Assembly (NCBI GenBank): GCA_022827685.1
Contig: JAJEIH010000129.1
Span: 1-40,370 of the forward strand
Length of the DNA stretch: 40,370 nt
Direction of reading: 5' to 3'
Source of the DNA: Alphaproteobacteria bacterium
GTDB lineage: Bacteria; Pseudomonadota; Alphaproteobacteria; Bin95
Part shown: positions 1-40,370 of the stretch, one piece after another
Layout: each line of letters begins with the position of its first letter
How positions within the stretch are numbered: position 1 is the first letter of the stretch
Program-made: the position numbers and the translations under genes
The notes under the pieces: generated by a model
What the model was told of the DNA's origin: nothing
What the model saw: only the letters and a program-made list of their open reading frames with translations
Databases searched by the model: none

Positions 1-1
1 G

Positions 2-706
2 ATGCTCCGGGTGCTGCGCTTCCAGGCGGAGATCGCGGGGCTTGCCGGACCCGCCGGCGGGAACCGGGCCCGGCTCTGGCCGCTGGCGCATGAGGACGAG
101 TTCGGGGAGATCGAGGCGGGCGATGCCCTGGAGGCGGGCACCGAGCCCGGACCGCTCGCAGACGCCGTGCGGCAGGGCCATGCCCGCGCCGAACGCGCGC
201 TCGAACGCCACCGCGAGAGCCGGGAGGCGGTGGAGCGGCAGGAGGGCTTCGACGAAGCCGCGCATGAGGCGGCCGCCCGCAGGCTCGCCGCGGCCGTCGA
301 GGAGCGCACCCGCCTGCTCGTGAGCTTCGGCCCCCCGCCCGCGCCTGCCAATGACCTGCCCCCCGCCGACGACCCGCCCGAGGAGACCTACGAAGACTGC
401 CCCTGGGCCGGCGGCGGTGGCGGCGATGAGGACGGGATCGACGACGACCGCGCCGACGGGGCCGAACATGACTGGCTCTACCAGCGCCGCAACGGCTACG
501 GCGACATCTACGACCCCTGGGCACCCGACGAGGTCGAGGAGCGCAGGCAGAGCCGCCTCGAACGGGAACGGGAGGAAGAGGCCCGCCGCGGCGGCACGGA
601 CCGGGACGACGGCGACAAGGATGAGGACCGGGACGGCGACCCGGACTGGGCGGACGGGGACTGGTTCGACCGTGTGGAATTCGCCCCCGGCCATGACATC
701 GCATGA
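2..706 (+). CDS. Hypothetical acidic protein, possibly 5'-truncated by the window edge
   Basis: I do not recognise a family. The frame is open from the first ATG at base 2 to TGA at 704-706 (234 aa), and because the window begins here the true start may lie upstream. Residues 50-110 are rich in Arg, Glu and Ala and look helical or coiled-coil. The second half is low complexity: proline-rich, then a Gly/Asp run, then alternating Asp/Glu/Arg stretches to the C-terminus. No signal peptide, membrane segment or catalytic motif is visible. Third codon positions are G/C-rich as in neighbouring real genes, which supports coding. The last codons overlap a tandem 10-bp repeat (691-720). A charged, disordered tail is typical of accessory or phage-derived proteins, but that is only an analogy. 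Confidence 0.55.
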   Translation: MLRVLRFQAEIAGLAGPAGGNRARLWPLAHEDEFGEIEAGDALEAGTEPGPLADAVRQGHARAERALERHRESREAVERQEGFDEAAHEAAARRLAAAVEERTRLLVSFGPPPAPANDLPPADDPPEETYEDCPWAGGGGGDEDGIDDDRADGAEHDWLYQRRNGYGDIYDPWAPDEVEERRQSRLEREREEEARRGGTDRDDGDKDEDRDGDPDWADGDWFDRVEFAPGHDIA

Positions 707-720
707 CAATTCATGACGTT
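691..720 (-). repeat. Three tandem 10-bp units with core CATGAC
   Basis: Three consecutive 10-bp units (691-700, 701-710, 711-720) each contain CATGAC at the same offset; read on the minus strand this is GTCATG, preceded by T in two of the three units. The array spans the stop codon of the first gene. The same triple array occurs on the plus strand at 15241-15270. A repeat of one helical turn suggests a protein-binding site, but the binder is unknown. Confidence 0.6.
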
Positions 721-729
721 TCGAGAGGA

Positions 730-903
730 GGTCTCCGTCACCCCGACGCTTTTCCCATCATGCCCCCGAGCGGGGAAGCCGGGGCCTCGTGCAACAGGGG
801 CACCCCTTCGTCCGGAGACCCCGGATCGTCCCCGGATCGGGGGGGCCCGTCCCCCGCGAAGGCAGGGAGGACAGGCTGCCGGCGCGCCGTCCGGGGTGAC
901 GCA
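730..903. repeat. Composite palindromic intergenic repeat (REP-like)
   Basis: Nested inverted repeats fill the gap before dapF. GGTCTCCG (730-737) pairs with CGGAGACC (813-820). The sequence starting CGTCACCCCG at 737 is the near-complement of the one ending CGGGGTGACG near 902. The GTCACCCCGG core recurs at 39661-39765, so this belongs to a dispersed palindromic family. It could fold in RNA or DNA; no gene is visible in 707-1029. Confidence 0.55.
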
Positions 904-956
904 AGAGCGCCTGCGTTGCGAAGTCGCCCGAAACAGACCTGTGAATCCGGCCGCCA

Positions 957-985
957 TTGCGCGGGGCGGGCTTCGCACCTAGATA
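957..985 (+). promoter_or_regulatory. Putative sigma-70 promoter for dapF-mtaB-ftsY
   Basis: TTGCGC (957-962) is followed after exactly 17 bp by TAGATA (980-985). Transcription would begin about 35 bp upstream of the dapF ATG, leaving room for the GGAGG at 1013-1017. Both hexamers are imperfect, so the call rests on spacing and position. Confidence 0.4.
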
Positions 986-1029
986 GGGTCCGGCCGCCGG
1001 GAGCGGCATTCGGAGGTCGCCGGCAGAGA

Positions 1030-1869
1030 ATGGGCATTCCGTTCGTCAAGATGCACGGGCTCGGCAATGATTTCGTCGTTCTGGATGCGCGCGCCCGGCC
1101 GCTCGACTGGTCCGAGGCGGGCTACCGCCGCGTGGCGGACCGGCGCACCGGCATCGGCTGCGACCAGTTCATGGTGCTGCGCCCGCCCATGCGCGACGGC
1201 GACGTGTTCATGGAAATCCGCAATGCGGACGGCGGCGAAGTCGAGGCCTGCGGCAACGGCACGCGCTGCGTGGCGGCGCTCCTGTTCGACGAGCGCGGGC
1301 GCGGCGAGGCGGCGGTCGAGACCGTGGCCGGCACGCTCCGGGCGATGCAGGCGCCCGGCGGGTCGGTGCGGGTGGACATGGGGCCGGCGCGGCTTGGCTG
1401 GAACGAGATCCCGCTGGCCGGCCCTGCCGACACGCTTCGCCTGGACCTTGCCTGCGGCCCGCTCACGGAGCCGACGGCTACCAACATCGGCAATCCGCAC
1501 GCCACCTTCTTCGTGGACGACGCCGAGGCGGTGGACCTGGAAGCCTGGGGGCCGGAGGTCGAGCATCACGCCCTCTTCCCGGAGCGCGCCAATGTGGGCG
1601 TGGCGGAGATGCAGGGTCAGGAGGCGATGCGGCTCCGCGTCTGGGAGCGCGGCGTCGGCATCACGCGGGCCTGCGGCACCGGCGCCTGCGCGGCGGCCGC
1701 GGCTGCCGTTCGGCGGGGACTCGGCGAGCGCCGGATGGAAGTGCGCCTCGACGGCGGGCCGCTCGGCATCGAATGGCGCGAGAGCGACGGCCATCTGCTG
1801 ATGACCGGGCCGGCTGCGGTGAGCTTCCGGGGCGAGCTTGAGGCGCATGTGCCGGAGGCGGGGCCGTGA
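1030..1869 (+). CDS. dapF: Diaminopimelate epimerase
   Basis: Cytoplasmic PLP-independent epimerase converting LL- to meso-diaminopimelate for lysine and peptidoglycan synthesis. The 279-aa product has the family length (about 275). Both catalytic cysteines sit in canonical contexts: Cys74 in ACGNGTRC and Cys215 in RACGTGAC. The N-terminal motif MHGLGNDF and the central NIGNPHATFF, both family signatures, are present. ATG 1030 was chosen because the conserved N-terminus begins there and GGAGG lies 12 bp upstream; the open frame extends further upstream without homology. The TGA (1867-1869) overlaps the GTG start of mtaB by four bases, so dapF is first in a translationally coupled dapF-mtaB-ftsY operon, an arrangement typical of alphaproteobacteria. 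Confidence 0.97.
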   Translation: MGIPFVKMHGLGNDFVVLDARARPLDWSEAGYRRVADRRTGIGCDQFMVLRPPMRDGDVFMEIRNADGGEVEACGNGTRCVAALLFDERGRGEAAVETVAGTLRAMQAPGGSVRVDMGPARLGWNEIPLAGPADTLRLDLACGPLTEPTATNIGNPHATFFVDDAEAVDLEAWGPEVEHHALFPERANVGVAEMQGQEAMRLRVWERGVGITRACGTGACAAAAAAVRRGLGERRMEVRLDGGPLGIEWRESDGHLLMTGPAAVSFRGELEAHVPEAGP

Positions 1870-3110
1870 CCGCCGAGATCGTCACCTTTGGCTGCCGCCT
1901 CAATGCCTGGGAGTCGGAGGCGATGCGCCGGCTGACGGCCGGGGCCGGGCTTTCGGACGCCCTGGTCTTCAACACCTGCGCGGTGACGGCGGAGGCCGAG
2001 CGGCAGGCGCGGCAGGCGATCCGCAAGGCCCGGCGCGAACGGCCCGGCGCGCAGATCGTTGTTACCGGCTGCGCCGCGCAGATTGCGCCCGAACGCTGGC
2101 TCGCGATGGAGGAGGTGGACCGGGTCGTCGGCAATGCCGAGAAGCTGACCGCCGAAGCCTGGAAGCCGGACGCGCCGCCGGCGCTGGTGAACGACATCAT
2201 GAGCGTGCGGGAAACCGCTCCGCATCTTCTGGACGGCTTCGGCGGCCGGGCGCGGGCCTTCGTGCAGGTGCAGCAGGGCTGCGACCATCGCTGCACCTTC
2301 TGCATCATCCCCTATGGACGGGGACCCGGCCGCAGCGTGCCGCTCGGCGAGATCGCGGCGCAGACCCGCCGGCTGCTGGAAGCGGGCGCGGCCGAGATCG
2401 TGTTGACCGGCGTGGACATCGCGTCCTGGGGCTCCGACCTGCCGGGTGCCCCCCGGTTGGGGCAGGCGGTCCGGCGCTTGCTGGCGCAGGTCCCGGAGCT
2501 CCGGCGGCTCAGGCTCTCCTCCGTCGATCCCGCCGCCATCGACGATGACCTCCTCCGGCTGCTGGCGGAGGAGCCGCGGCTGATGCCGCATCTGCACCTC
2601 TCGGCGCAGGCGGGCGACGACATGGTGCTGAAGCGGATGAAACGCCGGCACTTGGCGGCCGATGTCGTCTCGCTTTGCGAACGGCTGAAGGCGCTGCGTC
2701 CCGAAATCGCCTTCGGGGCGGACCTGATCGCGGGCTTCCCGACCGAGACCGAGACGATGTTCGCCCGGAGCCTCGAACTGGTGGAAGCCTGTCCGCTCAC
2801 CTGGCTGCATGTCTTCCCCTATTCGCCGCGCCGGGGCACGCCGGCGGCGCGAATGCCGCAAGTGCCGGCGCCGTTGCGCAAGGAACGCGCCCGCCGGCTC
2901 AGAGACACGGGCGAGGCGGCTGCCGGGCGCTTCCTCGAGAGCCGGGTCGGCTGCATGGAGCGCGTCGCCGTCGAGCGCGAAGGCGTCGGACGCACCGAGC
3001 AGTTCGCGCCCGCCGCGCTTCAGGGGGCGGCGCGCCCGGGTTCGGTCCGGAACGCGCGTGTCCGCGGGGTCGAGGCGGGACGGCTGGTCGCGGAAGTGCT
3101 CGCGGCGTGA
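1866..3110 (+). CDS. mtaB: tRNA t6A37 methylthiotransferase MtaB
   Basis: Radical-SAM methylthiotransferase that converts t6A to ms2t6A at position 37 of ANN-decoding tRNAs. The 414-aa protein has the N-terminal methylthiotransferase domain with three iron-sulfur cysteines (Cys10, Cys38, Cys69) and a radical-SAM domain with CxxxCxxC at Cys139, Cys143 and Cys146 followed by IIPYGRGPGRS. A TRAM-like C-terminus follows from about residue 355. The short N-terminus fits MtaB rather than MiaB. Its GTG start overlaps the dapF stop (GTGA), and its own stop overlaps the ftsY GTG in the same way, so all three genes are probably co-translated. Confidence 0.93.
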   Translation: MTAEIVTFGCRLNAWESEAMRRLTAGAGLSDALVFNTCAVTAEAERQARQAIRKARRERPGAQIVVTGCAAQIAPERWLAMEEVDRVVGNAEKLTAEAWKPDAPPALVNDIMSVRETAPHLLDGFGGRARAFVQVQQGCDHRCTFCIIPYGRGPGRSVPLGEIAAQTRRLLEAGAAEIVLTGVDIASWGSDLPGAPRLGQAVRRLLAQVPELRRLRLSSVDPAAIDDDLLRLLAEEPRLMPHLHLSAQAGDDMVLKRMKRRHLAADVVSLCERLKALRPEIAFGADLIAGFPTETETMFARSLELVEACPLTWLHVFPYSPRRGTPAARMPQVPAPLRKERARRLRDTGEAAAGRFLESRVGCMERVAVEREGVGRTEQFAPAALQGAARPGSVRNARVRGVEAGRLVAEVLAA

Positions 3111-4021
3111 ACTGGCTTCAGCGGCTGAGGCAGGGGCTGTCGCGATCCTCCGACCGCCTCGCCGACGGGATTGCGGGCATCTTCTACCGGCGGCGGCTGG
3201 ACGAGGAGGCGCTGGAGGAGCTGGAAGACCTGCTCATCATGGCGGACCTCGGGCCGGCCACAGCCGCGCGGCTCGCCTCCGGCCTTGCGCGCGCGCGCTT
3301 CGGCACGGAGGTCTCCGGCGAGGAGGTGCGCGGGGTGCTGGCCGACGAGATCGCCGGCCTGCTGGAGCCGGTGGCCCGCCCGCTCGTCGCCGATCCGGCG
3401 CGCAAGCCCCATGTCATCCTGGTGGTGGGCGTGAACGGCACCGGCAAGACGACGACCATCGGCAAGCTCGCCCACGCCTTCCGCGCCGAAGGCAAGACCG
3501 TGCTGCTGGCGGCGGGCGACACCTTCCGCGCGGCGGCGGTGGAGCAATTGCAGCTATGGGGGGAGCGGGTCGGTGCGCCGGTCGTCGCGAGGCCGACGGG
3601 GGCGGACGCCGCAGGGCTGGTCTTCGACGCCCACGGGCAGGCGATCCGGGACGGAACCGACATCCTGCTGATCGACACGGCCGGGCGGCTCCACAACAAG
3701 GCCAACCTGATGGACGAGCTTTCCAAGATCACCCGCGTGATCGCCAAGCAGGATGGGGACGCGCCGCACGACACGGTGCTGACGCTCGACGCCACCACCG
3801 GGCAGAACGCGCTGCAACAGGTCCGCGCCTTCCGCGACATGGCCGAGGTGACGGGCCTGATCGTGACCAAGCTCGACGGCTCGGCCAGGGGCGGCGTGGT
3901 CGTGGCGCTGGCCGAGAGTGTCGGCCTGCCGGTCCACGCCGTCGGCGTCGGCGAAGGCGAGGAAGACCTCCGCCCCTTCGCCCCCCGGGATTTCGCCCGC
4001 AGCCTGATGGGGCTGGAGTGA
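3107..4021 (+). CDS. ftsY: Signal recognition particle receptor FtsY
   Basis: SRP-family GTPase that docks ribosome-nascent-chain/SRP complexes at the inner membrane and Sec translocon. The 304-aa product has a short N-terminal amphipathic segment (FtsY of many bacteria carries a long acidic A domain, absent here), the helical N domain (about 30-95) and the G domain. Visible motifs are the P-loop GVNGTGKT (108-115), DTFRAAA (138-144), DTAGR (190-194) and TKLDG (254-258). GTG 3107 was chosen for the four-base overlap with mtaB and because MNWLQRLRQGL is a typical alphaproteobacterial FtsY start; the longer open frame upstream lies inside mtaB. Last gene of the operon. Confidence 0.95.
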   Translation: MNWLQRLRQGLSRSSDRLADGIAGIFYRRRLDEEALEELEDLLIMADLGPATAARLASGLARARFGTEVSGEEVRGVLADEIAGLLEPVARPLVADPARKPHVILVVGVNGTGKTTTIGKLAHAFRAEGKTVLLAAGDTFRAAAVEQLQLWGERVGAPVVARPTGADAAGLVFDAHGQAIRDGTDILLIDTAGRLHNKANLMDELSKITRVIAKQDGDAPHDTVLTLDATTGQNALQQVRAFRDMAEVTGLIVTKLDGSARGGVVVALAESVGLPVHAVGVGEGEEDLRPFAPRDFARSLMGLE

Positions 4022-4035
4022 GCAGGGCATGGTGA

Positions 4036-4098
4036 ATGGGTGCGACAGCCCGCTTCGTCGGGACAGCGAGGCAAGTCGAGATCGTCGACTACCATTGA
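4036..4098 (+). pseudogene. Vestigial HigB toxin C-terminus
   Basis: Directly upstream of the antitoxin gene, a 20-codon stretch ends in VEIVDYH and TGA at 4096-4098. HigB/RelE-type toxins paired with HigA usually end in a very similar V-x-x-x-DYH. An in-frame TGA at 4033-4035 precedes it and no further toxin sequence is visible before ftsY ends. I infer that most of higB was deleted and only its tail, which overlaps the higA ribosome-binding region, survives. Short, so moderate confidence. Confidence 0.5.
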
Positions 4099-4112
4099 AG
4101 GAGGTAAGCGAT

Positions 4113-4463
4113 ATGACCGTCCGGCGCGAAGACCTGGAGCGGGGCGCGGTGCAGTTTTCGGACGTCGTCGCCGGCGGCCGGCTGGCGCCGGTGCATCCCG
4201 GAGAAGTCCTGCGCGATGAGTTCCTGGCGCCGATGGACCTCAGCGTTTATGCGCTTGCCAAAGCGCTGAAGGTTTCAAGGGCGCGTCTAAACGATCTGGT
4301 GCGCGGCCGGCGGGCCGTTACAACCGATACTGCGCTGCGGCTGGGGCGCTATTTCGGTACCACGCCGGATTTCTGGATCAATCTTCAGGTCCGATACGAA
4401 TTGGATGCCTCCGATGCCCTTCGCGCGCGGATCGAAAGAGAGATCGCGCCCCGTGCAGCGTAA
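4113..4463 (+). CDS. higA: HigA-family antitoxin (helix-turn-helix), orphan
   Basis: 116-aa VapI/HigA-type antitoxin: a DNA-binding protein that normally neutralises a HigB mRNA interferase and represses its own operon. The family pattern is clear: HPGEVLRDEFL, then the helix-turn-helix (about residues 45-80, with SVYALAKALKVSRARLNDLV), then TDTALRLGRYFGTTPDFWINLQ. ATG 4113 is preceded by a strong AAGGAGGT (4097-4104); the frame opens further upstream but without homology. The extra N-terminal 25 residues before HPGEV are longer than in many HigA proteins. The toxin gene expected just upstream is reduced to a tail, so this is probably a solitary antitoxin that may act as a repressor or protect against related toxins. 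Confidence 0.88.
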   Translation: MTVRREDLERGAVQFSDVVAGGRLAPVHPGEVLRDEFLAPMDLSVYALAKALKVSRARLNDLVRGRRAVTTDTALRLGRYFGTTPDFWINLQVRYELDASDALRARIEREIAPRAA

Positions 4464-4485
4464 GGCCAATCCATACGAGCGCTAT

Positions 4486-5202
4486 TCACCTTGTCCCCCG
4501 CCCTCCCAAAGCCAGCCGCGCGATGACGCCGCGCAGCGTGCGGACCTCCTGGCCGGTGAGGCCGGCGCGGGCGAAGACGGCGCGGAGATTGCGCTGGACG
4601 GTGGGCTTGAGCTTGGCCTCGCGGTAATAGCCGGCATCGTCGAGCGCGCCGTCGAGATGTTGCCAGAAGCCCTCGAAAGCCTCTGCCGAAGCAAGCTCGC
4701 TCGGCGGTGGCGGGACGGGTGCCGAGCCGGCCATGCGCCACTCCCATGCCACCAGGAACACAGCCTGGGCGAGATTGAGCGAGGGGAAGTCCGGATTGAG
4801 CGGCGCCTCGACTATGCCGGCGGCGAGCCCCACCTCGTCATTGTCGAGGCCGCTGCGCTCCGGGCCGAACAGCACGCCCGTTCGCGCCCCGGAAGCGCGC
4901 AGCAGGCAGGCTGCCTCGCGGGGGCCGCGGACGGGCTTCTCGACATCGCGCCGCCGCGCCGTCGTCGCCAGCACGAGTTGCAGGTCGGCAACCGCTTCCG
5001 CCGCGGTGTCGAAGACGCGCGCATTCCCGATCACGGCGTCCGCGCCGGCCGCTGCCGCTTGCGCCGCCGGGTTCGGCCAGCCGTCGCGCGGGGCGACGAG
5101 CCTGAGTTCGTCCAACCCGCAGTTCAGCATGGCGCGCGCCGCCATGCCGATATTCTCGCCGAGTTGCGGGCGCACCAGCACGATGGCGGGCGGGCGGCTC
5201 AC
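4486..5202 (-). CDS. trmJ: tRNA (cytidine/uridine-2'-O)-methyltransferase TrmJ
   Basis: SPOUT-fold methyltransferase modifying the 2'-OH of tRNA nucleotide 32 with S-adenosylmethionine. The 238-aa product carries the three SPOUT motifs: LVRPQLGENIGMAARA near the N-terminus, VLFGPERSGLDNDE in the middle and NPDFPSLNLAQAV forming the trefoil-knot SAM pocket. Length matches E. coli TrmJ (about 246). Translation starts at GTG (5202-5200), which overlaps the cimA TGA by four bases (GTGA), so trmJ is coupled to cimA on the minus strand. Confidence 0.92.
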   Translation of the reverse strand: MSRPPAIVLVRPQLGENIGMAARAMLNCGLDELRLVAPRDGWPNPAAQAAAAGADAVIGNARVFDTAAEAVADLQLVLATTARRRDVEKPVRGPREAACLLRASGARTGVLFGPERSGLDNDEVGLAAGIVEAPLNPDFPSLNLAQAVFLVAWEWRMAGSAPVPPPPSELASAEAFEGFWQHLDGALDDAGYYREAKLKPTVQRNLRAVFARAGLTGQEVRTLRGVIARLALGGRGTR

Positions 5203-6785
5203 CGTTCGGTGCTGAGCAGCTTGTAGGTCAGGCTGTCGTTCAAGGCCTCGTAGGAGGCATTGATGATGTTCCCGGAGACGCCGACCGTGGTCCAGTGCGC
5301 GCCCGTCTCGTCGGCGCTTTCGATCAGCACCCGCGTGACGGCCGCCGTGCCGTCGCCGGGCGTGAGGATGCGCACCCGGTAGTCGGTGAGCCGCACGCCT
5401 TCGAGGCAGGCATAGTCCGGCAGGAGCGCGAGGCGGAGCGCGGCGTCGAGCGCGTTCACCGGCCCGTTGCCCTCCGCCACCTGCATGGACCGGCGCCCAT
5501 CGACGGAGAGCTTCACCACGGCCTCCGACATGGTCACCAGCTCTCGCCGGGCGTTGAAGCGCCGCTCGTCCGTGACCCGGAAGCTGTCGAGCGACCAGTA
5601 GTCCGGCACGGTCTGGAGCATCCGGCGGGCCAACAGCTCGAAGCTCGCTACCGCGCCGTCATAGGCATAGCCCTGGAACTCACGCTCCTTCACCAGATCG
5701 ACCAGACGCGCAACACGCGGGTCGTCCCGGTCCACATCGAGGCCGATCTCCCGGAAGCGCGAGAGAATGTTCGCGCGGCCCGACTGGTCCGAGACCAGGA
5801 TCTGGCGCTTGTTGCCGACTACCTCCGGCGCGATGTGCTCGTAGAAGGCCGGATCCTTCTCCACCGCCGAGACATGCAGCCCCGCCTTGTGCGCGAACGC
5901 CGAGGCGCCGACATAGGGCGCATGGCGGTTCGACGGGCGGTTGAGCCGCTCGTCGAATGTCCGCGAAATCTGCGTGAGACGCTCCAGCCCGTCCGCCGGA
6001 ACCCCGGTCTCGAAGCCCATCTTGAGGGTAAGCGTCGGCAGCAGCGTCACGAGGTCGGCATTGCCGCAGCGCTCGCCCAGGCCGTTCAGCGTGCCCTGCA
6101 CCTGCCGGGCGCCGGCGCGCACCGCGGTCAGCGTGTTGGCAACGGCATTGCCGGTGTCGTTATGAGCATGGATGCCGAGCCGGCTTCCCGGCACGATGTC
6201 GGCCGCCCGCGCGACCGCCGCCTCGACTTCGTGGGGCAGAGCGCCGCCGTTGGTGTCGCAGAGAACGACCCAGCGCGCGCCGGCTTCCAGCGCCGTCTCC
6301 AGCACCTTGAGCGCATAGTCCGGATTGGCCCTGTAGCCGTCGAAGAAATGCTCGGCGTCGAATAGCGCTTCCTTGTTGCGCCGGACGATCTCCGCGATGG
6401 AATCGCGGATCATCGCCAGGTTCTCGTCAAGCGAAACGCCGAGCGCCGCCTCCGCATGGCGTGCATCGGACTTGCCGACCAGGCAGATCGTATCGACGCG
6501 CGAGCGCAGCGTGACAGCGAGACCCGGATCGTTGGCGGCCGAACGACCTGCGCGGCGCGTCATGCCGAAGGCGGTGAGACGGGCGCGGCAGAGCGCCGGC
6601 GGGTCTGCGAAGAACCTGTCGTCGGTCGGGTTGGCGCCGGGCCAGCCGCCCTCGACATAGTCGATGCCGAGCGCATCGAGGTCGCGTGCGATGGCGGCCT
6701 TGTCCGCGACATTGAAATCGACGCCCTGGGTCTGGGCGCCGTCGCGCAGCGTCGTGTCGAACAGGTAGAGGCGGTTGTCGTTCAT
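5199..6785 (-). CDS. cimA: (R)-citramalate synthase
   Basis: Condenses pyruvate with acetyl-CoA to (R)-citramalate, the threonine-independent entry into isoleucine synthesis. The 528-aa product is the long form of the LeuA/CimA family. The N-terminal TIM barrel starts with LYLFDTTLRDGAQTQG; metal-binding HAHNDTGNAVANT and the HKAGLHVSAVEKDP segment follow; the C-terminal LeuA-dimer regulatory domain extends from about residue 395. The pattern fits citramalate synthase rather than 2-isopropylmalate or homocitrate synthase. ATG 6785 was chosen because homology begins there; the frame opens 26 codons earlier without conserved sequence. First gene of a cimA-trmJ minus-strand pair, divergent from the epimerase gene at 6926. 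Confidence 0.9.
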   Translation of the reverse strand: MNDNRLYLFDTTLRDGAQTQGVDFNVADKAAIARDLDALGIDYVEGGWPGANPTDDRFFADPPALCRARLTAFGMTRRAGRSAANDPGLAVTLRSRVDTICLVGKSDARHAEAALGVSLDENLAMIRDSIAEIVRRNKEALFDAEHFFDGYRANPDYALKVLETALEAGARWVVLCDTNGGALPHEVEAAVARAADIVPGSRLGIHAHNDTGNAVANTLTAVRAGARQVQGTLNGLGERCGNADLVTLLPTLTLKMGFETGVPADGLERLTQISRTFDERLNRPSNRHAPYVGASAFAHKAGLHVSAVEKDPAFYEHIAPEVVGNKRQILVSDQSGRANILSRFREIGLDVDRDDPRVARLVDLVKEREFQGYAYDGAVASFELLARRMLQTVPDYWSLDSFRVTDERRFNARRELVTMSEAVVKLSVDGRRSMQVAEGNGPVNALDAALRLALLPDYACLEGVRLTDYRVRILTPGDGTAAVTRVLIESADETGAHWTTVGVSGNIINASYEALNDSLTYKLLSTER

Positions 6786-6925
6786 GGCGGCCCCCGGCCG
6801 GACAGGCAGGCGCCGGGGTATAGCGCCCCCGCCGTGCCGGGTCGAGGCATGTGCGCCTTCCACGATTGAACGCCGCCCCGGCTCGGTTATGGTGCCGGCG
6901 CGCCCGCAATGCGAACCGACCGCCC

Positions 6926-7885
6926 ATGAGCATTCTCGTCACCGGCGTCGCCGGCTTCATCGGCATGCACGCCGCCGCCGCCCTGCTTGCCCGCGGCGAG
7001 GTGGTCATCGGCATCGACAATCTCGACGACTATTACGACCCGACGCTGAAGCAGGCCCGGCTTGCGCGCCTGAACGGCCTGCCCGGCTTTACCTTCCTGC
7101 GTGCTGACATCGCCGATGACGGAGCGATGGACCGGCTGGCGCTCGACGGTGTGGACCGCATCCTGCACCTCGCCGCGCAGGCCGGTGTGCGCTATTCGCT
7201 GGAAAACCCGCGCGCCTATGTCCGGGCCAACATCGCAGGCCACCTGAACCTGCTGGAACTGGCCCGGCGGCTGGAAGTCTCGCATTTCGTCTATGCGAGC
7301 TCTTCCTCGGTTTATGGGGATGCCGGCTCCGGTCCGCTGGCCGTCGATGCGCCTGCCGATCGGCCGTTGTCGCTCTACGCGGCTACCAAGCGAAGCGACG
7401 AGTTGATGACGGAGTGCTATGCGCATCTTTACGGCTTTCGTGCGACGGGGCTGCGCTATTTCACGGTTTACGGGCCCTGGGGCCGGCCCGACATGGCGCC
7501 GACCCTGTTTGCGCGCGCCATGCTTGCCGGCGAGCCGATCCGGGTCTTCAACCGAGGCCGGCTGGCCCGCGACTTCACCTTCGTGGAGGACGCGGTCGCA
7601 GGCACGCTCGGCGCACTCGACCGGACCGGAGAAGGCCACCGGATCTACAATATCGGCAACGGCCGCGCCGAGCCGCTCATGCGCTTCATCGAGACGCTGG
7701 AGGCCGCGCTCGGCGTTGAGGCCCGGATCGACTTCCGGCCGATGCAGCCTGGCGACGTGCTGGAAACCTGCGCCGATATCGGCGAAGCGGCGCGGCATTT
7801 CGGCTATGCGCCCCGGACAGCCATCGACGAAGGGCTGCCGCGCTTCTCCTCATGGTACCGGGCCTATTACGGCCCGGACAGGTAA
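6926..7885 (+). CDS. NAD-dependent nucleotide-sugar epimerase (UDP-glucuronate 4-epimerase type)
   Basis: Extended short-chain dehydrogenase acting on UDP-sugars in the cytoplasm. The 319-aa protein has the Rossmann motif GVAGFIG (7-13), the segment DNLDDYYDPTLK characteristic of UDP-glucuronate/galacturonate 4-epimerases, and the catalytic triad: serines in YASSSSVYG (123-131), Tyr151 and Lys155. ATG 6926 is where homology begins; the open frame upstream has none. A UDP-sugar dehydrogenase at 10138 on the same strand would supply a UDP-uronic acid, so the two probably make precursors for capsule, LPS or exopolysaccharide. UDP-glucose 4-epimerase (GalE) or a dTDP-sugar enzyme are less likely alternatives. 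Confidence 0.85.
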   Translation: MSILVTGVAGFIGMHAAAALLARGEVVIGIDNLDDYYDPTLKQARLARLNGLPGFTFLRADIADDGAMDRLALDGVDRILHLAAQAGVRYSLENPRAYVRANIAGHLNLLELARRLEVSHFVYASSSSVYGDAGSGPLAVDAPADRPLSLYAATKRSDELMTECYAHLYGFRATGLRYFTVYGPWGRPDMAPTLFARAMLAGEPIRVFNRGRLARDFTFVEDAVAGTLGALDRTGEGHRIYNIGNGRAEPLMRFIETLEAALGVEARIDFRPMQPGDVLETCADIGEAARHFGYAPRTAIDEGLPRFSSWYRAYYGPDR

Positions 7886-7957
7886 CCGCGGCGTTGGGAG
7901 CGAATGCCCGGACGGGCGAAGCCCGACATCAGTTATGCGTGTTTTTCATTTAGTTTT

Positions 7958-7982
7958 CTGAAAATTGCATTTTGATTTTCAG
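7958..7982. repeat. AT-rich perfect inverted repeat between convergent genes
   Basis: CTGAAAAT (7958-7965) and ATTTTCAG (7975-7982) form a perfect 8-bp dyad around 9 bp, inside a conspicuously AT-rich patch of the 229-bp gap between the epimerase gene and the converging rpiR-like gene. It may be a bidirectional transcription end or an operator; no run of T follows the stem directly, so terminator function is uncertain. Confidence 0.45.
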
Positions 7983-8114
7983 ATGCATGACAGTACCGGG
8001 GTTTGATCCAATGCGCATTTTTCCAGCTGTCCGCGCTGCCGGACCGTTTGGGAGGGGGGATGATTCGGACACTGTACCGGCAGGGAAGGTCCTGGTGCCC
8101 GCAGCGCTTCGGAG

Positions 8115-8984
8115 CTAACCCACCGCCCCGCGCCGCAAATCGTCCGACCGGTGTGCACATCTCAGTGCATCGAGCGCGATAACCAGCGACTGAACCAAGA
8201 CGATATGGGGCGCCAATGGGGCGATTCTATGCACTTCGGCATCGCGCAGCACAAAACAGAGTCTGGAGTCCCGGGCAAGCCGGCTTACTTCCGAATCGGT
8301 GATGGCGAGCACCGGCACCCCGCGATTATGCGCGGCGGAAACAGCGTCAAGAAGGGTATCGGGCAACTCGTCCAGGCCAATGACGATCAACAACTCGTCC
8401 AGAGCCACGGTTCCAACCTGGCGGGACAGCGCGCCAACGGCAGGGTCCAGCAAATGACAGCGATATTCGAGCTCGATCAACCAGTATGCGAGGCAGGAGG
8501 CCACCGGAAGCGCGCGCTGATGCCCAACCAGGTAAACGGCACCCGCCTCGTTCATCAAGGTGGCTGCCCGCTGCAGCATATCCGCGTCGAGGGTGTCTTT
8601 CAGGCGTTCGACCGCCAGGATGGATGCATTCGCGAATTCGCTGAGGACCGCAGCCGGGTCATTGCCGGAGGCGGTCTCGAGCCTGTCTCGATGTTCGTGA
8701 ACCTGTTCCCGGTACGCCTCGGAGCCTTCCATCAGACGTGAACGAAAGACATTCTGCATATCAGAGAAGCCCGGATAACCGAATGTCTTGGCGAACCGGA
8801 CGACGGTCGAGGGCTGGACACCGCAGCCCTGCGAAATCTCCGCCACGGTCTGCAATGCGAACCGGCTGGGGTCTGACAAGGCGTAGCGGGCAATGCGTTT
8901 CAGATGCGGGCTGAGCGTTTCGAACCTGTCCAGGAACGCTCTGTGCAGCCGGGGATAGTCCCAGGACAGCTCTCTGCTCTCCAT
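8115..8984 (-). CDS. MurR/RpiR-family transcriptional regulator
   Basis: Sugar-phosphate-responsive regulator. The 289-aa protein has an N-terminal RpiR helix-turn-helix (about residues 25-80, including ISQGCGVQPSTVVRFAKTFGYPGF), a linker and a C-terminal SIS sugar-isomerase domain (about 120-270, with VYLVGHQRALPVA) that binds the effector. Three starts are close together; ATG 8984 is favoured because GGAG (8994-8991) lies six bases upstream, whereas ATG 8990 touches it and TTG 8996 precedes it. The gene converges on the epimerase gene and diverges from a paralogue at 9556 that retains only the SIS half. The effector is not deducible, though the polysaccharide-precursor genes on both sides suggest a phosphosugar. 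Confidence 0.88.
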   Translation of the reverse strand: MESRELSWDYPRLHRAFLDRFETLSPHLKRIARYALSDPSRFALQTVAEISQGCGVQPSTVVRFAKTFGYPGFSDMQNVFRSRLMEGSEAYREQVHEHRDRLETASGNDPAAVLSEFANASILAVERLKDTLDADMLQRAATLMNEAGAVYLVGHQRALPVASCLAYWLIELEYRCHLLDPAVGALSRQVGTVALDELLIVIGLDELPDTLLDAVSAAHNRGVPVLAITDSEVSRLARDSRLCFVLRDAEVHRIAPLAPHIVLVQSLVIALDALRCAHRSDDLRRGAVG

Positions 8985-9081
8985 ACTCATCTCCAACGCA
9001 GCATCGCCCGAACCCGACAGCGCCTTGATGACACAACATGAAACAATTTTCTACGGCCCGAGCCAAGCAGAAAAAGAAGTG

Positions 9082-9124
9082 TAATTCGAGTTATTATTGG
9101 TGGTGGAACATAATTTCAATTATG
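9082..9124. promoter_or_regulatory. Two related palindromes, candidate RpiR operators
   Basis: The AT-rich region upstream of the rpiR-like gene contains TAATTCGAGTTA (9082-9093) and TAATTTCAATTA (9111-9122). The second extends to a perfect CATAATT-TC-AATTATG dyad (9109-9124). The two sites share the TAATT half-site and start 29 bp apart. RpiR proteins often bind AT-rich dyads near their own gene, so autoregulation is a fair inference. Confidence 0.45.
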
Positions 9125-9555
9125 ATATTCGATGACATCGGAAGGAAGACACGGTGCCTCGCAGGACGAAACGCAGCATACCGGACGGAAACTCCAGTTA
9201 TGTCAATCGCCTACCGGCTTTGCCGGACCGTGGCGGATCAGGCTCGCGCGGCGCGGAGCCTGCACGCTTCATCGGGCCAAGGCCGCCGGATTGGAACCCG
9301 AACGCCAGTCCCGTTGGCCAGAGCCCCGGCATTTCGATTTGTTGCGAGCACATACCTGTCTTCTCTGTCGCCCGGCGCATTTGCCGGCAGCTCTCCACCC
9401 TTCCGGCATAATTCGGGCCTCTTTCTCCCCGAAAAGCCGTCCCGATTTCGCCCGGGGCCGTTCTTCTCCCTCCATGGGCGCTACCACAACTTCATGCAGG
9501 ACCCGGCTCCCGCCTACCCATTGCCCGACGGGAATCCGCGCGGGAGCGCCGCGCA
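9125..9555. other. Non-coding stretch, nothing recognised
   Basis: About 430 bp between the operator-like palindromes and the SIS-domain gene. Short overlapping open frames exist on both strands but none gives a recognisable protein. I looked specifically for a remnant of an RpiR helix-turn-helix that should precede the SIS domain at 9556 and could not identify one in any plus-strand frame. Confidence 0.4.
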
Positions 9556-10065
9556 ATGCTGAATGAGGTTGCAGACTCATCCATCCTCGCCATCGAAGAT
9601 TTCAAGAGGAATGTCGATGCGGCCGCTATGGATCGAGCGGTCAAGATGTTGGCCGACGCCAATTCCATCCACGTCGTCGGCTACCGGCAGGCCTCCTGGA
9701 TTGCCGCCTGCCTGTTCGACGGCCTGGTACAACTCGGTTGCCGGTGCCACAGAATCGACTCGCCCGCAAGCGTAGCGCGGCGGGCTGTCCCGGCCCTTGG
9801 CGCCAGCGACCTGCTGCTGGCGGTCTGCCTTTCCGACGATGACGATTCGGCCGTCAGGGTCGCTGCGGCGGCGCAGGCGAAGGAGATTCCGGTACTCGCC
9901 CTCGCGCACAGAGGCGACCACCTGCTGGCGGGTGCTTCCGACCTCTTCATGGCGATGCCCGCCTCCCCCGAAAGCCGCTTCGAACCCTGGGGCGCCCACA
10001 TGACGTTTGCCCAGGCCCTGCTCCTCGCACTGGAGAAGCGGCGGGCGGGGCGCGCAGCCTGTTGA
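9556..10065 (+). CDS. SIS-domain protein, RpiR paralogue lacking the DNA-binding domain
   Basis: 169-aa protein that aligns with the linker and SIS domain of the regulator at 8115-8984. For example, SSILAIEDFKRNVDAAAMDRA matches the paralogue's ASILAVERLKDTLDADMLQRA, and IHVVGYRQASWIAA matches VYLVGHQRALPVAS. The N-terminal helix-turn-helix that RpiR proteins need is absent, so it either binds a phosphosugar or partner without DNA, or is a 5'-truncated pseudogene. GGGAG lies nine bases before ATG 9556, and the frame is intact to its TGA, which argues for expression. It reads toward the UDP-sugar dehydrogenase gene 72 bp downstream. Confidence 0.65.
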   Translation: MLNEVADSSILAIEDFKRNVDAAAMDRAVKMLADANSIHVVGYRQASWIAACLFDGLVQLGCRCHRIDSPASVARRAVPALGASDLLLAVCLSDDDDSAVRVAAAAQAKEIPVLALAHRGDHLLAGASDLFMAMPASPESRFEPWGAHMTFAQALLLALEKRRAGRAAC

Positions 10066-10137
10066 AATGTCCACCGCTTGACGCGAAACCCGGCGGGGGC
10101 GAGGTTCGGCCCAGTCGGAAAGAAGAGGCGGTTTTTC

Positions 10138-11475
10138 ATGAGCGAAGGACTGTCGAAGGCGGACGCGGCGATCTCCGGCGCATTGCTTCGAAAGCTCACG
10201 GGCCGCCAGGCGCAAATCGGCGTCATCGGGCTTGGTTACGTAGGGCTGCCGCTGGCCCGCGCCTTTCATGAGGCGGGCTTTGCTGTGACCGGCTTTGACA
10301 CCGATCCCGAGAAACCGTCGCTGCTCGCAGCCGGCCGCTCCTACATCATGGATGTCGCCGACCGCGAGGTCGCTTCGATGACGGCAAGCGGGCGGTTCGA
10401 GGCGACGGACGATTTCACCCGCTTGCGTGAAGCCGATGCCGTCGCAATCTGCGTGCCGACGCCGCTCGGGCCAGACCGCGAGCCCGATCTGCGTTTCGTC
10501 GAGGCGAGCGCCCGCGCCGTCGCCGCCACCCTGCGGCCGGAGCAGCTTGTCGTGCTCGAATCGACCACCTGGCCCGGCACGACGGAAGAGGTTGTCAAGC
10601 CACTCCTGGAAGCGGGCGGCCTCCGCAGCGGACGGGATTTCTTCCTCGCCTATGCGCCGGAGCGCGAGTCTCCCGGCAGCGGCGAGCGGCGCATTCCGCG
10701 CGTCCTCGGCGCCGACGGCCCGAAGGCGCTGGCGCTCGCCCGCGCGCTCTATGATAGCGTCTCTCCTGCAGTACATGCCGTGTCGTCGCCGGCGGCGGCA
10801 GAGGCAGCAAAGCTGACTGAAAACGTCTTCCGCGCCGTCAACATCGCGCTTGTGAACGAACTCAAGGGAATCTACGCCGCGATGGGCGTGGACATCTGGG
10901 AGGTGGTCGGGGCCGCCAGCACCAAACCCTTCGGCTACATGCCCTTCTACCCCGGCCCCGGCTGGGGCGGGCATTGCATCCCCATCGACCCGTTCTACCT
11001 CGCCTGGAAGGCGCGCGGCGTCGGCCTGCCAAGCCGTTTCATCGAGCTTGCCGGCGAGATCAACGCCGAAATGCCCGAGCGCGTGATCGCCCGGCTGGAA
11101 GAAGCGCTCGCCCCGGCAAAGCTTGCCGGCAGCCGCATCCTGCTGGTCGGCGTCGCCTACAAGAAGAACATCGACGACACGCGCGAGAGCCCGGCGCTCC
11201 GGCTTTGGGAACTGCTTGCGGACCGCGGGGCCGAAGTCGCCTATCTCGACCCCCATGTGCAGGCGATCCCGACGACGCGCGGCCAACCCGCCCTCGCCGG
11301 CATACCCTCCATAGACCGGTCGTCCGAGGCGCTCGCCGGGTTCGACGCCGCCATCGCGGTGACGGACCACGACGCCGTCGAATGGGAGGCGCTGGCGGCC
11401 GCGGTGCCGCTGGTTGTGGATACGCGCAATGTTTACGATGACCGGCCGCGCCCGGCGCGGATCGTCAAAGCCTGA
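10138..11475 (+). CDS. UDP-sugar 6-dehydrogenase (UDP-GlcNAc/UDP-glucose type)
   Basis: NAD-dependent four-electron oxidation of a UDP-hexose to the UDP-uronic acid for polysaccharide synthesis. The 445-aa product has the Rossmann motif GLGYVG (31-36), AICVPTPL, the ESTTWPGTTEEV segment, AKLTENVFRAVNIALVNE with Lys225, and the catalytic cysteine Cys280 in GPGWGGHCIPIDP; the C-terminal UDP-binding domain contains VGVAYKKNIDDTRESPAL. The segment wording resembles the WbpA/WecC (UDP-GlcNAc dehydrogenase) group more than Ugd, so the substrate is not certain. ATG 10138 is preceded by AGAAGAGG; the frame opens 20 codons earlier without homology. Together with the epimerase at 6926 it would form a two-step uronic-acid route. 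Confidence 0.88.
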   Translation: MSEGLSKADAAISGALLRKLTGRQAQIGVIGLGYVGLPLARAFHEAGFAVTGFDTDPEKPSLLAAGRSYIMDVADREVASMTASGRFEATDDFTRLREADAVAICVPTPLGPDREPDLRFVEASARAVAATLRPEQLVVLESTTWPGTTEEVVKPLLEAGGLRSGRDFFLAYAPERESPGSGERRIPRVLGADGPKALALARALYDSVSPAVHAVSSPAAAEAAKLTENVFRAVNIALVNELKGIYAAMGVDIWEVVGAASTKPFGYMPFYPGPGWGGHCIPIDPFYLAWKARGVGLPSRFIELAGEINAEMPERVIARLEEALAPAKLAGSRILLVGVAYKKNIDDTRESPALRLWELLADRGAEVAYLDPHVQAIPTTRGQPALAGIPSIDRSSEALAGFDAAIAVTDHDAVEWEALAAAVPLVVDTRNVYDDRPRPARIVKA

Positions 11476-11489
11476 CCGAGGAGAGTGCC

Positions 11490-11876
11490 ATGGCGGCCAT
11501 GCGCGTCACCCACCCCGAAGTGCCGGAACCACCGCCGGAGACCTGGTCGAACTGCCTGGTCGCGGGCAACCAGATCTTCGTCGCCGGCATGACGGCGCGC
11601 AACGGCGCCGAAATCCTGGCGGACGACGAATATGGGCAGGCGCGCGCGATCTTCGAGAAGATCGCCAGGCTGCTGGACGCCGCAGGCGCCTCGATGGCCG
11701 ATGTCGTGAAGGTGGTGATCTATGTCACCGACATCTCCAGGCGTGAAGAGGTGTGGCGGGCCCGCCGGGAGTTCTTCGCCGGCGACTTCCCGGTTTCGAC
11801 CCTGGTCGAGGTGAGCGCGCTCGCCATGCCGGAGCTCAAGGTCGAGATCGAGGCGATCGCCGTCCACTCCGGGTGA
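11490..11876 (+). CDS. RidA/YjgF-family protein lacking the deaminase arginine
   Basis: 128-aa trimeric-type Rid protein. RidA proper hydrolyses reactive 2-aminoacrylate and related enamines. The fold is evident from NCLVAGNQIFVAGMTA, VVKVVIYVTDISRREE and VEVSALAMPELKVEIEAIA. In RidA the segment before V-E-V reads P-A-R-S and its Arg is essential for deaminase activity; here it reads P-V-S-T, with Ser103 at the arginine position. This places the protein with the Rid subfamilies that lack deaminase activity, or with catabolic Rid2-like proteins. GAGGAGAG precedes ATG 11490 and it follows the dehydrogenase by 14 bp, so the two may be co-transcribed. Confidence 0.85.
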   Translation: MAAMRVTHPEVPEPPPETWSNCLVAGNQIFVAGMTARNGAEILADDEYGQARAIFEKIARLLDAAGASMADVVKVVIYVTDISRREEVWRARREFFAGDFPVSTLVEVSALAMPELKVEIEAIAVHSG

Positions 11877-11925
11877 CTCGGGGGTCTGCCGGACGGCGCA
11901 GGACAATGAAGAGGTCAGCCGCGCG

Positions 11926-12915
11926 ATGAATGTCGCCGTGCGGTTCCCTGAGCACCGCTCGGCCGGCTATGAGTGGCTCCCGGACGAGGCTCCCTTCGAT
12001 CCGGGCAAGCATCTGGCGCTGGAGCCGCCGGCAAGCGTGACCGGGCTCGCCGAGTTCGGCTACGGCAAGGCCGAAATCGAGCCGACGGCCACGCCGGTCG
12101 CGGTTTCGTCGCCCTTTCGCGTGCTCTCCGAGGCCGGCGCCGAGATCATGTTGCAGACCGCCCGGCGCTTGCGGCCCTGGGCGACCCGCGCGGGCAACCG
12201 CATAGAGAACGTCGTTCGCGGTGGCTGCTACCGGTCCCGCTGGCTTCGGGATCTGTGCATCAGCCCGGAAGTCGCGGAGGCAATGTCCGCCATTTACGGT
12301 GCGCCCGTCGCGCCGCATTCCATGCCCGTGCATCTCGGACACATGAACTTCGAACCCGCCGATCCGGCGGAGGCGGTCGACAAGTGGCATCACGATACGG
12401 TCCCGCTGGACTATGTGATGATGGTTACCGACCCGACCCGGATTGCCGGCGGCCGGTTCGAGTATTTCACGGGCACGAAGGCCGAAGCGGCGGCGCTCGC
12501 CGCCGAAGGCAGAACCCCACCCCGGGACCGGGTCGTCGTCCCGGAATTTCCGGGTCCCGGCTACGCAGTCGCGCTCCATGGCAATATGGTCGTGCATCGC
12601 GCCGCCCCCCTCGCCGAGCGGGCCGAACGCATCACCATGGTCAACGCCTATGTCGCCCTCGACCGGAGCCGGGACGACCAGAGCCGCGCGCGCGACCTCT
12701 TCGGCATCGACGACGAGGAGACGATCTATACGGAACTGGCCAGGCACGCCGCCTGGCGGGCGCAAGGACGGCTCGGCGCACTGATCGAGACCCTGCCCTT
12801 CCAACGGGACCCGGAGGCGGTCATCGAGCGTCTGGAAGCAGCGGTCGAGGATGTCACGCGGGCCATCGACGACATGCGGGCCGGCCCGCGGGACGCCGAA
12901 CATTACGAGCGCTGA
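11926..12915 (+). CDS. Putative Fe(II)/2-oxoglutarate-dependent oxygenase-like protein
   Basis: 329-aa protein of no family I can name with certainty. The residues seen fit a phytanoyl-CoA-dioxygenase-like double-stranded beta-helix: H155-x-D157 in KWHHDTVPLD, a distal histidine His224 in GNMVVHRAAP, and Arg235 eleven residues later where 2-oxoglutarate is usually bound (ERAERITMVNAYV). No signal peptide or membrane segment is seen, so it is probably cytoplasmic. It starts 49 bp after the Rid protein on the same strand, with GAAGAGG upstream of ATG 11926, and converges on the cupin gene. The substrate cannot be inferred. Confidence 0.6.
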   Translation: MNVAVRFPEHRSAGYEWLPDEAPFDPGKHLALEPPASVTGLAEFGYGKAEIEPTATPVAVSSPFRVLSEAGAEIMLQTARRLRPWATRAGNRIENVVRGGCYRSRWLRDLCISPEVAEAMSAIYGAPVAPHSMPVHLGHMNFEPADPAEAVDKWHHDTVPLDYVMMVTDPTRIAGGRFEYFTGTKAEAAALAAEGRTPPRDRVVVPEFPGPGYAVALHGNMVVHRAAPLAERAERITMVNAYVALDRSRDDQSRARDLFGIDDEETIYTELARHAAWRAQGRLGALIETLPFQRDPEAVIERLEAAVEDVTRAIDDMRAGPRDAEHYER

Positions 12916-12951
12916 ACCGCGCCCGGTGCGCCCGGCGAATCCGGCCCGGCT

Positions 12952-13431
12952 TCAGTAGGGCGTGCCGTCCTTGCGGGCGAAGCGCCATTTGCCGTCCGCG
13001 CCCATGACGGCCTGGATGTCATCCTGGGGATAGCTGCCCTCATCTCCTTCCGGCCGGTCGCCGATTTCGAGGATCACCACGTCCCGGTCTCCGCGGTTGA
13101 GGATGTGGTGCGCCTCGCCCCGGGCCGGGAAGCCGGCGCACATGCCGGCGGAGAGCCGGGTTTCGCCGGACGGGGTCGCCAGTACCGCCTCGCCCTCCAG
13201 CACATAGACCAGCTCGTCCTGTTTGCTGTGGGTGTGCATCAATGCGGACTCGCCGCCCGGCGCGATCCTGGTCAGGTTCACGCCGAAATTCGTGAGGCCG
13301 AAGAAGTCGCCGAGCGCCCGCTTCTGCCGCCGCGCCATGCGGCCGGCGAAGGGCTCCGGGTAGTTGGACGGTTTCGTGCGGGGCGGCACGTCCGCGGCCG
13401 CAATGGCGGCCGGCGCCTTATCGTTCGTCAT
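12952..13431 (-). CDS. Cupin-domain protein
   Basis: 159-aa single-domain cupin. The metal-binding motif 1 is HTHSKQDELVYVLEGEAVL and motif 2 is GFPARGEAHHILNRGDRDVVILEIG, both in the central beta-barrel (about residues 65-125); the C-terminus ends in a conserved-looking KWRFARKDGTPY. ATG 13431 was chosen because the frame further upstream lies in the 5' gap and the glutathione transferase gene. It lies 50 bp downstream of the glutathione transferase on the same strand, a possible two-gene detoxification unit. Substrate or sensory role unknown. Confidence 0.8.
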   Translation of the reverse strand: MTNDKAPAAIAAADVPPRTKPSNYPEPFAGRMARRQKRALGDFFGLTNFGVNLTRIAPGGESALMHTHSKQDELVYVLEGEAVLATPSGETRLSAGMCAGFPARGEAHHILNRGDRDVVILEIGDRPEGDEGSYPQDDIQAVMGADGKWRFARKDGTPY

Positions 13432-13481
13432 CGCTGTTTCCCTTGCCGCCCGGCGGCAGGCTTCGGTCGAGGAGTTCTCTG

Positions 13482-14096
13482 TCAGGATAACCCCTCGACC
13501 GCCATCGGAACATGCCCGGGCTTCGCCGCGACCCGATCGAGCCACGCGCGGACGGCCGGATAGGCGCCGAGGTCGAAGCCCCCCTCCCCGGCTACATGGG
13601 TATAGGCGTAGAGCGCGATGTCGGCGACGGTCATGCCCTCGCCGCCGAACCAGTCCCTTCGGCCCAGATGGCCTTCCATCACGGCGAGCGCGGCGTGGCC
13701 GCCCTCCTGTTTTGCCGGAAGCTGCGCGCGCTGCAGATCCGTCAGCGCGCCGAGATGAAACCAATGGCGGACAACCGCGATATAGGGCTCGTGGCTGTAT
13801 TGCTCGAAGAACATCCATTGCAGGGTTTGCGCCCGCGCCAGCCGGTCCGAAGGAAGGAAGCGAGAGCCCTCCGCCAGATAGAACAGGATGGCATTGGACT
13901 CCGCGAGGCAGGTCCCGTCCTCGAGCTCCAGCACCGGGATCCGCCCGTTGGGGTTCTTCTCCAGGAAATCGGGCGTGCGGGAGGCCCCCTTTTCGATATC
14001 AACCTCGATGCGCTCGAAGGCCCGGCCCAGATGGGCGAGGAGGAGGCGCGGCTTGTATCCGTTGCCGGAGGTGTGGTTGTCGTAGAGGCGGAGCAT
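13482..14096 (-). CDS. Glutathione S-transferase family protein
   Basis: 204-aa cytosolic GST. Residues 1-80 form the thioredoxin-like N-domain, beginning MLRLYDNHTSGNGYK (the Ser/Asn cluster is where the catalytic residue of beta/theta-like bacterial GSTs sits) and ending with the cis-Pro segment NGRIPVLELEDGTCLAESNAIL that binds glutathione. Residues 90-200 form the helical C-domain with MTVADIALYAYTH. ATG 14096 is the start of homology; 59 earlier in-frame codons have none. The gene is divergent from the ftrA-like regulator with a 98-bp gap holding a palindrome, so the regulator may control it. Confidence 0.88.
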   Translation of the reverse strand: MLRLYDNHTSGNGYKPRLLLAHLGRAFERIEVDIEKGASRTPDFLEKNPNGRIPVLELEDGTCLAESNAILFYLAEGSRFLPSDRLARAQTLQWMFFEQYSHEPYIAVVRHWFHLGALTDLQRAQLPAKQEGGHAALAVMEGHLGRRDWFGGEGMTVADIALYAYTHVAGEGGFDLGAYPAVRAWLDRVAAKPGHVPMAVEGLS

Positions 14097-14122
14097 CGGG
14101 CATTCCTTGGAATATCGGGTCG

Positions 14123-14139
14123 GCGTCCATGATGGACGC
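14123..14139. promoter_or_regulatory. Perfect palindrome between gst and the ftrA-like gene
   Basis: GCGTCCA-TGA-TGGACGC is a perfect 7-bp dyad around 3 bp. It extends to GGTC on the left and GACC on the right with one unpaired base. It lies between the two divergent start codons (14096 and 14195), where an operator for the adjacent AraC-type regulator is plausible. No promoter hexamers are convincing nearby. Confidence 0.4.
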
Positions 14140-14194
14140 GACCGGGGAACAGTCCTGTGGCGCTTTTGCCCATTTTCGGTAAGATCGCGCCAAT

Positions 14195-15178
14195 ATGCCG
14201 GATCATCCGCCCCACTCGCATGTCGTCGCGCTCGCCTATGACGGTCTCTGCACCTTCGAATTCGGCTGTACATACGAAATCTTCGGCCTGCCCCGGCCGG
14301 AGCTGGACCGCCCCTGGTACCGCTTCCATGTCTGCGCCGCCGAGCCCGGCCCGCTGCGCGCGGCCGGCGGGCTTGTCTTCGAAGCGCCTTACGACCTCGG
14401 CCTGATCGAGCGCGCCGATACCGTTGTCGTGCCCGGCTGGCGGGCCGCGGACGCGCCCGTCCCCCGGCCCCTTCTGGAGGCGCTGAGGCGCGTCCCGGAA
14501 CGCGGCGGGCGGCTGGTTTCGATCTGTTCCGGCGTGTTCGTGCTGGCGGCCGCCGGCGTGCTCGACGGCAGGCGCGCCACCACCCATTGGCGCTATGCGG
14601 AACTGCTGGCCCGGAGTTACCCGGATATCCGAGTGGACGCGGACGTCCTCTATGTGGATGAAGGTTCGGTGCTGACGTCCGCCGGCAGCGCCGCCGGCCT
14701 CGACCTCTGCCTCCATATCGTCCGGCGGGACCACGGGGCGGCGGTGGCGAACGCCGTCGCCCGCCGGCTGGTGCTGGCGCCGCACAGGGACGGCGGCCAG
14801 CAGCAATTCGTGGCAGCGCCCCTTGCCCGCGAGGCCGGCAACGGCCGGCTGGCCGCCCTGCTCGACTGGCTGCCGGCCCATCTCGACGAGCCGCTGGCCG
14901 TGGCCGATCTCGCGGGCCGGGCCGGCATGAGCCTCCGCGCCTTCCAGCGCCGCTTCCGGCAGACGCTCGGGACGACGCCCGGCGAGTGGCTCATCCGCCA
15001 GCGCGTCGCCCGCGCCCGCGAGCTTGCGGAGACGACGCAGCTCCCGGTGGAAAGGATCGCGGCCGAGGCGGGCTTCGGCTCCGCCGAGACGCTGCGCCAT
15101 CATTTCCGCCGCCTCGTCGGCACCACGCCCGGCCGCTACCGCCGCAGCTTCGCCGGAACCGCAAAGGGGGCGCCGTAG
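14195..15178 (+). CDS. ftrA: GlxA/FtrA-type AraC-family transcriptional regulator
   Basis: 327-aa regulator with an N-terminal DJ-1/PfpI class-I amidotransferase-like domain (about 10-185; the nucleophile-elbow region reads LVSICSGVFVLAAAG) and a C-terminal double helix-turn-helix AraC domain (about 225-320, with VADLAGRAGMSLRAFQRRFR and RIAAEAGFGSAETLRHHFRR). This architecture is that of FtrA/GlxA regulators, sensors of small metabolites. ATG 14195 begins the conserved HVVALAYDGLCTFEFG sequence. It is divergent from the glutathione transferase/cupin pair, the most likely targets given the palindrome between them. Confidence 0.88.
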   Translation: MPDHPPHSHVVALAYDGLCTFEFGCTYEIFGLPRPELDRPWYRFHVCAAEPGPLRAAGGLVFEAPYDLGLIERADTVVVPGWRAADAPVPRPLLEALRRVPERGGRLVSICSGVFVLAAAGVLDGRRATTHWRYAELLARSYPDIRVDADVLYVDEGSVLTSAGSAAGLDLCLHIVRRDHGAAVANAVARRLVLAPHRDGGQQQFVAAPLAREAGNGRLAALLDWLPAHLDEPLAVADLAGRAGMSLRAFQRRFRQTLGTTPGEWLIRQRVARARELAETTQLPVERIAAEAGFGSAETLRHHFRRLVGTTPGRYRRSFAGTAKGAP

Positions 15179-15240
15179 CGGCTGCTGTATGCGCACATCC
15201 CGCCCCGTCTCGTATCCGGCGCGGCAGAAGCCCTGCGAAG

Positions 15241-15270
15241 TGTCATGGAATGTCATGTTCTGTCATGTTC
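15241..15270 (+). repeat. Three tandem 10-bp units TGTCATGnnn
   Basis: 15241-15250, 15251-15260 and 15261-15270 each begin TGTCATG. The array is the plus-strand equivalent of the one at 691-720, and both sit at or just past the 3' end of a gene and before a GC-rich palindromic region. A period of one helical turn suggests cooperative protein binding. The binder is unknown. Confidence 0.6.
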
Positions 15271-15658
15271 CGGGTTCGTGCGTCGACAACTGCCGCCGGT
15301 TCGAGGGGTTGCTTCACGGGCCGGGGCGGCGGCTGGGGGGAACCCTAATTCGCGCGTATCCCGCGCGGGCGGGGGCGCGCGTTTGCGCCGGCGCGGCTCG
15401 CGCGCCTGATTGCCCGCGCACGCGCGCGCGAGGCGCATCGCCGGCCTGGAGGCCGGTTGGGGGCGAAGGTCGGTCACGGGGTCTCGTCTCCTTTCGTGTT
15501 GCGGCGGGCGCACCGCTCCTGTCGGCATGGAGCCGGCCTGCGCCTCCTGTGCAGTCGTCCGGCGCGCCGGGTCTGCGCCAGGCGCGGAACACGCCCCGCA
15601 GATGCGGTTTCGGTTGATTGCTTCCGGTTTTATGTTCGCTTTTTATTCTGGTAATATC
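15271..15658. other. Non-coding stretch, nothing recognised
   Basis: This is the first part of a 685-bp gap between the ftrA-like gene and tRNA-Thr. 15290-15600 is extremely GC/CpG-rich with many short palindromes; 15600-15745 turns abruptly AT-rich. I see no protein and none of the diagnostic sequences of RNase P RNA, SRP RNA or tmRNA. An unknown small RNA ending at the terminator-like hairpin 15659-15692 is possible. Confidence 0.35.
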
Positions 15659-15692
15659 TTCCCCGGATTACAAGCCCCTGGGGAATTTTTTT
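15659..15692 (+). terminator. Orphan intrinsic terminator-like hairpin
   Basis: TTCCCC (15659-15664) pairs with GGGGAA (15680-15685), with a further GG/CC pair inside, and seven T follow (15686-15692). This is a textbook Rho-independent terminator on the plus strand, but the nearest upstream plus-strand gene ends 480 bp earlier, so it may end an unrecognised small transcript. Confidence 0.6.
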
Positions 15693-15775
15693 CTCTTTCG
15701 GGGCCAGCCGTCTGAAATCAATGGGAAAAAATACTGGAATGCGCCCTTTGTGTCGTCCCGGCCCCGCCTATCTAT

Positions 15776-15826
15776 CCCCGCGCACCGGCGGGGCGGCCCC
15801 CGCCTTCGCGAGGGCAGGCGGGCCGT
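15776..15826. repeat. GC-rich palindromic repeat upstream of tRNA-Thr
   Basis: Two adjacent stem-loops: CCCCGC (15776-15781) with GCGGGG (15788-15793), and CCCGCC (15799-15804) with GGCGGG (15817-15822). They resemble the dispersed palindromes at 730-903 and 39661-39765. Confidence 0.4.
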
Positions 15827-15854
15827 TTCATCGCCGGCGACGACCGGGTAGAAT
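15826..15854 (+). promoter_or_regulatory. Putative promoter of tRNA-Thr
   Basis: A good -10 element, TAGAAT (15849-15854), lies nine bases before the mature tRNA 5' end. A weak -35 (TTTCAT, 15826-15831) is 17 bp upstream. The spacing would start transcription almost at the tRNA itself. Confidence 0.4.
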
Positions 15855-15863
15855 GAGCCGGAC

Positions 15864-15939
15864 GCCGCGCTAGCTCAGTCGGTAGAGCAGCCGATTTGTA
15901 ATCGGCAGGTCAAGGGTTCGAATCCTTTGCGCGGCACCA
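15864..15939 (+). tRNA. tRNA-Thr (anticodon UGU)
   Basis: Full cloverleaf: acceptor GCCGCGC (15864-15870) pairs with GCGCGGC (15929-15935); the D arm contains AGCTCAGTCGGTAGAGC; the anticodon stem GCCGA/TCGGC encloses the loop TTTGTAA, giving anticodon TGT for ACA codons; the T arm contains GGGTTCGAATCC. Discriminator A and CCA are encoded (15936-15939). Confidence 0.97.
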
Positions 15940-15993
15940 ACCCCGTTCCCGAAGTCGTTCCGCGAAGCCTGTTGGAGGCGGACGGCCCGCCCT

Positions 15994-17451
15994 TCAGCCC
16001 CCGTGAGGATTCCCGACCCGGGGCCAGTAGGGGGCGGTGAAGCGCTCGTAGGGGATCGTCGCGAAGTCGGGCGGAATGGCGCCTTCACAGGCGACATAGG
16101 CGATTCGCGATGCAATGGGCGCGAAGCCGGCATAGAAATGCTGGGTCGATTTGACGGCGATGCCCCTGTAGCTCGCCGGGTCGATGCCGAGCTGCGTCAT
16201 CCCGTTCGGGTGGAAGACCTGCGTGCGGGCCGAATTGAGAATGAGGTCGATGCCCGCGTCGGTAGAAAGCCAGACGGCCGTGCCCATGCCCATGGTGGCG
16301 TCGCCGAAGCTCTGCGAAGCGCCCTCCAGAATGCGGTTCACGGTCACCGTCAGGTCCACGGGCCAGCCGGAGTCCGGCCCGCACTTGCCGCCAACCCGGA
16401 GCCGCAAGGTCGCCCCCTCGCCCGCCTCCTCGCAGAAGCGCACCGCGACCGGGTCCCAGTAGTAGCCGGAGAGTAGTCCGGTCACGCCGCGTTCGAGCGC
16501 GCGGGCCAGGAGGAAGGTCGAGTCCGAAGGCGCGCCGCCGCCGGCATTGTCGGCAACGTCGGCCACCACCACCGGGCCCGGACCCGCTTCGATCAGGTCC
16601 AGCGCCTCGTCGATCGTCGCCATGTCCTGCTGCGTCTCCTCGCGCAGGTCCCAGATCTTCCGCCCGAAGGCCTGGGCGGTCTCGGCCGCAAGGCCAGCGT
16701 CGTCATCGGCAATGACGAGCATCTTGGCGGTGGTTTCGGGCACGTCCTGCCACGGGAAGCCGTGCGCGAAGGAGACGGACAGTATGCCGTCCCTGCCTTC
16801 CGCCGCCTGCATTTCATCCACCAGGCTCCGCACCGGCTCCACGGGCGTGCGCCACATGCTGACCATCCGGCAGTCGTGAACGGCCATGACGGGCTTTGCG
16901 CGGCCCTGGTGGGCCGCATGGCAGATGTCGAACAACTCGCTCGCGCGCTCCCCGGCGTCGACATGCGGATATTCCTTGAAGACGACGAGCGCATCGGCGT
17001 TCTCGACCATCTTCGGCGTAATGGAGCAGTGGAGGTCGAGCTCGCCGCCAATGACGATGTCCGGCCCGACGATCTCGCGGACGCAGGCCAGGAGGTCGCC
17101 CTCGCAATCCTCGTAACCCTCCGCGGTCATGGCGCCGTGCATGGACAGCAGCACGATGTCGACAGGCATGGCCGCGCGCAGATCGTCAAGTATCTCCCCG
17201 CGAAACCCCTCATAGACCTTGCGCACAGTCAATCCGGCAGGCTGGGCGAAGGCGGCCAGGCTCTCCACGACCTGGCCCTGGCGCTCTTCCGCGGCCGCGC
17301 GCCAGACATGCAGCGGCATGGAGAAGGTCGTAGCGGGACGGCGGGTCGCGTCCCCGCGAAAGAGCATGGTGTCCTCGAAGGTCTGCACGCCGGTCGGCAT
17401 GGACGAAAAGGTGTTGGTCTCGGTCCCGAGGCAGGCGATGAAGACTTTCAT
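15994..17451 (-). CDS. M81-family metallopeptidase (MlrC/microcystinase C-like)
   Basis: 485-aa member of the M81 family, zinc enzymes named after MlrC, which cleaves linearised microcystin fragments; most members have unknown small-peptide or amide substrates. The N-terminal DUF1485-type domain begins MKVFIACLGTETNTFS; candidate metal ligands lie in GGELDLHCSI (Asp/His) and EYPHVDAGER (His); VVVADVADNAGGGAPSDST marks the family. ATG 17451 overlaps the stop of the upstream ATP-binding gene by four bases (ATGA), so it is the last cistron of a peptide ABC transporter operon. This supports a role in cleaving the imported peptide. No signal peptide, so cytoplasmic. Confidence 0.88.
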   Translation of the reverse strand: MKVFIACLGTETNTFSSMPTGVQTFEDTMLFRGDATRRPATTFSMPLHVWRAAAEERQGQVVESLAAFAQPAGLTVRKVYEGFRGEILDDLRAAMPVDIVLLSMHGAMTAEGYEDCEGDLLACVREIVGPDIVIGGELDLHCSITPKMVENADALVVFKEYPHVDAGERASELFDICHAAHQGRAKPVMAVHDCRMVSMWRTPVEPVRSLVDEMQAAEGRDGILSVSFAHGFPWQDVPETTAKMLVIADDDAGLAAETAQAFGRKIWDLREETQQDMATIDEALDLIEAGPGPVVVADVADNAGGGAPSDSTFLLARALERGVTGLLSGYYWDPVAVRFCEEAGEGATLRLRVGGKCGPDSGWPVDLTVTVNRILEGASQSFGDATMGMGTAVWLSTDAGIDLILNSARTQVFHPNGMTQLGIDPASYRGIAVKSTQHFYAGFAPIASRIAYVACEGAIPPDFATIPYERFTAPYWPRVGNPHGG

Positions 17452-18449
17452 GGGTTGTCCCCTCGATGGGTCGCGGTCGGAGGCGCGCCGGCGCCGCCAT
17501 AGAGATGGCACTCGGTCTTGTGGCCGCCGTCCGACGCCGGCCGCGGCGGCTCGGACCGGCAAATCGCCATGCAGTCCGGGCAGCGCGGATGGAAGGTGCA
17601 GCCGGGCGGCGGATCGATGGGGTTCGGGAAGACGGCGCCGAGATGCGTATCGGGCACGCCGAGGCGCGGCTCGGGTGTCAGCACCGAGCCGAGAAGGGCG
17701 CGGGTATAGGGATGGCGCGGATCGTTGAAGAGCGTGTCCGAATCGGCCTCCTCGACGATCCGGCCCAGATACATCACCGCCACCCGGTCCGCCATGTGCT
17801 GAACCACGGCGAGATTGTGGCTAATGAGCAGATAGGTCAGTCCGAACTCTTCCTTCAGGTCCTGCAGCAGGTTCAGGATCTGGCTCTGCACCGAGACATC
17901 GAGCGCCGACGTCGGCTCGTCGCAGATCACGACTTCCGGGCGCATGATGAGCGCGCGGGCGATCGCCACCCTCTGGCGCTGGCCGCCGGAGAGCTGGCTC
18001 GGATAGCTGGACGCAACCCGGCGCGGCAGGCCCACGACATCGAGCATTTCGCCGACCCTGGCGGACCATTCCGACGGCGCACCGACATTGTGGATCCTGA
18101 GCGGCTGAGAGACGATGGACTCGATGGACTTGGTCGGATTGAGCGAGGAATAGGGGTCCTGGAAAATCGGCTGGATCCGGCGCGCGATCTGGCGGCGGGA
18201 AAAACCGGCCGCACTGTCGCCGGAATAGAGCACATCCCCCGAGCTCGGCCGTTGCAGGCCAAGCAGGATATTGGCCATCGTGCTCTTGCCGCAGCCGGAT
18301 TCGCCCACCAGCCCGACGACCCGGCCCCTGGGTATTTTCAGCGAGACGCCGTTGACCGCGCGGAGCGGTTTCGAGCCGCGCAGGAGACCCTGGCTCACCT
18401 GGAAGACGCAGGTGACATCCACGGTTTCGAGCGCGGCGGCTTCGGTCAT
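17448..18449 (-). CDS. Peptide ABC transporter ATP-binding protein (DppF/OppF type)
   Basis: 333-aa ATPase of a dipeptide/oligopeptide importer. Walker A GESGCGKS (49-56), signature LSGGQRQR, Walker B VVICDEPTSALD and switch histidine in LISHNLAVV are all present. The C-terminal oligopeptide-transporter extension carries the cysteine cluster PPGCTFHPRCPDC. ATG 18449 overlaps the preceding ATPase stop by four bases; the open frame upstream runs inside that gene and is not real. It pairs with the DppD-type ATPase. Confidence 0.92.
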   Translation of the reverse strand: MTEAAALETVDVTCVFQVSQGLLRGSKPLRAVNGVSLKIPRGRVVGLVGESGCGKSTMANILLGLQRPSSGDVLYSGDSAAGFSRRQIARRIQPIFQDPYSSLNPTKSIESIVSQPLRIHNVGAPSEWSARVGEMLDVVGLPRRVASSYPSQLSGGQRQRVAIARALIMRPEVVICDEPTSALDVSVQSQILNLLQDLKEEFGLTYLLISHNLAVVQHMADRVAVMYLGRIVEEADSDTLFNDPRHPYTRALLGSVLTPEPRLGVPDTHLGAVFPNPIDPPPGCTFHPRCPDCMAICRSEPPRPASDGGHKTECHLYGGAGAPPTATHRGDNP

Positions 18450-19456
18450 GGCGCTTCGGCCGGCTGCCGCTCGCCCAGCACCTCTTCCGGCGCGCGCAGG
18501 CAGGTATAGGCGTGGCCGTCGCCCATGCGCGTCGGCTCGTCCCTCAGGCCGGCGCAGGCGTCGCTCGCATAGTCGCAGCGATTGCGGAACATGCAGCCGG
18601 AAAGTTCGCCGACGAGGTTCGGCACGATTCCGGGCACCGAACCCAGGCGTTCGCCGCGCCGCGTCCGCCCCGGTATCGGGATGCAGCGCAGCAGCCCCTG
18701 CGTATAGGGGTGCATGGGCGCGTCGAACACCGTTTCGCACGGGCCCTCTTCGACCGTCTTGCCGGCATACATCACCTGCACCTTGTCGGCCACGCGCGCG
18801 ACGATGCCGAGATCGTGGGTAATGAGGATCATGCCCATCCGGAATTCGCGCTGGAGTTCGGCCAGCAGATGGAGGATCTGGGCCTGGATGGTGACATCGA
18901 GCGCGGTGGTCGGCTCGTCCGCGATAATCAACTCGGGCCCGCACATCAGCGCCATGGCGATCATCACGCGCTGGCGCTGCCCGCCCGAAAGCTGGTGGGG
19001 ATACTGGCCGAGACGCGAGGCGGCGGAGGAAATACCGACCTTTTCGAGCAGGAACACGGCCCGGTCGCGCGCCGCCGCGCGGCTCTGCTCCACATGGCGC
19101 AGGTAAACTTCCGCCAACTGGTTGCCGATGGTGTAGGACGGGTTGAGCGAGGTCATCGGCTCCTGGAAGATCATCGACATGGAGCCGCCGCGCAGGCGCG
19201 CCATCTCGCGCTCGCGGAGATTGCGGATATCGCGGCCGAGGAACTCCATCCGGTCGGCGTTGCGCCGTGCGGTCTTCGGCAGAAGCCCCATGATCGCAAG
19301 CGAGGTCAGCGACTTGCCGCAGCCCGACTCGCCGACGATGCAGAGCGTCTCGCCGCGCGAGACCGTGAATCCGATGCCGCGCACGGGATGCAGCATCCCG
19401 GCCGCGACGGGGATATCGACGGAAAGGTTCTCGACCTCGAGGATCGTCCCGGACAC
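18446..19456 (-). CDS. Peptide ABC transporter ATP-binding protein (DppD/OppD type)
   Basis: 336-aa partner ATPase: Walker A GESGCGKS, signature LSGGQRQR, Walker B LIIADEPTTALD, LITHDLGIV, and the cysteine-containing C-terminal extension (SGCMFRNRCDYA). Two starts are possible. GTG 19456 gives MSGTILEVENLSV, the usual family N-terminus, lies five bases after the permease stop and has GGAG upstream. ATG 19486 would add ten residues and overlap the permease by 26 bp without a visible ribosome site. I chose the GTG. Fourth gene of the operon. Confidence 0.9.
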   Translation of the reverse strand: MSGTILEVENLSVDIPVAAGMLHPVRGIGFTVSRGETLCIVGESGCGKSLTSLAIMGLLPKTARRNADRMEFLGRDIRNLREREMARLRGGSMSMIFQEPMTSLNPSYTIGNQLAEVYLRHVEQSRAAARDRAVFLLEKVGISSAASRLGQYPHQLSGGQRQRVMIAMALMCGPELIIADEPTTALDVTIQAQILHLLAELQREFRMGMILITHDLGIVARVADKVQVMYAGKTVEEGPCETVFDAPMHPYTQGLLRCIPIPGRTRRGERLGSVPGIVPNLVGELSGCMFRNRCDYASDACAGLRDEPTRMGDGHAYTCLRAPEEVLGERQPAEAP

Positions 19457-19460
19457 CGTC

Positions 19461-20387
19461 TCAACGCTCCCGTTCGAGCGTGACATCGCGCAACCCGTCG
19501 CCGAAGAGGTTGATCGCCAGCACAAGCATGAACAGGCAGACACCCGGCAATGCCAGCAGCCAGGGCGAGAAGAACATGTACTCGCGCCCCTCGTTCAACA
19601 TGAGGCCCCAGCTCGGCGTCGGCGCCTGCACGCCGAAGCCGAGGAAGGAGAGCGCGGCTTCGAGCAGGATCGCGTTCGCCATCTCGACCGTCGCCACGAC
19701 GGTCAGCGACGAGAGCACATTGGGGAAGATCTCCCGCACGATGATATACGGCGTCGAGCAGCCCATGGCGCGCGCCGCCTTCACATAGTCGAGGTCGCGC
19801 GCCTGCATGGTAATGCTCCGCATCACCACGGCAAAGCGGTCCCACAGGAACAATCCAAGGACAAGGATCACCACGGTAAGCGAGGCGCCGAAGGCCACCA
19901 CCGCGGCCATCGCGACCAGAAAGACCGGCATGGCGAGCCGCGTGTTGATGATGAAGTTCACCACCATATCGACCCGGCCGCCGAAATAGCCCGCCGTCAC
20001 GCCCAGCACCGTGCCGATGACGCCCGAGATGAGCATCGTGGAGAAGCCGATCAGCAGCGAAATCTGGCTGCCGTAGATGAGCCGCGAGAGATAGTCCCGG
20101 CCCACCTTGTCGGTGCCGAGGACATGCGCCGCATCGATCTTTTTCTCATGCCAGAACGGGTTGGTCAGGCGCTTCGTGAGGTCCTGGTCGTAGGGGTCGT
20201 GCGGCGCGAGCAGGGGCGCGAGAATCGCCACCGCAAAGATAGCGGCGAGGATGACCGCGCCGATCAGGAAGCTGTGGTTGCCGAGAATGCGCCGGCGCAG
20301 CTTGGACCAGGGCGAGGGTTCGAGGATTTCTTCGGCCGTCTGCCGCTGTCGGAAAACGAGGGACCTGGCTGCGCTGTTATCGGTCAT
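19461..20387 (-). CDS. Peptide ABC transporter permease (DppC/OppC type)
   Basis: 308-aa inner-membrane permease. The cytoplasmic N-terminus (about 35 residues) is followed by TM1 (FLIGAVILAAIFAVAILAPLLAP), then the DppC-type periplasmic segment HVLGTDKVGRDYLSRLIYGSQISLL and five more membrane helices. The EAA loop reads DYVKAARAMGCSTPYIIVREIFPNVL. Nine bases separate it from the DppB-type gene upstream. Confidence 0.92.
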   Translation of the reverse strand: MTDNSAARSLVFRQRQTAEEILEPSPWSKLRRRILGNHSFLIGAVILAAIFAVAILAPLLAPHDPYDQDLTKRLTNPFWHEKKIDAAHVLGTDKVGRDYLSRLIYGSQISLLIGFSTMLISGVIGTVLGVTAGYFGGRVDMVVNFIINTRLAMPVFLVAMAAVVAFGASLTVVILVLGLFLWDRFAVVMRSITMQARDLDYVKAARAMGCSTPYIIVREIFPNVLSSLTVVATVEMANAILLEAALSFLGFGVQAPTPSWGLMLNEGREYMFFSPWLLALPGVCLFMLVLAINLFGDGLRDVTLERER

Positions 20388-20396
20388 GGCAATGCC

Positions 20397-21314
20397 TTAG
20401 CGCACCGAGATTCGCGGGTCGAGATAGGCGTTGAGCAGGTCGGCCAGCAGCGTCAGCACCACATAGAACGAGGCGAAGACCAGCACGATCGCCTGCACCA
20501 CCGGCAGGTCCGAGCGCAGCAGCGCATCGTATGAGAGCCAGCCGATGCCCTTGAGATTGAAGATCGTCTCGATGACGATCGAACCGCCCAGCATGAACCC
20601 GAACCACACGGCCGCGAGCGCGACAACCGGGATGATCGCGTTCCTGAGCGCATGCTTGAAGAGCACCGAGGCCGGGCTCAACCCCTTGGCGCGCGCCGTG
20701 CGGATATAGTCGGAGGCCAGCACCTCGATCATGCCGGCGCGGGTCAGGCGCATCAGCGCGGGCGTTGCGTAGTAGCCGAGTGCGATGGTGGGCATAACAT
20801 AGTTGGCCCACTGCGTATGGCCGGAAATCGGCAGCCAGCGCCACCAGACGCCGAAGACGATAATCATCATCAGCGCGAACCAGAAGGTCGGCAACGCCTG
20901 GCCGAGAACCGCTATGAAGAGTGCGATCCGGTCGGTGATCGAATTGGGCCGCATGGCCGCGAGCGTGCCCAGAGGGATCGAGACGACCAGCGCGAACAGG
21001 ATCGCCAGCGTGCCGAGCAGCATGGTCCGTCCGATCCGCTCCGAGACCATGTCGAAGACGCGCTGCTTGTAGTGGTAGCTCTCGCCGAAATCGCCGGACA
21101 GCGCGCGGCCGAGCCAGTCGAGATACTGGACATGGATCGGCCGGTCGAAGCCGTAGAGCTTGCGGATCGCCTGGATGTCCTCCTCACTCGCCTGCTCGCC
21201 TCCGATGGTCAGTGCCGGATCGGCCGAGAGGTGGCTGAGCGAAAAGGTCAGCCCCGACACGACGATCAGGATCAGTAACGCAACGAAGGTCCGCTTGAGC
21301 GTGTAGGCCGGCAT
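20397..21314 (-). CDS. Peptide ABC transporter permease (DppB/OppB type)
   Basis: 305-aa inner-membrane permease with TM1 at residues 9-29, the DppB-type segment IRKLYGFDRPIHVQYLDWLGRALSGDFG, and five further helices. The EAA loop reads SDYIRTARAKGLSPASVLFKHALRNAIIP. ATG 21314 begins MPAYTLKRTFVALL, the normal family start; 24 earlier in-frame codons lie in the hairpin-containing gap after the binding-protein gene. Confidence 0.92.
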   Translation of the reverse strand: MPAYTLKRTFVALLILIVVSGLTFSLSHLSADPALTIGGEQASEEDIQAIRKLYGFDRPIHVQYLDWLGRALSGDFGESYHYKQRVFDMVSERIGRTMLLGTLAILFALVVSIPLGTLAAMRPNSITDRIALFIAVLGQALPTFWFALMMIIVFGVWWRWLPISGHTQWANYVMPTIALGYYATPALMRLTRAGMIEVLASDYIRTARAKGLSPASVLFKHALRNAIIPVVALAAVWFGFMLGGSIVIETIFNLKGIGWLSYDALLRSDLPVVQAIVLVFASFYVVLTLLADLLNAYLDPRISVR

Positions 21315-21342
21315 TCCGCCGCTCTCCAACGGTCGAAGGAAC

Positions 21343-21370
21343 GGCAGGGCGGGACCGCGCCCGCCCTGCC
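21343..21370 (-). promoter_or_regulatory. 11-bp perfect stem-loop between binding-protein and permease genes
   Basis: GGCAGGGCGGG (21343-21353) and CCCGCCCTGCC (21360-21370) form a perfect 11-bp stem with a six-base loop. It sits in the 89-bp gap after the substrate-binding-protein gene. No T run follows on the minus strand, so it is more likely a partial attenuator or 3'-end stabiliser giving more binding protein than permease, as is common in such operons. Confidence 0.6.
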
Positions 21371-21403
21371 CTATCGTCGCCCCCAAGCCGAGGCGAGACG
21401 CGG

Positions 21404-22942
21404 TTAGCTACTCGCCCAGCCGTACTGCCAGAAGCGCGGGATCTCATCCTGGTAGGGGATGAAGTTCAGTTCCTCGCGATAGGCGTAGTTGCGGACATGG
21501 TTGAACATCGGCAGCCAATAGACCTCACGCGTGATCTTCTCGACGGCCTTGCGATAGGCGGCCTTGCGCACCTCCGGGTCCGAGCTCGTGTCGCCCTCTT
21601 CCAGCCATGCGGCCACTTCGTCGTCGAGCGCGAAGTCGTCCGGCCCCTTCTTGAAGAAATGGCTGGTGATCGCCGACATGTCGTTCATCGAGTAGGAGCC
21701 CCAGTCCATCAGGAACATCGGCGTCGTGCCCTCATTGCGCTGTTTGTCGCGCAGCGCGAAGTAAGGCATTTTCGTCAGGGTCGCCCTGATGCCGACCTTG
21801 GCCAGGTCGCCCATGATGGCTTCGGCCCAATCCGCCGGACGGAAGGTGTAGAAGTCGATCTCGAACCCGTCCGGATAACCCGCCTCGGCGAGAAGCGCCT
21901 TGGCTTTTCCCTGATCGAATTCGTATCTGACCGCCGCCTCGGCGTCGCAGCCGAACTGGGTCGGGAAGCAGGGCGTGTGGATGACGCCGGCATCGCCTCG
22001 GATCAGGTTCTTCACGAGCGCGGCGCGGTCGATCGCATGGGCCATCGCCTGGCGCACCTTCAACTTCGTGGTCGGCTCGAAATTACCGCGGCCCGCGGCG
22101 TCGAAGCCGATATAGCCCGTGCGCATCGTGCCGGCCTGGAGGGCCTTGTAACCCGGCACCTGGCCGATCTGGTCCACATGGTCGGCCGAAATGTCGGCGG
22201 TCACGTCGATGCCGCCCGCCAGCAGTTCGGCAATCTGGGTCTGCACGTCGGCGATCTCGCGTACGACCATCTTGGAGACCTGCGCCTCGCCTTTCGGGCT
22301 GCCCCAAGTGTAGCCTTCGTTCTTCTCGAAGACATACTCCTCGGCGGTCTTGATCGACACGACCTTCATCGGGCCCGTGCCGACCGGCTTCTGGCCCATG
22401 CCCTGCGGGCCGACTTCCGCGTAATACTCGTTCGGATAGATCGTCAGCGGCCCCGACAGGAACTCGAAGGCCTGCGGGAACGGCTTTTTCATGTGCAGGT
22501 TGACCGTGTACTGGTCCACCTTCTCGGCCCGGTCGATCCAGTTGACATTGCGCTGCACCTTGACGCCGTTGTCCGGGTTCGAAATCCAATTCAGCGTGAA
22601 GACCACATCGTCGGCATCGAACGGCTCGCCATTGTGGAACTTGACGCCCTGGCGCAGCTTGAACTGCCAGGTCGTGTCGTTCAGCAATTCCCAGCTCGTC
22701 GCGAGAAGCGGCTTGTATTCGAAGGTCTTCGGCTCACGATAGATGAGCTGGTCCCAGACCATACGGCTGAACCAGATGCCGGTCCGGTTGGTGTTGAAAT
22801 AGTTGTCCACATTTTCGATGGGGCCCGTCGAACCCCATGCGATGACCAGCGAGTCGTCGTCCGGCCCGGCGCTGGCCGAGGTTGCGATCATCGCCGCGCC
22901 GGCGATCGACGCCGCGACGCCGGCAATTTTCCTGAAATTCAT
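21404..22942 (-). CDS. Peptide ABC transporter substrate-binding protein (family 5)
   Basis: 512-aa periplasmic solute-binding protein of the DppA/OppA family. A Sec signal peptide occupies residues 1-25 (MNFRKIAGVAAS... ending ATSASA). The SBP family 5 hallmark appears as WQFKLRQGVKFHNGEPFDADDVVFTL, followed by VGTGPMKV and KVRQAMAHAIDRAALVKNLI. ATG 22942 is preceded by AGGGAGAGGA. First gene of the minus-strand operon SBP, permease, permease, ATPase, ATPase, M81 peptidase; divergent from the aminotransferase gene. Several Trp/Tyr residues could line a peptide pocket, but the ligand is not deducible. Confidence 0.92.
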   Translation of the reverse strand: MNFRKIAGVAASIAGAAMIATSASAGPDDDSLVIAWGSTGPIENVDNYFNTNRTGIWFSRMVWDQLIYREPKTFEYKPLLATSWELLNDTTWQFKLRQGVKFHNGEPFDADDVVFTLNWISNPDNGVKVQRNVNWIDRAEKVDQYTVNLHMKKPFPQAFEFLSGPLTIYPNEYYAEVGPQGMGQKPVGTGPMKVVSIKTAEEYVFEKNEGYTWGSPKGEAQVSKMVVREIADVQTQIAELLAGGIDVTADISADHVDQIGQVPGYKALQAGTMRTGYIGFDAAGRGNFEPTTKLKVRQAMAHAIDRAALVKNLIRGDAGVIHTPCFPTQFGCDAEAAVRYEFDQGKAKALLAEAGYPDGFEIDFYTFRPADWAEAIMGDLAKVGIRATLTKMPYFALRDKQRNEGTTPMFLMDWGSYSMNDMSAITSHFFKKGPDDFALDDEVAAWLEEGDTSSDPEVRKAAYRKAVEKITREVYWLPMFNHVRNYAYREELNFIPYQDEIPRFWQYGWASS

Positions 22943-23253
22943 CTTTGTCCTCTCCCTGTTCGGTGTCCGGCAAAGAGGGTCCGCATTCCTTAATCCGTTC
23001 GCAACGGACCGCACCCGGCTTACCCAAAGCGCAGGCCCGTATATCGACGGTCGGCAAACAACCCCCGTTGGCGTTCCGGCACGATGCACCAACCTCCACG
23101 TGAGTCAACGCAACGATTGGCCGCGCATCGAAACGCGCAGCCGGGCAGACGACGCCGGTCCGCCGGGCCGCCGACAAAGATGTTTAGGGCAAGCCTGTGC
23201 AGGGTGTTAGAGTGTGCTTTCCCTTTGCCACCAGCGTCCCCGGAGGCCGTCCC
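22943..23253. other. Divergent intergenic region, no clear promoter
   Basis: 311 bp between the peptide-transporter operon and the aminotransferase gene must hold two divergent promoters. I found no convincing -35/-10 pair, no strong palindrome and no open frame with recognisable product. The only clear elements are the ribosome-binding sites next to each start. Confidence 0.4.
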
Positions 23254-24642
23254 ATGCCGTTACAGCCGAATTCGCCGGAAGCGCGCGATGTCGCGTATCT
23301 GCTTCACCCCTACACCAATTTCCGCCAGCACGAAGAACAGGGGCCGATGGTCATCGAGCGCGGTGACGGCGTCTATGTCTGGGACACGGGCGGCAAGCAG
23401 TATATCGAGGGCATGGCCGGCCTCTGGTCCACCTCGCTCGGCTTCCAGCACAAACGCCTCGTGGCCGCCGCCGTGAAGCAGATGGAAACCCTGCCCTACT
23501 ACCACCAGTTCGGCCAGAAATCGCACCTGCCCGGCATCGACCTCGCCGAGAGGCTGATGGGCCTGGCGCCGACCTCGGTCTCCAAGGTGTTCTTCAACAA
23601 CTCGGGCTCCGAGGCGAACGACACCGCGATCAAGTTCGTCTGGTACTACAACAACGCCCGCGGGCGTCACCAGAAGAAGAAGATCATCGGCCGCGTCAAC
23701 GGCTATCACGGCATCACGCTGGCGGCGGCCAGCCTGACGGGCCGCTCGCTCAACCATTCCGGCTTCGACGTGCCGCTCGAGCGCTTCATCCACACGAACA
23801 ACCCGCACTACTACCGCTTCGGCGAGGACGGCGAAAGCGAAGAGGAGTTCGCCACCCGCATGGCCGAGGAACTGGATGCGCTGATCGAGTCCGAAGGCCC
23901 GGAAACGGTGGCCGCGTTCTTCGCCGAGCCGGTGATGGGCGCAGGCGGCGTGATCGTGCCGCCGGCCACCTACTTCCCGAAAATCCAGGAGGTGCTGCGC
24001 AAGCACGATGTGCTGTTCGTCGCCGACGAGGTGATCTGCGGCTTTTGCCGGACCGGGAATTTCTGGGGCTCGGAGACCTTCGGCATCGAGCCCGACATCC
24101 TTGTCTGCGCCAAGGCGCTCTCCTCGAGCTACCTGCCGATCTCCGCGACGATGATCAGCGACGAGGTCTATCAGGCCATCGCCGACCAGAGCGCCAAGAT
24201 GGGCGTGTTCGGCCATGGCTATACCTATTCCGGCCACCCGGTCGCGGCGGCGGTCGCGCTGGAGACCCTCAAGATCTACGAGGAGGAAGACACGCTCGGG
24301 CATGTCCGGAGCGTGGTCGGCCGGTTCCAGGAGCGGATCCAGGGTTTCGCCGGCCATCCGCTGGTCGGCGAGGCGCGCGGCGTCGGGCTGGTCGGCGCCA
24401 CCGAGCTGGTGAAGGACAAGGCGACGAAGGAAGCCTTCGCGGCATCAGACGGCGTCGGCGCGCTCGTCAACGACCTCTGCGCCGAGGAGGGGCTGATTAC
24501 CCGCCCGGTCGGGGATTCGATGTGCTTCGCGCCGCCGCTGGTCATCACCGCGAGCGAAATCGACGAGATGTTCGACCGCTATGCCCGCGCGCTCGATGCC
24601 GGCCTCGACCTGCTGACGAAGCAGGGCAAGGCGGTCGCGTAA
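23254..24642 (+). CDS. Class III PLP aminotransferase, probably polyamine:pyruvate type
   Basis: 462-aa fold-type I aminotransferase. Visible elements are FNNSGSEANDTAIKF (cofactor phosphate site), VNGYHGITLAAASLTG, the PLP-ring aspartate Asp258 in LFVADEVICGFCRTG and the Schiff-base lysine Lys287 in CAKALSSSYLPI. The sequence style matches the omega-amino acid/putrescine:pyruvate group (SpuC-like). ATG 23254 follows CGGAGG; 19 earlier in-frame codons have no homology. A PotABCD-type transporter follows on the same strand, so the enzyme probably transaminates the imported diamine. A beta-alanine or other omega-amino acid substrate cannot be excluded. Confidence 0.88.
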   Translation: MPLQPNSPEARDVAYLLHPYTNFRQHEEQGPMVIERGDGVYVWDTGGKQYIEGMAGLWSTSLGFQHKRLVAAAVKQMETLPYYHQFGQKSHLPGIDLAERLMGLAPTSVSKVFFNNSGSEANDTAIKFVWYYNNARGRHQKKKIIGRVNGYHGITLAAASLTGRSLNHSGFDVPLERFIHTNNPHYYRFGEDGESEEEFATRMAEELDALIESEGPETVAAFFAEPVMGAGGVIVPPATYFPKIQEVLRKHDVLFVADEVICGFCRTGNFWGSETFGIEPDILVCAKALSSSYLPISATMISDEVYQAIADQSAKMGVFGHGYTYSGHPVAAAVALETLKIYEEEDTLGHVRSVVGRFQERIQGFAGHPLVGEARGVGLVGATELVKDKATKEAFAASDGVGALVNDLCAEEGLITRPVGDSMCFAPPLVITASEIDEMFDRYARALDAGLDLLTKQGKAVA

Positions 24643-24797
24643 CCTCGAAGGGGCCTGAGCGCCTTGTCGCCGGGGCCGCCTGTTGGGCCGCCGTTCCCCC
24701 GCGGCAAGGGGCCCGGCCGGCCCGGCTGCGTGCGGCCGGCTGCGTGTCCTGATAGCAGGACTTCGGCTGGCGAGGCGGTCCGGGAGAGTCGCTAGCG

Positions 24798-25892
24798 ATG
24801 GGTCCCGAATCCGAGGTGCTGGTCCGGTTTCGGGACGTAGAAAAGACCTATGACGGCCGCGTCAATGTCGTGGACCGCCTCGATCTCGAAATCCGCCGGG
24901 GCGAGTTCCTGACGCTGCTCGGGCCGTCGGGCTCGGGCAAGACCACCATCCTGCTGATGCTCGCCGGCTTCGAGGCGGTGACAGCGGGGGACATCACTCT
25001 CAACGACCGCTCGCTGCGCAATGTCCCGCCCTTCCGGCGCAATATGGGCATCGTCTTCCAGAACTACGCGCTCTTCCCGCACAAGTCGGTGTTCCAGAAC
25101 GTCGCCTTTCCGCTCGTCCAGCGCCGGCTTTCGAAGCATGCCGTCAGCGAGAAGGTGGAGGCGGCGCTGCGCATGGTGGACCTGACCGGCCTCGGCGAGC
25201 GGCGGCCGCACCAGCTTTCCGGAGGCCAGCAGCAGCGGGTGGCGCTTGCCAGGGCGCTCGTCTTCGAGCCCGAGATCGTGCTGATGGACGAGCCTCTGGG
25301 TGCGCTCGACAAGAAGCTTCGCGAGCAGATGCAGATCGAGATCAAGCATCTGCACGAACAGCTCGGCATGACCGTCGCCTATGTCACCCACGACCAGGGC
25401 GAAGCGCTAACCATGTCGGACCGGGTGGCGATCATGAATGACGGGCTCATCCAGCAGGTCGGCTCGCCGCATGAGGTCTATGAGAAGCCCGCCAACGCTT
25501 TCGTTGCTAATTTCATCGGCGAGAATAACGCCTTCGAGGGCCGGATCGAAGGTAGCGACGGGCGGAACTGCGTTGTCAGGCTGGCTTCGGGCGACATCAT
25601 CCGCGCCCGGTCCGCGGCGGAGCGTGCGAATGGAGAGGCGGCCCTGCTGTCGCTGCGCCCCGAGCGTCTGGTCATCGGGTCGGCCGCCGCAGACATGGCG
25701 AACCGGTTCGGGGCCAAGGTGGTCGAGGTGATCTATTTCGGTGCTCACAACCGCGTGCGCCTGGCCATGGCAGGGCGGGACGACATCATCGCGCTGGCGC
25801 CCGCCGGCACGGCCGGCGAGGCGCTCGCGCCCGGAGCGGCGGTCGCGGTCGGCTGGGCCCCGGAGCACTGTCGGGTGCTGGCGCCGGAATGA
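24798..25892 (+). CDS. potA: ABC transporter ATP-binding protein, PotA type
   Basis: 364-aa ATPase of the polyamine/iron/spermidine importer family. Walker A GPSGSGKT (42-49), signature LSGGQQQR, Walker B IVLMDEPLGALD and AYVTHDQGEAL are present. A C-terminal TOBE regulatory domain extends from about residue 285. The 155-bp gap after the aminotransferase holds a GTCCTG/CAGGAC hairpin and GC-rich repeats. Its TGA overlaps the permease ATG by four bases. The symbol reflects the family; the substrate is inferred from the neighbouring aminotransferase. Confidence 0.88.
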   Translation: MGPESEVLVRFRDVEKTYDGRVNVVDRLDLEIRRGEFLTLLGPSGSGKTTILLMLAGFEAVTAGDITLNDRSLRNVPPFRRNMGIVFQNYALFPHKSVFQNVAFPLVQRRLSKHAVSEKVEAALRMVDLTGLGERRPHQLSGGQQQRVALARALVFEPEIVLMDEPLGALDKKLREQMQIEIKHLHEQLGMTVAYVTHDQGEALTMSDRVAIMNDGLIQQVGSPHEVYEKPANAFVANFIGENNAFEGRIEGSDGRNCVVRLASGDIIRARSAAERANGEAALLSLRPERLVIGSAAADMANRFGAKVVEVIYFGAHNRVRLAMAGRDDIIALAPAGTAGEALAPGAAVAVGWAPEHCRVLAPE

Positions 25893-27151
25893 GCCCGCCG
25901 CCCGATATCACGGACGAGGGCACGGCGGGCCCGACGGGTCTCAGCCTCGAGGCGAAACTCAGGCGCGCCCAGAGGCAACGCTCACTGAACGCCTTCCTGC
26001 TTGTCGCGCCGCTGCTGCTCTTCATCCTCGTGGTGTTCGCGGGCCCGATCCTGTCGCTGCTCTATTTCAGCGTCGATGACCCGAAGCTCGCCGAGGTCAT
26101 GCCCCGGACCGCGGAAATCGTCGCCGAATGGGACGGCGCCGAACTGCCGGGCGAAGAGGCCTATGCAACGGTGGTCGAGGAAATCCGGGCCGCCTACGGG
26201 GACAGGACCGTCGCAGCGGCGGCCATGCGGCTCAATTACGAGATCAGCGGTTTCCGCAGCATGGTGATGCGCACCGGCCGCAAGATCCGCCGCATTGCCG
26301 GACCGCCCTACAAGGAGGCCCTGATCGGACTCGACGAGCGCTGGGGCGACATAACCTACTGGCGGGCAATCAAGGCCTCGGCCGGGCCCTACACCACCCG
26401 CTACCTGCTGGCGGCCGTCGATCTCGAACGGAAATGGGACGGCAGCATCGGCACCGCCCCGCCCGAGCGCACCATCTATATCGACTATCTGGAGCGCACT
26501 TTCTGGATCAGCTTCTGGGTGCTCGCCTGGTGCATCGCCATCGGCTATCCGATGGCCTATCTCATCGCGACCACCGGCCGACGCCTGTCGCGGATATTGC
26601 TGGCGCTGGTGCTACTACCCTTCTGGACCTCGCTGCTGGTGCGCACGGCGGCCTGGGTCGTGCTGTTACAGAACAAGGGCGTCGTCAACGATTTCCTGCT
26701 CTATGCAGGCCTTTCGGATGAGCCGCTCACGCTGATATTCAACCGGACCGGCGTCTATGTCGCGATGGTTCACATCCTGCTTCCCTTCCTGGTGCTGCCG
26801 CTCTATGCGGTGATGCGGAACATTCCGGCGAGTCAGATGCGCGCCGCCGCCTCGCTCGGCGCAAAGCCGGTCGCGGCGTTCCTGTCCGTCTATCTGCCGC
26901 AGACCCTTCCGGGGCTCGGCGCCGGCTGCATTCTGGTCTTCATTCTGTCGCTCGGTTTCTACATCACGCCGGCGCTCATCGGCGGCGCGTCGGACCAGAT
27001 GCTGAGCTACCTCATCGCCGAGTTCGCAACCCGGACCGGCAATTGGGGCATGGCGAGCGCCATAGCAATCCTGCTGCTGCTGAGCGTGGCCGCACTCTAT
27101 CCGGTCTATCGCGGCCTTGTGCGCGGCGCGGCCGGGTTCCGGTTCGGGTAG
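25889..27151 (+). CDS. potB: ABC transporter permease, PotB type, with a large extracytoplasmic insertion
   Basis: 420-aa inner-membrane permease, about 130 residues longer than typical PotB (about 280). TM1 lies at residues 35-58. About 150 hydrophilic residues follow before TM2 (near residue 208, WISFWVLAWCIAIGYPMAYLI), where usual PotB has a short loop. The other helices and the EAA loop ASQMRAAASLGAKPVAAFLSVYLPQTLPG are normal. The insertion is in frame and has the codon bias of the gene, so it is not a sequencing artefact. Long-loop permeases of this kind occur in alphaproteobacteria. ATGA overlap with potA; the next gene begins within ten bases. Confidence 0.88.
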   Translation: MSPPPDITDEGTAGPTGLSLEAKLRRAQRQRSLNAFLLVAPLLLFILVVFAGPILSLLYFSVDDPKLAEVMPRTAEIVAEWDGAELPGEEAYATVVEEIRAAYGDRTVAAAAMRLNYEISGFRSMVMRTGRKIRRIAGPPYKEALIGLDERWGDITYWRAIKASAGPYTTRYLLAAVDLERKWDGSIGTAPPERTIYIDYLERTFWISFWVLAWCIAIGYPMAYLIATTGRRLSRILLALVLLPFWTSLLVRTAAWVVLLQNKGVVNDFLLYAGLSDEPLTLIFNRTGVYVAMVHILLPFLVLPLYAVMRNIPASQMRAAASLGAKPVAAFLSVYLPQTLPGLGAGCILVFILSLGFYITPALIGGASDQMLSYLIAEFATRTGNWGMASAIAILLLLSVAALYPVYRGLVRGAAGFRFG

Positions 27152-27160
27152 GTGGACCGC

Positions 27161-27991
27161 ATGGCGCTTCCGGTCAACGCCACGCGCGGCCAGCATGTCT
27201 GGTACTGGTGCCTGCGCCTCATCTGCGCCGTCGGCTTCCTGTTCCTGATCGGCCCCATCGTCATCGTCGTGCCGATTTCCTTCAGCGCGGGCAGTTTCCT
27301 CAGCTATCCGCTGCCCGGCTTCTCGATGCGCTGGTATGATGCGGTGGTCGAGCCCTTCCCCTGGATGTTCGCGCTGGAGAACAGCCTGATCGTCGCTGTC
27401 TCGACGACGATCGTCGCCACGGCGCTCGGCACGCTCGCGGCCTACGGCCTTACGCGCGCGGACTTTCCGGGCAAGCCCTTCGTCTTCGGGCTCCTGATCT
27501 CGCCGCTCGCCGTGCCGCTCGTGATAACCGCGCTCGGGCTCTATTTCTTCTTTGCCAGGGTCGGGCTGGTGCAGACCCATATCGGGCTGATTATCGCCCA
27601 TGTCGTGCTTGCGGTGCCCTTTGTCGTCATCACCGTTTCCGCGACGCTCAAGGGGTTCGACTGGAACCTCGTGCGCGCCGCCGAGAGCTTGGGCGCCCGA
27701 CCGCTCGCCGCCTTCTTCCAGGTGACACTGCCGCTCATCCTGCCGGGCGTGCTTGCCGGCGCGGTGTTCGCATTCGTCACCTCGCTCGACGAAGTGATCG
27801 TCGCGCTCTTCGTTAGCGGCCCGGCGCAGATAACCCTGCCGCGCCAGCTCTTCACGGGGCTGCGCGACCAGCTCGACCCTTCGATTGTTGCGATAGCGAC
27901 GATTCTGATAGCCTTCTCGCTGGCACTTCTGGCGGTCGTCGAGCTGCTGCAGTGGCGAAGCGCCCGGCAGCGTTCCCGGCGGGAGGAGTGA
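27161..27991 (+). CDS. potC: ABC transporter permease, PotC type
   Basis: 276-aa inner-membrane permease with six predicted helices: TM1 in LICAVGFLFLIGPIVIVVPIS, the PotC-like segment FSMRWYDAVVEPFPWMFALENSLIVA, and the EAA loop FDWNLVRAAESLGARPLAAFFQVTLPLILPG. Start choice: ATG 27161 has AGGTGG five bases upstream; an in-frame GTG at 27152 directly abuts the potB stop and would add three residues. Co-translated with potB. Confidence 0.9.
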   Translation: MALPVNATRGQHVWYWCLRLICAVGFLFLIGPIVIVVPISFSAGSFLSYPLPGFSMRWYDAVVEPFPWMFALENSLIVAVSTTIVATALGTLAAYGLTRADFPGKPFVFGLLISPLAVPLVITALGLYFFFARVGLVQTHIGLIIAHVVLAVPFVVITVSATLKGFDWNLVRAAESLGARPLAAFFQVTLPLILPGVLAGAVFAFVTSLDEVIVALFVSGPAQITLPRQLFTGLRDQLDPSIVAIATILIAFSLALLAVVELLQWRSARQRSRREE

Positions 27992-28101
27992 GTGCAGCGC
28001 GCCAGGGGAGGAGAGCCGCTTGCGCGCCACGGTCCGGACCCGGTAGCCGGGCGGTCAAGACAATCTGCAAATGCCGTTCGCGGCGGAAAGGAGGATGAGC
28101 C

Positions 28102-29163
28102 ATGAAAACCATCGGGAGGAGTTTCAAACCCCTTTTCGCGGTCGCTGCGGCGCTGGGCGTGCTTTCCGGAGTCGCCGAAGCCCGCGACTTCACCATTGCG
28201 AGCTGGGGCGGCAGCTACCAGGAAGCGCAGCGCGACGTCTATTTCACCCCCTTCAGCCAGGAATCCGGCATCACCTTCCTGGAAGACGTCTATCTGGGCG
28301 GCTGGGCCCAGTTCCAGGCCATGCAGGACACGGGGCAGATCCCCTGGGATGTCGTGCAGGTCGAGACCTCGGAGCTCGTCCGGGGCTGCGAGGAAGGCGT
28401 GTTCGTCCAGCTCGACTGGTCGAAGCTCCTGCCCAAGGAGGACATGCTGCCTGACGCCGTCACCGACTGCGGTGTAGGCAATCTCGTCTGGTCGGTGGTC
28501 ATCGCCTACAACGCCGACACGATAAGCAAGGCACCCGCATCGCTCGCCGATTTCTGGGACACGAAGACCTGGCCCGGCAAGCGCGGCATGCGCAAGGGGC
28601 CGAAGCTCAACCTCGAATATGCGCTGCTGGCCGACGGCGTCGCGCCCGCGGACATCTACAAGGTCCTCAACACGCCGGAGGGCGTGGACCGGGCCTTCGC
28701 CAAGCTCGACGAGGTGAAGCCTCTGGTGCAGTGGTGGGAAGCAGGCGCCCAGGCGCCGGAATGGCTCGCGGCGGGCGATGTCGAGCTGAGCGTCGCCTAT
28801 AACGGGCGGATCACCAACGCGCAGAAGGAAGGCAAGAACCTCCAGATGATCTGGGACGGGACGGTCTATGCCATCGACTCCTGGGCCATCATCGAGGGCG
28901 CGCCCAACCAGGACGCCGCATACGCCTTCGTCAAGTTCGTGACCGACCCCGGACGGCAGGCTGCCTTCACCAAGGCCTATGCTTACGGGCCGACGCACAA
29001 GGAAGGTGTGGCCATGGTCGATCCGAAGCGGGCGATGAGCCTGCCGGCGGGTGACAATCTGGCGACCGGCCTGTTCGGCGGCAGCCAGGAAGCCATCGAT
29101 TTCTGGGTCGATTACCAGGAAGAACTGACCGAGCGCTGGAACCGCTGGGTGGCGCAGAACTGA
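28102..29163 (+). CDS. potD: ABC transporter substrate-binding protein, PotD/polyamine type
   Basis: 353-aa periplasmic binding protein. Signal peptide at residues 1-27 (ending LSGVAEA), then RDFTIASWGGSYQEAQRDVYF, the usual start of the family-1 polyamine/opine-like binding proteins. WDVVQVETSELVRGCEEGVF and WAIIEGAPNQDAAYAFVKFV fit the same family. A very strong ribosome site (AAAGGAGGATG) precedes ATG 28102, consistent with high expression of a binding protein. It follows potC by 110 bp and is the last gene of the aminotransferase-potABCD cluster. Confidence 0.9.
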   Translation: MKTIGRSFKPLFAVAAALGVLSGVAEARDFTIASWGGSYQEAQRDVYFTPFSQESGITFLEDVYLGGWAQFQAMQDTGQIPWDVVQVETSELVRGCEEGVFVQLDWSKLLPKEDMLPDAVTDCGVGNLVWSVVIAYNADTISKAPASLADFWDTKTWPGKRGMRKGPKLNLEYALLADGVAPADIYKVLNTPEGVDRAFAKLDEVKPLVQWWEAGAQAPEWLAAGDVELSVAYNGRITNAQKEGKNLQMIWDGTVYAIDSWAIIEGAPNQDAAYAFVKFVTDPGRQAAFTKAYAYGPTHKEGVAMVDPKRAMSLPAGDNLATGLFGGSQEAIDFWVDYQEELTERWNRWVAQN

Positions 29164-29169
29164 GCTTGC

Positions 29170-29213
29170 GGCGGCGGGTGCGGGCCTGCCCGGCGGGCCC
29201 GCGCTCCGCCGCC
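29170..29213. terminator. Two-tier GC-rich hairpin after potD
   Basis: GGCGGCGG (29170-29177) pairs with CCGCCGCC (29206-29213), and inside it GCGGGCC (29180-29186) pairs with GGCCCGC (29196-29202). It lies between the potD stop and the converging dioxygenase remnant. There is no T run, so it may end transcription with help or only protect the mRNA. Confidence 0.45.
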
Positions 29214-29224
29214 GGTGAGATCGC

Positions 29225-29597
29225 TCAGGCCGGCCGGAGCACGAAGTCGAAGCGGCCGCGCCACGCGCCAGCGGCGGTCCGGCCGAGGCGCAGCAGCAGC
29301 TCGTCCCTAAAGATGGAATCGCGGGCGTTAGCAGCCTTGAGATCGGGAAAGTAGACCTGCGTGGTGAGCGGGCGCGTCCCCTCGCCCTGCAGCTTCACAT
29401 GGATATGCGGCGTGCGGCCCGTATAGCGGCCTGGCCGGATCGTCAGGAAGCGGAATGCGCCGGCCGCGTCGGTAAACTGGTGGCCGCGATAGCGGAAGCC
29501 CTGGTTGTCGTAACGCCCGCGCTCGTCGCTGTGCCATATGTCGATGACGGCGCCGGATACGGGCCGGCAGTCCGGCGTGAGCAGGAGGCCTTCGAAG
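29225..29597 (-). pseudogene. Intradiol ring-cleavage dioxygenase, C-terminal fragment (gene split by the 29598-31803 element)
   Basis: The minus-strand frame ending at TGA 29227-29225 encodes FEGLLLTPDCRPVSGAVIDI, then WHSDERGRYDNQGFRYRG, then PGRYTGRTPHIHVKL, then GRFDFVLRPA. This is the catalytic part of a protocatechuate/catechol-type intradiol dioxygenase, with the two tyrosine and two histidine iron ligands (GRY, PGRY, HIH) intact. The frame is cut at 29597 by the left end of the insertion element. The N-terminal part lies at 31804-32086. Joining the two across one 8-bp target duplication restores an uninterrupted reading frame, so the gene was intact before the insertion. Confidence 0.9.
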
Positions 29598-29609
29598 GGG
29601 GATTATATC
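29590..29609. repeat. Left target duplication and left terminal repeat of the IS1595-like element
   Basis: CTTCGAAG (29590-29597) is the target duplication, itself palindromic, and recurs exactly at 31804-31811. The element begins with GGGGATTATATC (29598-29609), which matches the complement of the right end (GGCAATTATATC) at 10 of 12 positions. Confidence 0.85.
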
Positions 29610-29614
29610 TGATA

Positions 29615-29749
29615 TTAGGCATCTGCCTGTTCCTCGGGCGGCGGCTCTTTCGGCTTCTTCGGCTTGCGCAGTGCGAGGGCGAGCTTCTCCGGCGTGGCGC
29701 CTTTGAAGCGCGGATCGACCGGGATCGGCGGGGGTTTCTCGTCCGTCAT
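29615..29749 (-). CDS. 44-aa proline/lysine-rich element-encoded protein
   Basis: Small protein too short for most gene finders: MTDEKPPPIPVDPRFKGATP followed by a Lys/Pro/Glu-rich tail. Its ATG (29749) overlaps the stop of the 94-aa gene (ATGA), like every other junction in the element, and its TAA lies only 17 bp from the element end. I do not recognise a named family; the P-R-F-K-G-A-T-P-E motif is similar to short proteins I associate with phage-like loci, without assigned function. Coding status is supported by the coupling and by the tight fit in the element. Confidence 0.6.
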   Translation of the reverse strand: MTDEKPPPIPVDPRFKGATPEKLALALRKPKKPKEPPPEEQADA

Positions 29750-30030
29750 GCGTCCAGCCTTTCATCGATGGATTTCACCCGGCGGCGCGCTGCCGCCAGC
29801 TCGCTGACCATGCTGCGCAGGTCTGCCGCTGATGGATATTCTGCCGTTTCGAATTCGCGGGTTTGCGCGTTCTCTTCTCCCGACGCCCCGCATCGGGCAA
29901 TGCCGGAGGCGGTCTGAAGCATTTTCTCGGCGGCCTCCAGCCGCTCCCGCAGGCAGGCTATCGTCAAGCGCAGGGCGCGCCGCTCCCGCACCATGCCGGC
30001 CAGCACGGCGTCCTGTTCTTCCTCGGTCAT
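29746..30030 (-). CDS. 94-aa coiled-coil element-encoded protein, paralogue of the 91-aa protein
   Basis: Hypothetical protein starting MTEEEQDAVLAGMVRERRAL with a long Arg/Glu/Leu-rich helix (residues 1-45), a polar central loop and a second helix (about 68-94), as expected of a helical hairpin. It resembles the product of the preceding gene in length, the MT-x-EEE start, the segment CLRERL (CLRNRL in the other) and the two-helix layout, so the pair probably arose by duplication. Both ends overlap neighbouring genes by ATGA. No catalytic residues are apparent; an accessory role in transposition, regulation or host defence is open. Confidence 0.65.
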   Translation of the reverse strand: MTEEEQDAVLAGMVRERRALRLTIACLRERLEAAEKMLQTASGIARCGASGEENAQTREFETAEYPSAADLRSMVSELAAARRRVKSIDERLDA

Positions 30031-30302
30031 GAGCGCGCTCCGGTATCGGTGAGACCGGCGAGCATTGCCTTCAACTCTTTCCGGCGGGTGACAGCTTCCC
30101 GGACCTCGGCGAATAGCCCGGAGAACTCTTCCGGCACGTCTTCCGGGTTCGAGGCTGGATGGTCATCGAGCAGCAGAACAGCGTCCGATACCTGCCGGGA
30201 CAAGCGGGACAGTCGGTTCCGCAGACAGATGCAGTGCCGGTCGATTTCCTGAAGCTCGACGACCATGCGGCCGATCTCGGTGAATTCCTCTTCCTTGGTC
30301 AT
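30027..30302 (-). CDS. 91-aa coiled-coil element-encoded protein
   Basis: Hypothetical protein beginning MTKEEEFTEIGRMVVELQEI with two helical segments (about 1-48 and 62-85) joined by an acidic loop. It shares with the next gene the start, the CLRxRL motif and the overall layout. Its ATG (30302) overlaps the transposase stop by four bases. The open frame continues upstream inside the transposase gene, but the ATGA overlap and the paralogue's start fix the ATG. Two cysteines (CIC in the first helix) could bind metal or form a disulfide; function unknown. Confidence 0.65.
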   Translation of the reverse strand: MTKEEEFTEIGRMVVELQEIDRHCICLRNRLSRLSRQVSDAVLLLDDHPASNPEDVPEEFSGLFAEVREAVTRRKELKAMLAGLTDTGARS

Positions 30303-31276
30303 GAGCGCGCTCCCGACGGCAGTCCGTTGTCCGCGATAAGGTCCCGATAGCGGAGCCGCCGCCCCGACAGGGCCAGCACCATCAGCGTCATCTGGGCCAG
30401 CGTGTCCGCGTTGCGGATGTTGTGTTTGCCCGCGAACTCCTGGACGTAGCGGTTCAGGTGCTTCGGGCTGATCTTGTGGAAGGTCCCCTTGTGGGCGCGC
30501 TTGAACATCGACCACAGGGCTTCCATGCCCTGAATATGGACTTCGCCCCGGACATACTCGCTGGCCGAGTGATTGACGGTCTCGTGGTCGAAATCGCGGC
30601 CCAGCCCGACATAGGCCGCTGCCTCGTCGGTGTAGAGCGTCGCGCCGGGTTCGGCATGGTCCCGGACGAAGCCTTGCAGCGTCGCCGCGTCGGTCCGCTC
30701 GATGGCGCGGGCCGCGACCTGGCCGGTGTCCCGGTCCTTGACACCGACGACCGGCGTCATGTCCACGGCGCCGCGGCCTTCCAGCTCCTTGCGCTTCTTC
30801 CAAGGCTTGTTGGCACGGCGGCCGCCTACATAGGTCTCGTCGGCTTCGACCGGCCCGCCGAGCAGCGAGCCGTCGCCGTTCTCCGCCCACGCTTCCCGGA
30901 GGCGGTGCAGCATGAACCATGCCGCCTTCTGCCCGATTTTCAGGTCCCGGTGCAGCTTCATGCTGGAGACCGATTTCAGGCTCGTCAGGCAGAGGTAGAT
31001 GCCGATGGCCCACTTCCGCAGCGGGAGGTTCGAGCCCTCCATCACCGTGCCGGTCTTGACGCTGAAATACTTCCGGCAGTCCGAGCACCAGTGCGGCATC
31101 GGCTTGCCGGAGGCGACGGGGCGAACGCGCGCCCCGCCACAGTGCCCGCAGCGCACCCCGTCAGGCCAGTAGATGGCCTCGAACCACTCCCGCGCCGCGT
31201 CCTCGGTCGGGAACAGGTCCATCAACTCGACGATGGAGATACCCGCCCGGAACGCCTTGCCCGGCGCTTTCGTCAT
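30299..31276 (-). CDS. IS1595-family transposase
   Basis: 325-aa DDE transposase. The N-terminal zinc ribbon has cysteines 43, 46, 64 and 67 (RCGHCGG, HWCSDCRKYF). The catalytic domain contains EADETYVGG (Asp146), LYTDEAAAY (Asp217) and HIQGMEALWSMFKRAHKGTFHKIS. IS1595 transposases usually have H-x-N in this last motif; here Gln249 replaces the asparagine, while Glu252 and Lys259 are kept. The C-terminus ends RDLIADNGLPSGARS, common in this group. The gene is intact, and its ATG overlaps the preceding GIY-YIG-like gene. Activity is supported by the fresh-looking insertion, though the substitution raises doubt. Confidence 0.92.
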   Translation of the reverse strand: MTKAPGKAFRAGISIVELMDLFPTEDAAREWFEAIYWPDGVRCGHCGGARVRPVASGKPMPHWCSDCRKYFSVKTGTVMEGSNLPLRKWAIGIYLCLTSLKSVSSMKLHRDLKIGQKAAWFMLHRLREAWAENGDGSLLGGPVEADETYVGGRRANKPWKKRKELEGRGAVDMTPVVGVKDRDTGQVAARAIERTDAATLQGFVRDHAEPGATLYTDEAAAYVGLGRDFDHETVNHSASEYVRGEVHIQGMEALWSMFKRAHKGTFHKISPKHLNRYVQEFAGKHNIRNADTLAQMTLMVLALSGRRLRYRDLIADNGLPSGARS

Positions 31277-31704
31277 TCCTCGTCCTCCTCATCCTGATCC
31301 GTCTCGGCGGCAGCTTCGACAGAGGCTCGCAACTCCTCCCAGCTTGGAAGGTCAGGGGCCTTGATGCGGGCGAAGAACAGGTCGCCTTGCCGGACCAGCT
31401 CGTTGATGTCTTCGACCTCCCATTGCTCGCGGTCGCCGACCCGGGGAGCCGGGAAGGTCATCCACTCGCTGGCGGGAGCCTCGAAGATGGTCCAGGACGG
31501 CCACGCCTTGATGATCTCGGCGCTCGCCATCCATGTCCGGGCGGACTTGAGCCGGTCTTTCAGGTAGTGGGCCGGATCGTGCTCAAGGAACCGCTTGGGG
31601 TCCTTCACGGGGCCAACGCCCGCCCATCCGATTTTGACAAGGTTCAGGTCCGGGTGGAGCTTGATCGCGTAGATGTAGCCGGGCTGCCTCTGTGCTGGCG
31701 GCAT
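31273..31704 (-). CDS. GIY-YIG/T5orf172-like protein, first gene of the element
   Basis: 143-aa protein. Near the N-terminus GYIYAIKLHPDLNLVKIGWA matches the paired beta strands (G-Y-I-Y ... K-I-G) of the GIY-YIG nuclease superfamily, T5orf172/MUG113 branch, followed by RLKSART where the catalytic Arg usually lies. The C-terminus is an acidic tail. I chose ATG 31704 because GGAGG lies five bases upstream and homology begins at once; the frame extends to TTG 31785, but that TTG coincides with a consensus -35 TTGACA. The terminal ATGA overlaps the transposase. A nuclease could process DNA ends or act on host DNA; its active-site glutamate is not obvious, so activity is uncertain. Confidence 0.6.
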   Translation of the reverse strand: MPPAQRQPGYIYAIKLHPDLNLVKIGWAGVGPVKDPKRFLEHDPAHYLKDRLKSARTWMASAEIIKAWPSWTIFEAPASEWMTFPAPRVGDREQWEVEDINELVRQGDLFFARIKAPDLPSWEELRASVEAAAETDQDEEDEE

Positions 31705-31755
31705 GACATCCTCCATCTGATCGCGGCGGATTTCAGCCTCTCGGCGCTTCTCGTT

Positions 31756-31785
31756 ATCCTGAAGCTCCTGCTCGGCCGCTGTCAA
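31756..31785 (-). promoter_or_regulatory. Putative promoter of the element operon
   Basis: On the minus strand TTGACA (31785-31780) is followed after 18 bp by CAGGAT (31761-31756). The -35 is perfect and the -10 weak. It begins 18 bp inside the element end, and would produce a transcript starting before ATG 31704. Confidence 0.45.
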
Positions 31786-31791
31786 GGATGG

Positions 31792-31811
31792 GATATAATT
31801 GCCCTTCGAAG
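31792..31811. repeat. Right terminal repeat and right target duplication of the IS1595-like element
   Basis: GATATAATTGCC (31792-31803) is the inverted copy of the left end with two mismatches. CTTCGAAG (31804-31811) repeats the left flank exactly. Confidence 0.85.
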
Positions 31812-32086
31812 ATCAGCAAATCTCCGTGTGCGCCGGACTCTCGAAGATCGACGCGGCGCGGCGTTGACCGCGTATAGAACGGCCCCGCCGTCTGCGGGCG
31901 TGTACCGGGGGTGCAATTCAGAAGCGGTACAAGCCCGAACCCGCGATCCGCAACCGCGCCGGCAGGGACATATCCCAGAAGCGTCGAACGCGCAGACGCC
32001 AGCAGCGGCATCGCCGCCGCGCCCGCCAGCCCGGTCAGCACCGACCGCCTCATCGCCCTGTGCAACATTATGCGAGGGTAGCCCAT
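31804..32086 (-). pseudogene. Intradiol ring-cleavage dioxygenase, N-terminal fragment
   Basis: Minus-strand frame from ATG 32086 (or ATG 32053, giving MRRSVLTGLAGAAAMPLLAS) to the element end. The N-terminus looks like a secretion signal with paired arginines; then CTPGTRPQTAGPFYTR, the conserved T-x-GPFY segment that opens intradiol dioxygenases, and GAHGDLLIFEG, where the insertion interrupts it. The rest is at 29225-29597. A possible exported or membrane-anchored catechol/protocatechuate-type dioxygenase before disruption. It follows the liv operon but is separated from it by a strong terminator. Confidence 0.85.
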
Positions 32087-32123
32087 TCCGGCTCCTGCGC
32101 GAATTCCGCCTCAGGAATGCAGG

Positions 32124-32154
32124 AAAAAGCCGCCTCCCGCGTTGGGGAGGCGGC
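32124..32154 (-). terminator. Intrinsic terminator of the liv operon
   Basis: On the minus strand a perfect 10-bp stem, GCCGCCTCCC/GGGAGGCGGC (32154-32145 and 32138-32129), with a six-base loop is followed directly by five T (32128-32124). It starts 26 bp after the livJ stop. Confidence 0.9.
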
Positions 32155-32179
32155 CGTCGCGTTCCGGATTCAGGCGAAT

Positions 32180-33382
32180 TCAGTCGTCGCCTACATGAAT
32201 CACGTCGCCGAACGTCACCCAACGCTCGCCGTCGAAACGGGCGAGCTGTTCAGACTGAATCGGGTAGAAATCGTCGGGCGCGGTGTTGATCGTGATTCCC
32301 GGCATGATCATCGGCAATTCGACACCCTTCATGCTCGCTGCGCACATCATGATGCCTTCGCGAGACAGTTCCTCGCAGGTATCGAGCAGGTGATGCATGA
32401 GCTTGGACACGTTATACGCATATGCGTAGTTGGCGTCCGTCATGTCGGAGCCCGGCATGTGCTTCTCCATGAAGCCGACCCACTCCTTGTAGCCCGGATC
32501 GTCCTTCCACTGCGGGTCCACCGGGTCCTTTACGTAGAGCGCCGTAATCAGGCCCTTGGAGCATTCGAGGCCGGCCGGCGTCAAGGTCGCGCCCACCGAG
32601 GAGGACACGTTGTTCAGCAGATGCACGGGCTTCCACTCGATCTCGCAGGACTTGCGGATCGCCTGGGCTGCGAATTTCGGGATCGTGATGTTGAAGAAGA
32701 CGTTGGCGCCGCTGTCTTTCATCGCCACGATCTGGCTGTCCACCGTCGGGTCGGTGACCTCGTAGGGCAGCATGGAGACGACGAGCTCGTCTGCCTTGTC
32801 ACCGAGGCCGTGCAGGAAGCCGTCGCGATAGTCCTTCCCGTAGTCGTCGTTCTGGAACAGGACCGCGATCTTCGGGTCTTCGACATTCTCAAGCACGTAT
32901 TTCGCGTAGATCTCGCCCTCGACGTCATAGGTCGGCTGGAAACCCATGGTCCAGGGGAATTTGTCCGGCTGGCCCCACTTGCTGGCGCCCGTGGCGAGGA
33001 AGAGGTGTGGCACCTTCTTCGCGTTCACATAGCGGTGGATGGCGGAGTTGGTCGGCGTACCCAGCGTCTGGAAGAGGAGGGCCACCTGCTCCTGCTCGAC
33101 CAGCTTGCGTACCTGCTCGACCGTGCGCGGCGGGCTGTAGCCATCATCCAGCGAGATGAAGTCTATCTGGCGCCCTTGCACACCGCCCATCTCGTTCACC
33201 ATCTTGAAATAGGCGGCGATGGTCTTGCCGATAGTGCTGTAAACCGAGGCCGGGCCCGAATAGGGGTTGGTGTTGCCGATCTTGATCGTGGTGTCGGTGA
33301 TGCCGGTCATGTCGGCGGCTTGAGCCGTCCCGGCGAGCAGCGCCGCCGCCGCTGTGGCAGCAAGCATTTTCCTGATGTGCAT
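32180..33382 (-). CDS. livJ: Branched-chain amino acid ABC transporter substrate-binding protein
   Basis: 400-aa periplasmic binding protein of the LIV (Peripla_BP_6) type. The signal peptide covers residues 1-22 (MHIRKMLAATAAAALLAGTAQA). TIKIGNTNPYSGPASVYSTIGKTIAAYFKMVNE is split here into its recognisable parts: IKIGNTNPYSGPAS and the GGVQGRQIDFISLDDGYSP segment. Later, VLFQNDDYGKDYRDGF marks the second lobe. AAGGGAG precedes ATG 33382. Last gene of the livGFHMJ cluster, ended by the terminator at 32124-32154. Such receptors bind many ligands besides branched-chain amino acids, so the true substrate is open. Confidence 0.9.
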   Translation of the reverse strand: MHIRKMLAATAAAALLAGTAQAADMTGITDTTIKIGNTNPYSGPASVYSTIGKTIAAYFKMVNEMGGVQGRQIDFISLDDGYSPPRTVEQVRKLVEQEQVALLFQTLGTPTNSAIHRYVNAKKVPHLFLATGASKWGQPDKFPWTMGFQPTYDVEGEIYAKYVLENVEDPKIAVLFQNDDYGKDYRDGFLHGLGDKADELVVSMLPYEVTDPTVDSQIVAMKDSGANVFFNITIPKFAAQAIRKSCEIEWKPVHLLNNVSSSVGATLTPAGLECSKGLITALYVKDPVDPQWKDDPGYKEWVGFMEKHMPGSDMTDANYAYAYNVSKLMHHLLDTCEELSREGIMMCAASMKGVELPMIMPGITINTAPDDFYPIQSEQLARFDGERWVTFGDVIHVGDD

Positions 33383-33415
33383 GAGTCGATTTCTCCCTTT
33401 CGTTGAGAATTGGCT

Positions 33416-34414
33416 CTACCGGCCGGCCGCCGATTTGCGTTTCCACCACGCGAAACCGCGTTCCACGGCTCCCCAGACCCCGAACGGCACGAAGTATATC
33501 GCCAGGATCAGGAAGATGCCGAAGATCGCCCAGGGCGGCGGCACGAACGGATAGGCGCGGCTGATGTCCTGGGCGAAATTGGGAACGAAGACCAGGAACA
33601 GCCCGCCGAAGATCACGCCCGGAATCGACACGATGCCGCCGACCACGGACCCGACCAGCAGGTTGACCGCGAGGAAGAAGTTGAAGGCGTCGGGCGCCAC
33701 GAACTCTGTGACGAAGACGCTGAGCGCGCCCGCGATGCCGGTATACATCGCGCTGATGCCGAAGGTCGTCGTCTTGTAGAGCGCGGTGTTGATGCCCATG
33801 GTGCTGGCTGCGATCGGGTTGTCGCGGATCGCCATGATCGCCCGGCCCGACCGGCTGTGCAGCAGGCACCAGGCGACGATCATCAGGAACACCATGACCG
33901 CGAGCGTGACATAATAGAGCGACTGGTCGGCGCTCAGCCCCTCGATCAGCGGCTCGGGCTTCGGTACGAACAGGCCCTGCACCCCGCCAGTCCAGTGCTC
34001 GAAGGCGTCGAACTTGAGCAGTTGCGGCGTCGCCACGGCGAAGGCGAATGTGGCGAGCGCGAGATAGAGCCCCTCCAGACGGAGCGCGGGCAGGCCGAAC
34101 AGAAAGCCGACAGCGAACGCCACCAGCGCCGCCACCGGCAGGGTGGCGTAGTGGTTCCACTCGAAATGGTAGAGCAGGATCGCGGCCGTATAGGCCCCGA
34201 CGGCGTAGAAGGCGCTGTGGCCGATGGAGAATTGACCGTTGTATCCGGTCAGGATGTTCAACCCGAGCAGCGCGATGCCGTAGGCCATCGCCTGGGTGAA
34301 CTGGAAGCTGGTGAAGTCCGAGACGAGATGCGGCACGACCGCGGCGAACAGCACCGCCGCGCCGAAGCCGGCCAGTAATTGAGGCGTGACGGGGTTCGGA
34401 CGATCCGCCGCCAT
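33416..34414 (-). CDS. livM: Branched-chain amino acid ABC transporter permease LivM
   Basis: 332-aa inner-membrane permease with eight to ten helices. Family segments include GLNILTGYNGQFSIGHSAFYAVGAY, split by helix ends, FGLPALRLEGLYLALATFAFA and the cytoplasmic SRSGRAIMAIRDNPIAASTMGIN loop that contacts the ATPase. ATG 34414 overlaps the livH stop by one base (TGATG); the longer upstream frame lies inside livH. Ends 33 bp before livJ. Confidence 0.92.
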   Translation of the reverse strand: MAADRPNPVTPQLLAGFGAAVLFAAVVPHLVSDFTSFQFTQAMAYGIALLGLNILTGYNGQFSIGHSAFYAVGAYTAAILLYHFEWNHYATLPVAALVAFAVGFLFGLPALRLEGLYLALATFAFAVATPQLLKFDAFEHWTGGVQGLFVPKPEPLIEGLSADQSLYYVTLAVMVFLMIVAWCLLHSRSGRAIMAIRDNPIAASTMGINTALYKTTTFGISAMYTGIAGALSVFVTEFVAPDAFNFFLAVNLLVGSVVGGIVSIPGVIFGGLFLVFVPNFAQDISRAYPFVPPPWAIFGIFLILAIYFVPFGVWGAVERGFAWWKRKSAAGR

Positions 34415-35289
34415 CAGACCCTCCGCACCACGACGCGGCCGAACAGCCCGGCCGGCTTGAAGACGAGCACGCCCACAATGAGGATCAGCGCGAAGGTGAG
34501 CTTGAGCTCGGAGCCGCCCGGCACATACTGCCCGACCCAGTTCTCCAGCACGCCGACCACGAGCCCGCCCAGCACCGCGCCGCCGGGGCTGGACACGCCG
34601 CCCAGCAGTGCGCCGGCGAAGCCGTACAGCAACACGCCCGCCATCATATTCGGCTCGAGATAGACGATGGGCGCAACGAGGATGCCGCCAACGGCCCCGA
34701 TGGACGCCGCCAGTCCCCAGCCGAGCGCCAGCATCCAGCCGACCGAAATGCCGACCAGCCTCGCCGAGTCCGGGTTGGCGGCGGCGGCGCGCATGGCGAG
34801 CCCCACCCGCGTGAAACGGAAGAAGGCGAAGACCAGCGCCAGCACGCCGAGCGTGAGCGCGATGACGCCCAGATGATGCGGGCCGATCAGCGTGGACTTG
34901 AAGCCCAGGTCCTCGGGGAAGAGGCTCGGGAAGGGCTTGATGGTGAACTCCCAGATCCACCCCGCTGCGGCGTTGAAGATTACCAGCAGGCCGATGAACA
35001 CGATGACCTGGTTGAGCACCGGCGCGTTCTCGACCGGCTTGACGATCACCCGCTCGATGATAACGCCCGCCAGGAAGGAAATGCCGACCGCGAGCAGGAA
35101 GGCCAGCCAGACCGGCGCGCCGAGGCCCACAAGCGTCCAGGCGACATAAGTGGAGAACATCGCCATCTCGCCCTGAGCGAAATTGAAGTGGTCGGTGGCC
35201 TGGTAGATCATCACCACGGCCAGCGCGACGCAGGAATAGATCGACCCGATCGCAAGGCCGGCGAGCGTCAATTGCAGGAAAAGGTCCAT
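34414..35289 (-). CDS. livH: Branched-chain amino acid ABC transporter permease LivH
   Basis: 291-aa inner-membrane permease. It begins LQLTLAGLAIGSIYSCVALA, the standard LivH start, then QATDHFNFAQGEMAMFSTY; the coupling loop region reads RFTRVGLAMRAAAANPDSARLVGI; GGVSSPGGAVLGGLVVGVLE lies near the end. Hydrophobic throughout, eight helices likely. Stop overlaps the livM start; 16 bp after livF. Confidence 0.93.
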   Translation of the reverse strand: MDLFLQLTLAGLAIGSIYSCVALAVVMIYQATDHFNFAQGEMAMFSTYVAWTLVGLGAPVWLAFLLAVGISFLAGVIIERVIVKPVENAPVLNQVIVFIGLLVIFNAAAGWIWEFTIKPFPSLFPEDLGFKSTLIGPHHLGVIALTLGVLALVFAFFRFTRVGLAMRAAAANPDSARLVGISVGWMLALGWGLAASIGAVGGILVAPIVYLEPNMMAGVLLYGFAGALLGGVSSPGGAVLGGLVVGVLENWVGQYVPGGSELKLTFALILIVGVLVFKPAGLFGRVVVRRV

Positions 35290-35305
35290 CGTCGGGCGCG
35301 CGCTT

Positions 35306-36016
35306 TCAGTAGCCGAGATAGCTGCGGCGGACGTCTTCGTCGTCGCGCAGCAGGCTGGCCTCGCCGCCCATCACTACCCTGCCCGTCTCCAGCAGATAGG
35401 CGTGGTCGGCGAGTTCTAGCGCGATGCTCGCATTCTGCTCCACCAGCAGCATGGAGGTGCCTTCGCGTTCGCGGATGCGCGCCATGATCTCGTAGATCTC
35501 CTGCACGATAAGCGGCGCGAGGCCGAAGGACGGCTCGTCGAGCAGCATGAGCTTCGGGCGCAGCATCAGCGCGCGGCCGATGGCGAGCATCTGCTGTTCG
35601 CCGCCGGAGAGCGTGCCCGCCTGCTGGCGGCGGCGTTCGCCGAGCCTCGGGAAATAGCCGTAAACGCTTTCCATGTCCTCCGCGACTTCGGCCTTGTTCT
35701 TGCGCGTGTAGGCGCCGAGCTGGAGGTTCTCTTCCACCGACTGGCGCACGAAGGTGCCCCGGCCTTCCGGCACATGCGCGATGCCGAGCCCGACAACGCG
35801 CTCGGTGGAGAGGCCGGACAGGTCCTGCCCGTCGAATACGACCTCGCCGTCGGTGCGCACCATGCGGCAGATGGCGCGGAGCGTGGTTGTCTTGCCGGCG
35901 CCGTTCGCGCCGAGGATCGCCGTGATCGACCCCTCATCGAGCACGAAATCGACCCCGAACAGCGCCTGGGTCTGGCGGTAATAGGCCTCCAGCCCCCGGA
36001 CCTCAAGAAACGCCAT
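35306..36016 (-). CDS. livF: Branched-chain amino acid ABC transporter ATP-binding protein LivF
   Basis: 236-aa cytoplasmic ATPase: Walker A GANGAGKT, the LivF marker VPEGRGTFVRQSVEENL, signature LSGGEQQM, Walker B LMLLDEPSFGLAP and VEQNASIAL. Length and order match LivF. ATG 36016 overlaps the livG stop by one base, so the two ATPases are co-translated. Confidence 0.94.
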   Translation of the reverse strand: MAFLEVRGLEAYYRQTQALFGVDFVLDEGSITAILGANGAGKTTTLRAICRMVRTDGEVVFDGQDLSGLSTERVVGLGIAHVPEGRGTFVRQSVEENLQLGAYTRKNKAEVAEDMESVYGYFPRLGERRRQQAGTLSGGEQQMLAIGRALMLRPKLMLLDEPSFGLAPLIVQEIYEIMARIREREGTSMLLVEQNASIALELADHAYLLETGRVVMGGEASLLRDDEDVRRSYLGY

Positions 36017-36786
36017 CAGTGCGCCGTCCCGAGATAGGCTTCGATGACCTTGGGGTCACGCTGCACTTCTTCGGGCGTTCCGTCGGCGATCTTGCGACCA
36101 AAATCAATGGCCACGACCTTGTCCGACACCTGCATGACAAGGCTCATATGGTGCTCGACCAGCAGGATGGTGATGCCGCGGTCGTCCCGGATCTGGCGGA
36201 TCTGCCCCATCAGGTGGTCGAGTTCCTCGTGATTGAGCCCGCCCGCCGGCTCGTCGAGCAGCAGCAGTTCCGGCTCGCCGGCGAGCGCGCGCGCCAGCTC
36301 CACCCGCTTCTGGTAGCCGAAAGGCAGGCCGCCGACCGGCATGTGCGTCACCTCCGAGAGATCCATGAACGCGATCAGCTCGACCGCGCGGGCCATCAGC
36401 CCGGCCTCCTCCCGGCGCACCCAGGGCAGGCGGAAGGCGTTGGACACATAGTCGCTGCCGGTGCGCGAATGGCCCCCGATCATCACATTGTCGAGCACGG
36501 AGAGCGTCGGGAAGAGCGCGAGGTTCTGGAAGGTGCGGCCGATGCCGAGCGAGGCGATCCGGTTCGCCGGCAGGCCCAGCAGCGAGCGGCCCTTGAACAG
36601 GATTTCGCCCGCATTGGGCGTGTAGAGCCGGGAGAGGCAGTTGAAGAGCGTGGTCTTGCCGGCGCCGTTCGGGCCGATCAGCCCGACGATCAGGTCCTTC
36701 GGGATATCGAAGGACACGCCGTCCAGCGCCACGATGCCGCCGAAATGCACCGCGACGTCGCGGACTTCGAGAACCGGCCGGTCCAA
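36016..36786 (-). CDS. livG: Branched-chain amino acid ABC transporter ATP-binding protein LivG (TTG start)
   Basis: 256-aa ATPase with Walker A GPNGAGKT, LGIGRTFQNLALFPTLSVLDNV, a signature region PFGYQKRVELARAL (the LivG form, lacking the canonical LSGGQ), Walker B LLLLDEPAGGLN and VEHHMSLVM. No ATG or GTG exists near the expected N-terminus. TTG 36786 gives DRPVLEVRDVAVHFGG right after the start, has a G-rich GGTGGGGGG 6-14 bases upstream and yields the family length. The next option, TTG 36861, would add 25 basic residues with no homology. Confidence 0.88.
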   Translation of the reverse strand: MDRPVLEVRDVAVHFGGIVALDGVSFDIPKDLIVGLIGPNGAGKTTLFNCLSRLYTPNAGEILFKGRSLLGLPANRIASLGIGRTFQNLALFPTLSVLDNVMIGGHSRTGSDYVSNAFRLPWVRREEAGLMARAVELIAFMDLSEVTHMPVGGLPFGYQKRVELARALAGEPELLLLDEPAGGLNHEELDHLMGQIRQIRDDRGITILLVEHHMSLVMQVSDKVVAIDFGRKIADGTPEEVQRDPKVIEAYLGTAH

Positions 36787-36877
36787 TGCTGTCCCCCCAC
36801 CCGCGCGGCCCCGGGACCGCTTGCGGGGGCAGGCTTTAGCAGATGCGCCCGGCGCCGACAACGCCCGGCCGGGAGCC

Positions 36878-38035
36878 TCACTCCTCGGCAGCGGCGGCGG
36901 CTTCCGATTCCTCCAATTCCAGCAGCACTTCGTCCGTATGCTGGCCCAGCGCCGGCGCCGTCGCCGCGGGGCTTCCCGAAACCAGCGGCGGCGCCCCGGC
37001 CGGGTTGGGCACCGGCCAGCGGCGGTCGCCGCCGGGCTGCTCCAGCCAGGAAATCAGGCCGGTCGCCTCCGTCTGCGGATGCGCGACGAACTGCGCATAA
37101 TCCTGGACGGCCTCGTTCTGGAGCCCGGCTTCGGTCAGGCATTCCTGCCAGTGCGCCGTCGGTTGGGCCGCAATATGCGCCGCGACCGCGGCATTGAGCT
37201 CTTCGGCATGTTCGGAGCGCCCCGCCGGCCCGGCGAAGCGCGGGTCGGCCGCGAGGTCGGCCCGGTCGATCAGGCCGCAAAGCGCCTGGAAGTCGCTGTC
37301 CTTCAGGACGACGAGGTGGAGCCAGCCGTCGGCCGTCCGGAACACGCCCGAAGGCGAGGTCGGCATGCCCAGCGGCCCGCCTTCCATCACGGTCGCGCAC
37401 ATCCTGACCGACTGGAGGTTGGCGGCCGCCGCCATCAGGCTGGAATCGATGAAGCGCGCCCGGCGGTCGTCGCGCTGGGCATAGATCGCCGCCGCCACCG
37501 CCTGGTGCGTGTAGAGCGCGGTGGACATGTCCACGATGATCGGGTTGGCGCGGTGCGGGATGCCGTCATGGCCCCTGTTCTCGAGCGTGAAGCCGGTGAA
37601 GGCCTGTAACACCGGGTCCATTGCGGGCTTGGCGCTGAGCGGCCCGGCCTGCCCGAAGCCCGAGACCGACACATAGACGATGCCGGGCGCCAGCGCCTTC
37701 ACGGTCTCGAAACCGAAGCCGAGCCGCGCGGCCACGCCCGGGCGAAAGCCTTCCATGAACACATCCGCGGTCCGCACCAATTGGCGGAGCTTTTCCCTGC
37801 CGGCCTCCTGCTTGAGGTCCAGCACAATGCCGCGCTTGCCGAGATTGCCGACGACGGAGAACGCCGTGTGGCTGCCGTAGCGGGGCCCGAGCACGCGCGC
37901 CCAGTCGCCCTCGGGCGGCTCGACCTTGATGACGTCGGCGCCGTGCTGCGCCAGCAGCATCGCGCAATAGGGCCCGGCGATCCCCTGGCTCAGATCGACG
38001 ACGCGCAGCCCCGCATAGGGCTTGTCATGGCTCAT
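36878..38035 (-). CDS. CaiB/BaiF CoA-transferase family protein
   Basis: 385-aa class III CoA-transferase that moves CoA between carboxylic acids. It starts PYAGLRVVDLSQGIAGPYCAMLLAQHGADVIKVEPP, recognisable in parts as the family N-terminus (VVDLSQGIAGP and ADVIKVEPPEGD). The catalytic aspartate is Asp140 in AMDPVLQAFTG, and GMPTSPSGVFRTADGWL marks the second domain. It precedes livG by 91 bp on the same strand, so it may be first in the liv operon and act on an acid taken up by it. Substrate not deducible. Confidence 0.9.
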   Translation of the reverse strand: MSHDKPYAGLRVVDLSQGIAGPYCAMLLAQHGADVIKVEPPEGDWARVLGPRYGSHTAFSVVGNLGKRGIVLDLKQEAGREKLRQLVRTADVFMEGFRPGVAARLGFGFETVKALAPGIVYVSVSGFGQAGPLSAKPAMDPVLQAFTGFTLENRGHDGIPHRANPIIVDMSTALYTHQAVAAAIYAQRDDRRARFIDSSLMAAAANLQSVRMCATVMEGGPLGMPTSPSGVFRTADGWLHLVVLKDSDFQALCGLIDRADLAADPRFAGPAGRSEHAEELNAAVAAHIAAQPTAHWQECLTEAGLQNEAVQDYAQFVAHPQTEATGLISWLEQPGGDRRWPVPNPAGAPPLVSGSPAATAPALGQHTDEVLLELEESEAAAAAEE

Positions 38036-38154
38036 GGGCCGCGGGCCTCCTCCCCCTCTGCCGCTGCGCGCCAGTCTGGGCCGCCCCCGCTCCCGCCGTC
38101 AACGCCGCGTGAAGCCGCCCGGCCCGCGCGGGTCCCGCCGTCGCCCCGGCCGGC

Positions 38155-38183
38155 TTGACTCCAGGTTGTTTGTTCCCTATATT
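38155..38183 (+). promoter_or_regulatory. Near-consensus sigma-70 promoter
   Basis: TTGACT (38155-38160), exactly 17 bp, then TATATT (38178-38183): the best promoter match I found in the window, in an AT-rich island of otherwise GC-rich DNA. Transcription would start near 38190, about 195 bp before the IS630-like ORF at 38386. The leader has a seven-codon open frame (ATG 38204, MLKEAMT) and GC-rich hairpins but no recognised RNA. The rest of the 350-bp gap (38036-38385) shows nothing else. Confidence 0.6.
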
Positions 38184-38385
38184 TTCACTTCAACTAAGAA
38201 AACATGCTGAAAGAGGCCATGACCTGACCGACCGGCGGCGGCTGGCGCCGCGCTTGCGCAACACCCGATCCGAAGGCGTGGAAGCCGGCGGGTGGGGGAA
38301 TCTCCGACGCACAGGAGAGGTGCGGCCGGGCGGCGCGTTGTGGCGGCCGGTTTCGGCCGGAATCGGAAGAAGAGGAGGCGCGGCG

Positions 38386-38808
38386 ATGGACGGATCGACG
38401 GACGGATTGCCGGAGCGGCGGCGGGGCCGGGCGGTGGGCGAGGACCTGCGGGCCGCGGCGGTGGCGGCCGTGCTGCGCGAGGGCATGAGCATCCGCGCGG
38501 CGGCGCGGCGGTTCGCCCTGCCGCGGAGCAATGTCGGCAATTGGGTGCAGCGCTATCGCGAGCGCGGCCATGTGCGGCCCGACAGGAAAGGCGGCAAACC
38601 CTCGCGGATCGAGCCGCATCGCGAGCGCATCCTGCGCATCCTGGCGGCGCGGCCGGGGCTTTCCATGTACGGGCTCTGCGACGCGCTCGCCGCCGAGGGG
38701 CTGGTCTTCCACCCGACGACGGTGCAGCGCTTCCTGAGGCGCCACCGCCTGGACCGCGAAACCCGCCTCGCCCGCCGACAGCCGCGCAAACGGTGGACCC
38801 GGCGTTAG
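38386..38808 (+). CDS. IS630-type transposase first ORF (helix-turn-helix part), orphan
   Basis: 140-aa protein matching the N-terminal half of IS630-family transposases. GRAVGEDLRAAAVAAVLREG and SIRAAARRFALPRSNVGNWV form the helix-turn-helix; GKPSRIEPHRERILRILAAR then GLSMYGLCDALAAEG form the winged-helix-like region; VQRFLRRHRLDRETRLARR is the end of the typical first ORF. GAGGAGG lies eight bases before ATG 38386. The catalytic DDE second ORF that should follow is absent: only 25 bp separate the stop from an unrelated repeat. So it is a truncated insertion sequence, or a DNA-binding remnant that could still bind IS630 ends. Confidence 0.75.
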   Translation: MDGSTDGLPERRRGRAVGEDLRAAAVAAVLREGMSIRAAARRFALPRSNVGNWVQRYRERGHVRPDRKGGKPSRIEPHRERILRILAARPGLSMYGLCDALAAEGLVFHPTTVQRFLRRHRLDRETRLARRQPRKRWTRR

Positions 38809-38833
38809 CGGCAGCGTCCGGCGGCGCCACGGC

Positions 38834-38862
38834 GTTAGAGCATGATCCGTTCCGGTTGAAAC
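38834..38862 (+). repeat. 29-bp dispersed repeat, left copy
   Basis: Begins GTTAGAGCATGATCCG and ends GGTTGAAAC. A related copy lies in inverse orientation at 39789-39817 (22 of 29 positions agree). Sequences of the form TTAGAGCATGATCC...GTTGAA are frequent intergenic repeats in alphaproteobacteria. The HEPN-like cassette has inserted at its end. Confidence 0.5.
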
Positions 38863-38890
38863 AAGTGGGAATTGTGTAGCAGAATCCGCA
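38859..38890. repeat. Left target duplication and terminal repeat of the HEPN-like cassette
   Basis: AAACAAGT (38859-38866) is the 8-bp target duplication, exactly repeated at 39634-39641. The 24-bp terminal repeat follows (38867-38890), starting GGGAATTGTGTAG and ending TCCGCA; similarity continues to 38897 with two mismatches. Confidence 0.85.
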
Positions 38891-38893
38891 GGG

Positions 38894-38920
38894 CCTTGTT
38901 GCCTCTGTTGTTCAACAAGG
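38894..38920 (+). promoter_or_regulatory. Hairpin in the leader of the HEPN-like gene
   Basis: CCTTGTTG (38894-38901) and CAACAAGG (38913-38920) form a perfect 8-bp dyad with an 11-base loop, 30 bp before the start codon. It could be an operator for autoregulation or an RNA structure. No promoter hexamers are convincing within the cassette. Confidence 0.45.
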
Positions 38921-38949
38921 AATGTGCGTGTACGTGCGAGGAGGAACCA

Positions 38950-39588
38950 GTGAGTAGGGTGCCGGAATTGTATTGGAGCGGAGGGCCGTCCCGCGTTCGC
39001 TTGGTTTATCCGCCTTCGAGTTCTCCTGATCGCGTCTCGGAGGGCGTCAGTGTTCTGGACGCTTTCCGGTACGAATGCCAGAGAATGTACTTCGCCTTCA
39101 ACAGTCTGATGTACGGGATTGGTGCAGAGGTAAAACGCAGGATGGAGCAAGCACCCGACGCATTCGTCGGCGTGGGATCGACGTTCCCAAATATGGAGCA
39201 ATCACTAGGAAGATCATCATTTGCATTCATGCGTCAAGGTGACTTTTTAGATGCAGTGGCAGAAGGCGGAGAATTCGAGAACCTGCGCCATCAGGCAATG
39301 CTGGTGATGATCTATCACCGCTGGGATGAAGTGTACCGCTCTCGCATCAGTCAGATATTTGCTGTGCCGAAAAATGATGTTGACTGTGTGCTCATGGGCG
39401 AGGTGAGAAGCCTGAGAAACGTGATCGTACATCAGAAAGCTGTTGTACCAGAGAACTTTTCGTGTCCGTTTTTGGAACGGATTTGGGGAGCGTTGCCGTC
39501 CGGTCAGCTAAGGATGACGGATGGAATGGTCCATTCCTTCATGGAACAGGTGAATGCGCTTCGGGTGGAAGTGAACGCCACGCGCTAA
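38950..39588 (+). CDS. HEPN-like protein with RNxxxH motif (candidate toxin or defence RNase)
   Basis: 212-aa protein, cargo of the mobile cassette. The central region (about 109-165) reads NLRHQAMLVMIYHRWDEVYR then, after a polar stretch, MGEVRSLRNVIVHQKAVV. The R156-N-V-I-V-H161 is an RX4H motif at the end of a helix, the catalytic signature of HEPN RNases found in toxin-antitoxin, abortive-infection and CRISPR systems. The preceding W-D-E-x-Y-R helix also fits bacterial HEPN proteins. No membrane segment. GTG 38950 was chosen because GAGGAGG ends five bases upstream; the open frame starts earlier at a TTG inside the terminal repeat. No antitoxin partner is visible in the cassette. Family assignment is from motif and layout only. 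Confidence 0.6.
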   Translation: MSRVPELYWSGGPSRVRLVYPPSSSPDRVSEGVSVLDAFRYECQRMYFAFNSLMYGIGAEVKRRMEQAPDAFVGVGSTFPNMEQSLGRSSFAFMRQGDFLDAVAEGGEFENLRHQAMLVMIYHRWDEVYRSRISQIFAVPKNDVDCVLMGEVRSLRNVIVHQKAVVPENFSCPFLERIWGALPSGQLRMTDGMVHSFMEQVNALRVEVNATR

Positions 39589-39609
39589 CCATGAATGTGC
39601 TTAAGACCT

Positions 39610-39641
39610 TGCGGATTCTGCTACACAATTCCCAAACAAGT
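39610..39641. repeat. Right terminal repeat and target duplication of the HEPN-like cassette
   Basis: 39610-39633 is the exact inverted copy of 38867-38890. AAACAAGT (39634-39641) repeats the left flank exactly. The stop codon of the cassette gene lies 21 bp inside. Confidence 0.85.
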
Positions 39642-39660
39642 CTGAATGCACAACTCCACT

Positions 39661-39765
39661 TGTCACCCCGGACGGAGCGGAGCGGAGATCCGGGGTCCAG
39701 CCTGTCGAGGTCTTTGCCATGCTTTGCCGGCGGTGCTGGGCCCCGGCTCGGGGGCCGGGGCGACA
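39661..39765. repeat. Palindromic repeat with TGTCACCCCGG ends
   Basis: 105-bp unit starting TGTCACCCCGG and ending CCGGGGCGACA, inverted ends with one mismatch. Internal stems are CCCCGGA/TCCGGGG on the left and GGCCCCGG/CCGGGG on the right. The core also appears at 737-749 and 890-903. This type of repeat is widespread in GC-rich alphaproteobacterial genomes. Confidence 0.6.
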
Positions 39766-39788
39766 ATTTCGGACTTGGCCCCAATATC

Positions 39789-39817
39789 GTTTCAACCCGA
39801 ATTGAGTGCGCTCTAAC
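39789..39817 (-). repeat. 29-bp dispersed repeat, right inverted copy
   Basis: On the minus strand it starts GTTAGAGC and ends GGTTGAAAC, as does the copy at 38834-38862. It truncates the dehydrogenase-like fragment that precedes it on the minus strand. Confidence 0.45.
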
Positions 39818-39949
39818 CCTGATCCAATCGCGTCCGCGCTCGCGCGCGAGCGCGCGGGCCACGCCGGTAACCGCAGCTTTGGATGTCGCGCAATGGAGGC
39901 CGGAGGGCGTGCCATAGACCACGGCAGCGCCTTCGCGCGCCCGCTTCAC
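39818..39949 (-). pseudogene. Decayed short-chain dehydrogenase fragment
   Basis: From GTG 39949 the minus-strand frame reads AAVVYGTPSGLHCATSKAAV then TGVARALARERGRDWIRV. This matches the region around the active site of short-chain dehydrogenases (Y-x-x-x-K followed by AAV-G-TRALA-E-G-IRV). The catalytic tyrosine position is Cys20 (TGC, one transition from TAC); Lys24 is kept. Similarity ends exactly at the dispersed repeat 39789-39817 and no Rossmann half precedes it. The GTG overlaps the stop of the ParB-like gene by four bases. A decayed remnant is the likeliest reading; a short unrelated coupled gene is possible. Confidence 0.4.
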
Positions 39950-40194
39950 CGTTCCCGGACGAGGATGCCGACGATGGTTTCCTCGCCCAGGGACCGGCAG
40001 GCCTCCAGGCGCTGAAGGCCTTCGACCAGAACCAGGCGCTTCCCGTCCCGGCGTAAGAGGACCGGCGTGCGCTGGCCCTCTTCCAGCATGCTCTCGGCGA
40101 TCGCCTCGACGGCTGCGGGGTCGAGGGTGCGGCGCCGCTTCACCGGAACGTAGATGTCATCGATTCGTATGCGGTGCGAGCGGCCCACCTTCAT
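39946..40194 (-). CDS. Mini ParB-like (ParB/Srx-fold) protein
   Basis: 82-aa protein consisting almost only of a ParB N-terminal-like domain: IRIDDIYVPVKRRRTLDPAA, then VEAIAESMLEEGQRTPVLLR, then LVEGLQRLEACRSLGEETIV, where the last segment corresponds to the G-x-R-R-x-x-A nucleotide-binding box of ParB, here GLQRLEA. ParB itself is a CTPase for chromosome or plasmid segregation; stand-alone mini versions are common near transposons and phage genes and have no settled function. There is no helix-turn-helix. ATG 40194 has no clear ribosome site. It lies between a decayed gene and an IS66-type transposase end. Confidence 0.8.
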   Translation of the reverse strand: MKVGRSHRIRIDDIYVPVKRRRTLDPAAVEAIAESMLEEGQRTPVLLRRDGKRLVLVEGLQRLEACRSLGEETIVGILVRER

Positions 40195-40319
40195 GCGGGC
40201 GTGTTGATGTGGGAGTTAGGGCTTCGAATGGTATGCGTCCGCCGAAGACCGCAGGGGTAGGCAGGCCGTTCTTTGCGGCGAGTGCGTGCGGAGCGGAGTG
40301 GTTTTGAGCGTGAGCCGGC

Positions 40320-40370
40320 TTATGCGGCTTGATCGAGCCTCTGCTCCGGAACCCAGTTCCACGGCAGGAG
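40320..40370 (-). CDS. C-terminus of an IS66-family transposase (cut by the window edge)
   Basis: The last 16 codons on the minus strand read LLPWNWVPEQRLDQAA then TAA (40322-40320). IS66 TnpC transposases end with a conserved ELLPWNW segment, so an IS66-type element probably continues past the window. Partial; nothing upstream is visible. The 125 bp between this stop and the ParB-like gene contain no recognised terminal repeat. Confidence 0.6.
   Translation of the reverse strand, partial: LLPWNWVPEQRLDQAA

Follow-up and report, generated by a model that had tools for sequence, protein, structure and literature searches.

How an insertion sequence comes to hold a transposase gene and four further genes overlapped end to end was the question raised by this locus, which lies within a window (the whole stretch of DNA that was analyzed) of 40,370 nucleotides from an alphaproteobacterial contig. 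An earlier note on this DNA had proposed an IS1595-like element with 12-bp imperfect ends and an 8-bp duplication. We delimited the element to positions 29598..31803 (minus strand, 2206 bp) based on its ends, its target-site duplication and the existence of an empty site. The left terminal inverted repeat, GGGGATTATATC (29598..29609, plus strand), resembled the ends of related elements, and comparison with the right repeat, GGCAATTATATC (31792..31803, minus strand), showed the two to be identical at 10 of 12 positions. The duplication, CTTCGAAG, was also confirmed as perfect and 8 bp in length, flanking the element at 29590..29597 and 31804..31811.

The insertion had interrupted a minus-strand gene for an intradiol dioxygenase, leaving its 5' part at 31812..32086 and its 3' part at 29225..29597 (PF00775, E 8.8e-16). 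When the element and one copy of the duplication were excised in silico the dioxygenase frame was whole again. In addition, six congeners had the intact gene (protein identity 76–88%), and their DNA aligned across the window junction without a gap, revealing the empty site. The 8-bp duplication rises above chance because 27 of 31 related elements showed the same next to similar ends. The window element was single-copy at 100% identity in its own genome, which thus provided no evidence for recent activity of this copy.

Analyses of the 325-aa transposase (30299..31276, minus strand) supported its membership of the IS1595 family. It matched NF033547 (E 1e-55, 188.9 bits against a cut-off of 75), contained the DDE_Tnp_IS1595 domain (PF12762, E 2.7e-41) and had an N-terminal zinc ribbon (PF12760, E 3.1e-7, 30.7 bits against a cut-off of 25.4). 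Together with the 8-bp duplication and short inverted repeats, these domains bore out the proposed affiliation; the best plasmid-borne relative was 42% identical. The family was reportedly described by Siguier, Gagnevin and Chandler in 2009. PMC3129680, PMC8101967 and PMC11891212 cite this description, and in the last of these the members bearing passengers are referred to as “transporter IS” (tIS), e.g., ISNha5 with a regulator. With one transposase gene and four passengers the window element is such a tIS.

All four overlaps between the five minus-strand genes read ATGA on that strand, and the last gene stopped 17 bp from the left end of the element, in agreement with the packing described in the earlier note. 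The start of the first gene, at TTG 31785 or ATG 31704, affects the predicted protein (170 or 143 aa, respectively). TTG 31785 is doubtful as a start because the codon falls inside a TTGACA sequence (31780..31785, minus strand), a type that recurs in the ends of related elements and may be the inward-facing -35 of the operon. TTGAC lay no more than 34 nt from the element terminus in 16 of 32 transposase-side ends and 13 of 32 far ends; a promoter scan found no full sigma-70 site, and Rfam had no match in the region. ATG 31704, preceded by GGAGG at a spacing of 5 nt, is the likelier start and would give the 143-aa protein. The transposase stop overlapped the next gene in 19 of 50 related elements (about a third, some of them non-independent or uncertain), and these recurring overlaps, with dN/dS values below 1 for p94, p91 and the relatives of p44 (0.19–0.55 for the last), supported the proposal that the accessory genes are real and are made with the transposase.

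The 31 related elements that we delimited were 1.9–4.4 kb in length and in many of them DNA methyltransferase or restriction genes replaced the cargo of the window element. These included BglII, NotI and CfrBI endonucleases, C5 methyltransferases, and fusions of a methyltransferase to GIY-YIG or HNH. Pfam searches of the cargo supported these assignments (BglII 1.7e-32, NotI 9.2e-40, CfrBI 2.7e-21, GIY-YIG 4.5e-8, EcoRI methylase 8.4e-138, C5 methylase 2.1e-44, and N6_N4 methylase 2.7e-45, the last fused to T5orf172 at 1e-9 or HNH at 2.4e-8). A type I-like methylase in L118, seen by eye only, had no match over the 260 of 628 aa tested and was not counted. In the complete, single-contig genome G310 there were four 100%-identical copies of an element with a methylase and BglII. 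Copies with a methylase were also present in the genome from which the window comes, on contigs C23, C46 and C165. The transposase tree placed L012 and L013 together with near-identical transposases and different methylase fusions; cargo is exchanged between elements of this clade. The expectation that all four accessory genes would always travel with the transposase was not borne out, as only the smallest, p44, was near-universal. In L122, an element of the same genus, p94, p91 and p44 recur jointly without the GIY-YIG gene, and its transposase grouped with that of L101, apart from that of the window element.

The p44 gene (29615..29749, minus strand) encodes a tiny, 44-aa protein with the motif ATPEKLA.AL..P and was detected in 24 of the 31 delimited elements, the other seven showing no clear p44. 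Three of the positives (L111, L021 and L023) either score weakly or are lost from a model built without their own sequence. It was usually the last gene of the cargo operon. Among 385 genomes of the class, p44 co-occurred with these transposases in 12 of 14 genomes (p=6e-16), and its motif was conserved across bacterial classes. There were no matches to p44 in the plasmid collection or among a further 298 genomes from the phylum. Several p44 matches had no recognizable transposase or end nearby, and the transposase-less element L191 had both p44 and a duplication, AAAATTTT. This small-protein family was previously unnamed and is absent from Pfam, NCBIfam and PHROGs.

The proteins p91 (30027..30302) and p94 (29746..30030), both encoded on the minus strand, are small, predicted to be coiled-coil-like, and fall in the same superfamily. 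Their homologues in L122 were identified at E 2.7e-13 and 3.9e-29, with dN/dS of 0.33 and 0.29, respectively. A 201-aa ORF in L122 was considered as a PD-(D/E)xK nuclease based on a DLEL...HIEVK pattern seen by eye, and was left unassigned after a Pfam search (nothing), a poor single-sequence structure model (pLDDT 40.5) and a PDB sequence search that reached only E 0.59.

The first gene of the operon (31273..31704, minus strand) encodes a protein that, based on modeling, has a GIY-YIG fold of the T5orf172 type and is a predicted nuclease. The AF2 model (pLDDT 81, pTM 0.71) matched entries named T5orf172/GIY-YIG in a viral-structure library (E 7e-4 to 1e-2), and its top VIA match was the GIY-YIG of Slx1 (Z 5.3); Foldseek against the PDB gave no significant match. 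Among the putative catalytic positions, Y39, K51, G53 and R78 were invariant across a five-row alignment, and E102 corresponded, by eye only, to a Glu of L129. In its predicted fold and, tentatively, in residues Y39, K51-G53, R78 and E102 the protein resembles the GIY-YIG/T5orf172 nucleases (PF01541, PF10544); T5orf172 is fused to a methylase in the related element L012. It differs from them in lying below Pfam detection (no match at E≤5), and we refer to it as a putative nuclease. The gene itself is rare. No homologue was identified in 287 related genomes, plasmids, phages, viral contigs or PDB sequences. Its single relative, a weak one (E ~1e-5) from another part of the phylum, was L129, which itself matched T5orf172 below the cut-off (E 0.018) and had an N6_N4 methylase gene nearby. 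An origin of the gene by splitting from a methylase-GIY fusion seems unlikely, as the domains aligned only weakly (20–24% identity). ORF and profile searches of 29598-31803 found no methylase, such as would make this a type II restriction-modification system, and a role in sequence-specific restriction would thus need another safeguard.

Another explanation is an addiction module, in which p94 and p91 (or p44) hold a toxic GIY-YIG nuclease in check and cells that lose the element suffer. A nuclease-like gene without a methylase, co-operonic with two small paired proteins, is consistent with this reading, and the compact, coupled operon fits co-production. However, p94 and p91 occur without a GIY-YIG gene in L122, as do p94- or p91-like proteins in L110, L097 and L115, and no PADLOC-DB model matched the GIY-YIG protein, p91, p94 or p44 (E≤0.01); we consider this explanation unlikely. 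We hold a similarly low opinion of the possibility that the GIY-YIG and small proteins are not cargo at all, instead being transposition machinery for target choice, resolution of intermediates or regulation. The near-universal p44, usually at the element end, and the recurring stop-start coupling of cargo to transposase argue for such a role, whereas the absence of GIY-YIG from almost all relatives, including the four identical and recently dispersed G310 copies, and the differing cargo of closely similar transposases argue against it. Based on this absence and exchange, at most p44 fits a machinery role.

The rarity of relatives of the GIY-YIG gene and the high variability of the cargo would also fit if the accessory genes had been captured from the host or were ORFs open by chance, with no function under selection. 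We regard this as quite improbable, and for p44, p94 and p91 it is already disfavored by the dN/dS of their relatives (0.19–0.55), the retention of the p44 motif across classes and its association with the transposases. Least probable of all, and by our estimate very improbable, is that p44 reflects an end signal at the level of the DNA, such as a site for transposase binding or regulation, over which an ORF is open by chance. In most same-strand elements p44 was 5–64 nt from the far end, as such a signal might be, but in the convergent elements L009, L012-L015, L018, L039 and L053 it was on the opposite strand beside the transposase end, away from the element end, which weakens this reading, as does conservation of p44 at the amino-acid level.

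With its transposase, ends, duplication, empty site and compact operon, and in a clade with a shared p44 and exchanged cargo, the window element is, in our judgment, probably a transposable unit of an IS1595 clade that moves DNA-modifying or -cutting cargo, here a predicted T5orf172-type nuclease; the functions of the cargo and p44 are our inference. The operon would be read inward from the right end and its genes translated by stop-start coupling, and the transposase would move the whole unit via a DDE reaction, leaving 8-bp duplications. The GIY-YIG protein may cleave DNA, with a restriction-like or competitor-directed benefit to the host or element. The related p94 and p91 may work as a pair, perhaps partnering or restraining the cargo enzyme. 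The p44 protein would be an element-specific accessory retained through changes of cargo, most likely with a role in transposition or in the expression of cargo rather than in support of any single enzyme.

Units of comparable form are known. As summarized in PMC3874152, Furuta, Abe and Kobayashi (2010) described mobile type II restriction-modification units in which the genes lie between imperfect inverted repeats with short target duplications. The related elements with a methylase and BglII, NotI or CfrBI share these features, and differ in having an IS1595 transposase inside the unit; the window element, lacking a methylase, differs further. PMC11891212 names a tIS of the IS1380 family whose passenger is also a methyltransferase, although its transposase is of another family. 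What sets the elements studied here apart within the IS1595 family is that the passengers in many of them are methylases and restriction-type nucleases, accompanied by the common, tiny p44.

In the accessible literature the passenger genes of IS1595 elements are named as single examples only. Most elements of this clade bear extra genes, many of them for DNA-modifying or -cutting enzymes, recognizable type II restriction genes are present in identical dispersed copies, and most elements retain one tiny protein. A broader view, which we offer tentatively as a possibility that may well prove wrong, is that this clade, found mainly in uncultured bacteria, is specialized in the dispersal of genes for DNA methylation, restriction and nucleases and depends on a hallmark p44 of 45–70 aa, which would be needed for transposition or cargo expression and could serve transposase-less derivatives, the window element being the GIY-YIG version. 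The p44 family provides a sequence handle for detecting such elements, including those without a transposase. In marine sponge microbiomes enriched defense features have been reported and a high prevalence of transposases cited (PMC5099237), and elements of this kind could provide one direct link between these features. More generally, they present a testable route for the spread of restriction-modification genes and orphan methylases within and between genomes.

The DNA around the 2206-bp IS1595-family element (29598-31803) shows that the element truly interrupts a host gene. The element was bounded by copies of the duplication CTTCGAAG (29590-29597 and 31804-31811), and its terminal ends, GGGGATTATATC and GGCAATTATATC, were identical at 10 of 12 positions. 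Removal of the element and one duplication copy in silico restored an intradiol dioxygenase reading frame (PF00775). In addition, this gene was intact in six congeneric genomes (protein identity 76-88%), and congener DNA aligned without gaps to the window junction. Together, these data identified the element as a genuine insertion into the intradiol dioxygenase gene. The element is an IS1595 member, and its transposase had above-cut-off matches to NCBIfam IS1595 (1e-55), Pfam DDE_Tnp_IS1595 and a zinc ribbon. Its own genome carried a single 100% transposase copy and five paralogues of 55-60% protein identity. Elsewhere in the window, an ORF at 38230-38808 (+) encodes helix-turn-helix domains of the transposase type (HTH_28, HTH_Tnp_1) and resembles part of a different insertion sequence.

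The earlier note had claimed that the five minus-strand genes (GIY-YIG, transposase, and p91, p94 and p44, named for their lengths in residues) overlap by ATGA, and all four junctions were confirmed; the genes may be translationally coupled. A possible start of the first gene, TTG at 31785, lies inside a TTGACA (31780-31785). Among related elements, TTGAC occurred ≤34 nt from the end on the transposase side in 16 of 32 cases and at the far side in 13 of 32; some of these boxes had a good -10 spaced by 16-17 nt. Because the TTG sits within this recurrent box, the ATG at 31704, which has GGAGG upstream, is the likelier start. Transcription would run inward from the right end, although scanning the window for promoters yielded no complete one. 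Four related elements (L012, L013, L015 and L053) had TTGACA boxes at both ends, pointing inward, so that promoters in their repeats could drive the transposase and cargo operons convergently.

A single scan of GTDB genome contigs gave 47 loci, and strong transposase matches were found in 20 of the 385 genomes searched at class level. Based on similar ends and duplications, we delimited 31 distinct related elements (1.9-4.4 kb; perfect 8-bp duplication in 27), while L020 and L125 were transposase-plus-cargo loci without delimited ends.

The p44 family, with a core of ATPE-LA-AL--P frequently preceded by YQPSKAELEE, was found across this clade, in 24 of the 31 elements. A leave-own-sequence-out model, which retains close relatives and so is not a fully independent test, kept 22 at E ≤0.05 (Z=100,000; window, 6e-4). 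In the class search, p44 was detected in 14 genomes and together with the transposase in 12 (Fisher p = 6e-16, a guide only as the genomes are related). It was found in none of 298 other genomes of the phylum. Rival explanations for the accessory genes are an addiction module, transposition machinery, chance ORFs and a DNA-level end signal. The dN/dS of p44 pairs was 0.19-0.55. In same-strand elements the p44 stop was typically 5-64 nt from the far end, and in convergent elements it was the final cargo-operon gene, adjoining the transposase. Pfam, NCBIfam and PHROGs held no fitting family. We favor an accessory role for p44.

Some p44 copies adjoined an IS1595-type end without a transposase. 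One such element (L191; G136:C76, oriented 2870-4261) was 1.39 kb, with IS1595-type ends, a perfect duplication (AAAATTTT) and p44 as its last ORF; it is a non-autonomous derivative. For some orphan matches, neither an end nor a transposase could be seen in the vicinity, and chance may account for weak matches near E 0.01. In the own genome, L196 (C86, 378-1269) encoded a 235-aa protein, restriction-specificity-subunit-like by eye, with p44 and then an IS1595-type end after it; no transposase was seen. The methylase-like protein of L113 (element nt 1026-1964) had a p44-like N-terminus, GVEPEALARALLRS, and is possibly a p44-methylase fusion.

The cargo was shuffled. Pfam searches of selected cargo proteins identified N6_N4 methylases with C-terminal T5orf172 (L012) or HNH (L021); an N6_N4 methylase in L127 (own genome); GIY-YIG adjoining a C5-type methylase (L101); BglII (L105), CfrBI (L029) and NotI (L113) endonucleases; EcoRI (L020) and C5 (L125, own genome) methylases; HNH (L119); and GIY-YIG (L121). 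In the single-contig genome G310, a 2.7-kb IS1595, methylase and BglII element was present in four 100% identical copies (L105-L108) with different flanks, which argues that this unit moved recently. The L106 left and L107 right flanks had AATCCATA in common and look exchanged, which suggests recombination between copies. A 133-147-aa protein (WVKARxxCT...FN.L) recurred right after the transposase in L021, L099, L110, L111 and L116, with an ATGA junction in the last four; the L110 copy had no Pfam match.

The related proteins p94 and p91, for which we envisage a partner role, had homologues (E 3.9e-29 and 2.7e-13) in L122, a same-genus element with p44, no GIY-YIG gene and an in-frame stop in its transposase. 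As that transposase grouped with L101 (98/93 support), apart from the window, the tree indicates that the pair has moved between elements. Lone p94- or p91-like proteins were present in L110, L097 and L115.

The GIY-YIG protein had no relatives in 287 related genomes, plasmids, phages and viral contigs; a single relative (E 1e-5), from another genome of the phylum, was near an N6_N4 methylase gene. Its structure model (pLDDT 81, pTM 0.71; the other four were far less confident, at 57-63) matched viral T5orf172 and GIY-YIG proteins. The best VIA match was the GIY-YIG nuclease Slx1 (Z 5.3; next row, unrelated, 3.9), and Foldseek against the PDB was negative. The modeled protein likely has a GIY-YIG fold and would be a nuclease.

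Published reports describe passenger-carrying IS1595 elements, as transporter IS (PMC3129680, PMC11891212), and also R-M units bounded by inverted repeats and short duplications (PMC3874152). Within the open-licence literature, a clade of IS1595 elements with R-M cargo and a common tiny protein did not come up in our search. The transposases of L012 and L013 were near-identical, whereas their methylase C-termini were T5orf172 and HNH (the latter by eye), respectively; the window GIY-YIG gene is thus in line with a picture of changing enzymes alongside a retained transposase and p44.

Follow-up and report, generated by a model that had tools for sequence, protein, structure and literature searches.

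What do two adjacent genes for small two-helix proteins do between a transposase gene and the end of a mobile element? The question arises in the window (the whole stretch of DNA analyzed, 40,370 nucleotides), for which an earlier note, made from the sequence alone, had described a tandem pair of paralogous proteins co-translated with a transposase and had suggested that they form a heterodimer serving as a transposition regulator, a target selector, or an anti-host or anti-defense factor. Our analyses point to passenger cargo of an IS1595-family element, a reading to which we give an even chance.

Both open reading frames (ORFs) lie on the minus strand where they had been described (Table 1), and the statement that the pair sits inside an element, laid out for co-translation with the transposase, was borne out. 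The element spans positions 29598-31803, has inverted ends and an 8-bp target repeat, and is a string of five same-strand genes (P0004, the transposase, P0002, P0001, and P0005) in which 4-nt overlaps (ATGA) join the transposase to P0002 and P0002 to P0001; a 4-nt overlap is also found between P0004 and the transposase. The transposase scored above cutoff against DDE_Tnp_IS1595 (PF12762, E 2.7e-41) and Zn_ribbon_IS1595 (PF12760, E 3.1e-7) in Pfam and against NF033547 (E 1e-55) in NCBIfam. When the flanks were joined over one copy of CTTCGAAG, the resulting empty site was a single open frame matching Dioxygenase_C (PF00775, 5.2e-18), so the element interrupts an intradiol dioxygenase-like gene. 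The scripted end search scored a 7-of-8 chance pair level with the 8-of-8 pair in the window; the latter was chosen because it agrees with this empty site and with the end motif of other elements. The window ends start with GG, as IS1595 ends do (for the 19 other bounded elements considered below, a GG start was a condition of the search), and a TTA stretch recurs at the same place in other elements. Searches with P0004 against Pfam, NCBIfam, PHROGs, PDB sequences, plasmids, and the other loci compared found nothing; a GIY-YIG-like identity was not supported (hhalign, 1.6% against a GIY-YIG cargo pair; no Pfam match).

Table 1. Features of the element in the window and of the gene that it interrupts
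Feature	Position	Strand	Basis
Intradiol dioxygenase gene, interrupted, 3' part	29225..29597	-	Dioxygenase_C match of the empty site
8-bp target-site duplication CTTCGAAG, left copy	29590..29597	.	Direct repeat
Left terminal inverted repeat GGGGATTATATC	29598..29609	+	Sequence
P0005, terminal "tail" protein (44 aa), final gene in the element	29615..29749	-	ORF; weak tail-profile match
P0001, 94-aa two-helix protein, A-type	29746..30030	-	ORF, AlphaFold2, tree
52-nt repeat, P0002/P0001 junction	29990..30041	-	77% to partner repeat
P0002, 91-aa two-helix protein, B-type	30027..30302	-	ORF, AlphaFold2, tree
Partner 52-nt repeat, transposase/P0002 junction	30262..30313	-	77% identity
IS1595-family transposase, 325 aa, zinc ribbon and DDE domain	30299..31276	-	Pfam, NCBIfam
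P0004, 170 aa, TTG start, function unassigned, upstream of the transposase	31273..31785	-	ORF
Right terminal inverted repeat GGCAATTATATC	31792..31803	-	Sequence
8-bp target-site duplication CTTCGAAG, right copy	31804..31811	.	Direct repeat
Intradiol dioxygenase gene, interrupted, 5' part	31812..32086	-	Dioxygenase_C match of the empty site

BLASTP, shuffling, and profile-profile comparison all support the paralogy of P0001 and P0002. BLASTP aligned the two at E 0.001 over 31 residues, and their Smith-Waterman score of 52 was reached by 2 of 2000 shuffles of P0002 (reversed sequence, 29). A profile alignment showing no relation had been named beforehand as an outcome that would count against paralogy; with four sequences per side (P0001, P0006, P0010, and P0011 against P0002, P0007, P0008, and P0009), hhalign related the two types at 96.0% (E 4e-9) over 46 N-terminal columns, the match being weak (33.8%, E 4.3e-4) with two-sequence profiles per side. 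Two of the four A-to-B cross pairs, P0007 against P0001 and against P0006, did not stand out clearly from shuffles (252 and 216 of 2000), and the likeness of P0001 and P0002 lies in the first helix. The CLRxRL motif attributed to both proteins was found (CLRNRL and CLRERL), whereas the start that they share is MT-x-EE (MTKEEE and MTEEEQ) and not MT-x-EEE. At the DNA level, the 52-nt repeat spans the starts of both genes, and both junctions, transposase/P0002 and P0002/P0001, contain the same 17 nucleotides at the start codon (GGAGCGCGCTCATGACC, 17 of 17 identical); the C terminus of P0002 (TGARS) resembles the end of the transposase (SGARS), and the orthologue P0007 lacks that tail. We infer that the junction was copied while the genes of the window element were being assembled.

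AlphaFold2, run on two-sequence alignments, predicted a two-helix hairpin for both proteins, in line with the two charged helices around a loop that had been read from the sequence: helices at residues 3-49 and 68-93 for P0001 (mean pLDDT 88.5, pTM 0.71) and at residues 3-47 and 58-90 for P0002 (mean pLDDT 80.9, pTM 0.60). The prediction was less sure in the loops of both proteins and at the C-terminal end of P0002; no stretch of either fell under a pLDDT of 50, and the disorder that the earlier note had set as a refuting outcome was thus not predicted. Foldseek returned nothing at E <= 0.001 for P0001 against the PDB or for P0002 against BFVD, and VIA-align Z scores for P0001, which reached 9.4 with many unrelated helical hairpins, stay under the tool's telling level for helical folds. 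The only structures to stand out in the PDB, designed single-chain antiparallel coiled coils found by profile search (9r1o, E 3.1e-6; 8qad, 0.033) and by Foldseek with P0001 (9rgz, E 0.09), show the same hairpin heptad pattern as the window pair; these are designed proteins, and hence no kinship is read from the likeness. The match to 9r1o was accordingly rejected as one of pattern only.

A second genome of the same genus (G366, contig C187; L029/L034/L037) carries an IS1595 transposase followed by a 60-aa ORF, an orthologue of P0001 (59% identity), and then an orthologue of P0002 (41% identity), the order being A then B where the window has B then A. In a tree of 12 family members, the A proteins of the two genomes grouped at 99/98 and the B proteins at 85/86, with most deeper forks weak. 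Because both paralogues have orthologues there in swapped order, the duplication is older than the split of the two elements, with both copies retained since; and because the base differences between the two genomes are most frequent at third codon positions in both genes (27/28/54 by codon position over the 94 codons of A, 37/30/55 over the 85 codons of B), both copies look kept by selection. The ends of the G366 element were assigned by eye from motif matches, and the scripted end test found no 8-bp target repeat at L034; a terminal small protein at 6153-6326 (E 1.8e-4), of the kind described below, lies just inside the right end (6362), which supports the placement of the swapped pair within an element. 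A convergent 201-aa gene (5198-5803, minus strand) follows the pair inside these ends; it has no Pfam or NCBIfam match, and it contains a nuclease-like E-V-K stretch. The G366 element starts within an ORF (2427-3203) that matches N6 methyltransferases (tblastn, 36%), and it seems from this match to interrupt a methyltransferase gene.

The two-helix family comprised 12 members at nine loci, and all of the genomes that carry them belong to the window's class. Members were found at six IS1595 transposases, as pairs after the transposase at three loci, as singles before it at two, and as a single after it at one. At L100 (G279:C16), the tandem pair P0008 and P0009 directly follows the transposase, each with a 4-nt overlap, and is itself followed by a methyltransferase-like gene and an XcyI-like restriction enzyme gene (RE_XcyI, 4.2e-13). 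P0010 (L098, G075) and P0011 (L091, G364) are the single members before the transposase, and the single member of L144 lies ~260 nt after an IS1595 transposase of only 38% identity. P0012, P0013, and P0014 (L134, L135, and L136) are in stretches that, as far as read, have no IS1595 transposase; a single gene separates P0014 from an N6 methyltransferase-HNH gene downstream of it. Outside close pairs, members are 18-30% identical to the first sequence, and P0001, P0010, P0011, and P0013 share an aromatic-P-S/T stretch preceding the second helix (YPSAADL, WPSFEDI, WPSFEDI, and FPTREEA). The family diverges fast and is not tied to one transposase. L098, L091, and L100 were fetched for their transposase and are therefore uninformative about how closely the family adheres to IS1595; of the five loci first found without IS1595 context (G366, L134, L135, L136, and L144), two lie at an IS1595 transposase.

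Genome sampling gave matches in 6 of 385 genomes of the class at E 2.8e-10 or better, in 2 of 14 genomes of the order (P0001 matches), and in 1 of 398 genomes of the phylum at E 1e-4, namely, the window's own; the orders of G124 (1 of 3 genomes) and G075 (2 of 28) returned loci that were already known, and a scan of genome contigs with P0001-type patterns only gave a single locus, L037. We did not count G395 (1.8e-7, one internal stop) in the family because it is doubtful. Several candidates were rejected. In 10 other genomes of the class, weaker matches (E 1.6e-4 to 0.01) and, in G366, a third match landed in ORFs of 284-525 aa; we regard these as chance coiled coils, and likewise four weak matches of P0002 (E 0.004-0.009) to ORFs of 332-572 aa. 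A two-helix-like ORF after the transposase of L096 (3586-3930, minus strand) matched none of the family profiles tried and was not counted. Searches of plasmids by tblastn gave weak partial matches only for P0001, P0002, and P0010 and none for P0011; phages gave none with P0002 (tblastn), and viral contigs gave none with either two-sequence alignment. Of 397 plasmid records that contain an IS1595 transposase, two were read, those of Methylocystis rosea and Rhodobacteraceae SC52; family matches in them were no better than E 0.032, and the tail protein was absent. By sequence searches, the family is without a name in Pfam, PHROGs, and PADLOC, and in NCBIfam for the window proteins: the 11 members scanned had no significant match in Pfam (best E 0.0043, to DUF7307, in one member) or PHROGs (best 0.016), the best Pfam match of the L144 member was LZ_Tnp_IS481 (0.052), and P0001 and P0002 had none of significance in NCBIfam (best 0.024). 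Among the papers listed by literature searches on IS1595, passenger genes, and methyltransferase or restriction cargo, we recognized none that describes this pair.

To place the pair among related elements, 48 transposase loci were read with their flanks, and 32 of them were tested by script for ends. Twenty of the 32 had both ends and an 8-of-8 target repeat (the window, L022, L023, L025, L055, L059, L088, L093, L094, L096, L097, L098, L099, L100, L101, L103, L107, L108, L109, and L110). Two-helix genes occur in three of these bounded elements (the window, L098, and L100), a small number in which the window itself is counted. The family was found at 6 of the 48 transposase loci, or at 3 of 45 (L091, L098, and L100) when the window, L034, and L144 are left aside because their transposase was not the sole ground for choosing them; it may have been missed at several of the 45 because of contig-end cuts or partial transposases. 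Methyltransferase-like genes are present in 12 of the 20 bounded elements, 11 of these being among the 17 without the family. Those of L023, L025, L059, L097, L099, and L103 pass the Pfam cutoff, those of L093, L094, L107, and L108 match methyltransferase genes by tblastn at 43-73% identity, and L022 and L100 have sub-cutoff matches only; none was found in the window element. A C5 methyltransferase occurs with a GIY-YIG gene in L094 and in L021 (ends not found), and an N6 methyltransferase is joined to an HNH domain in genes of L023, L025, and L136. In G300, four transposase copies of equal score belong to near-identical elements of about 2.9 kb. Among the loci, about 2870-2910 of the 3936 bases read around each copy agree, and none of these stretches has a family match; the multiplication of this element argues that transposition proceeds without the pair. 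As a group, these elements look like 2- to 4-kb transposons with a slot after the transposase in which methyltransferases, restriction systems, or unknown genes are interchangeable.

The window's own genome (G000) holds further IS1595 elements, with transposases about 56-60% identical. After the transposase, these carry a C5 methyltransferase and a GIY-YIG gene on C23 (L021), an N6 methyltransferase fused to HNH on C46 (L023) and C165 (L025), and, on C12 (L022), a gene whose methyltransferase match is only weak. An unnamed protein of 126-147 aa with a start like "NWVKARAACT" directly follows the transposase in L056, L091, L093, L098, L101, and L107 and sometimes precedes a methyltransferase; the L098 protein matched L056, L093, L107, and a stretch of L025 by tblastn, and L091 and L101 were assigned by eye. 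At L058, genes for a DUF1902 protein and a HicA-like toxin (8.2e-9) follow an IS1595 transposase (3408-3899); they may lie outside the element, the ends of which were not found.

A second small protein recurs in these elements. This tail protein, of about 44-73 aa with the pattern "TPEE.ARA.L.PV", lies near the element end whatever the cargo and was also seen in L102 and L106. By profile it was found in 13 of the 20 bounded elements (L022, L023, L025, L088, L093, L094, L098, L100, L101, L103, L107, L108, and L109), 10 of which built the profile; L088 (9e-4), L108, and L109 were not used in building it, and in L088 and L109 the gene is on the strand opposite to the transposase. P0005 of the window weakly matched a profile of 13 tail proteins (9.1 bits, i-E 9e-5 in a one-sequence search). 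As a conserved accessory of transposition, the tail protein is a more likely candidate than the pair.

Passenger cargo is the best reading of the pair because the family is patchy and fast-diverging, occurs beside two transposase lineages and also standalone, and is missing from most clearly transposed elements. The pair looks dispensable for transposition when elements are compared by gene content, being absent from 17 of the 20 bounded relatives and from the four G300 copies. It lies in the slot after the transposase that is often filled, in related elements, by DNA methyltransferases and restriction enzymes, and this company points to host conflict. The retention of order-swapped paralogues with the same predicted hairpin suggests a heteromeric bundle, and the pair is probably a heteromeric coiled-coil adaptor: the two hairpins would pack by their helix faces into a heteromeric four-helix bundle, which might bind a protein of the host or of a rival and might work in the host-conflict niche of the other cargo, in defense, counter-defense, or stabilization, while the transposase would carry out the cutting and joining of transposition with the pair uninvolved. 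Since single members exist (L098, L091, and L144), a partner paralogue is not always needed. The proposed role as an anti-host or anti-defense factor fits this company of cargo, but none of the 11 members scanned matched the PADLOC anti-phage defense models.

The position of the genes speaks against cargo, since members directly adjoin the transposase at four loci (the window, L100, L098, and L091), on its 5' side in L098 and L091, as would suit a transposase regulator. The hairpins might then bind the transposase and tune its activity or its choice of target, the pair having arisen from a duplicated homodimeric regulator; the tight coupling (the genes overlap by 4 nt in the window, L100, and L098 and are 2 nt apart in L091) keeps such a modulator in consideration as a tentative and rather unlikely alternative. 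It would also accommodate the occurrence of the family beside two transposase lineages of 38% identity and the share of loci found without IS1595 context that nevertheless lie at such a transposase (two of five). Against it, the family is missing from 17 of the 20 bounded elements, G300 contains four near-identical copies that moved without it, overlaps of this kind with the stop of the transposase gene are also seen for unrelated cargo, and the tail protein is the better candidate for an accessory. The suggestions of a transposition regulator or target selector are weakened accordingly: the family occurs in so few bounded elements, and overlaps of this kind are not special to it. A bolder combination, in which the pair would be a heteromeric switch in IS1595 elements that carry restriction or methylation genes, translated in lockstep with the transposase and gating either the transposase or host defense, so that a two-kb element would have a regulatory or counter-defense layer of its own, is in our judgment unlikely.

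The company of restriction and methylation genes admits another explanation, namely, that the pair is an accessory or control protein of restriction-modification cargo, left behind where the enzymes were lost. At L100 the pair lies between the transposase and the methyltransferase-like and XcyI-like genes, the L136 member is upstream of its N6 methyltransferase-HNH gene with one gene between, and the L091 member shares its stretch with such a methyltransferase. Most methyltransferase loci, however, have no two-helix gene; the elements of the window and L098 have the family with no such enzyme found, L144 has none, and the methyltransferase of L034 is present only as an interrupted gene outside the element ends. 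We consider this explanation improbable. Still less probable is an RNA-binding bundle like Rop that controls translation or an antisense RNA of the transposase. Rop/Rom of ColE1, like P0001 and P0002, is a small two-helix subunit, the dimer of which is a four-helix bundle, and hairpins of about 90 aa would suit such a role; Rop, however, is a homodimer and shorter than the window proteins, the Rop family is absent from the Pfam matches of the 11 members (E <= 1), and the two-helix proteins have pI values of 4.8 to 5.8. That the two genes are a nonfunctional chance pair of coiled-coil ORFs can practically be set aside, given orthologues of both in another genome, their codon-position bias, and the recurrence of the family at nine loci, even though the sequences are charged and helical and helix-like sequences yield many weak profile matches.

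For the cargo reading, the family matters in two respects. Kept as both duplicates with their order swapped, and found at six IS1595 transposase loci, it provides a defined passenger in place of a "hypothetical protein"; and elements of 2 to 4 kb with interchangeable cargo imply that host-conflict genes can travel on very small mobile units.

The element in the window is an IS1595-family member carrying passengers. The account of the family in PMC8101967 gives it inverted ends, an 8-bp target repeat, and usually a single transposase gene. The window element resembles this description in its DDE_Tnp_IS1595 and zinc ribbon domains, its GG-starting inverted ends, and its 8-bp target repeat, and differs in having five same-strand ORFs instead of one transposase gene; as that account says "usually," the five ORFs mark a passenger-carrying variant and not a nonmember. 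Insertion sequences with passenger genes are termed tIS in PMC7986276, and the window element is like them in holding, between its ends, extra genes without a known role in transposition. Within tIS, and from a family not named in the libraries searched, its passenger is a paralogous coiled-coil pair.
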